From the NCBI GenBank assembly GCA_009703455.1, contig WLGB01000006.1, forward strand, positions 1-43,831: a stretch of DNA of 43,831 nt. The letters run 5' to 3'. The notes below the pieces were generated by a model. It ran no database searches. It was given only the letters and a program-made list of their open reading frames with translations, and was not told where the DNA came from. The position numbers were made by a program, and so were the translations under genes. Of the stretch, positions 1-43,831 are shown one piece after another; the stretch's first letter is position 1, and each line of letters starts with the position of its first letter. The DNA is from Actinomycetota bacterium (GTDB lineage Bacteria > Actinomycetota > Actinomycetes > Actinomycetales > Microbacteriaceae).

Positions 1-2
1 CA

Positions 3-731
3 GCCGAGATTGACCGCGCAATTAGGTTTATGGATGCCTGCGGTTCTGATTTTGAAGCGCTAAAGGCAACTGAGTTCTACGTCTCTCACGAAGCGTTGTT
101 GTTTGATTATGAACGTCCGATGACTCGAATCGATTCCAGAACTGGCAACCCCTATGCCACCAGCGGGCACTTCTTGTGGGTGGGGGAGCGCACCAGAAAG
201 ATTGACGGCGCACACATTGACTTCATGTCTAGAATCAGAAACCCAATTGGTGTAAAACTTGGACCTAGCACCCAAGTGTCTGACGTAATGGACTTAATCG
301 AAAAGCTAGACCCTAACCGCGAGCCAGGCCGCCTTACCTTCATTACACGCATGGGTGCTAGTCAGATTAGAGACACTCTTCCAAACCTCGTTGAGGCCGT
401 GCAAGCAAGTGACGCAAAGCCACTTTGGATAACCGATCCGATGCACGGCAACGGCATCACGACCAAAAATGGTTACAAGTCACGAAGATTCGATGATGTT
501 ATGAATGAGGTTGCCGGGTTCTTCGAGGTGCACCGTGCCGCTGGATCTTTTCCAGGTGGAATTCACATAGAACTAACCGGTGATGATGTAGCTGAGTGCT
601 TAGGTGGATCCGAGATGATTGACGAGAAGACTCTTGAGTCTCGCTACGAATCACTGTGTGACCCAAGACTCAACCACATGCAGTCACTTGAGCTTGCGTT
701 TTTAGTCTCTGAGTCTTTAGCCAAGCGCTAG
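3..731 (+). CDS. aroG: 3-deoxy-7-phosphoheptulonate synthase, class II (DAHP synthase), 5' truncated by window edge
   Basis: Reading frame is open to the window start. Protein has class II DAHPS C-terminal sequence (e.g. ITDPMHGNGITTKNGYKSRRFDDVMNEVAGFFEVHRAAGSFPGGIHIELTGDDVAECLGG). Confidence 0.93.
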   Translation, partial: AEIDRAIRFMDACGSDFEALKATEFYVSHEALLFDYERPMTRIDSRTGNPYATSGHFLWVGERTRKIDGAHIDFMSRIRNPIGVKLGPSTQVSDVMDLIEKLDPNREPGRLTFITRMGASQIRDTLPNLVEAVQASDAKPLWITDPMHGNGITTKNGYKSRRFDDVMNEVAGFFEVHRAAGSFPGGIHIELTGDDVAECLGGSEMIDEKTLESRYESLCDPRLNHMQSLELAFLVSESLAKR

Positions 732-2590
732 CGGGAAATAATGGTGACGCTGTCTCCAACGCGAAGTTGAGTTCCGGCGGCAGGGGACTGTCTTTTAACT
801 TTGGCAATTCCAAAGTTGCTAGATAACTGATTGGTGTCAACTACCACCCGAAGCCCGATACTTTCTAAAACAGTCTTGGCCGCGGCAATTGTTTCACCGA
901 TAATATTTGGCATTTCGATTATCTCTGGGCCTTTGGAAATTTCCAGCACTGCATTTCCGCCTTCTGGAAGCGGTGTTTGGTCAATCACCAAAGCCACCGC
1001 TAAGCCTTGGGCAATTTCGTTATCGAAAACTTCTGATTCTTTCAGCGTCAGACTTAATCCAGCCAGCAGCAATCTTGCTTCGTCTGCCGGCAATCCGGCG
1101 ACTTCAGGAAGTGGACCAAGAGACACCAAAATGTCGATGGTGCTTCCCTGATTCAGTATTGAGCCGACCTCTGCAGAAAGCCCGACAACCTGCCCCTTGG
1201 GATTTGGTCCAAAGTACTGTTTCAATTCACCCGGGGTAAAGCCGGCTTCGGTCAATAGTGAAGCAACCTCCTGCGTTCCAAGCCCGGCTACTTCAGGGAC
1301 TGTTATTTGCTTAGGTCCGAGTGAAATAAAGACTGTGACGGTTGAGTTTTTGAAGACCCTAGCACCGGCTTGCGGATCGGTTCTTGTGACAAACCCGGCT
1401 TTTGTGTCTGCACTATTTTCTTCTGCCTGCTCAACTGCCACACCAAGAGGCAAAAGTGCCTCTATTGCAGCCTCGAGCGACCTACCGCTTAGGTCGGGAA
1501 TGGCCGCCAAGCCTCCCGGGCCAGATGAGAACCACCAGCCAGAACCGGCGCCACCAAAAAGAGCAAACAGTGTCGCTAGAATCAGCCAAAACCTTGAGCG
1601 CTTATTGGATCTCCTAAGTCTTTGAGCATTGTTTGATTCGAGTCCTGTTGACTGGGGCGGCGTCGTCTCTAGAACTTCGGTAGCGCCGGCAGCTGGAACG
1701 AAATCGCTGTCGAAATTTATCCGTGCCGTCTTATCTATGTCCTGAAGGGAAGTTGTGAGACCTCGTTCAAGGTCTTTTCGAGCTCTGGCAATAACAGGAA
1801 GCAGAGTAGCTGCGGAAGCCGGCCGGTCGGCAGGGTTTCTCGCGGTTGCCCAAAGTACTATCTCATCCAAAAGTTCCGGGACTTTTGGGTTCACAGTAGA
1901 AGGTGCGGGAATGTTGTCATTGGCATGCTGGTAGGCGACCTGGACGGCCTGTTCACCTCGGTAGGGCTGAGATCCCGTAAGCATTTCGAAAATCATCACA
2001 CCCAGGGAATAAACATCACTTCTAGCGTCTGCTTGACCTCTAAGAACTAGTTCAGGGGACAGATACGCAACCGTTCCAACAACTGACCCAGTTTGAGTGT
2101 GCTGTGAAATAGCCCTTGCCAGACCAAAATCACCTAGCTTGACATTTCCACCATCGGACAGAAAAACATTCTCTGGTTTTAAATCACGATGCAAAATTCC
2201 AGCCAAGTGTGCGGCCGCAAGACCTGAGGTCAACGGTTCAATGATTTCGAGCGCTTTATTTGGCTCTAGTGCTCCGAAGTCGTTCAGGGCATCTCGCAGA
2301 GTTATACCTGGAACATATTCCATAACCAAGAAAATCACTTCGCCGTCTGTTCCTTGGTCGAACACATTGACTAGATTCGAGTGCGAAAGCTTGGCTGCCA
2401 CCTTGGCTTCCCTTCGAAACTTCTCGACGAAGGATTTGTCCTTGGCTAGGTGCGGATGGATAACTTTTAGTGCAACTTCTCTTTCAAGTACGTTGTCGTG
2501 CGCGAGGTAGACGCTCGCCATCCCACCAGATGCCACTAAAGACTTCACCAAATAGCGGGAGGCTATCACTTGTCCAGAAAGATTAGCCAT
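728..2590 (-). CDS. Transmembrane Ser/Thr protein kinase with four extracellular PASTA repeats
   Basis: Kinase motifs GGMASVYLAHD, VALKVI, HRDLKPENVFL, DFGLA; TM segment FWLILATLFALFGGAGSGWWF; four PASTA-like units ending in ...SLGP/SKGP/ISR. Start moved from 2698 to the ATG at 2590 (MANLSGQVIASRYLVKSL), which overlaps the upstream gene stop. Confidence 0.93.
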   Translation of the reverse strand: MANLSGQVIASRYLVKSLVASGGMASVYLAHDNVLEREVALKVIHPHLAKDKSFVEKFRREAKVAAKLSHSNLVNVFDQGTDGEVIFLVMEYVPGITLRDALNDFGALEPNKALEIIEPLTSGLAAAHLAGILHRDLKPENVFLSDGGNVKLGDFGLARAISQHTQTGSVVGTVAYLSPELVLRGQADARSDVYSLGVMIFEMLTGSQPYRGEQAVQVAYQHANDNIPAPSTVNPKVPELLDEIVLWATARNPADRPASAATLLPVIARARKDLERGLTTSLQDIDKTARINFDSDFVPAAGATEVLETTPPQSTGLESNNAQRLRRSNKRSRFWLILATLFALFGGAGSGWWFSSGPGGLAAIPDLSGRSLEAAIEALLPLGVAVEQAEENSADTKAGFVTRTDPQAGARVFKNSTVTVFISLGPKQITVPEVAGLGTQEVASLLTEAGFTPGELKQYFGPNPKGQVVGLSAEVGSILNQGSTIDILVSLGPLPEVAGLPADEARLLLAGLSLTLKESEVFDNEIAQGLAVALVIDQTPLPEGGNAVLEISKGPEIIEMPNIIGETIAAAKTVLESIGLRVVVDTNQLSSNFGIAKVKRQSPAAGTQLRVGDSVTIISR

Positions 2591-4007
2591 TTGTCCTGCT
2601 CGCCTCGAGTAGGTCAAACCAACTCCAAGCTGACAGCTCCCATTTTTGATAGGCCGCTGGGAATGCCGAAATTTGTACCGCTTGGGCAGCTTGAGCAAGC
2701 GTCATAGTGGCCCAGTTTCTGATATCTAACAAGCCTCGAACTTTTTTATAGTTGGGACCGGTTGGTCCACCAAAAAACGCACGAGCGGAATATTCCGGGT
2801 CCATTATCTGCTCAGCGGTTCCCCAACCTTGGCTTGGACGTTGCTGGAAAAGCCCAACTGAATCTCGATCCCCGAAGTCTATGTTCCGCAGGCTGGATTC
2901 TTGCATTGCAGTTGCAAGTGCGATTACAATTCCGTAATCACTAACGCCGAGATCTTTGCCAACCCGATGAATAATCTCTGCATTCACGGTCATCTCGGCA
3001 GTCAATTTGGTGATAGTCGGACAGTTTGGAATTTGGTGAACGCCTGGGATAGTAAGGCGTTGACCGACATAAATGGTGCTGGACCAACTCAGGCCATTAG
3101 CGCTTAAAACTGACTGTGCGGTGACCCCGTAAACTGCCGCAATTTTGATGATGGTTTCCCCGGCCGAAACAGTGTGGAAGCCATGGACGCTGCACTGCTC
3201 GGTTGGACGCATCGGGTTTAGGGAAGATAGGCCATCACCCAAGGTGCTAGCTGATGGGATCGGATTCGAAATTACCTGACCCACTGGACTGGGCGCATTT
3301 GGCATCGGTTTGAGACTGAGAATTTGACCGACGTAGATGATTGCGCTTTTCGACAAGCCGTTGAATGTTCTTAGCGCTGAAACACTCAACGAGAAGCGTT
3401 TGCCAATACTCTCAAGTGAATCACCAGCAGACACCCGATAGCTTTCGGGGGAGTTTTGTGCCGGAACTGGACTTGCAAGAACTTTGCCAACTCTTAGCAC
3501 TTGACCCGGATAAATGATTGTGGAGGAAGCAATTCGGTTTATTGCAGTAAGTTCCCCAAGGGTCAAGTCATGCTTTTTGGCAATGGCCGATAATGTGTCC
3601 CCGGACTTAACCCGGTAGCTCTCCACCAAAGTTTTTTTAGGAGTGACACCAGCGAGCTTCAGTTGTTGGCCAACCCTAATCAGCGAAGAAGGACCCAAAT
3701 TGTTTAGCCTCGTGATTTTTGCCACCGACAGCCCAAAACGTTTAGCGATTTGGGTCACGGTGTCACCGGATTTGACCCGGTAGTTTGAAACTCGTTTGCT
3801 CTTGCCAAGCTCTGGTACTACGCTGGTGACTTCGGTATTGCTCGAGGTTGGCACCAGCGCTTCAGAATCGGTGTTTTTTTGGACTTCGGAGCTGGGGCTT
3901 GCGGTTGCAGGCAGGTCGGCAAACCCAGGAGCGGTTAGGGCCAGGGGCACGGAAAGTAACGCCAACTTCTTTGGCAATTTTGATTTTTCAGAACGATCCA
4001 TGGGCAC
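2583..4007 (-). CDS. Secreted LysM-repeat protein (4 LysM) with C-terminal lysozyme/transglycosylase-like domain, putative peptidoglycan hydrolase
   Basis: Signal-like N-terminus (KKLALLSVPLALTAPGFA). Four LysM motifs: YRVKSGDTVTQIAKRFGL, YRVKSGDTLSAIAKKHDL, YRVSAGDSLESIGKRFSL, HTVSAGETIIKIAAVYGV. C-terminal region ALATAMQESSLRNIDFGDRDSVGLFQQRPSQGWG. Confidence 0.85.
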   Translation of the reverse strand: MPMDRSEKSKLPKKLALLSVPLALTAPGFADLPATASPSSEVQKNTDSEALVPTSSNTEVTSVVPELGKSKRVSNYRVKSGDTVTQIAKRFGLSVAKITRLNNLGPSSLIRVGQQLKLAGVTPKKTLVESYRVKSGDTLSAIAKKHDLTLGELTAINRIASSTIIYPGQVLRVGKVLASPVPAQNSPESYRVSAGDSLESIGKRFSLSVSALRTFNGLSKSAIIYVGQILSLKPMPNAPSPVGQVISNPIPSASTLGDGLSSLNPMRPTEQCSVHGFHTVSAGETIIKIAAVYGVTAQSVLSANGLSWSSTIYVGQRLTIPGVHQIPNCPTITKLTAEMTVNAEIIHRVGKDLGVSDYGIVIALATAMQESSLRNIDFGDRDSVGLFQQRPSQGWGTAEQIMDPEYSARAFFGGPTGPNYKKVRGLLDIRNWATMTLAQAAQAVQISAFPAAYQKWELSAWSWFDLLEASRTNG

Positions 4008-4072
4008 TAATAAGCTTCACACAGCAATAATGCTTATTCCCTGAAGCCCGCTGGGTGTGGCAGGCTTATAGT

Positions 4073-4420
4073 GTGAACAAATCCACCGATGGCGTTACCA
4101 ACTGGCTTACCATTTTGGAGGCCGCAGAGCTTTTGAACATACCCAAGGGCAAAGTGAACCGCCTGCTCGAGGAGCACACCCTTGTGGCCGTCAAGCGCGA
4201 TGGGCATCTCATGATCCCAGCCGAACTGATAGTGGCTGGTGAGCCACTGCCACCGCTTCGAGGGACCATCATCATGTTGCAAGACTCCGGATACAGCATC
4301 GAGGAGTCAATTGACTGGCTCTACACCCATTCTGATGTTCTTGGCCAGACTCCGCTGCAGTCTCTTATCGAGGGCAAAAAGGCTCCTGTTCGACGCCTAG
4401 CCCAGATGTTGGATATTTAG
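4073..4420 (+). CDS. Rv2175c-like HTH DNA-binding protein
   Basis: LTILEAAELLNIPKGKVNRLLEEHTLVAVKRDGHLMIPAEL winged-HTH start; C-terminal half resembles the Rv2175c family; neighbours (aroG, kinase, polyprenyl synthase) match the mycobacterial locus as I recall it. GTG at 4073 preferred over GTG at 4055. Confidence 0.78.
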   Translation: MNKSTDGVTNWLTILEAAELLNIPKGKVNRLLEEHTLVAVKRDGHLMIPAELIVAGEPLPPLRGTIIMLQDSGYSIEESIDWLYTHSDVLGQTPLQSLIEGKKAPVRRLAQMLDI

Positions 4421-4432
4421 ATTTTCGCGATC

Positions 4433-5545
4433 CTAGGCCTGACGGTGGATGACTTTTTCTGCCATCGATTTCAGATGTGCCATCGCCTGCGGTTCCAAAT
4501 CGATTCGATTTAGAGCGGCCATTGCCTGGTCAGCTAGTTCGGTGATGGTTCTTTCGACTTTTTCCAACGATCCAGAACCAATGATGGTCTGCTGCAAAAA
4601 ACCGACTTGTTCGTTAGTTAGCTCTCGCGAGGAAAGCATTTCGTCGAACAACTTGCCAACAGAGTTTGAAAGGGAGGCTCGGGTATATCCGACTAGAACA
4701 GTACGTTTACCTTCCCGAAGGTCATCGCCTGCAGGCTTTCCTGTGACGGCCGGGTCCCCAAACACCCCAAGCACATCATCACGCAACTGGAAGGCCATCC
4801 CCAGCGGCACCCCAAAAGCAGAAAGCTGGCGCAGCTGGTCAGGGTCTGCTCCAGCAAAAGCGGCACCGATAAGCAACGGAGCCTCAATTGAATACTTGGC
4901 GCTTTTGTACAAAATCACATTATTTGCTCGACCAACTGCATCTTCTACTGGCCTGGTAATTGCCGCGTTCTCTTCGACGATGTCTAGGTATTGACCGGCC
5001 ATCACTTCCACTCGCATTCGAGAGAACTCGTCGCGGCATGCGGCTGAGACATCAACGCTTGGGGCATTCAGTAAAGCAGTTCCAAAAATCTCGCTACTCC
5101 AACCAAGCATGAGATCGCCTACCAAAACCGATCCAGCAACCCCGAAGCGCTCGTCCGAGCCAGCCCATCGGGAGGAGGAGTGCAAAGCTTCGAATCTTTT
5201 GTGAACTGCAGGTTGACCTCGTCTGGTATCAGACTGATCAAGCAGATCATCGTGCACTAGGGCCGCAGCATGGAACATCTCAAGCGAAGCCGCAATTCCA
5301 ACCATCGCCTCGGCCGAAAGAGATTTCTGCGCTGATGACTGAATAGGTGACAATGGCAAGTGTCCAACCCAGGACCAATAACAAAACAGGGCTCGAAACC
5401 GCTTTCCGCCTTGAAGTAGCGATTGGGTGTAGTCCACAAGCGGACCTAAATCATCTGAAATGGCAGCAAAATCATTGCGTTGAAGGGAACAAAACTCATC
5501 CAGGTGCTCTTGTACGAGCTTGAGCAGGTTTTCCGATTCATTCAC
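4433..5545 (-). CDS. Polyprenyl (geranylgeranyl-type) diphosphate synthase
   Basis: Aspartate-rich motifs VHDDLLDQSDTRRGQPAVH and FQLRDDVLGVFGDPAVTGKPAGDDLREGKRT typical of trans-isoprenyl diphosphate synthases. Confidence 0.92.
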   Translation of the reverse strand: MNESENLLKLVQEHLDEFCSLQRNDFAAISDDLGPLVDYTQSLLQGGKRFRALFCYWSWVGHLPLSPIQSSAQKSLSAEAMVGIAASLEMFHAAALVHDDLLDQSDTRRGQPAVHKRFEALHSSSRWAGSDERFGVAGSVLVGDLMLGWSSEIFGTALLNAPSVDVSAACRDEFSRMRVEVMAGQYLDIVEENAAITRPVEDAVGRANNVILYKSAKYSIEAPLLIGAAFAGADPDQLRQLSAFGVPLGMAFQLRDDVLGVFGDPAVTGKPAGDDLREGKRTVLVGYTRASLSNSVGKLFDEMLSSRELTNEQVGFLQQTIIGSGSLEKVERTITELADQAMAALNRIDLEPQAMAHLKSMAEKVIHRQA

Positions 5546-5618
5546 AGCAATAGCCTAACTAGCGATAGCGGGTTAGACTGATTACAAAGCAACCTAAGTC
5601 AAGTACTTGGAGGAAATC

Positions 5619-5975
5619 ATGGGTCTATCAGAGCGTGAGCAAAAGCTTCTTGAGGAGCTTGAGCGCGGACTTATCGAAAGCGATAGTGGTTTCGCAGCCA
5701 AAGTCGAGCGGGTTGGAAATCCTGCTAGCAAGCTAATCGCTGGCATTTTGCTATCGATAATCGGTCTTGGGGTGCTTGTGACCGGAGTGTTCATCCAGTT
5801 TGCTGCAATTGGAGTATTGGGTTTTTTGGTAATGCTAGCGGGACTAGTGGTGGCAACCTCAAACCTGCAGCTTCCTCAAATGCCATCGGGGCCTAAAAAT
5901 TCAGGATCTGGCCCGCAGGGGTCTGGCCGGAACTTTTTTGAAGATCGTTGGGATAAGCGCCAGGGCGGCCAATAG
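5619..5975 (+). CDS. DUF3040 family membrane protein
   Basis: MGLSEREQKLLEELERGLIESDSGFA N-terminus plus two hydrophobic segments; GGAGG upstream of ATG at 5619. Confidence 0.85.
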   Translation: MGLSEREQKLLEELERGLIESDSGFAAKVERVGNPASKLIAGILLSIIGLGVLVTGVFIQFAAIGVLGFLVMLAGLVVATSNLQLPQMPSGPKNSGSGPQGSGRNFFEDRWDKRQGGQ

Positions 5976-5990
5976 CCCCCAGAAACTTGG

Positions 5991-6018
5991 AAAAGACCCC
6001 CAATAGGGGGTCTTTTTT
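5991..6018 (+). terminator. Rho-independent terminator after DUF3040 gene
   Basis: aaaaGACCCCCaataGGGGGTCtttttt: perfect GC-rich stem followed by a T-tract. Confidence 0.93.
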
Positions 6019-6072
6019 AGTTACTGAATCAACACACCCAGTGGAGAATTTTTGCCATAAATTTGACTAAAG

Positions 6073-6097
6073 TGGGTAAAAGTGGGGTATAGTGGAG
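6073..6097 (+). promoter_or_regulatory. MraZ operator (direct TGGGN-type repeats at 10-bp period) overlapping mraZ promoter
   Basis: TGGGT-aaaag-TGGGG-tatag-TGGAG: three repeats with exact 5-nt spacers, overlapping a TATAGT -10-like hexamer (6088-6093), upstream of mraZ. Confidence 0.85.
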
Positions 6098-6139
6098 AAA
6101 ATCGGCGCAGCTGCCAATTTCACGGGGAAGGGGAATTTG

Positions 6140-6571
6140 ATGCTGCTAGGCACGCACGCCCCCAAACTGGACGAAAAGGGGCGAGTAATTCTTCCGGCGA
6201 AGTTCCGTGAAGAACTATCTGCAGGAGTAGTTCTAACTCGAGGCCAAGACCGTTGTCTGTACGTGTTTTCCAACAAAGAGTTCGAATCGGTAAACGAGAC
6301 CATTCGTCAGGCCCCAATCACAAGCAAACAGGCACGTGACTACCTAAGGATCTTTCTTTCCGGAGCATCTGATGAAATTCCTGACAAACAAGGCCGCGTG
6401 ACTATTCCGCCGGCACTTCGAACCTATGCAGACCTAGGTAAAGAACTTGTTGTCATTGGCGTTGGCTCTAGAGCCGAAATTTGGGACTCCGCTGCTTGGA
6501 GCGAGTATTTGACCAAGCAAGAAAATAGCTTCTCAGAAATTTCTGAGGAGGTGGTTCCAGGTCTTTTCTAA
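6140..6571 (+). CDS. mraZ: Transcriptional regulator MraZ
   Basis: [26 protein letters not shown] and [21 protein letters not shown] double AbrB/MraZ repeats; purine-rich GGGGAAGGGGA upstream of ATG at 6140. Confidence 0.95.
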
Positions 6572-6575
6572 CCTC

Positions 6576-6641
6576 GGTGACCTGATTCTTGTTTGACAAT
6601 CTTCCCCGATGTCAAAAAAGGTCAGGTCGCCAAGGGACCTG
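6576..6641 (+). promoter_or_regulatory. Structured mraZ-rsmH intergenic leader (nested hairpin with alternative pairing)
   Basis: Outer arms GGTGACCTGA (6576-6585)/TCAGGTCGCC (6622-6631), inner arms TTTGACA (6592-6598)/TGTCAAA (6610-6616); CAGGTC (6623-6628) can alternatively pair with GACCTG (6636-6641). Confidence 0.5.
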
Positions 6642-6649
6642 CACACCCA

Positions 6650-7615
6650 ATGAATGCAAACAGCAAAGATTTTCTTCACGAACCGGTAATGCTAGCGCGC
6701 ACACTAGAGCTCCTGGCCCCCGCTTTGCAAGGTCAATCCGCAATCATGGTCGATTGCACTCTCGGGCTCGGTGGACACTCCGAAGCATTTTTACAACGCT
6801 TTGAAAACTTGACCTTGATTGGGATTGACCGTGACCAAACTGCTTTGTCCATGGCCACCGAGCGTCTTTCTAGATTCGGTGACCGGGTCAAATTCTTTCA
6901 CGGAACTTACGACCAAATCGAGCTAGCACTTGAGAACAACGGCTCCTCGCAAGCCGATGCCATCTTGATGGATTTAGGCGTTAGCTCAATGCAAATCGAC
7001 AGCAAGGATCGAGGATTCGCCTACAGCTTTGATGCCCCGCTAGACATGCGAATGGACCTTCAATCGGGAACCAGCGCAGCGGGTCTAATTGCCACTGCAA
7101 CTGAAGCTGAACTTACCCGCATTTTTAAGGCGTACGGGGAGGAACGTTTTGCCTCCAAGATTGCTGCCGAGCTGGTGGCTCGTCGCAAGGACACCGCGAT
7201 TGTTTCTTCCAAACAACTGGCTTTGGTGGTTAGTGATGTCGTGCCATTTATTTCCGGCAAGAGTTCCGGGCACCCGGCAAAGCGGGTTTTTCAAGCCCTT
7301 CGGATCGCGGTGAACGAAGAGCTGGAGATCCTTGAGAGAGCCATGCCTGCCGCTATTGATGCACTGGCTCTTGGCGGAAGACTTCTGGTCTTGGCTTATC
7401 ACTCGCTTGAGGACCGGATTGTGAAGCAGGCGATTGTTGAAGCGTCAAGTTCTTCAGCACCGGTTGAGCTCCCATTTGAGCTTCCAGAGCACGCGCCGGT
7501 TCTAAAACTGGTTGTGAAGGGTGCCGAAAAGGCCAGTCTCGAAGAAATTGCCAGAAACCCCAGGTCTGCTTCGGTGCGACTAAGGGCCGCGCAAAAGATT
7601 AGGCAAGTAGCATGA
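6650..7615 (+). CDS. rsmH: 16S rRNA (cytosine1402-N4)-methyltransferase
   Basis: HEPVMLARTLELL, DCTLGLGGHSEAFL, RGFAYSFDAPLDMRMD, ALRIAVNEELEIL, LAYHSLEDRIVK: canonical RsmH/MraW motifs. Start chosen at ATG 6650. Confidence 0.95.
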   Translation: MNANSKDFLHEPVMLARTLELLAPALQGQSAIMVDCTLGLGGHSEAFLQRFENLTLIGIDRDQTALSMATERLSRFGDRVKFFHGTYDQIELALENNGSSQADAILMDLGVSSMQIDSKDRGFAYSFDAPLDMRMDLQSGTSAAGLIATATEAELTRIFKAYGEERFASKIAAELVARRKDTAIVSSKQLALVVSDVVPFISGKSSGHPAKRVFQALRIAVNEELEILERAMPAAIDALALGGRLLVLAYHSLEDRIVKQAIVEASSSSAPVELPFELPEHAPVLKLVVKGAEKASLEEIARNPRSASVRLRAAQKIRQVA

Positions 7616-8097
7616 AGCGTTTTGAACGGACCAGAGCGCGCGGGCCATTGGTGATGATTGTGGTTATGGGGTTTTTGGCCATTTCTATTCTTCACCTACT
7701 TTTGACCATTGCCACGTCGCAGTCGGTCTATGAGCTATCTGATCTAAAACAAGAAAAGCGCGAACTTGACACCACCTCGCAGATTCTTGCCGAAGAAGTG
7801 GCTTCGCTTTCATCACAGCAGAACCTATTGATCACAGCAACAAAGCTCGGAATGGTCGCCAACTCAAATCCGGTTTTTCTCAGACTTGACGATCACAAGG
7901 TTTTGGGGAAGCCGAAACCAGCCCTTGGTTCAAGCAGTCAATCCCATAATCTGGTTGCAAATTCAGCGATGATTAAGATTGCTCCGCCCAAGAAAAAGGC
8001 CTCGCCAGCCAGTGCCAGCGAACCTTTGAAGCTTCCGGTAGCAAGTGCTTCTGAAGTGCCCATAGCAAGCGGTATCCCCGCTTCACCGACAAGGTAA
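7612..8097 (+). CDS. ftsL: FtsL-like cell-division protein (single TM, coiled-coil)
   Basis: ATGA overlap with rsmH; one N-terminal TM segment; position between rsmH and the PBP gene. Confidence 0.75.
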   Translation: MKRFERTRARGPLVMIVVMGFLAISILHLLLTIATSQSVYELSDLKQEKRELDTTSQILAEEVASLSSQQNLLITATKLGMVANSNPVFLRLDDHKVLGKPKPALGSSSQSHNLVANSAMIKIAPPKKKASPASASEPLKLPVASASEVPIASGIPASPTR

Positions 8098-8115
8098 TCC
8101 GCGAAAGGTTTGCGA

Positions 8116-9873
8116 ATGAATCACGCGGGGCCAGTTAGCGCAAGGCGAATTCGACTCTTGGTGACAATTTCTGTGATTTTGGTTGCGGTTTTTGCGATTC
8201 GGCTAATTGACTTCCAAATTGTCCGAGCTGAATCAATCAACGAAGTCTCTTATGAAAAGCGCGCCGTTGCCAGAACGGTGCCAGCCGTTCGAGGGGACAT
8301 TTTGGACGCCAACGGAAACGTCTTAGCCACCACTGTCTACCGCTACGACATCAATGCCGCACCTGCCATTGTCAAACCGGTTGAGCGCCAAATCGACGGC
8401 ATTTCTCAGGTTGTGAGCGTGGAGTCAGTTGCGAGCGAACTTGCCAGATTATTGGACATTAAAGTAGCCAAACTGCTCCCGAAGCTGATTGGAACCTCTC
8501 ACTACGTAAATCTCAAAAAGCGTGTTGATGCTGAGACCCACCGACAAATTGTTGAACTTGGCATCCCCTGGATTTTTGCCGATGCTCACCATGACCGTTT
8601 GTACCCAAATGGCGCCGTTGCAGGAAACCTAACTGGCTTTGTTGGATCCGATGGCGCAGCCCTTGCTGGAATTGAACGTCAGTTCAACGCCTGCCTAGCG
8701 GGAGTCGATGGGAAAGAAACTTTTGAAAAAGGAGTGGATGGAATTAAGATTCCTTCCAGCACTGTGGTGATTCAGGAAGCAAGAGCCGGTCGCAATGTTG
8801 TCTTAACAATTGATTCTGATCTGCAGTATCAGGCTCAACAGGTGCTAGCTAGCGAAGTCAAAAAACTCGATGCTGACTGGGCTGCCGCGGTCGTCATAGA
8901 GGTCAAGACCGGAAAAATTGTCCTTGCTGCTGAAGCCCCAACCGTTGACCCAAACAACCCCGGGAAGTCCAAGCCGGAAGATCGCGGAGCCAGGGTGTTC
9001 CAGTTTGCCTACGAGCCAGGTTCAACCTTTAAGGCCGTCACAGCAGCTACCGCCATTGACACTGGGTACGCAACAGTGAACACTCAGGTGCGGGCACCAT
9101 CTTCGTTAAAGGTATTTGATCATGTTATTAACGATAGCTATTCTCACCCTCCAACAAACTGGACACTTACGGGGGTTCTGCGCTTTTCGTCTAACGTTGG
9201 AACTATCAAGTTTGCTGAGAAAGTTCCAGCCAAGGTTAGGTATGAATACATGCAAGGCTTTGGCTTCGGAAAACCTACCGAGGTCGGTTTCGAAGGTGAG
9301 ACCGAGGGAGTGCTCAACAATTACAAGGACTGGGATGGTGTGACCAACTTCACGACGATGTTTGGCCAGGCGCTATCAGTTTCTCCGGTTCAGATGGCCT
9401 CCGCCTATCAGACACTTGCAAATGAAGGTGTTCGGCTAAATCCAGTCCTGGTGGCAGGCTGCGAAGATGAAGAGGGAAACCGAACCGCTGTTCCCAAATC
9501 AACTGCCACGCAGGTAGTGTCCGCAGCGACCGCAAACGATGTGATGCACGTGCTTGAAAAAGTAGTCGAACAAGGAAGTATTGGAAGGTCTACCGCTGTC
9601 TCGGGCTATCGTTCGGCCGGTAAGACTGGAACAGCGGAGATTAAAGAAGGTAGCGGATACGGTCAGTATTACGCGGCATCGTTTTTTGGAATGGCTCCGG
9701 TTGATAACCCACGGTATGCAATGGGCGTGATGATATACAAGCCAAAGAGAGTCTGGACTAATTCGATGGCATCAGCTGCGGGCTACCAAAAAATACTTTC
9801 CCAGGTGCTTCTTGCGAACCGCGTGCCTCCTTCAACCGGCAAGTCACCAGATCTTCCAACCGAATGGAAATAG
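8116..9873 (+). CDS. ftsI: Peptidoglycan D,D-transpeptidase FtsI / class B PBP
   Basis: N-terminal TM; transpeptidase motifs EPGSTFKAV (SxxK), FSSNVGT (SxN), AGKTGTAE (KTG). Confidence 0.95.
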   Translation: MNHAGPVSARRIRLLVTISVILVAVFAIRLIDFQIVRAESINEVSYEKRAVARTVPAVRGDILDANGNVLATTVYRYDINAAPAIVKPVERQIDGISQVVSVESVASELARLLDIKVAKLLPKLIGTSHYVNLKKRVDAETHRQIVELGIPWIFADAHHDRLYPNGAVAGNLTGFVGSDGAALAGIERQFNACLAGVDGKETFEKGVDGIKIPSSTVVIQEARAGRNVVLTIDSDLQYQAQQVLASEVKKLDADWAAAVVIEVKTGKIVLAAEAPTVDPNNPGKSKPEDRGARVFQFAYEPGSTFKAVTAATAIDTGYATVNTQVRAPSSLKVFDHVINDSYSHPPTNWTLTGVLRFSSNVGTIKFAEKVPAKVRYEYMQGFGFGKPTEVGFEGETEGVLNNYKDWDGVTNFTTMFGQALSVSPVQMASAYQTLANEGVRLNPVLVAGCEDEEGNRTAVPKSTATQVVSAATANDVMHVLEKVVEQGSIGRSTAVSGYRSAGKTGTAEIKEGSGYGQYYAASFFGMAPVDNPRYAMGVMIYKPKRVWTNSMASAAGYQKILSQVLLANRVPPSTGKSPDLPTEWK

Positions 9874-11418
9874 TTGGTAGAGCAATCGATTCCTCCAATT
9901 CTCAGGCCCGAAAATCCAAATCGGGTCCAGCTAAGCGCCCTCGCAGCCGAGCTATCCGTCGAATTTAGTCAGTTCCATTCGGATGTGGTTCTAACTGGCG
10001 TATCAATGAACACCGGTGATATTCGACCAGGGGACATCTTTTTTGCGATGCCGGGTTACAAAACTCATGGAGCACATTTTGCACAATTAGCTACCTCCGA
10101 GGGAGCCGTTGCAATTGCAACCGACTCCGCAGGACTCGAAATCCTTGGAAACCCCACTGTTCCGACCATTGTCGTAGAAAATCCAAGGCTTCGCCTAGGT
10201 GAAGCCGCAAGGTTCGTCTATGGAAACGTAAGGTCTGACATGCCTCGGATGTACGGGGTCACTGGCACCAACGGGAAAACTTCAACTGTGCACTTTTTAT
10301 CTGCCATCTTTAGGCAAATTGGTGAAGTTCCAGGGATGAGCTCGAGCGTAGAAAGACACATAGCCAACGATGTCATAATTTCAAGACTCACCTCTCCAGA
10401 GGCCCCTGAATCACACGCACTAATCGCTCGAATGCGTGAGAACAAGGTCAGTGATGTTGGCTGGGAGGTATCAGCCCAAGCACTGAGGCAACATCGAGTA
10501 GACGGAATATTCTTTGACGTGGTGGCCTTTACCAATCTGAGCCACGATCATTTCGATGAGTTCGACTCATATGATGAGTACCTAGCTTCAAAGATGCCGC
10601 TTTTTCAAAAAGTCCGCGCCGGTAAGGGAGTTGTGTGTTTAGACACCGAATTCGGGCAACCGTTTTTGGAAGCCAGTGAGGTGCCATGCGTGACAGTGAC
10701 TTTGCGTCAGGATGTCGAATCTGACTGGAAGGTAGTTGTAACCCAAGAAGGCATAGGGCTTACTGCTTTTGATTTACTAGGCCCTAACGGCGAAAAGATT
10801 TCCTCATCCGTGCCAATTATTGGTGACTACATGGCATCCAACGCAGGCGTGGCAATTCTCATGGCAATTCAGGCCGGGCACGACTGGAAGAAATTAGCCA
10901 GTGGATTAAAAGACGGCATCGACGCCCCAATTGCAGGGCGGGGAGACAATGTGGCTCCAGTTGGAGCGCCAAGTGTGTACGTTGATTTTGGTCACACTCC
11001 GGATTCAATTGAGATGACAATCAAAGCTGCGCGCAATGTTACCGAGGGCAAACTGGTAATAGTTGTCGGCCTAGATGGTGACCGAGACAAAATTAAGCGC
11101 CCAATGATTGGCGCGATTTGCGCAAGACTTGGCGACGCAGTGATTGTGACTGATCACAACCCGAGGTTCGAAGATCCAGCGATAATCCGTCAAATGATTT
11201 ACGACGGAGCGATCGCCGAACGTCCAGACCATGACATTAGAAACCTTGAAGGCCCCGAGCGCGCGATTCGAATTGCGGTATCGATGGTTGGAAAAGGCGA
11301 CACTATTGTCTGGTTTGGGCCAGGGCATCAGGAGCATCGAGACATCATGGGTGTTAGAACCAAGTATTCAGGTCGAGAACAAGCCCGCGCCGCCCTTGCC
11401 GAAGCGGGCTGGAAATGA
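9874..11418 (+). CDS. murE: UDP-N-acetylmuramoyl-L-alanyl-D-glutamate ligase MurE
   Basis: GVTGTNGKTSTVHFL ATP-binding loop, LTSPEAPESH, FTNLSHDHFDEFDSYDEYLASK, VYVDFGHTPDSIE; TTG start directly abutting the ftsI stop. Confidence 0.93.
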   Translation: MVEQSIPPILRPENPNRVQLSALAAELSVEFSQFHSDVVLTGVSMNTGDIRPGDIFFAMPGYKTHGAHFAQLATSEGAVAIATDSAGLEILGNPTVPTIVVENPRLRLGEAARFVYGNVRSDMPRMYGVTGTNGKTSTVHFLSAIFRQIGEVPGMSSSVERHIANDVIISRLTSPEAPESHALIARMRENKVSDVGWEVSAQALRQHRVDGIFFDVVAFTNLSHDHFDEFDSYDEYLASKMPLFQKVRAGKGVVCLDTEFGQPFLEASEVPCVTVTLRQDVESDWKVVVTQEGIGLTAFDLLGPNGEKISSSVPIIGDYMASNAGVAILMAIQAGHDWKKLASGLKDGIDAPIAGRGDNVAPVGAPSVYVDFGHTPDSIEMTIKAARNVTEGKLVIVVGLDGDRDKIKRPMIGAICARLGDAVIVTDHNPRFEDPAIIRQMIYDGAIAERPDHDIRNLEGPERAIRIAVSMVGKGDTIVWFGPGHQEHRDIMGVRTKYSGREQARAALAEAGWK

Positions 11419-12812
11419 TCTCAATAACTGCAGCGGAACTCGCTGAGATTTTTGGATCAAAAGTAATAGGGGATTCAAAATCACTTGTTTCAGCAGGCAC
11501 TGAGACAGATTCAAGACTTATTGCTCCAGGTGGCTTATTTTTTGCCAAGCCCGGTGAGCTAAATGACGGCCACGATTTCGTAGCCGATGCAAAAGCTCAC
11601 GGGGCAACAGTTGCAATCGTTGAACGCCAAGTGGATTGTGACATAGCGCAAATTGTTGTTTCGGACACAGTTCAAGCTCTCGGGACTTTAGCTGGTTGGT
11701 TGATAACAGAGCTGAAAAACAGGGGCAATCTCAAGGTAATAGGAATTACAGGCTCTAACGGCAAGACAACAACAAAAAACATGTTGCGGGAAATTCTTTC
11801 AAAAATTGGCAACACTATTGCCCCGATTGAATCGTTCAACAATAAAGTGGGAGCTCCAATCTCGATACTGAGGGCTGATTTGGAAACCAAATACTTGGTA
11901 GTGGAGATGGGAGCCGAAGGTATTGGAAGTATTTCTTACCTTGCCAAAATGGCCAAGCCCGATATCGGGGTTATTTTGAAGGTTGGCATGGCTCACGCAG
12001 GAGAATTCGGCGGTATAGAAAATACCGCAAAGATTAAGGGTGAGCTTGCTGAATCCCTGGGTGAAAACGGCAAACTAGTTCTAAATGCTGACGATGCTTT
12101 GGTGTCTGCTATGAAAAATCGCACTAAGGCCGAGGTGTCTTGGTTTGGAACTCAACCAGAGTCAGATTTTTCTGCCTCTGAGGTTACGGTTTCGAAACTT
12201 GGAACGGCCTTTGTTTTGAAATGGCCAGACGGTGAAAAAACGCCAGTGCAGCTCCGTATTCTAGGAGAGCACCACGTCATGAACGCGCTGGCAGCAGCTA
12301 GTGTTTCAAGATTGCTAGGAGCTAGCAAGGCTCAGATTGTTCACTCGCTAGAGAGTATGGAATTGGCCGAGCGTTGGCGCATGCAGCGCGCAGTTAGGTC
12401 TGATGGTGTCACAGTCATAAATGACGCCTATAACGCAAGCCCGGACTCTATGAGGGCGGCACTGCAGACTCTTGCCCAACTTGGTCGGATGGGTTCACGC
12501 ACAATCGCCGTTCTTGGGGAAATGGCAGAACTTGGTGAGTACTCCAGGTACGAGCATGACTCAATTGGACGGTTGGTAGTTCGTCTAAACATTGATCAAC
12601 TTGTTGTGGTCGGAGAAGGTGCCAAATTAATTCACATGGGAGCTAGCCAAGAAGGATCTTGGGACGGCGAATCACAGTTTTTCTCCTCGATTGCCGAGAC
12701 TTTGGCCTACCTGCGTGGGATACTCACTGATGGCGATACTGTCTTGGTCAAATCATCCAAGTCGGCAAATCTGAGGTTTCTGGGAGACGAACTGATGTTG
12801 GAGGCGGAATGA
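11415..12812 (+). CDS. murF: UDP-N-acetylmuramoyl-tripeptide--D-alanyl-D-alanine ligase MurF
   Basis: [47 protein letters not shown] overlap with murE. Confidence 0.95.
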
Positions 12813-13894
12813 GAGCGCTGCTTTTGGCCGGGGCTGTGTCCATGGCCTTCACGCTGTTTCTAACTCCAATTTTTATTTGGCTCTTTAGAAAATGGAACTG
12901 GGGTCAGTTCATCAGGGATGACGGTCCAGAGTCTCACCACACTAAGCGAGGCACCCCCACGATGGGTGGCCTGGTCATTATCCTGGCTGCAGTTACCGGA
13001 TACTTCAGTGGAAAACTTTTCAACGGCGAAACTCCGTCCGTTTCAGCCTTGCTAGTGATACTTGCAATGGTTGGACTTGGAATTGTTGGATTCGTAGACG
13101 ACTTCATAAAAACTCAGAAGCAGCGTTCTTTGGGACTTGGTGGTTGGGCAAAAATTTCCGGCCAGGCAGTGGTTGCTTTGCTGTTTGCTGGGTTTGCTTT
13201 CGGTAATCCAAATGCACTCGGTGTAACGCCGGCTTCGACCCAAATCTCCGTTATTCGAGACATCGGAATTGACTTGATGATGTTTGGAACTGTGGTTGGT
13301 TCGGTTCTGGTTGTGCTTTGGATATTCCTACTTATCTCTGCAACTTCAAACGGTGTAAACATAGCCGATGGGCTCGATGGTTTGGCTATTGGGTCGAGCA
13401 TCATGGCCATCGGTGCTTACGCTGTAATCGGATTTTGGCAGTTTAACCAGCTATGCGGGACCGCTGTTGAGAATTTGAGTCGCTGCTACGAGGTTAGGGA
13501 TCCGTTGGATCTAGCGGTCATTGCAGCTGCAATTACCGGAGCTGGTATTGGTTTTTTATGGTGGAACACTTCGCCCGCGCAGATCATTATGGGCGACACT
13601 GGCGCAATGGGCCTCGGCGGAGCGCTGGCTGCGTTAGCAATCCTGTCAAGAACTGAAGTTTTGCTGTTACTAATCGGGGGAATATTCGTCATAGTGACAG
13701 GCTCAGTGATTCTGCAAAGGGCTTATTTCAAAATTACAAAGGGAAAGAGAATTTTCCTGATGAGTCCGCTGCATCACCATTTCGAACTCAAAGGCTGGGC
13801 CGAAATAACAGTGGTGGTCCGCTTCTGGATCATCGCCGGTCTGTCTGTTTTAGCTGGAATCGGGCTGTTCTATCTTGAGTGGATATATGGATAG
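12809..13894 (+). CDS. mraY: Phospho-N-acetylmuramoyl-pentapeptide transferase
   Basis: [64 protein letters not shown]. Confidence 0.96.
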
Positions 13895-15362
13895 TCATGG
13901 GGCTGCGTTTCCGGAACTGAACAGCTGGAGCTCAGACTGGAAGAGTATAAAAGTTGCAGTAGTTGGTTTAGGTAAGACCGGTTTTTCGGTTGCAGATACC
14001 CTCAAGGAACTCGGGTCTGAGCTGCTTGTGGTGGCGGAATCTGGCGAGATTGAAATTCTCGACATTCTGGAAGTTCTAGGAATTGAGTTCCTTGTTGACC
14101 CTGATTCAGAAAAGCTCTCAGCAGCCGTTGCTGGCTACCAGCCAGACCTGCTGATTGTTTCCCCAGGGGTGGCTCCAACTTCGCAGCTAGTGCGGCAAGC
14201 GCTTCTCGAAGGTATTCCAATCTGGACTGACGTTGATTTGGCATGGCGCCTGCGGGATCGTTTTATTCCGAATCAGGAATGGATCTGCATAACCGGAACC
14301 AACGGCAAAACGACCACTGCGGAAATCACCGAGTCAATGTTGCTTGCCTCCGGAGTTAGGGCGGTTGCCTGCGGCAACATCGGAAAACCGATCCTGGATT
14401 GCATCCGCGACCCTGCGGAATTTGAAGTCTTGGTAGTTGAACTCTCATCTTTCCAGCTTCATTATTTGGAAAGCATCGAACCGTTCAGCTCGGTGGTTCT
14501 TAACATCGCCAACGACCACTTGGACTGGCATGGAGGATTTGAGCCCTACCGGGCAGCAAAGGGCAGAATATACTCAAAAACCAAAGTTGCCTGCGTTTAC
14601 AACCTAGAAGATCCGGTCACGGAGCAATTAGTAGAGGCAGCCGAGGTCCAAGATGGTGCTCGGGCAGTTGGTTTTGGGCTAGGGACACCTGCTCGAAGCA
14701 ATGTTGGATACGTTGAGGATTTACTAGTTGATAGAGCTTTCCTCGAAGAGCGAGCCGACAAAGCTCTCGAGATTGCAAGTCTTCAGGACCTATCAAGCTT
14801 TGGAGTTTTGACCCCCCATCTTCTTAGCAATATTGCGGCAGCTACCGCATTGGCTAGAAGCTATGGAGTCCCTCCAGCGGCCTGTAGGAAGGCACTTAGA
14901 GAGTTCGAAATTTCTCCCCATCGAATTCAGCTAATTGCCGAAGTCACCGGCGTTAGATACATCAACGACTCGAAGGCCACCAACGCTCACGCAGCTGCCG
15001 CATCGCTGAGGTCATTTGAGTCGGTGGTTTGGATATTGGGTGGATTACTCAAGGGCGCAGACATCTCTGATTTGATTGGCCAATTTGCTCCCAGACTGCG
15101 TGGGGCCGTCGTTATCGGAGTCGACCGTGTTGCAATTAAGCAAGCTTTTGCCGAGCTGGCACCTTCGGTGCCAGTAATTGAAATCGAGGGGAGTGGTGAA
15201 GTGATGAGTCAAGCTGTATCGTCTGCTGCCTCACTTGCTAGTCCCGGTGACGTGGTGCTGCTAGCTCCGGCAGCCGCCTCAATGGATCAGTTCAAAAACT
15301 ATCAAGACCGTGGAGAAAGCTTTGCCAAAGCTGTTCACAACTTATCTGTCGGTGAAAAATGA
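13887..15362 (+). CDS. murD: UDP-N-acetylmuramoylalanine--D-glutamate ligase MurD
   Basis: [48 protein letters not shown] at 13887 overlaps the mraY stop (ATGGATAG). Confidence 0.94.
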
Positions 15363-16570
15363 CGCGTACTCCTTTGACTAAAAAAGCAAAGCCTGGCAAG
15401 ACTCCCCGCGGAAACATCTTTAGAAACTTTGTCTACTGGCTGCAGGATAACTTCCGCGCCGAGTCCATCTACTTTTATCGCCTCGCTGGGCTTACCGGTT
15501 TCCTGGTGGTTTTTGGTCTGGTAATGGTTTTGTCATCTTCTTCGATTGACTCTCTAGTTGCGAACCGAGACGCTTACTACATTTTCTCGCGACAAGTTCT
15601 CTATGCGGTTATTGGTCTTGGGGCAATGTTGTTTATTGCAAGCCTGCCGATGAGTTTTATCAGGAAGCAGGTGCGCGTTGTTCTTGTAGTTATCTTTGCT
15701 TTACAGTTCGCGGTTCCTTTCATCGGAATCTCAGTCAATGGCAATACCAACTGGATATCGATTGCTGGTTTCACTCTGCAGCCGTCGGAGTTTTTAAAAC
15801 TGGCATTGATTATGTATATGGGTTGGTTTATTTCAAACCGTGAGTTTGAAATCAGCAATCCTCAGCGTGTTTTGTATCCACTGCTAGCAGTTGGTGGGGT
15901 GGCTATTGGGCTGGTAATGTTTGGTCGAGATCTTGGAACGGCTGTAATTTTCGGTTTTATCATCTTTGGAACGTTAGCTATGGCCGGAGCTCCTGGAAAA
16001 ATCCTTGGGAGAATCGGACTTATTGGGATCGCTTTGGCAGCTCTGGCAACAGCTTCTAGCACCTCGCGCATGGCCCGCATTACAGCCTGGCTAAACCCTG
16101 GCTCAGCCTCATCTGAAGCCTTTAATTGGCAGTTTGAGCATGGTACCTGGGCTCTGGCGGCCGGTGGAGTGTTCGGAGCTGGACTTGGAAACTCAAAGAT
16201 GAAGTGGTCCTGGATCCCCGAGGTTGAAAACGACTTTATCTTTGCCGTCATAGGTGAGGAACTTGGGCTTATTGGAGCTCTGGTGGTCATTGGATTGTTT
16301 GCGCTATTGATTGCGTCGCTGATTCGGGTCATGCTGCGGTCAGAGTCGACTTTTGCAAAGATTTCAACACTTGGAATTGTGGTTTGGATTCTTAGCCAGT
16401 CGGCCGTGAATGTGGCAGTTGTTCTGGGAATTTTGCCGGTGCTTGGTGTGCCGCTTCCTCTTATCTCCGCTGGTGGCTCCTCATTAATTGCAACTTTGGC
16501 GGGTATTGGATTAGTGCTTGCCTTCGAGAAGGACAATCACCGGCAATCTCTGAAAAGAGCACAGCGTTGA
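15359..16570 (+). CDS. ftsW: Lipid II polymerase / SEDS protein FtsW
   Basis: Polytopic SEDS protein; QPSEFLKLALI, FGRDLGTAVIF, AVIGEELGLIG, GVPLPLISAGGSSLIA. Confidence 0.95.
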   Translation: MTRTPLTKKAKPGKTPRGNIFRNFVYWLQDNFRAESIYFYRLAGLTGFLVVFGLVMVLSSSSIDSLVANRDAYYIFSRQVLYAVIGLGAMLFIASLPMSFIRKQVRVVLVVIFALQFAVPFIGISVNGNTNWISIAGFTLQPSEFLKLALIMYMGWFISNREFEISNPQRVLYPLLAVGGVAIGLVMFGRDLGTAVIFGFIIFGTLAMAGAPGKILGRIGLIGIALAALATASSTSRMARITAWLNPGSASSEAFNWQFEHGTWALAAGGVFGAGLGNSKMKWSWIPEVENDFIFAVIGEELGLIGALVVIGLFALLIASLIRVMLRSESTFAKISTLGIVVWILSQSAVNVAVVLGILPVLGVPLPLISAGGSSLIATLAGIGLVLAFEKDNHRQSLKRAQR

Positions 16571-17643
16571 CAAACTACCTGCTGACCGGTGGTGGAACCG
16601 CAGGTCACGTTAATCCGCTTTTGACTGTTGCGAAGGCTTTGAGAGCTCGAAAAAGTGATGACAATGTTTTGGCTCTAGGCACAGCCTCAGGACTCGAATC
16701 ACGACTAGTTCCTGAGGCGGGCTTTGAGCTACTAATAATTGAAAAGCTCCCGTTTCCTCGAAGGCCTGGAATATGGGCACTTTTGTTTCCATTCAAGTTT
16801 TTTGCCGCTGTGGGCAAAGTGCGAAAGTACATCAAAGACCATTCAATCGATGTCGTGGTTGGGTTTGGCGGATACGTCAGTGCTCCGGCCTACCTTGCGG
16901 CATATCGGGAGAAGGTTCCTCTTGTGATACATGAAGGCAATGCACTACCAGGAATCGCAAACAAATTCGGAAATCGCTTTGCCAGTGCTGCCGGCAAAGC
17001 GTTTCGATCAGCAGATATGATTCCCAGCGAGTTTGTAGGAATGCCACTTCGAAAGCAAATAGTTGCGCTGGCAGAATCTAAAGACTCAGTTTCGGCAAGG
17101 AAGCATTTTGGTTTGCGACCGGACCAGTTCACTTTGCTAGTCACCGGCGGTTCGTTGGGTGCCCGGAGCATTAATCAAACCGTAGAGCAATCAAGGCCAG
17201 TTCTTGCTGCCGCGGGTATACAGGTTCTTCACATAGTTGGTGGCGCAAGCGAGTTTGAGGAAGTTTCTGAGGATCAGTATCGGCGCGTTCGGTATGTAGA
17301 CCAAATGGAGCTCGCCATCGCCGCTAGCGATTTTGCAGTTTCTAGATCTGGGGCGGCTACGGTTTCGGAGTTCGCAGCCATTGGTCTTCCCGCCTTGTAC
17401 ATTCCCTACCCAGTAGGCAACGGAGAGCAAAAATTCAACCTTCAAGACCTATTAGCTGCAGGAGCCGGGGTGACAGTGACCGATGCTGGGTTCACCCCGG
17501 ACTATGTTCGTTCAACGCTTATTCCAATGCTCTCCAACAGCGAGCGTCTCAAAGCAATGTCCGAATCCGCCCGCCAAGTTGGGGTACTGGATGGCACAGA
17601 GCGCTTGATTGCATTGATTGACGAGGTACTCTCAAGAAGATGA
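16567..17643 (+). CDS. murG: UDP-GlcNAc--undecaprenyl-PP-MurNAc-pentapeptide transferase MurG
   Basis: [67 protein letters not shown]. Confidence 0.95.
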
Positions 17644-19025
17644 TTAAGCCTGATTTTTCTCAGCCGGTGCCTACCCAGCTTGGAGTAGTGCATTTCATTG
17701 GTATTGGTGGTTCCGGGATGAGCGGAATAGCAAGACTACTGATTGGTATGGGTCACAAAGTCACCGGTAGCGACCTCCGGGACAGCTCAAACATCAAGGC
17801 ACTTCGCCAGCTCGGTGCTGAAATATCTATCGGCCACGACAAAGCCCACCTTGGTAATCCTGACACTGTTGTTGTGACCAGTGCCCTGTGGCCGACAAAC
17901 CCCGAATACCTTCTTGCGTTAGAAAAAGGAATACCGATAATTCATCGGTCCCAAGCTCTTGCACACCTGGCTTCTAAGAAACGGCTAATCGCTGTGGCTG
18001 GCGCTCATGGAAAAACAACTTCAACAGGAATGATTATCACTGCGCTTACTGCAATGGACCAAGATCCAAGTTTTGTAAACGGTGGAGTGATTAATTCTGT
18101 TGGCGCAAGCAGTAAATCCGGCTCCGGTGAGCTTTTCATAATTGAGGCAGACGAATCAGACGGCTCATTTCTCCAGTACGAAACTGCAATCAGTTTGATA
18201 ACTAACGTCGATCCAGATCATTTGGACCATTACGGAAGCATCGAAGCCTTTCATGCCGTATTTGCCCAGTTTGCCAATAAGTCGAAGGAGTTTGTTGCCA
18301 TAAGCTCCGATGACGAGGGAGCTAGCGAGGTCTCGAAACTGATTTCTCGTCCGATGATTAGTTTTGGCGAGGCGGCAACAGCGGACATTCGAATTGAAAA
18401 CATTGCTGAAAATGCGGAAGTTTCATTCGATTTGGTTTACAAAGATTTAGTTACCCATAGCAAATTGCTACTGGCGGGAAAGCACAACGCATTAAACGCT
18501 GCTGGAGCCGTTGCAATCCTTGTTGGTTTAGGGTTTGATTTTGAGGACTCACTTCGCGAGGTTGCTAAGTTTCAAGGAACCGAGCGACGTTTTGAGTTGC
18601 ACGGAAAAGTGCGCGGGGTTAGTGTCTACGATGACTTCGCACATCACCCCACGGAAGTTGCTGCTGCCCTAAATGGCGCTAGAGCAGTGGTTGGAGTCGG
18701 AAAACTAATCACAGTGTTTCAGCCCCACCTTTTTTCAAGGACCAGACTCTTTGCCAAGGAGTTTGCCGAGGTCCTGGCTGCAAGCGATGAAGTCGTCCTG
18801 CTTGATATTTATGCCGCGCGCGAGGACCCTGAACCAGGAGTCACCAGCGAGCTTATTTTTGACAAGTTCGTCGACAAGTCTCGCATTCACTATGCCCCTA
18901 GCTGGGATCAGGCCCCGTCAGTAGCAGCAGCACTAGCGACCGAAGGTGATTTCATAATCACGATGGGATGCGGCGACGTATACCGAATGGTTCCAGAGCT
19001 ACTCGAATCCTTACAATCCCACTAG
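17640..19025 (+). CDS. murC: UDP-N-acetylmuramate--L-alanine ligase MurC
   Basis: [48 protein letters not shown]. Confidence 0.95.
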
Positions 19026-19028
19026 CTA

Positions 19029-19859
19029 ATGAAGCGCCCACTTTCAAAGAAGCTTCCGGCAGAAAAACTGCAACGGCAACGTCTGAACACTCTAGCGAGG
19101 GCTCCCAGGAGACTCACACAGCGCGAACTTGAAAACTCTTTAGTAGGACAAATGTTGTCCTCTAGGCGGGCCAGAAGAATAGCTGCCTCACTGACTGCAG
19201 TAGCCATTTTGATTCTGTTGGGAATTGTTGGTGTTGCAACTTTCTCCCCACTCCTTGCAATCAAAGAGATTTATGTTTCCGGTACCGACCGCATTAAGCC
19301 TGAGCAGATATCGAAGGCGCTTCAGGGTCACATCGGCACTCCGCTGCCTATGCTAAGTGAACAAGAAATAGCAGCGTCTCTGGAGAGCTTTGAATTGATT
19401 GAGAGCTTCTCGGCAACTGCCGCGCCGCCAAATGGATTGCAGATTCGAATATCGGAACGCCAGGCAATTTGCATTGTTGCCAGCGAGGGGCAGCGCTGGC
19501 TATTTGATCCTGCCGGCGTCAAAATAGCGAAGGCAACGACGGCTGATCTACTGCCGGAGATCTCCATTAGTGAGAACCCGCTCAATTCCCAGCGTTTTCG
19601 CAACGCAATGGATGTTTTAATGGCTCTTCCTGAGGACCTACTTGACCAGGTGGAATATATTGAAGCAAAGTCAAAGGACGATGTGGAGATGAGCCTTCGG
19701 TCATCTAGTAATCAAAGAATTATCTGGGGTGACAGTTCCGATTCGGCACTCAAATCCAACGTCCTACAGGCCTTGATGAGAAATCACCGTAAATCGCAGT
19801 CGGTGACTTTTGATGTTTCCTCTCCGAATGTCCCGGTTGTTCGTTTTGACAAGTTTTAG
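19029..19859 (+). CDS. ftsQ: Cell division protein FtsQ (POTRA domain)
   Basis: Single TM then POTRA-like IKEIYVSGTDRIKPEQISKAL; located between murC and ftsZ. Confidence 0.85.
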   Translation: MKRPLSKKLPAEKLQRQRLNTLARAPRRLTQRELENSLVGQMLSSRRARRIAASLTAVAILILLGIVGVATFSPLLAIKEIYVSGTDRIKPEQISKALQGHIGTPLPMLSEQEIAASLESFELIESFSATAAPPNGLQIRISERQAICIVASEGQRWLFDPAGVKIAKATTADLLPEISISENPLNSQRFRNAMDVLMALPEDLLDQVEYIEAKSKDDVEMSLRSSSNQRIIWGDSSDSALKSNVLQALMRNHRKSQSVTFDVSSPNVPVVRFDKF

Positions 19860-19876
19860 ACACGCCAGTCCATGTT

Positions 19877-19915
19877 GCGCCATATACGGCCCTACTTGGC
19901 CTATTTTTTTGGCGC
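19877..19915 (+). promoter_or_regulatory. Terminator-like hairpin with T-tract in ftsQ-ftsZ intergenic region
   Basis: GGCC-ctactt-GGCC followed by TATTTTTTT, all inside a larger inverted repeat GCGCCA (19877-19882)/TGGCGC (19910-19915). Confidence 0.4.
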
Positions 19916-19931
19916 GGATAACAAACCACCG

Positions 19932-19965
19932 TTGAGCTTAAGGCTAAACCTTAGCTTGAGGGTTT
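19932..19965 (+). promoter_or_regulatory. Inverted-repeat element upstream of ftsZ
   Basis: TTGAGCTTAAGGCTAAACCTTAGCTTGAGGGTTT: AGC-t-TAAGG/CCTTA-GCT hairpin plus AGCTTaAGG/AGCTTgAGG direct repeats. Confidence 0.4.
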
Positions 19966-20019
19966 CGCTATTCGCAGTGAATAGAAGTAAGTTCACGGCC
20001 ACGAATTTGAAGGAGCATC

Positions 20020-21243
20020 ATGGGGCTAAACCGGAACTACCTAGCTGTAATAAAGGTAGTCGGCGTTGGCGGCGGGGGAGTCAACGCTCTTAACCGCATG
20101 ATTGAGGCAGGCCTAAGAGGGGTTGAGTTCGTCGCGATTAACACCGATGCCCAGGCTCTTTTGATGAGTGAGGCTCACGTAAAGCTAGACATCGGTCGCG
20201 AGCTAACTCGCGGACTGGGAGCTGGGGCTGACCCTGAGATTGGCAAGCGTGCTGCTGAAGATCACGAAGAGGAAATGGAAGCGGCTCTTCGCGGATCTGA
20301 CATGGTGTTTGTAACTGCTGGCGAGGGTGGAGGTACCGGTACCGGAGCCGCCCCAATCGTTGCTCGAGTAGCTAAAAGAGTCGGTGCCCTCACAGTTGGT
20401 GTCGTCACAACGCCTTTTGGATTTGAAGGTAAGCGAAGAATGCAGCAGGCCGAGCGCGGGGTCGAAGCACTAAGAGCCGAAGTTGACACTCTGATTGTTG
20501 TTCCTAATCAGCGTCTTCTAGAGATTGCTAATAAGTCAGTTTCTGTGGTTGAGGCTTTTGAGACCGCTGACGACGTACTGCGCGCTGGCGTTCAGGGTAT
20601 TACTGATTTGATCACGACCCCTGGCTTGATAAACCTTGACTTTGCTGACGTAAAGTCGGTTATGCAAGGTGCAGGCTCAGCTCTCATGGGAATCGGTACC
20701 GCCAAGGGCGAGGACAGAGCTATACGCGCGGCCGAAATGGCTGTTTCATCGCCGCTTCTAGAGTCAAGCATTGATGGCGCGCACGGAGTACTGCTTCTAG
20801 TCCAAGGTGCTTCAGATCTTGGCCTTCACGAAATTGACGCGGCAGCCCGACTAGTGCAAGAGGCAGTTAGCCCTGAGGCAAACATTATTTATGGAACTAC
20901 CATTGACGACACCTTGGGCGATGAGGTGCGAATTACTGTTATTGCCGCTGGCTTTGATGGAGGTCAGCCAAAAACCAGGAAGTCTCCACGCACTGTTTTT
21001 GCGGAAGTCGCAGAGTCACAGCCGCTAGCAACGCCCATTCCCGAGAAAGTTGGTGAGTCGGTCTCATTTTTTGATACACCAGCTATCGAACCGGAACCAG
21101 TTTCGGTTAAGAGTTTTGCCATGGAGTACGTTGAGAAAATAGACATCGAGATTGATCCGTCGCCGACTTTGCCCAGACAGCCCCAGACAGCCGATGGCAC
21201 ATTCGGTGACGATTTAGACATCCCTGAATTCCTCAGAGGTTAA
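20020..21243 (+). CDS. ftsZ: Cell division GTPase FtsZ
   Basis: [39 protein letters not shown], conserved C-terminal peptide [17 protein letters not shown] upstream of ATG. Confidence 0.98.
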
Positions 21244-21930
21244 TTGACTGAGCTTGGACTGCGCTACCAAGCAATCGTTGATCGGATAGCGACTGCTGCC
21301 ACGAGTCATAACCGAGCCGTAGACGACCTCACAGTTGTCGTTGTGACCAAAAATAACCCGCATCAGCTCGTGCTTGATCTGCTTAACTTGGGGTCTCGGG
21401 ATTTTGGTGAAAATCGAGACCAGGAAGCAGCCCCCAAAGCGAAGCAGATTGCTCTTGAGTCAGATAAGAGCTTCAATTGGCATTTTATTGGGCAACTGCA
21501 GACCAATAAGGTCAAGTCAGTGCTGGAATATGCCCACTTCTTGCACTCCCTGGACCGTTCATCACTCTTGGATGAGCTAAAAAAGCGAACCATTGACCGA
21601 GAAGTGCCTCTGAGGGTTTTTGTGCAGGTGAATCTCACCGATGATCCCGAACGCGGAGGAGTTGCAGCGTCAGATTTGATGGCATTTTCCGAACGGGTGC
21701 TTGACAGTCCCGGGCTAGAGCTTGTCGGTTTGATGGGGGTCGGTGGTCTAGCGGTGGCCCCGGAGGGCGAGTTTGAGAAACTCGCCATTTTGTCTCAAGA
21801 GATTCAGAAATTGGCGCCTTCGGCAGCTGGGCTATCGATGGGCATGTCAGGGGACTTCGAGACAGCCATCGCCTATGGCGCGACACACTTGCGAATAGGT
21901 ACCGCAATAACGGGGAATCGACCCAACTAG
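21244..21930 (+). CDS. YggS-type PLP-binding protein (PLP homeostasis)
   Basis: VVVVTKNNP, DFGENRDQEAAPK, WHFIGQLQTNKVK, GLSMGMSGDFETAIAYGATHLRIGTAI. Confidence 0.92.
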   Translation: MTELGLRYQAIVDRIATAATSHNRAVDDLTVVVVTKNNPHQLVLDLLNLGSRDFGENRDQEAAPKAKQIALESDKSFNWHFIGQLQTNKVKSVLEYAHFLHSLDRSSLLDELKKRTIDREVPLRVFVQVNLTDDPERGGVAASDLMAFSERVLDSPGLELVGLMGVGGLAVAPEGEFEKLAILSQEIQKLAPSAAGLSMGMSGDFETAIAYGATHLRIGTAITGNRPN

Positions 21931-21968
21931 TCATATTCTTAGAGAAGTTATAGCCCCAGGAGGAACTA

Positions 21969-22397
21969 ATGGCCGGAATACTTCAGCGCAGCATGGAATT
22001 TCTCGGATTTGCCGAGGAGTCCAATGACTTGCCTACCCGTGCAGAGTCAACGGCAACCACCGCTCGCCCTGCTCGAGTAATGAGCCCGCGCCCACGCCGC
22101 GGGTCAAACGATGTAGCGGAGATTTTCACAATCGAACCCAAATCCTATGAAGAAGCGCCGATGGTCGCTGCTCATTATCGAGTCGGCATCCCCGTAATTG
22201 TAAACATGGGTGAAATGAGTGAAGTCGAATCTCGTCGCATGCTTGATTTTATGTTGGGCCTAAAAGAAGGTCTTGAAGGACACATGCGTCGAGTGACGCC
22301 TAAAGTGTTCTTGTTGACACCTACCCACGTCGCAGTCAATGAAGAGCAGTCAGCACAAGAGCCAAGTGAGGTTGACGAGCTTCTAGTTCGTCCATAA
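21969..22397 (+). CDS. sepF: Cell division protein SepF
   Basis: SYEEAPMVAAHYRVGIPVIVNMGEMSEVESRRMLDFMLGLKEGLEGHMRRVTPKVFLLTP; AGGAGG upstream. Confidence 0.94.
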   Translation: MAGILQRSMEFLGFAEESNDLPTRAESTATTARPARVMSPRPRRGSNDVAEIFTIEPKSYEEAPMVAAHYRVGIPVIVNMGEMSEVESRRMLDFMLGLKEGLEGHMRRVTPKVFLLTPTHVAVNEEQSAQEPSEVDELLVRP

Positions 22398-22405
22398 CTT
22401 TCACT

Positions 22406-22690
22406 ATGGGTCCTCTCGCGCTTATCGCATACTGGGCGCTTCAGATTTACTTCTACGCGCTTATAGGTCGACTTATTCTGGATTTGATGATGTCGGTAAA
22501 CCCCGCTTTCCGACCCAAGGGAGTCCTGCTACCGGTCGCGGAAATCATCTTCACTCTCACCGATCCGCCACTTCGTTTCCTCAGGCGTTTCATCAAGCCG
22601 GTTCGAATGGGTTCAATTTCGCTTGATTTTGCCTGGACTGTATTGGTGCTGGGCGTAGTATTTGTAAGGGGTTTGGTTCAAGGGCTCTGA
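22406..22690 (+). CDS. YggT family membrane protein
   Basis: Two hydrophobic helices flanking LTDPPLRFLRRFIKPVRMGSISLDFAW. Confidence 0.9.
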   Translation: MGPLALIAYWALQIYFYALIGRLILDLMMSVNPAFRPKGVLLPVAEIIFTLTDPPLRFLRRFIKPVRMGSISLDFAWTVLVLGVVFVRGLVQGL

Positions 22691-22765
22691 TGGCGACTAT
22701 TTGCCTGATGCGTTAGGCTTGTACGAGCACTGCCTAATCTGGCCAATCCAAAGAGGAAGACAGTA

Positions 22766-23389
22766 ATGCCACTAACTCCAGAAGATGTAGTCAACAAGAG
22801 ATTTCAGCCCACCAAATTTCGTGAGGGCTACGACCAAGACGAAGTCGATGACTTTCTCGATGAAATTGTTGTTGAATTTAGAAGGCTTTATCAGGAGAAC
22901 GAGGACTTGCGCAGAAGGCTGCTAGCAGCCGATGGTCGTATTGCAGAACTCCAGCGAAGTGGAGCAGGGCTACCTTCCCAGCTGGCTTCGGCCCCTCCGG
23001 TTGCCCCGCCAACGGCATTCCCACAAGCAGTTACGGACCTTTCTAGCCTCGACTCCTCGAACACCAACAACCTGCTCCAGCTCGCCCGTAAGCTACACGA
23101 CGAGCACGTGCGAGAGGGAATGCTAAAGCGAGACGAACTCATTGCAGAAGGTCACGCTACTGCAGCCCGTGTGGTCCGCGAAGCAGAAGCATTGCAGCGT
23201 TCTGACATGAATCGCCTGGAACAAGAAAAGGCAGTTATTGAGCACCGAATCCAAGAACTTCGAAGCTTTGAACGAGAGTACCGTCTGCGCTTGAAGGCCT
23301 ACATAGAATCACAGCTAAACGAGCTTGACACCGCTGGCGTCGCTCCAGTCCAGCGGGCACCGAGTTTCCCCACTGGACTCAGCGGGTAG
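22766..23389 (+). CDS. divIVA: DivIVA / Wag31-like polar growth protein
   Basis: MPLTPEDVVNKRFQPTKFREGYDQDEVDDFLDEIVVEFRRLYQENEDLR plus C-terminal coiled-coil. Confidence 0.95.
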   Translation: MPLTPEDVVNKRFQPTKFREGYDQDEVDDFLDEIVVEFRRLYQENEDLRRRLLAADGRIAELQRSGAGLPSQLASAPPVAPPTAFPQAVTDLSSLDSSNTNNLLQLARKLHDEHVREGMLKRDELIAEGHATAARVVREAEALQRSDMNRLEQEKAVIEHRIQELRSFEREYRLRLKAYIESQLNELDTAGVAPVQRAPSFPTGLSG

Positions 23390-23398
23390 CAGAAGGTC

Positions 23399-23905
23399 TT
23401 GATCAAGTCAAAGCCAGGATTTATTCGTTGGCTGTATCTGGTTGTTTCACTTTTCCTAATTGGACTAGATCAATTCACTAAGAACCTTGCCATCGCCACC
23501 CTCAAGCTTGGCGTTGACTATCCAGTAATTGGCGAGATCTTGTCATGGCGGCTGGTGTACAACGACTCCGCGGCCTTTTCTCTCGGCTTCGGCTACACCT
23601 GGATTCTGGCGATAACTTCTTCGATAGCGATGCTGGCGACAATTTGGTTTGCCAGACGCATAACATCAGTGTCTTGGTCAATTATGGCCGGGATTTTTTT
23701 GGCAGGTGTTGTTGGAAACCTAGTTGATCGACTCATTAGAGAACCCGGCTTTGGCAAAGGCCATGTGATTGATTTCATTCAGATTCCCTTTAATTTTCCG
23801 GTTTTTAATCTCGCCGATATATTCATCGTATCCATGGCAATTCTGAGTGTTCTTCGGGTCCTTCGCGGAGAGAACATCGGAGGAGTTGAACCCAGGACAA
23901 AATGA
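23399..23905 (+). CDS. lspA: Signal peptidase II (lipoprotein signal peptidase)
   Basis: GLDQFTKNLA, YNDSAAFSLGFG, GVVGNLVDRL, VIDFIQIPF, FNLADIFI. Confidence 0.95.
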   Translation: MIKSKPGFIRWLYLVVSLFLIGLDQFTKNLAIATLKLGVDYPVIGEILSWRLVYNDSAAFSLGFGYTWILAITSSIAMLATIWFARRITSVSWSIMAGIFLAGVVGNLVDRLIREPGFGKGHVIDFIQIPFNFPVFNLADIFIVSMAILSVLRVLRGENIGGVEPRTK

Positions 23906-24819
23906 GCCAGTCCTTTGAAATAGATGCATCTCTGGTTGGCGAACGCGTTGACACGGCGATTGCAAGACTCCTAGGAATTTCTCGCTCGGCCGCTGCAGAG
24001 GTTTGCGAAACGGGTGGGGCAAGGATTGCCAATAAGACGCTTGGTAAATCTGATCGGTTGAGTGCGGGAGATCTTCTAGTTATTGACCCACCTAAGGCTG
24101 AGCAGCCGCTGGAGGTTGCTCCCACCCCGGTAGATTCGCTCAAAATTATTTACCAAGACGATGATCTGATTGTGATAGACAAGCCTGCCGGCGTAGTTGC
24201 TCATCCAACGGTTGGCTTTGAGGGCCCTACAGTTGCTGGCGCTTTGCTCGCTAGAGGAATTCAGCTTTCTACCTCCGGCGCTCAGGAGCGCCAGGGCATA
24301 GTCCAGAGACTTGACGTTGGAACCAGCGGTTTGATGATGCTTGCAAAATCGGAGCTTGCTTACTCACGGCTAAAGCAGGCCTTTCGCGACCGAACCATTG
24401 ACAAGATTTATCACGCGATTATCCAAGGCCACCCTGACCCTCTAGAAGGAACCTTTGATGCTCCGATCGCAAGGCATCCCAAAGCCGAATTCAAATTTGC
24501 GGTTATCGAAGGTGGGAAACCATCGGTGACCCACTACAAAACTCTTGAGCTTTTCCCAGCCGTTGCACTTTGCGAAGTGAATTTGGAAACCGGAAGAACT
24601 CATCAGATTAGGGTTCACTTTTCGGCTTTTAGGCATCCCTTGCTCGGCGACACAATGTATGGAGCGGACCCAAAGCTTGCGAAAAAGCTTGGCATTGAGA
24701 GGCAGTGGCTTCACGCCAAAGAGCTTGGTTTTTTGCACCCTATTTCCGGTGAGCAAATGCACTTTGCATCCGAATACCCATCGGACTTGGCCGCAGTGCT
24801 TGAGAAGCTCCGAGCCTAG
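23902..24819 (+). CDS. rluD: RluD-family 23S rRNA pseudouridine synthase
   Basis: S4-like N-terminus; VIDKPAGVVAHPT, QRLDVGTSGLMMLAKS, ETGRTHQIRVHFSAFRHPLLGDTMYG; ATGA overlap with lspA. Confidence 0.92.
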   Translation: MSQSFEIDASLVGERVDTAIARLLGISRSAAAEVCETGGARIANKTLGKSDRLSAGDLLVIDPPKAEQPLEVAPTPVDSLKIIYQDDDLIVIDKPAGVVAHPTVGFEGPTVAGALLARGIQLSTSGAQERQGIVQRLDVGTSGLMMLAKSELAYSRLKQAFRDRTIDKIYHAIIQGHPDPLEGTFDAPIARHPKAEFKFAVIEGGKPSVTHYKTLELFPAVALCEVNLETGRTHQIRVHFSAFRHPLLGDTMYGADPKLAKKLGIERQWLHAKELGFLHPISGEQMHFASEYPSDLAAVLEKLRA

Positions 24820-24872
24820 AAGCCCGTAGGCTAAAGACTCAAACAAACCCGCGCTAGTTTTAGAAGGCCAAA

Positions 24873-27800
24873 TTGCCAGCAAAAGACTCCTTTGTGCACC
24901 TGCATGTGCACAGCGAGTACTCAATGCTCGATGGCGCCGCAAGGATAAAACCCCTTATTGAAGAAACAGCTCGAATGGGAATGCCAGCAATTGCTATTAC
25001 CGATCATGGAAATAATTTTGGGGCCTACGATTTCTATCAGACAGCGAAGGCCAATGGAGTCAAGCCAATAATTGGCATAGAGGCTTATCTTGCTCCAGGA
25101 ACGTCACGAACTGAGCGCACCCGAGTCAAGTGGGGAAGTGGCGGCGAAGACGACGTGTCAGGTGGCGGAGCATTTACTCATTTGACGATGTTTGCTGAGA
25201 CCACCGAAGGAATGTACAACCTTTTCAAGATGTCCTCAAAGGCCTGGCTGGACGGGTTTTACTTCAAGCCCCGAATGGACCGCGAGCTACTTCAGGAATA
25301 TGCCAAAGGAATTATTGCAACAACTGGTTGCGCCTCGGGCGAGGTGCAGACCCTTATAAGACTCGGTCAGTATGACAAAGCCCTCGAGGCAGCCGCTTTT
25401 TATAGGGATCTTTTCGGCAAAGATAATTACTTCGTTGAGATCATGGACCACGGAATCGACATCGAGCGCCGAGCCATGCCAGACCTTCTTAAACTGGCCA
25501 AAGAACTTTCACTGCCACTAGTTGCAACCAATGACCTTCACTACACCCATGCCACAGACGCCACCAGCCATGAGGCGCTTCTTTGCGTGCAATCGGGCAC
25601 TAACTTACTGGACCCGAATCGGTTCAAGTTTGATGGCCACGAGTATTATCTAAAATCCCCGGAACAGATGCGCGAGCTGTTTCGAGATCACCCGGAATCT
25701 TGCGACAACACACTTCTAATTGCTGAGCGCTGCAACGTTGAATTCGTCAAGCGCGACCTGATGCCCAAGTTCCCTCTTCCGGAAGGAGAAACTGAGGCCA
25801 GTTGGTTTGCCAAAGAAGTCGACAAGGGAATGAGGCGTCGCTATGGCGAGGTAGTTCCTGAGCGTCAAGCCAATCAAGCCAAGTATGAAGTTACCGTTAT
25901 TGCGCAGATGGGGTTCCCTGGCTACTTCTTAGTAGTTGCCGACTTTATAGCCTGGGCTAGGCAACAGGGTATTCGTGTGGGACCTGGCCGTGGCTCCGCG
26001 GCGGGATCGATTGTTGCTTACGCTCTAGGAATTACCGAACTTGACCCGATTGTGCACGGACTGATTTTTGAGAGATTCCTGAATCCTGACCGCGTTTCCC
26101 CGCCGGATATAGATGTGGACTTCGACGACCGCAGAAGAGGCGAGGTCATTCGCTACGTAAGTCAAAAATACGGTGAAGACAGGGTTGCGCAGATTGTGAC
26201 CTTCGGAACAATCAAAGCAAAGCAAGCGCTTAAGGACTCAGCCAGAGTGTTGGGAATGCCTTATGCGGCAGGGGAGAAGCTGACTAAGTTGATGCCTCCG
26301 ATGGTGTTGGGACGAGACGTGTCTCTTGGGGAGCTAGTTGAAAAACCCAAAGATAAGCAGGCGGAACAAAACTCTAGATACAAAGAAGCAGCGGAGTTTC
26401 GGGAGGCGCTTGAAAACGATTCAGACTCGGCAAAGATTTTTGAGCTGGCTCGCGGACTAGAGAGTCTGAAGCGCCAGTGGGGCGTGCATGCGGCCGGCGT
26501 GATTATGTCTGCCGAACCATTGCTAGAGGTGATACCCATCATGCGTCGGGAAGATGATGGCGCGGTGATTACCCAGTTTGACCAGCCGCCTTGCGAAAAA
26601 CTCGGCTTGCTGAAAATGGACTTTTTGGGTCTTAGAAATTTGACTGTGCTTGATGACGCGTTGCTGAATATAGAAAAAAACCGCGGAGTAAGTGTGGTGC
26701 TCGAAGAGCTGGATCTAAATTCGGACTCTAACACGTTTGCACTGTTATCCCGAGGGGAGACGCTGGGCGTATTCCAGCTCGATGGCGCCCAGATGCGCTC
26801 ACTACTTCGAATGCTAAAGCCGAGCGAGTTCGAGCACATCTCGGCTGTAATTGCTTTGTACCGTCCAGGGCCAATGGGTGAAAAATCTCACACTAACTAC
26901 GCTCTTCGTAAAAACGATTTGCAAAAGTCCGAACCAATTCATCCGGAATTGGCGCAAACCCTGGCAGAGATTCTCGATCCAACCTATGGGTTAATCGTCT
27001 ACCAGGAGCAGGTTATGGCGGTAGCACAAAAGGTCGCTGGATTCTCACTTGCTCAGGCTGATCTACTCCGTCGTGCCATGGGTAAGAAAGACAAGAAGGA
27101 GCTAGATCGCTCCTACAAAGACTTCAGCGAGGGTATGGCGAGGCAGGGCTACTCAGAACCTGCCATCGAAACTCTCTGGAAGACCCTTTTGCCCTTCGCG
27201 GACTATGCGTTCAACAAGGCGCACTCAGCTGGCTACGGGGTATTGAGCTACTGGACCGCCTACCTAAAGGCAAATTTTCCCGCAGAGTACATGGCCGCAC
27301 TATTAACCTCCGTGGGTGACTCGAAAGACAAGCTGGCCATTTATCTAAATGAGTGTCGACGAATGGAAATTCAGGTCCTAGCGCCGGACGTAAACCAATC
27401 GATTGGTCCCTTTAGTGCGGTGGGTGACACTATTCGGTTTGGCCTTGGTGCGATTCGAAACGTTGGAAACAACGTGGTGGAGGGCATCATCGCAGCAAGA
27501 AGAGAGAAGCCTTTTGAATCTTTTAGTGATTTTCTTAGGCGAGTGCCGCAGCAAGTTTGCTCCAAACGGACCATCGAATCGCTGATTAAAGCCGGCGCAT
27601 TCGATTCTCTTGGTCACACCAGGCGCTCACTGATAGAAATTCACGAGGAGGCAGTTGATGCCCAGTCAGTGATCAAGAAAAATGAATCAACCGGTCAAGT
27701 TGATTTGTTTGGCGATCTTTTTGCGGAATCAGACTTCCAGCTTGTAGTTCCTAATCGTCCGGAATGGCCAAAGGCGGAAAAACTTGCACACGAGCGAGAA

Positions 27801-28430
27801 ATGCTCGGACTGTACGTCTCTGACCATCCATTAGCTGGCAGACAGCACCAGTTGGCACAGTTCGCTGATTTTACAATTGGGGATCTTTTGACCAGCGAGG
27901 AGATTCGTGACGGCGAGACAGTCACAATCGCCGGACTGATTTCTAACGTCACCCACCGCGTCGCAAGAGCTTCTGGTAACCCTTACGCGAACGTGATAAT
28001 CGAGGACTTTGAGGGGGAAATCTCTGTAATGTTTATGGGCAAGACCTATAAAGAATATTCGGAGGCCTTGGTTAATGACGAAGTCGTTCTGATTCGTGGC
28101 CGCATTAACTCTCGCGATGATAGTTTCGCGATTTCAGCCTTTTCAATGGACACCATTTCTCTTGGGGCTGAGTCAGCAAGTGGAGGACCACTTCGATTGC
28201 AACTTGAAGAGGCCGACGCTACTAGGTCGATTTTGGAAAACTTGGATTTAACCTTAAAGGCTCATCCGGGCAAGGAAGAAGTTCATTTGTCTTTTATCGA
28301 CGAGATAAATCCTCGAAGTTTTAAGTTGCAGCCAACTGTTAAAATATCCGACGATCTAATCGGGGAACTGAAAGCGTTGCTTGGCGCCAAGTGCCTTATT
28401 CAGAGCGCTTCATCGGCTGGAGTGAAGTAG
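24873..28430 (+). CDS. dnaE: DNA polymerase III subunit alpha
   Basis: PHP domain FVHLHVHSEYSMLDGAARI, GPGRGSAAGSIVAYAL, PDIDVDFDDRRRGEVIRYV, FNKAHSAGYGVLSYWTAYLKANFPAEYMAALLT; 1185 aa, uninterrupted, TTG start. Confidence 0.97.
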   Translation: MPAKDSFVHLHVHSEYSMLDGAARIKPLIEETARMGMPAIAITDHGNNFGAYDFYQTAKANGVKPIIGIEAYLAPGTSRTERTRVKWGSGGEDDVSGGGAFTHLTMFAETTEGMYNLFKMSSKAWLDGFYFKPRMDRELLQEYAKGIIATTGCASGEVQTLIRLGQYDKALEAAAFYRDLFGKDNYFVEIMDHGIDIERRAMPDLLKLAKELSLPLVATNDLHYTHATDATSHEALLCVQSGTNLLDPNRFKFDGHEYYLKSPEQMRELFRDHPESCDNTLLIAERCNVEFVKRDLMPKFPLPEGETEASWFAKEVDKGMRRRYGEVVPERQANQAKYEVTVIAQMGFPGYFLVVADFIAWARQQGIRVGPGRGSAAGSIVAYALGITELDPIVHGLIFERFLNPDRVSPPDIDVDFDDRRRGEVIRYVSQKYGEDRVAQIVTFGTIKAKQALKDSARVLGMPYAAGEKLTKLMPPMVLGRDVSLGELVEKPKDKQAEQNSRYKEAAEFREALENDSDSAKIFELARGLESLKRQWGVHAAGVIMSAEPLLEVIPIMRREDDGAVITQFDQPPCEKLGLLKMDFLGLRNLTVLDDALLNIEKNRGVSVVLEELDLNSDSNTFALLSRGETLGVFQLDGAQMRSLLRMLKPSEFEHISAVIALYRPGPMGEKSHTNYALRKNDLQKSEPIHPELAQTLAEILDPTYGLIVYQEQVMAVAQKVAGFSLAQADLLRRAMGKKDKKELDRSYKDFSEGMARQGYSEPAIETLWKTLLPFADYAFNKAHSAGYGVLSYWTAYLKANFPAEYMAALLTSVGDSKDKLAIYLNECRRMEIQVLAPDVNQSIGPFSAVGDTIRFGLGAIRNVGNNVVEGIIAARREKPFESFSDFLRRVPQQVCSKRTIESLIKAGAFDSLGHTRRSLIEIHEEAVDAQSVIKKNESTGQVDLFGDLFAESDFQLVVPNRPEWPKAEKLAHEREMLGLYVSDHPLAGRQHQLAQFADFTIGDLLTSEEIRDGETVTIAGLISNVTHRVARASGNPYANVIIEDFEGEISVMFMGKTYKEYSEALVNDEVVLIRGRINSRDDSFAISAFSMDTISLGAESASGGPLRLQLEEADATRSILENLDLTLKAHPGKEEVHLSFIDEINPRSFKLQPTVKISDDLIGELKALLGAKCLIQSASSAGVK

Positions 28431-28906
28431 GAGCGCTGGGTGTACAACAGAGCCTTGTCTTCGTTGCCCAACTTTCCAGAAACCACCTCGGTGATAAACA
28501 CTGCATTTTGTTCGACGTGATGGTACTCACGCACCTTCACGAACAGTACTGCCGTCACATCCTTGAAAACTGGAATACCGAACTCAGATAGCTCCCAATC
28601 AGAGTCCAAAAAGCGCTCGGTGTGATCAGCTGCCAACTTTTTGGCAAGTTCTATGTTGTTGGCGCCCAAAGTATGAATTGCTAAATGACTGGTAGTCGAC
28701 AAAGTTGCCCAGGAAGACGAACCACGAGACACATTAAAAGTGACCAGGGCGGGATTAGAGCCAAGTGAAGTCACCGATGTAGCCGTGAACCCAACAGGGC
28801 TGCCGTCCTGGGCTTTGGCTGTGATTATGGCTACCCCTGAAGCGTGCCTTCTAAAGGCACCCTTTAAGGCATCGCTGGGGTCATAGTTAAGGTATTGATC
28901 AGGCAT
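28400..28906 (-). CDS. Flavin reductase-like FMN-binding protein
   Basis: AFRRHASGVAIITAKAQDGSPVGFTATSVTSLGSNPALVTFNVSRGSSSW, characteristic of the flavin reductase (DIM6/NTAB) fold. Confidence 0.88.
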   Translation of the reverse strand: MPDQYLNYDPSDALKGAFRRHASGVAIITAKAQDGSPVGFTATSVTSLGSNPALVTFNVSRGSSSWATLSTTSHLAIHTLGANNIELAKKLAADHTERFLDSDWELSEFGIPVFKDVTAVLFVKVREYHHVEQNAVFITEVVSGKLGNEDKALLYTQRSYFTPADEAL

Positions 28907-29041
28907 CGATAACAATATTAGCTAAGGCGCAGGGCAGCCCCATACATTTGGTCTTTAGTTTGAAGTGCTTTTGCTTTCGCTAGATAGTAAGGCAATTGAT
29001 GGTCCCACGCCTAAAATTGAGTTAACTAGGAAAGAGTCTTG

Positions 29042-29515
29042 ATGCATTGTCCGTTTTGCCGGAATACCGACTCCAGAGTCACTGACTCCAGAACCAGCGA
29101 GGATGGCTCAGCCATAAGGAGGCGTCGTCAGTGTCCCGAATGCGGAAAGCGCTTTACAACCTCAGAGACGGCTTCGCTTACTGTAATAAAAAGAAGTGGC
29201 GTGACCGAACCTTTCAGCCGGGAAAAAATTGTCAGTGGTGTGGGAAAAGCCTGCCAGGGTAGACCGGTTTCGGATGGCGACTTGGCAGTTCTTGCCCAGC
29301 AGGTGGAAGAGATTATCCGGTCTTCCGGAGCTGCCCAAGTCGAAGCACACGAGATTGGTCTAGCGATTTTAGAGCCGCTTCGCGAGTTGGACGAAGTGGC
29401 GTTTATGAGATTTGCAAGCGTTTACCAGGGTTGGGAATCTCTAGAGGACTTTGAATCAGCCATCGGAGCTTTGCGAGCCAGCAGTAACATTCCTGCCGAA
29501 GACAAACAGGCTTAG
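29042..29515 (+). CDS. nrdR: Transcriptional repressor NrdR
   Basis: [42 protein letters not shown] zinc ribbon followed by ATP-cone. Confidence 0.96.
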
Positions 29516-29573
29516 ATCATTGAAGTTGCTTCCTCGGCGATCCCTCAGAATTCCAAATTGGTGATGAGCTGAA

Positions 29574-30593
29574 TTGCTGTATCGAATCTTTTTTAATCTA
29601 GCGTTTTCTAGATTCAAGCCAGAGTCAGCCCACCACTTGGGCATTTTTTTGATAAAGGTTTTAGGTCTTACAGGAATAGCGAGACTTATCCGAGTTGGAG
29701 TAAGGACTAAACCAGTTGAAGCGTTTGGTTTGCGTTTCGAAGGCCCTTTTGGAATGGCTGCCGGTTTTGACAAAGATGCGGTGGTCGTCAAAGAACTGGG
29801 TGATCTTGGTTTCTCACACGTCGAAGTTGGGACTGTCACGCGTCATGCTCAGGAAGGAAATCCGAAGCCGCGCTTGTTTAGACTCAAGAAAGACCTAGCT
29901 CTTATAAATCGAATGGGTTTTAATAACCAAGGAGCAGATGCAGTTGCCGCTAGACTCGCGAAGCTACGTGCTAGTGGCGAGCCACTTCCGATTGTTGGGG
30001 TGAATATTGGAAAAAGCAAGATAACACCTTTGGAAGAAGCAGCAACGGACTATGCCTATAGCGCGGCCAAGCTTGCTCCAGTGGCCGATTATCTAGCAGT
30101 GAATGTGTCTTCACCTAACACCTCAGGGCTCAGGTCGCTTCAAGCTATTGATCAACTTGAGCCCTTGCTGGTGGCTGTTCTAACCGCCTCGGGGAACAAA
30201 CCGGTTTTTGTGAAAATAGCTCCGGATCTCACGGATGAGGACTTAGTAGCCGTTGCAAAGTTGGCAATCAAACTTTCTCTAGCCGGTGTCATAGCTACAA
30301 ACACCACCATTTCCAGAGATCATCTGAAAACAGACATGGATGTCGTGGCAAAGATTGGTGCTGGCGGGTTGTCTGGACCTGTGCTTCGCACCAGGTCTCT
30401 AGAGGCGCTTGCAATTTTAAGAGAGAACTTGCCGCCAGAAATTGCGATTATCTCCGTCGGAGGAGTCTTTACTTCGGCAGACGTAAAAGAACGATTGGAC
30501 CTTGGTGCTTCGTTAGTCCAGGGTTACACCGGCTTTGTGTATGAAGGTCCGTTATGGGCTCGGAAAATTATGCGCGGTTTAGCCGCCAACTAA
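29574..30593 (+). CDS. pyrD: Dihydroorotate dehydrogenase (quinone), class 2
   Basis: LYRIFFNLAFSRFKPESAHHLG membrane-associated N-terminus, GPFGMAAGFDKDA, INRMGFNNQGAD, VNVSSPNTSGLRSLQ, GAGGLSGPVLRTRSLE. TTG start. Confidence 0.93.
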   Translation: MLYRIFFNLAFSRFKPESAHHLGIFLIKVLGLTGIARLIRVGVRTKPVEAFGLRFEGPFGMAAGFDKDAVVVKELGDLGFSHVEVGTVTRHAQEGNPKPRLFRLKKDLALINRMGFNNQGADAVAARLAKLRASGEPLPIVGVNIGKSKITPLEEAATDYAYSAAKLAPVADYLAVNVSSPNTSGLRSLQAIDQLEPLLVAVLTASGNKPVFVKIAPDLTDEDLVAVAKLAIKLSLAGVIATNTTISRDHLKTDMDVVAKIGAGGLSGPVLRTRSLEALAILRENLPPEIAIISVGGVFTSADVKERLDLGASLVQGYTGFVYEGPLWARKIMRGLAAN

Positions 30594-30605
30594 GCAAAGC
30601 TGAAA

Positions 30606-30627
30606 GCGGCTGAGTTACACCAGCCGC
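30606..30627. terminator. Possible bidirectional hairpin between convergent pyrD and aldo/keto reductase genes
   Basis: GCGGCTG-agttacac-CAGCCGC, 7-bp perfect stem; no strong T-tract. Confidence 0.4.
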
Positions 30628-31616
30628 GACGGAGGGCTCTTCGTTTCATCAGGGTCAGAGACAATAAATGAATTCAAAACTTGGTCAATTTTTTTCATCG
30701 TCTCGATTGGGATTTCTACCCCAACTGCCTTGACGTTGTCCACAACTTGCTCGGGCTTGGAGGCACCAATAATTGCACTTGAAATGTTGAGATTCTGAAG
30801 CACCCAAGCTAACCCAAACTGAGCCAACGTTAAATCCAATTCCTTGGCAAGAGGAGCCAACTGTTGAACAGCCAGAAGCACGTCGTCCTTCATGAAGTCG
30901 CCCATCCGTGCGGCAACTTCTGGGTCACTTGCTCTTGAACCAGGAGGAGCCTTTGCATCTGGCGTGTATTTGCCCGTTAGCACTCCCTGCGCCAACGGAG
31001 ACCAGGCAATCTGTGTCATTCCGCTGGCAACTGAGGTAGGAATTACCTTTTTCTCTATCACGCGCCAGAGCATCGAGTATTGGGGCTGGTTCGAAATAAG
31101 TTGGAAATTTAGTTCCTTGGCGAGCTTTGCTCCAGCTTCAATTTGTTCCGCTGTCCATTCCGAGACTCCAATATAAAGAGCCTTACCGGCCCTAACTATG
31201 TCTGCAAACGCCTGCATGGTTTCTTCCAGCGGAGTTTCATAGTCGAAACGATGCGCCTGGTAAAGATCGATATATTCAGTTCCGATTCTTTTCAGAGAAC
31301 CATGAATCGAGTCCATAATGTGCTTGCGGGAGAGTCCGTGATCATTTGGTCTTTTGTCCGCAACCGGCCAGTAAACCTTTGTAAAAATCTCAATTCCCTC
31401 GCGACGCTCAGACTTTAGTGCCTCACCCAGTACTGACTCGGCTGCTTGGTTAGCGTAAGCGTCAGCTGTATCAAATGAAGTAATTCCGACTTCTAAAGCC
31501 GCTTTTACCGTGCGAATTGCTACCTCGTCGTCTACTTGACTGGCGTGAGTGAGCCAGTTGCCGTAAGTAAGTTCACTTACCTTAAAACCACTTTGACCGA
31601 GATAGCGATGCTTCAT
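30615..31616 (-). CDS. Aldo/keto reductase (Kv-beta-like)
   Basis: MKHRYLGQSGFKVSELTYGNW, FDTADAYANQAAESVLGEAL, YIDLYQAHRFDYETPLEETM, AWSPLAQGVLTGKY. Confidence 0.93.
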   Translation of the reverse strand: MKHRYLGQSGFKVSELTYGNWLTHASQVDDEVAIRTVKAALEVGITSFDTADAYANQAAESVLGEALKSERREGIEIFTKVYWPVADKRPNDHGLSRKHIMDSIHGSLKRIGTEYIDLYQAHRFDYETPLEETMQAFADIVRAGKALYIGVSEWTAEQIEAGAKLAKELNFQLISNQPQYSMLWRVIEKKVIPTSVASGMTQIAWSPLAQGVLTGKYTPDAKAPPGSRASDPEVAARMGDFMKDDVLLAVQQLAPLAKELDLTLAQFGLAWVLQNLNISSAIIGASKPEQVVDNVKAVGVEIPIETMKKIDQVLNSFIVSDPDETKSPPSRLV

Positions 31617-31640
31617 TTTCTGATTCCTTCTTGTTGAAAA

Positions 31641-32210
31641 TTAAAAGGTCTTGTTGCCACGCTTGACCTGCGGTTTTGGCAGCCTCATACCTCTCATCTG
31701 GATAGAACGCATAGCTGCGTACCACCGAAGACCTTTTTCAGCCTTATCGCCAAAGCGCTCTTCTGATAGACGCTGAGTCTTTTTTCCGATCAGGAAGCCG
31801 TCTAGGCCAACTAAAACAAATAGACCCCACATGGTGATTAGGGTTCCTAGTTGAATGTATAAATCAATTACTGCGTCTTCTGTTCTCACTGAGGAGACAA
31901 TGATGACAAGAAAGAGCGCTGGAAGGACAAGCTCGCCGGCAGTAAATCTAGAGTCGACTACATCTCTTGCAAGTCGTCGCTGTGGACCGCGGTCTCGGGA
32001 AGTTAGGTAGCGATCCTCGCCATTTGCTAATCCTTCGCGGGCTTTCAGGCGCTCGGCTTGCAGTGCTCGCTTCGCGGCTCGCTTTGCCTCAGGTGAGCGA
32101 TTTCCAACAACTGGCTTTTTGCGAAGTTGCTCCTGCTGCTTTCTAGCCGGAGTCGGCTTGCCTTTTCCTGCCTTCGAAGCTGGTGAGGTGGGTGCTGGAT
32201 CTTGAGCCAT
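31641..32210 (-). CDS. DUF3043 family membrane protein
   Basis: KGKPTPARKQQEQLRKKPVVGNRSPEAKRAAKRALQAERLKAREGLANGEDRYLTSRDRGPQRRLARDVVDSRFTAGE, typical of DUF3043; two TM segments. Confidence 0.88.
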   Translation of the reverse strand: MAQDPAPTSPASKAGKGKPTPARKQQEQLRKKPVVGNRSPEAKRAAKRALQAERLKAREGLANGEDRYLTSRDRGPQRRLARDVVDSRFTAGELVLPALFLVIIVSSVRTEDAVIDLYIQLGTLITMWGLFVLVGLDGFLIGKKTQRLSEERFGDKAEKGLRWYAAMRSIQMRGMRLPKPQVKRGNKTF

Positions 32211-32255
32211 GGAGGTCCTTCGTTTTGTTGTTGCTTTGGGCTTAAGATTACCCTC

Positions 32256-33662
32256 ATGGAATTGAAACCCCAGACCATTTCGAAAGCTCAGCTAGACAAA
32301 GCCCGCGAAGCGGTAGCAAAGATCTTTCCTGAGACTCTCGATAGCCTTCAAGAACTCGTCCGAATTCCAGGCATAGCCTGGGAGGCTTTTGATCAAGACC
32401 AACTCGAGCAAAGCGCCAGTGCGGTCAAGGCTCTTTTTGAGAACACCGGAGTATTTGACTCTGTGGATATTCTGAGATCCCGGTATGAGCAAGACAAGGT
32501 TGGTGCTCCAGCTATTGTTGCCACGCGAAAGGCCAAGAACTCACGCCCGACTGTATTGCTTTACGCCCACCATGACGTTCAACCCCCAGGGGATGAATCA
32601 GCTTGGAGCTCAGCTGCATTCAAGCCTGAAATCAGAAGTGGCCGGCTTTACGGTCGAGGTGCGGCAGATGACAAAGCCGGCATCATGGCGCACGTAGCTT
32701 CGATAAAGCTCTTGTCTGAGCTTGTTGGGTCAGACTTTGATCTGGGCCTCGCGGTGTTCATTGAAGGTGAAGAGGAAGCGGGTTCGCCATCATTTTCCAC
32801 CTTCTTGGAAGAACATCAGTCAAAACTTCAAAGCGAAGTAATTGTCGTGGCAGACTCGGGCAACTGGAGTACAGCTGTGCCTGCGATCACGACAACGCTT
32901 CGTGGCATGGTTTCGCTGGAGTTCGAGGTGAAGACCTTAGACCACGCGGTCCACAGTGGTATGTACGGGGGAGCAGTGCCAGATGCCATGCTGGCGCTAG
33001 TCAAGATCCTAGGTTCGATGTGGGATGAGGATGGCTCGGTCTCCATTTCCGGGCTCATTTCGGAAGAGAATGGTGATTTGGAGTTCACTGAAGACCAGTT
33101 AAGGGCTGATTCAGGCCTTCTGTCCTCCACTTCAACCATTGGGACTGGTCCGATTCTTCCTAGAATCTGGACCAAGCCAGCCCTTACTCTAATTGGCCTG
33201 GATTACCCCTCCGTGGCGCTGTCTTCAAACACTCTGGTGCCAAGCGTTCGGGCCAAGCTAAGCCTTCGAATTGCGCCCGGGGAGGACCCTGAACAGGCCC
33301 TACAGGCTCTGAAGAGCCACATTTTGAACCACAACCAAGTTGGAGCGGAAATCAGCTTCGGGCCTGTTGAGCTCGGCAAACCATTTAACTTGGGGGAGTC
33401 TGGGTGGGCCAAATCACTTGCCGAACAGGCCTTGGGTCTGGCCTATGGGGAAAAGTCAGTCGATATTGGTATCGGAGGATCGATTCCTTTCATAGCTGAG
33501 CTTGAAAGAGTTTTCCCAAGTGCTCAGGTTCTAGTCACTGGCGTTGAAGATCCAGATTCGAGAGCTCACTCTCCAAATGAGAGTCTTCACCTCGAGACCT
33601 TCCAAAACGCGATTTTAGCCCAAACCTTGTTTTTGATAAGTGGGAATCAGATTACGCTCTAG
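32256..33662 (+). CDS. M20 family metallopeptidase / dipeptidase
   Basis: VLLYAHHDVQPPGDESAW, GRGAADDKAGIMAHVAS, IEGEEEAGSPSF, VEDPDSRAHSPNESLHLETF. Start chosen at ATG 32256. Confidence 0.92.
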   Translation: MELKPQTISKAQLDKAREAVAKIFPETLDSLQELVRIPGIAWEAFDQDQLEQSASAVKALFENTGVFDSVDILRSRYEQDKVGAPAIVATRKAKNSRPTVLLYAHHDVQPPGDESAWSSAAFKPEIRSGRLYGRGAADDKAGIMAHVASIKLLSELVGSDFDLGLAVFIEGEEEAGSPSFSTFLEEHQSKLQSEVIVVADSGNWSTAVPAITTTLRGMVSLEFEVKTLDHAVHSGMYGGAVPDAMLALVKILGSMWDEDGSVSISGLISEENGDLEFTEDQLRADSGLLSSTSTIGTGPILPRIWTKPALTLIGLDYPSVALSSNTLVPSVRAKLSLRIAPGEDPEQALQALKSHILNHNQVGAEISFGPVELGKPFNLGESGWAKSLAEQALGLAYGEKSVDIGIGGSIPFIAELERVFPSAQVLVTGVEDPDSRAHSPNESLHLETFQNAILAQTLFLISGNQITL

Positions 33663-33676
33663 CCGGTTTAGTTTTG

Positions 33677-33682
33677 TAGACT
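33677..33682 (+). promoter_or_regulatory. Candidate -10 hexamer upstream of erpA-like gene
   Basis: TAGACT in the short intergenic region; matches the actinobacterial TANNNT -10 consensus. Confidence 0.3.
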
Positions 33683-33713
33683 AGACACATCGATCGTTTC
33701 TCTAGGGAGCAAC

Positions 33714-34055
33714 ATGGAACAGACACTAAGCCACAAAGTCAGCCTCACCAACACCGCAAAGGACAAGGTTCGCACTCTGCTGACAGCAGAAGGACGCGAC
33801 GACTTGAGACTTCGTGTTTCGGTTCAGCCAGGCGGTTGCTCCGGACTTATCTACCAGCTATTTTTTGACGAGGTTCTTGAAGAATCTGACGCGGTTGCTG
33901 ATTTCGACGGCGTCCAGGTCGTGGTTGACAAGATGAGCGTTCCTTACCTAGAAGGTGCTTCTATCGACTTTGAAGACACCATTCAGAAGCAGGGATTCAC
34001 AATTGACAACCCCAACGCTGCAGGATCTTGCGCGTGTGGAGACTCTTTCAACTAA
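33714..34055 (+). CDS. erpA: Iron-sulfur cluster insertion protein (HesB/IscA/ErpA family)
   Basis: LRLRVSVQPGGCSGLIYQLFFDE, C-terminal NAAGSCACGDSFN (conserved cysteines). Confidence 0.92.
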   Translation: MEQTLSHKVSLTNTAKDKVRTLLTAEGRDDLRLRVSVQPGGCSGLIYQLFFDEVLEESDAVADFDGVQVVVDKMSVPYLEGASIDFEDTIQKQGFTIDNPNAAGSCACGDSFN

Positions 34056-34179
34056 TTCAGTTTTAGGCTTCGCAATCAATCAAACCCGCTGTTTTCTAGG
34101 TGTTTTGGCGTCCCCTGCTGATTTTCCTCGCTTAGACTAAAGACGTCACTGTTTACATGCCGAAGGGTCAGTTTTTCAA

Positions 34180-35028
34180 TTGAGAAGTCGATTTAAGTGG
34201 GGCCTAGCCCCAGTAGCCTTAGCCGTCGTTCTATTGCTGACCGGCTGCACCGACCAGGTCGCCAGAGGGTTTCTGCCGGGCGAATGGGGAATCACGAACC
34301 ACACTGACCGAGTAACAGGTCTTTGGACCACAGCGTGGATCGTGCTGTGGCTTGTTGGCCTTATGGCGTGGGGCCTTATGGCGTGGGCCATTGTGGTTTA
34401 CCGCAGGCGCAAGGGCGAAACTGGAATTCCTGCCCAGCTGAGATATAACAACCCGATTGAGGTCTTGTTTACAGTCGTCCCGCTGATTCTCGTAATCGGG
34501 TTTTTCGCTTTCACGGCTCGCGACATGGCAGCCATTGAGCAGCCTACCGAGAATCCAGATGTCACTATTCAAGTTATTGCCAAGCAGTGGAGCTGGGACT
34601 TTAACTACGTTGATGCCGACGTTTACGAATCAGGAATCCAGGCCCAGTTTGCTGGCCAGGAGGGCGTTCCAGATACTCTTCCAGCGCTTTATCTTCCAGT
34701 GAACAAGACCGTTCAGATTAACTTGAGTGCGCGAGATGTAATTCACTCGTTCTGGGTGATCGATTTTTTGTACAAAAAAGATATGTTCCCTGGCAAAACG
34801 AACTCTATGTATTTCACACCTTTGAAAGAGGGCACCTATTCCGGGAAATGCGCTGAGCTTTGCGGTGAGTACCACTCGCTAATGCTATTCCAAGTGAAAG
34901 TTGTATCCCAAGCAGAGTACGACACTTACCTAGCTACTTTGGCTAGCAAGGGTCAGACCGGCCAGCTGGATACAACCTATGACCGAAACCAAAACCTTCC
35001 AGGCGACAACCCAGAGATTAGAGGATAG
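34180..35028 (+). CDS. ctaC: Cytochrome c oxidase subunit II
   Basis: Lipobox-like LLLTGCTDQ; CuA site [24 protein letters not shown] start. Confidence 0.95.
34357..34386 (+). repeat. Perfect 15-bp x2 in-frame tandem repeat within ctaC
   Basis: GGCCTTATGGCGTGG repeated twice back to back, encoding the ...LMAWGLMAW... duplication in the first TM helix. Confidence 0.9.
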
Positions 35029-35033
35029 TCCAG

Positions 35034-36719
35034 ATGGCCACGCTAACCGAAACTCGCCCTTATGGCGGATCTAACCTTCCCGGTGAGAGAAAAAAGACCA
35101 AGGGGCAAATTCTGGTTGATTGGCTGACCACCACCGACCACAAGAAAATCGGCTATCTGTATCTGATTACATCCTTCATTTACTTCCTGATTGCCGGAGT
35201 AATGGCCCTGGTTATTCGCGCCCAGCTAGCAGCACCCGGCCTTGATATTGTTCAGACTAAGGAACAGTACAACCAACTCTTCACCATGCACGGCACCATC
35301 ATGCTCTTGATGTTTGCTACTCCGTTGTTTGCCGGTTTTGCAAACGTCCTCATGCCGGTTCAGATTGGGGCACCCGACGTAGCGTTCCCGCGATTGAACG
35401 CCATTGCTTATTGGTTCTACTTCTTCGGTTCCTTTATTGCGGTGTCTGGGTTCTTTACTCCCCAGGGAGCTGCATCGTTTGGTTGGTTTGCATATGCGCC
35501 GTTATCCAATACAACCTTTTCGCCGGGAATAGGCGGGGACTTGTGGGTCTTTGGACTTGCGCTAGCGGGTTTTGGAACCATTATGGGTGGAGTTAACTTC
35601 ATCACCACGATTTTGACCATGCGTGCACCTGGAATGACCATGTTCCGGATGCCGATTTTCACCTGGAACACACTGGTCACTTCGATTCTGGTGATTATGT
35701 GTTTCCCACCTCTTGCGGCAGCGCTTTTTGCTCTCGGCGCCGATCGTCGTTTTGACGCTCACATATTTGATCCCGCCAACGGCGGAGCAATGTTGTGGCA
35801 GCACTTGTTCTGGTTCTTTGGCCACCCAGAGGTCTACATCATCGCACTTCCATTTTTCGGAATCGTGTCTGAGATATTCCCAGTGTTCAGCCGCAAGCCA
35901 GTGTTTGGTTACAAAACATTGGTCTATGCAACCATCGCCATCGCCGCCTTATCGATGACCGTTTGGGCTCACCACATGTACGTCACTGGATCAGTTCTGC
36001 TGCCGTTTTTTGCGTTTACCACGATGCTTATTGCTGTTCCCACTGGTGTGAAAATATTCAACTGGATTGGAACTATGTGGCGGGGCTCAATTACTTTTGA
36101 AACACCAATGCTTTGGAGCTTGGGCTTTTTGACAACTTTTGTTTTCGGAGGCCTAACCGGAGTAATTCTTGCGTCACCTGTTCTTGACTTCCATTTATCA
36201 GATAGCTACTTCGTAGTAGCTCATTTCCATTACGTAGTGTTTGGAACTGTAGTGTTTGCAATGTTTGCAGGCTTTTTCTTCTGGTGGCCAAAGATGACAG
36301 GAAAGATGCTTAATGAACGGCTGGGCTACATCCAGTTCTGGCTCACATTCTTCGGTTTCCATATCACATTCTTGATCCAGCATTGGCTCGGTGTGATTGG
36401 TATGCCTCGCCGCTACGCCACATACTTACCGGAGGATGGCTTTGGCTGGATGAACGCAGTTTCATCGGCGGGCTCAGTTCTGCTAGCACTGTCGATGATT
36501 CCGTTCCTTTGGAATGTGTACATCACTGCTCGTAGTGCTCCACGCGTGACCCTTGATGACCCATGGGGCTACGGCCGAAGTTTAGAGTGGGCCACTTCAA
36601 CGCCTTTTCCTCGTCACAACTTCCATTCCATGCCTCGAATTCGCTCTGAGTCTCCGGCCTTCGATCTCCACTACCCCGATTACGCAGCTCCTGAAGCCAA
36701 AGCGTCGGCAAAGAGGTAA
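35034..36719 (+). CDS. ctaD: Cytochrome c oxidase subunit I
   Basis: [76 protein letters not shown]. Confidence 0.97.
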
Positions 36720-36722
36720 AAC

Positions 36723-37136
36723 ATGAGAGCAAATTACTTACTCTGGATCATTCTGACTGTGTTCTATGCCGTCGTGACCGCCGGTTATCACCTCTGGTGG
36801 TCTCTGACACATGATGGTTGGGAGCCAATCGGAACTTCGGCTTTAGCCATGCTTACCTTTATGAGTGCATTCCTGGCTTTCTATCTTTGGAAGACAGCTA
36901 ATACACAGGGCGAGGTTCCTGAGGACCGACTAGATGCCAACATTGAAGACGGCGAATCTGAAATTGGTTTTTACTCGCCTTGGAGTTGGTGGCCTTTTTA
37001 CCTCGGTCTAACAGCAGCTTTGGCATTTGCTTCCCTGGCCATCGGCTGGTGGGTCACGTTCATAGCTGTTCCTCTTGGAATCGTTGGAATCATTGGCTAC
37101 GTATTCGAACACAGCCGCGGTCAGTTCGCGCACTAG
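36723..37136 (+). CDS. ctaF: Actinobacterial cytochrome c oxidase subunit IV
   Basis: Small 4-TM protein directly after ctaD with SEIGFYSPWSWWPFYLGLTAALAFASLAIGWW. Confidence 0.9.
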   Translation: MRANYLLWIILTVFYAVVTAGYHLWWSLTHDGWEPIGTSALAMLTFMSAFLAFYLWKTANTQGEVPEDRLDANIEDGESEIGFYSPWSWWPFYLGLTAALAFASLAIGWWVTFIAVPLGIVGIIGYVFEHSRGQFAH

Positions 37137-37239
37137 TCCAGTCTTTGTAAAAAGAAGAGCCACAGAACAGCACACTTCTGGCAGGCTGAATTGAAGGCAA
37201 TTAAATTGAAGTTGCTAGCCAAGAACATAGGAGAAAACC

Positions 37240-37635
37240 ATGCCAGCCGATAAGAAGATCTCTTCTGGAGGACCCTGGGAGTCATCTGTGGGATATTCCA
37301 GAGCAACAGTTGCTGGGCCATTTATTCACGTGTCCGGATCAACCGCTACCGTCGATGGCAATGTTCAATGCGTAGGTGATGCTTATGGTCAAGCCCACCT
37401 CGCCTTCAAAGTTATTGAGAGAGCTCTTGCAGTGGGCGGCCACACGCTTTCTGATATTGTTCGCACCAGAATATACTTGGCTAACCCGGAAGATATGGAT
37501 GCGGTAGGCAAGGCCCACGGGGAGCTGTTTTCTGACATTCGGCCTGCTGCGACAATGCTTGCAGGCATCAAGTTCATAAATCCCCAAATGCTAGTCGAAA
37601 TAGAGGCGGATTCCTACAAGCCTATAAGCTCCTAA
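37240..37635 (+). CDS. RidA family (reactive intermediate/imine deaminase-like) protein
   Basis: GPFIHVSGSTATVDG, HTLSDIVRTRIYLAN, RPAATMLAGIKFINPQMLVEIEADSYKP; AGGAG upstream of ATG. Confidence 0.9.
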   Translation: MPADKKISSGGPWESSVGYSRATVAGPFIHVSGSTATVDGNVQCVGDAYGQAHLAFKVIERALAVGGHTLSDIVRTRIYLANPEDMDAVGKAHGELFSDIRPAATMLAGIKFINPQMLVEIEADSYKPISS

Positions 37636-37639
37636 GTCC

Positions 37640-37685
37640 AAAAAAATCCCCCAACCATTTAGGTGAGGGGGATTTTGTTTTTGGC
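37640..37685. terminator. Bidirectional intrinsic terminator between ridA and qcrB
   Basis: aaaaaaTCCCCC...GGGGGAttttgttttt: stem AAAATCCCCC (37643-37652)/GGGGGATTTT (37667-37676), A-tract on one side and T-tract on the other. Confidence 0.9.
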
Positions 37686-39329
37686 TTACTTGGTCAACTG
37701 CTCCTGATTGCTTGTTGCAATTGCAGGGGAGTGGTCGTGGGACTGAGCCTCAGTTAGCTCAGACTGTGTCACAGGTGCAATCCGGTCCTCGAAGTAAAGT
37801 CTTGAGAGTGCAGCGCGGACACGGCTTCCAACGGTAATCTTTCCCTTTTTGTTCGGGCGAACAACAGTTGGACGATAGTCCTTGAAGTCCACCAGTTTGT
37901 ACATCTCAAATTTGTCCAGTGGCTCGTGCACCTCGATGTATTCACCATGGGGCAGACGAACAATACGTCCCGTCTCTCGGCCATGCAACACAATTTCCCT
38001 GTCCTTGCGCTGCAGTGACAGGCAAGTGCGCTTTGTTATGACGTAGGCTGCGAATGGTCCCACAATCAGCATGATTTGCATAACAGTAAGCACGTGGTTG
38101 AGAGACATTTTAAAGAAAGTCGCAATTAGGTCAGTAGATGCAGCCGCCCAGAGTACCCCGTAGAAAGTGACTCCGGCAGCCCCGATGCCAGTGCGGGTTG
38201 GAGCGTTCCTTGGTCGGTCCAGAACGTGGTGCTCTCTCTTGTCTGCAGTGACCCAAGCTTCAATAAACGGGTATGCCGCCACCAGAGCAAGAAACACCAA
38301 ACTCCCAACTAATGGAATCAGGACACCCATTGGATAGGTGTGACCTAGGAATGCGATGTCCAAGTGGCTTGGAGCAAGTCTTAGAGCTCCATCTAGCCAG
38401 CCGATGTACCAGTCGGGCTGAGTTCCTGCCGAGACGGGGGAGGGGTCATATGGGCCGTAGTTCCAAATCGGGTTCACTGTGAAGGTTGCTGAGATCAGCA
38501 TGACAACACCAAAGACGATGAAGAAAAATCCTCCAGCCTTAGCCACGTAAACGGGCATCAGTGGGTAGCCAACCACGTTCTCGTCTGTGCGGCCAGGGCC
38601 CGAGTAGTGCGTGTGCTTGTGAATAACAACCATAAACAAGTGAATGGCAATAAATATCAAGATAAGTGCTGGAACTAGCAGAATGTGTAGACCATAAAGT
38701 CTTGCAACAATTTCAGTTCCTGGGAACTCTCCACCGAACAAGCCGGAGGAGATGCTGGTACCTATGACTGGAATTCCCTTGATCATTCCATCAATAATTC
38801 GCAGTCCGTTTCCAGAGAGTAGATCATCTGGGAGTGAGTAGCCAGTGAATCCGGCAGCCATTCCAAGAACAAACAGCATAAAACCAACTAACCAGTTGAT
38901 CTCACGAGGCTTGCGGAACGCTCCAGTGAAGAACACCCGGAGCATATGAAGTCCCGCTGCTGCCACGAATAAAAGAGCAGACCAGTGATGAGCCTGACGC
39001 ATGAGCATTCCGCCACGTATCTCAAAGGATATATCCAGACTTGATGCGTATGCAATTGACATCTGAGTTCCCTTGAGCGGAACATAAGAGCCGTCATAAA
39101 AAACTTCAGTCATGGATGGCTGATAGAAGAAGGTCAAAAAAGTTCCAGAGATCAGTAGGATCACAAAGCTGTAGAGTGCAACCTCTCCAAGCATGAAGGA
39201 CCAGTGGTCAGGGAAGACTTTACGGCCGAAGCTCTTTAGAATGCCTCCAATACCTACGCGTTCGTCAAGGTAATTCGCCGTTGCGGCCAGGGCTCCGCCT
39301 TGCTTTTTTTCGGTGACTACTGTGCTCAT
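37686..39329 (-). CDS. qcrB: Ubiquinol-cytochrome c reductase cytochrome b subunit (bcc complex)
   Basis: FPDHWSFMLGEVALYSFVILLISGTFLTFFY, RQAHHWSALLFVAAAGLHMLRVFFTGAFRKPREINW, HKHTHYSGPGRTDENVVG. Start at ATG 39329. Confidence 0.95.
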   Translation of the reverse strand: MSTVVTEKKQGGALAATANYLDERVGIGGILKSFGRKVFPDHWSFMLGEVALYSFVILLISGTFLTFFYQPSMTEVFYDGSYVPLKGTQMSIAYASSLDISFEIRGGMLMRQAHHWSALLFVAAAGLHMLRVFFTGAFRKPREINWLVGFMLFVLGMAAGFTGYSLPDDLLSGNGLRIIDGMIKGIPVIGTSISSGLFGGEFPGTEIVARLYGLHILLVPALILIFIAIHLFMVVIHKHTHYSGPGRTDENVVGYPLMPVYVAKAGGFFFIVFGVVMLISATFTVNPIWNYGPYDPSPVSAGTQPDWYIGWLDGALRLAPSHLDIAFLGHTYPMGVLIPLVGSLVFLALVAAYPFIEAWVTADKREHHVLDRPRNAPTRTGIGAAGVTFYGVLWAAASTDLIATFFKMSLNHVLTVMQIMLIVGPFAAYVITKRTCLSLQRKDREIVLHGRETGRIVRLPHGEYIEVHEPLDKFEMYKLVDFKDYRPTVVRPNKKGKITVGSRVRAALSRLYFEDRIAPVTQSELTEAQSHDHSPAIATSNQEQLTK

Positions 39330-39331
39330 TT

Positions 39332-40375
39332 TTAACGCTCCCAAAAACTAGGGCCGACGGGTTCGAGGAAATCACTCTGGGCGATTAGGTATCCTTCCGC
39401 ATCTACCGCGATTGGTAGTTGAGGCAGGGGACGAGATGCTGGACCGAAAACAACCCTGCAGTGCTCGGTGACGTCAAATGTTGACTGGTGGCAAGGGCAG
39501 AGCAAGTGGTGTGTGTGCTGTTCGTAGAGTGCCACAGGGCATCCAACGTGTGTACAAATCTTTGAGTAAGCGACGATCCCGTCGTAGGACCAGCCTTTGC
39601 GGTCTTCGGCTTCATTCAAGCTTTCTTGGTTTAGCCGAACCAACAAAACTGCAGCCTTTGCTTTTTCCTCGAGCTTGTGCTCATGCATCTCCGACAAGCC
39701 CTCAGGGATAACGTGGAATACCGATCCAAGGGTGACGTCTGATGCCTTGATTGGAACTCCGGTCGGGTCTTTAGTCAACCTGGTTCCAGCTTTCCACATC
39801 GTCTGCCGAAGCGAGTTGCCGACCTGAGGTCCCAAGTCTCCGAAAACGATGAGTGCAGGCAGTGGGAAAAGAGCAAGTGCTCCATACAAAGTTCTGCGGA
39901 TCAGTTTTCTTCTGCTGAAACCTGACTCGGAGTCGGCAAGTTTGACAATCTCCACAGCCTTCGCGCGCACTTCCTCGCTTCCGCGCGTTTGATGACGAGC
40001 CTCGGTTACCTCGAAGTCAGGCATCAAGGTCTTGGCCCAGTGCACAGCACCGATTCCAATTCCAAGTAGTGAAAGTGTCATACCAAGGCCTAGGAAAAGA
40101 TTGTTAGCTCTAACTGTTGCTAGGTCTTCGGTTATTGGGAAAGCCACGTAGGCCCAGAGGGCGAAGAAACTTCCTACAACTGATGCCAAAAATAGTGCGG
40201 CGACTTGACGCTCGGCGTTTTTGGCTTTGGCAGGGCTTTTATCAGTCATTCGGACGCGGTGAGGCTCAAGACCTGGGTCCTTAATCTTGTCCGGCGGAAG
40301 TACCGCCAAACCGGATTCGAAGTCGTGCTCGAAGCCTTCGGCTTCTGAGCCCTTCTCTAAGTCCTTACCTGCCAA
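39332..40375 (-). CDS. qcrA: Rieske iron-sulfur protein of bcc complex
   Basis: Rieske motifs CTHVGCP and CPCHQSTFD; three-TM-type N-terminal half. Confidence 0.95.
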   Translation of the reverse strand: MAGKDLEKGSEAEGFEHDFESGLAVLPPDKIKDPGLEPHRVRMTDKSPAKAKNAERQVAALFLASVVGSFFALWAYVAFPITEDLATVRANNLFLGLGMTLSLLGIGIGAVHWAKTLMPDFEVTEARHQTRGSEEVRAKAVEIVKLADSESGFSRRKLIRRTLYGALALFPLPALIVFGDLGPQVGNSLRQTMWKAGTRLTKDPTGVPIKASDVTLGSVFHVIPEGLSEMHEHKLEEKAKAAVLLVRLNQESLNEAEDRKGWSYDGIVAYSKICTHVGCPVALYEQHTHHLLCPCHQSTFDVTEHCRVVFGPASRPLPQLPIAVDAEGYLIAQSDFLEPVGPSFWER

Positions 40376-40390
40376 TTAGCTTTCTCCTTA

Positions 40391-41179
40391 TTAGTTTGAC
40401 TTGGCGCCGAGCCACACGGTGATGGCAATAATTAGTCCAAGACCAAAAATCCAAACAAACAAACCTTCGGCCACCGGCCCCAAACTTCCAAGTTCATACC
40501 CACCGGCGGACCCATTTTCATCAATGTAAGCCAGGTAAGTGATGATGTCCTGCTTGTCCTCTGGGGTGAGGTTCGCATCGTTGAAAACCGGCATGTTCTG
40601 CGGGCCGATAACCATGGCCTCGTAAATGTGCTTTGCACTGGAGCCTTCTAGAGAGGGGGCATACTTACCCTCGGTTAGCGCTCCACCAGCTCCAACTGCG
40701 TTGTGACACATGGCACAGTTGATTCTAAAAAGCTCGCCTCCATGGCTTGCATCGCCAGTGGCCTCCAAATACTGTGCTTCTGGAATCGCAGGCCCTGGAG
40801 CTAAGGAAGCCACGTAAGCTGCCATCAGAGAGATTTGATCTTCAGTGAACTGCACTTTTTTCTTTGGAAGTTGTGGTCCCGAACCTTGACCGGGCATACG
40901 TCCGGTTCCAACTTGGAAATCAACTGCAGCTGCTCCAACACCTATCAAACTAGGTCCTGCGGCAGTACTTTCGGCGTTTAGGCCATGGCAGCTTGCACAG
41001 TTAGCTAGGAAAAGTTTGCGGCCTTCAGAAATTTGCTCAGCGGTGTATTCCGGGGCAACGCTGGACTCAACTACGTTTGTCGCTACTGCGTAGCCACCGC
41101 CTGAAAATAGCAATCCAGCTGCAATCACGATGGTTGCAGCCAGCGGCTTACGACGCGAACCGTTAAAGCTTTTTCTCAT
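40391..41179 (-). CDS. qcrC: Diheme cytochrome c subunit of bcc complex
   Basis: Two haem c motifs CASCH and CAMCH; N- and C-terminal TM segments. Confidence 0.95.
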   Translation of the reverse strand: MRKSFNGSRRKPLAATIVIAAGLLFSGGGYAVATNVVESSVAPEYTAEQISEGRKLFLANCASCHGLNAESTAAGPSLIGVGAAAVDFQVGTGRMPGQGSGPQLPKKKVQFTEDQISLMAAYVASLAPGPAIPEAQYLEATGDASHGGELFRINCAMCHNAVGAGGALTEGKYAPSLEGSSAKHIYEAMVIGPQNMPVFNDANLTPEDKQDIITYLAYIDENGSAGGYELGSLGPVAEGLFVWIFGLGLIIAITVWLGAKSN

Positions 41180-41190
41180 ATTCGCTTTCT

Positions 41191-41814
41191 TTACTTGAGT
41201 ACGTAGATGATCAAGAACAGGCCGATCCAGACAACATCGACAAAATGCCAGTAGTAAGAAACCACAATCGCGCCGGTTGCCTCGTAGTGGCCAAACTTTT
41301 TAGCCGCAAATGTCCTGCCGATAATTAGTAAGAACGCAATAAGTCCACCGGTCACGTGAAGAGCGTGGAAGCCAGTCGTGATATAGAAAGCGCTGCCGTA
41401 GGAATTGCTACTTAGCGTGACCCCTTCTGATACCAACATCGCGTATTCATAGACCTGACCGGCAACAAAAATTGCTCCGAGGATGTAGCTCAAGAAGAAC
41501 CACTCAACAAGGCCCCACTTCAGGGGGGAGCGCCCGGTGGCACGCGGTTGCATGCGCTCGGCGGCAAACACCCCGAACTGTGCCGTAAACGAAGAGGCCA
41601 CCAATATCAGCGTGTTTACAAGGGCAAATGGCACATTCAAGATTGCTGTGTCATTAGCCCATATCTCGGGAGCATTGGCGCGGAGGCTGAAATACATTGC
41701 GAATAGGCCCGCAAAAAACATAACTTCACTGCCAAGCCAGACGATAGTTCCGACCGAGGTAGCACTCGGACGATTGATAACTACTGAGTTTTGGGCAACG
41801 GGCATCGAAGTCAT
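41191..41814 (-). CDS. ctaE: Cytochrome c oxidase subunit III
   Basis: [63 protein letters not shown]. Confidence 0.96.
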
Positions 41815-41896
41815 GCATTAATGATAACCCGCGAATCCGCGCCAGCTAGGCAATTTGGCCAAGGTTCATACAAGTTTTCATCACTAAGCTGGATTT

Positions 41897-42961
41897 ATGA
41901 ATCCGCAATCAAGTTGGCCAAATATTCTTGGCAAACTTATCGCCAAACATGACTTGGATCGTTCGGAAGCCAATTGGGCATTGACCCAAATCATGTCAGG
42001 CGACGCCAGCGATGCTGAAATTGCTGCCTTCATGTTGGCACTGAGGTCCAAAGGTGAAACTGTTTCTGAGCTCGCCGGTTTAGTCGATGTGATGCTCAAG
42101 CAAGCAGTGGTTTTAGATACCGGCAATGACGCACTTGATATCGTCGGTACCGGTGGGGACTTGGTTGGCACCGTAAACGTGTCGAGTATGGCTTCAATTC
42201 TTGCCGCGGCGTCAGAAATTCCTGTCATGAAGCACGGTTCCAGATCGGCATCCGGAAAAACAGGATCCTCGGAGATGCTCGAAGTCCTGGGGGTCAAATT
42301 GGACCTCACACCCCAACGGGTTGCTGATGTGTTCCTCGAGACTGGAATCACTTTCTTTTTTGCTCCAGTTTTCCATCCGGCCATGAGGCACGTTGCACCG
42401 ATTCGCAAACAGCTCGGGATTCCAACCACATTCAATTTCCTAGGTCCGCTAGCTAACCCAGCCCAGCCAATTGCAACCTCCCTGGGGGTCGCAAATCCTC
42501 TACTTGCGCCGCTGATGGCACAAGAATTGGCTGAAAGAGGCCGTTCTGGGCTGGTGTTTAGAGGGGATGATGGGCTCGACGAGCTAACCACGACCACCAC
42601 AAGCACTGTTTGGCTGGTCACCCCAGAAGGAGTTCAGCAACAGAGCCTAAATCCGGCAGATTTTCACATCAACACGGTCTCGCAAGATGCCCTAATCGGT
42701 GGCGATGCCAAACAAAACGCTCAAGTGGCACGAGATTTATTCGCAGGCAAGACCTCTGATCAACTTGGTGCGGTCCGAGACATCGTAGTTTTGAACGCCG
42801 CAGGGGGAGTAGTGGCCTACCGGGCCGCTAAGAACCCGCAGTTAGCAGGTTCAAGCCTTAAAGCCCAGTTTGACTCCGCCATCGAGCTTGTCTCAAACGC
42901 GCTAGATTCTGGCGCTGCAGCGAGCAAACTCGAACAATGGATCACTGCCACGCAAAAGTAA
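41897..42961 (+). CDS. trpD: Anthranilate phosphoribosyltransferase
   Basis: DIVGTGGDLVGTVNVSSMASILAAASEIPVMKHGSRSASGKTGSSEMLEVLGV, FFFAPVFHPAMRHVAPIRKQLGIPTTFNFLGPLANPA. Confidence 0.96.
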   Translation: MNPQSSWPNILGKLIAKHDLDRSEANWALTQIMSGDASDAEIAAFMLALRSKGETVSELAGLVDVMLKQAVVLDTGNDALDIVGTGGDLVGTVNVSSMASILAAASEIPVMKHGSRSASGKTGSSEMLEVLGVKLDLTPQRVADVFLETGITFFFAPVFHPAMRHVAPIRKQLGIPTTFNFLGPLANPAQPIATSLGVANPLLAPLMAQELAERGRSGLVFRGDDGLDELTTTTTSTVWLVTPEGVQQQSLNPADFHINTVSQDALIGGDAKQNAQVARDLFAGKTSDQLGAVRDIVVLNAAGGVVAYRAAKNPQLAGSSLKAQFDSAIELVSNALDSGAAASKLEQWITATQK

Positions 42962-43009
42962 TAATCATCTCTCAAGGTGGGAAGTGGCTATAGAGACCGG
43001 ATATTCATT

Positions 43010-43037
43010 ACTTGACATAATGTACATTATCGGCGAA
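43010..43037 (-). other. Candidate chromosomal dif site (XerC/XerD recombination site)
   Basis: Minus-strand reading TTCGCCGATAA-TGTACA-TTATGTCAAGT: 11-bp arm, 6-bp centre, 11-bp arm, core palindrome ATAATGTACATTAT (43017-43030). Similar to E. coli dif as I remember it (GGTGCGCATAA-TGTATA-TTATGTTAAAT). Intergenic. Confidence 0.88.
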
Positions 43038-43047
43038 CGGAGTAAAG

Positions 43048-43506
43048 CTAGCCCTGTTCAACCAGTAAGTCAGCAAGACCTGGCGGGCCATAACGCTCAC
43101 CTGATTCAATAAGTGATTTAGGTTCCCACCAGCGCACCTCCAAAATGTCTCTATGTTCTTCTGTAGTCCAGAACGATCTATCAACTTCAATTTCTTCTTG
43201 AATTTGTAGTTTAAAAAAATGTGCAACGCCAGTTTCAAAATCTCCATTTGGCCAGGGTTGAACAAATTCCAACTCTGCTAGTTTTGGGCTAAATTGTGAC
43301 GCTTCCACCTTGAGCCCAGTTTCCTCAAATAGCTCGCGGCTTGCAGCCAGCAACAGCTCCTCACCGGGCTCTATACCGCCACCAGGGCTCACCCAGCGAG
43401 GTTCTAAGCCACTTTCAGGGCTCCAGTGAGACAGCATCAACAAAAACCTTCCAGACTCTGCCTGAAGCAAAATTCTGGCTGTCTCACGGTGTCGAATAAG
43501 GCTCAA
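43048..43506 (-). CDS. NUDIX hydrolase
   Basis: Nudix box: GGGIEPGEELLLAASRELFEETGL (GX5EX7REUXEEXGU). Confidence 0.92.
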   Translation of the reverse strand: MSLIRHRETARILLQAESGRFLLMLSHWSPESGLEPRWVSPGGGIEPGEELLLAASRELFEETGLKVEASQFSPKLAELEFVQPWPNGDFETGVAHFFKLQIQEEIEVDRSFWTTEEHRDILEVRWWEPKSLIESGERYGPPGLADLLVEQG

Positions 43507-43511
43507 AACGC

Positions 43512-43831
43512 CTAGCCTTTAGGGATCTTGAAGAACTTTAGCGATAACTGCACCAAGTAGCCGATGCTAAGAGCAAAGATCACGGTACCCTCACGAACTT
43601 GGCCACCCATGAGCCATCCAATGGTTAGTACTGTGCCTTCGTAGCCAGACCTGACGAGCCAAAATGGCTTGTCGAGAGCGTTGGAAGTTCCCTGCATTAG
43701 GCCATCCCTTGGACCCGAGCCAAGCTGCGAGCTGATGTAGAGACCGGTAGCAATAGCTACCACCACTACTCCAATCACAAACATAACAAGCTGTTGCCAG
43801 TAGACCGTTAGGTCTGGAAGGAGAAGCAACC
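43512..43831 (-). CDS. YczE/YitT-like integral membrane protein, 5' end outside window
   Basis: Multiple hydrophobic segments and GLYISSQLGSGPRDGLMQGTS; frame open to the window edge. Confidence 0.7.
   Translation of the reverse strand, partial: LLLLPDLTVYWQQLVMFVIGVVVVAIATGLYISSQLGSGPRDGLMQGTSNALDKPFWLVRSGYEGTVLTIGWLMGGQVREGTVIFALSIGYLVQLSLKFFKIPKG

Follow-up and report, generated by a model that had tools for sequence, protein, structure and literature searches.

The genome analysed here belongs to a Rhodoluna-like freshwater member of the Microbacteriaceae, whose closest named relatives are Rhodoluna metagenome-assembled genomes from lakes. Why does it keep 78 nt between mraZ and rsmH in an otherwise packed operon? 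We examined the surrounding stretch of 43,831 nt (hereafter the window), in which the gap is an outlier, as a sequence-only reading had stated: from rsmH to ftsQ, gaps or overlaps are about 20 nt or less (dcw gene names other than those tested with Pfam were assigned by gene order). Orthologues of mraZ were found in 145 of 149 relatives. An rsmH start further upstream, which would make the gap coding, is refuted, as one relative (L005) carries an in-frame stop and the peptide is unconserved. Upstream of mraZ, positions 6065-6097 hold tandem boxes AGTGGGT, AGTGGGG and AGTGGAG at about 10-nt spacing, with similar boxes in relatives; we take this three-box arrangement to be the usual layout of a MraZ binding site. 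The mraZ-rsmH element itself resembles TGGG boxes in sequence, and MraZ binding was considered. A strong terminator-like hairpin with a U-tract lies at 5990-6016, 3' of a DUF3040 gene and 5' of mraZ.

Table 1. Features of the mraZ-rsmH junction (window coordinates).
Feature	Position	Strand	Remarks
mraZ ribosome-binding site GGGGAAGGGGAA	6123-6137		full complement of the CUUCCCC loop in the window, not generally across the genus
mraZ	6140..6571	+	TAA stop 6569-6571; Pfam PF02381, E 5e-38
GGAGGTG, proposed rsmH Shine-Dalgarno	6547..6553	+	within mraZ codons GAG GAG GTG
CAGGTC, bridging helix 5' strand	6558..6563	+	last mraZ codons; pairs with 6636-6641 in full folds of the window and L003
Intercistronic hairpin	6572..6636	+	shortened mraW RNA relative; Rfam match 6572-6635
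Apical segment ATCTTCCCCGA	6599..6609	+	UUCCCC hexaloop, C-G closing pair, one 5'-side bulged base; conserved heart of the mraW motif
GACCTG, bridging helix 3' strand	6636..6641	+	the 'second copy' of the earlier reading
rsmH (mraW)	6650..7615	+	ATG start 6650, backed by relatives; Pfam PF01795, E 3e-106

The gap is filled by a hairpin. Both pairings described by the sequence-only reading are present, namely the outer arms GGTGACCTGA (6576-6585) with TCAGGTCGCC (6622-6631) and the inner arms TTTGACA (6592-6598) with TGTCAAA (6610-6616). Upon RNA folding they fuse into one long stem, as had been proposed (-33.7 kcal/mol; z -6.5; 0/200 shuffles), and a scan in steps of 5 found 6572-6636 to be the most stable 65-nt segment on the + strand of the whole window. 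Several roles considered for its parts were rejected. A promoter at TTTGACA is ruled out by the absence of a -10 element. Pairing of the CUUCCCC loop with GGGGAAG of the mraZ ribosome-binding site is perfect in the window and lacks any genus-wide association between GGGGAA and the loop (Fisher p 0.78). Pairing of the loop with GGGGA of the 3' arm was rejected on inspection: in L058, L116 and L124, changes in the 3' arm follow those in the 5' arm rather than those in the loop. Sequestration of a local rsmH Shine-Dalgarno (SD) sequence at the stem base was dismissed as a common mechanism, since blocking the 5' arm barely alters its accessibility.

To what does this hairpin belong? The mraW RNA motif (Rfam RF01746; Weinberg 2010, PMC2864571) was described without a known function, and its function was still termed unknown in a 2017 paper. 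The window hairpin shares with it the site between mraZ and rsmH in Actinobacteria, the long hairpin form, and an apical CUUCCCC loop with a bulged base on a covarying stem. It differs in that all four genomes of the window's clade are without the conserved module (outer module GAxCUCCxxCCG / CGGAUGGGGAUC; middle module GAUCUCCAGCCG / CGGAUGGGGAUC), for which reason we call it a homologous derivative and not a full mraW RNA member. RF01746 matched 65 of 119 relatives, and in the phylum sample only two borderline matches, in distant genomes, fell outside the mraZ-rsmH gap. The window element scored 28.3 bits (E 0.0013), its match having the CUUCCCC loop at the centre. This is below the gathering cut-off of 50 bits, so the element is no RF01746 member under Rfam's rule; many other copies in the genus at the same place also fall below.

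Covariation analysis, which the sequence-only reading had suggested, bore the stem out. An alignment and a model (R1) were built from 33 Microbacteriaceae copies, with the window's own clade excluded; 21 of 25 pairs had changed on both sides, and 91% of cells were paired, where shuffles gave 73% and slid versions no more than 48%. Searched over the window's whole genome, R1 returned this element as its sole match (E 4.9e-4). Relative to the alignment, the window element is missing 8 nt per strand around the conserved outer module, a minimal form shared with only three other genomes that together form one clade (100/100) and in which the stems are maintained by compensating changes. Across families the loop is near invariant while the stems covary. 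By the homology seen in this comparison, the window hairpin is a divergent, shortened homologue of mraW RNA.

The copies vary across the genus. By a regular expression, with the minimal clade separated by hand, 64 genomes were sorted into those with a canonical element, a canonical element plus a second hairpin, the second hairpin only, the minimal form, or none; genomes without an element have a gap of at most 22 nt, with one exception at 55 nt. The second hairpin, whose AACCAAGC loop is invariant, stands beside or replaces the CUUCCCC hairpin at 19 aligned loci (L006, L011, L016, L074, L087, L046 and others) and lies outside the Rfam model consensus as seen here. Tandem CUUCCCC-type hairpins, two per gap, occur in L030, L037, L047, L060, L073 and L085.

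What signal, then, starts rsmH? The sequence GACCUGCACAC directly before its AUG has a duplex energy of 0.0, or -5.0 kcal/mol if AAGGGA, 12 nt from the AUG, is included. The GGAGGUG inside the end of mraZ, which we take to be the full complement of the 16S rRNA 3' end (the general anti-SD sequence, not this genome's own 16S), forms a duplex of -16.2 kcal/mol and lies 96 nt from the AUG. The window thus combines a strong distant SD with an inadequate local one. The underlying codons GAG GTG were present in all 64 genus members, at an expected joint codon frequency of 0.071 (elsewhere in the same genes GAG usage is 39% and GTG usage 18%), and in every Microbacteriaceae genome tabulated. The site pattern occurs in 271 of 300 Microbacteriaceae genomes and 80 of 85 genera, with a reversed control pattern almost absent, and was not retained in the other families compared. 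In those families a strong SD usually precedes rsmH itself; in Microbacteriaceae the local one is weak. The rsmH-proximal SD has a median of -4.1 with GGAGGTG and -9.8 without it (p 1e-20, a comparison confounded with phylogeny). The distance from the last base of GGAGGTG to the end of the mraZ stop codon is 18 (or 12-15) nt regardless of gap length. Synonymous sites in mraZ are under constraint, seemingly imposed by the gene that follows.

Could folding bring so distant a site near the start codon? A fourth copy of the repeat, CAGGTC at 6558-6563, overlooked earlier, proved to be the preferred partner of GACCTG 6636-6641. L004 and L005 have an equivalent helix, with a compensating change in L005 (GGT to GGC, synonymous in mraZ, together with GACC to GGCC). 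Bridging was scored on minimum free energy folds of the stretch from GGAGGUG to the rsmH start alone, with start codons assigned by rule. A single exterior helix formed at 133 of 133 distinct loci, against 41% of shuffles, and 78% of the loci combined one helix with 5-12 unpaired nt, against 21% of dinucleotide shuffles; these loci and genomes are related by descent and hence dependent samples. The unpaired nucleotides remaining had a median of 9 (quartiles 6-10) and the shuffle median was also 9, so the median by itself says little, and what counts is the single helix and the narrow spread. Gaps bridged across the family range from 23 to about 160 nt. For the window, 4 + 8 = 12 unpaired nt are predicted between SD and AUG, or 5 with two additional weak pairs.

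With the hypothesis fixed first, a hold-out test was performed on 35 extra genomes, mostly of new genera; 6 had no rule-based start codon and 1 was a duplicate, leaving 28. A single helix was obtained at 27 of 28 loci and a single helix with 5-12 nt at 23 of 28 (82% against 20%), with a median of 9.5. Pairing of the mraZ tail with its own leader beat foreign pairing (z -4.1 in the genus, -3.6 elsewhere), and swapping in foreign leader ends lowered single-helix folds from 100% to 75%. All 14 short-gap loci without the mraW hairpin bridge to 6-10 nt through a small hairpin that surrounds the mraZ stop codon, and a stem crosses that stop codon in 118 of 118 standard-length tails; the accompanying pair tables derive from predicted folds and hence give no independent evidence.

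On these comparisons and fold models, we consider it likely that the window hairpin, derived from mraW RNA, is the central, looped-out part of a split ribosome-binding site of rsmH. The rsmH start would be drawn from GGAGGUG over a folded bridge, in which helix 6558-6563/6636-6641, extended by the mraW-type hairpin, would enclose the mraZ stop codon and loop out the gap. We infer that 30S subunits use the GGAGGUG site; ribosomes completing mraZ would briefly open the bridge. Split sites of this kind are known from T4 genes 38 and 25, where an intervening hairpin likewise brings a remote SD to 5-11 nt (spacing shortened from 22 to 5 and from 27 to 11 nt; PMC3014915). Unlike in T4, the arrangement described here sits in a chromosomal cell-wall operon, is conserved family-wide, spans gaps of 23 to about 160 nt and includes an older RNA element. 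In E. coli thrS, the split-site hairpin doubles as the operator of ThrRS (PMC3936740, PMC3858243), and the conserved CUUCCCC loop may similarly bind a regulator. The ThrRS operator is known, whereas a ligand of mraW RNA is putative, and here the upstream part of the site lies in another gene. Several points weigh against the split site: ribosomes translating mraZ have to unfold the structure, the window has the weak SD-like AAGGGA near its AUG, and full-context folds often pair part of the GGAGG core (median accessibility 0.21; 0.31 in the window; nearly 0 in L004 and L005).

In other families rsmH has its own SD and is usually distant from the mraW motif, and bridging therefore cannot be the original role of the motif. 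In Corynebacterium a 5' end or start site of mraW falls within or 3' of the motif, so rsmH transcripts of other families may not all carry the element. The mraW hairpin would be older than the split site and would have been incorporated into the bridge within Microbacteriaceae.

Other explanations account for part of these observations. The constant distance from GGAGGTG to the stop codon, and its retention in short-gap genomes, would also be expected if a site some 15 nt upstream of the mraZ stop tethered the terminating ribosome through its anti-SD for reinitiation at rsmH, with the hairpin merely shortening the path. Such termination-reinitiation alone fails to predict the 5-12 nt residual spacing, present even with gaps above 100 nt, and we regard it as rather unlikely to be the explanation, although it and a split site can both hold. 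Somewhat less likely still is that the element is a protein operator only, as generally proposed for mraW RNA, in which a protein on the CUUCCCC loop represses or activates rsmH and the spacing is incidental. The near invariance of the loop over covarying stems, and the presence of the motif outside Microbacteriaceae, where the split site is absent, fit an operator; in the genus, however, bridging persists in 10 genomes that have lost the loop but retain the outer module and in 13 that have no element, and an operator leaves GGAGGTG unexplained.

GGAGGTG is equally unaccounted for if the stem is an RNase III processing site dividing mraZ from the downstream dcw genes. The stem exceeds 20 bp, rnc is present, and RNase III is reported, by the title of Maeda 2016, to cleave C. 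glutamicum mraZ mRNA, but the known cleavage falls within the mraZ coding region, and RNase III occurs whether or not a genome has the element and does not track it; we judge this improbable. The sequence-only reading had proposed an attenuator or switch; of its cis-regulatory claim, covariation and synteny support a cis-acting RNA on rsmH, and the switch does not stand. Its GACCTG / CAGGTC / GACCTG layout is present and unremarkable, as a hexamer, its reverse complement and the hexamer again occur 8 times in the window (6 of these away from this site). An attenuator would require mutually exclusive 2:3 and 3:4 helices governed by ribosomes on mraZ, and blocking the 5' arm as far as about 6583 does make 3:4 the best fold. 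That competing helix (6623-6628/6636-6641) emerges only under such artificial blocking, is otherwise about 11 kcal/mol worse with a probability near 0, and shrinks to 3-5 bp in the nearest relatives; segment 4 prefers the mraZ end, and the + strand has neither terminator nor U-tract, the stem being followed by AAGGGACCTGC. We find this the least credible of the readings, and highly improbable. On the - strand, 6641-6623 forms a terminator-like site (CAGGTCCCTTGGCGACCTG, then a T-run), whose CAGGTC pairing is lost in L003; it is probably due to chance.

Returning to the split site, the new part is the GGAGGTG in the mraZ end and the bridging, mraW RNA itself having been listed already in 2010. 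We found no earlier report of a split rsmH/mraZ start in the open-licence literature; subscription journals may hold one. By sequence comparison, mraW RNA would be assigned a concrete job in one bacterial family, and a split ribosome-binding site appears to have been kept across that family, in an operon at the heart of cell division and cell-wall synthesis. We advance more tentatively, as a possibility short of even odds, that family-wide rsmH, encoding a near-universal 16S rRNA methyltransferase, starts from an SD located in mraZ, an ancient regulatory RNA acting as the folded-out arm, and that a loop-binding regulator could open or lock this start. If so, a regulator of the mraW loop could, through coupling, influence the cell-wall operon.
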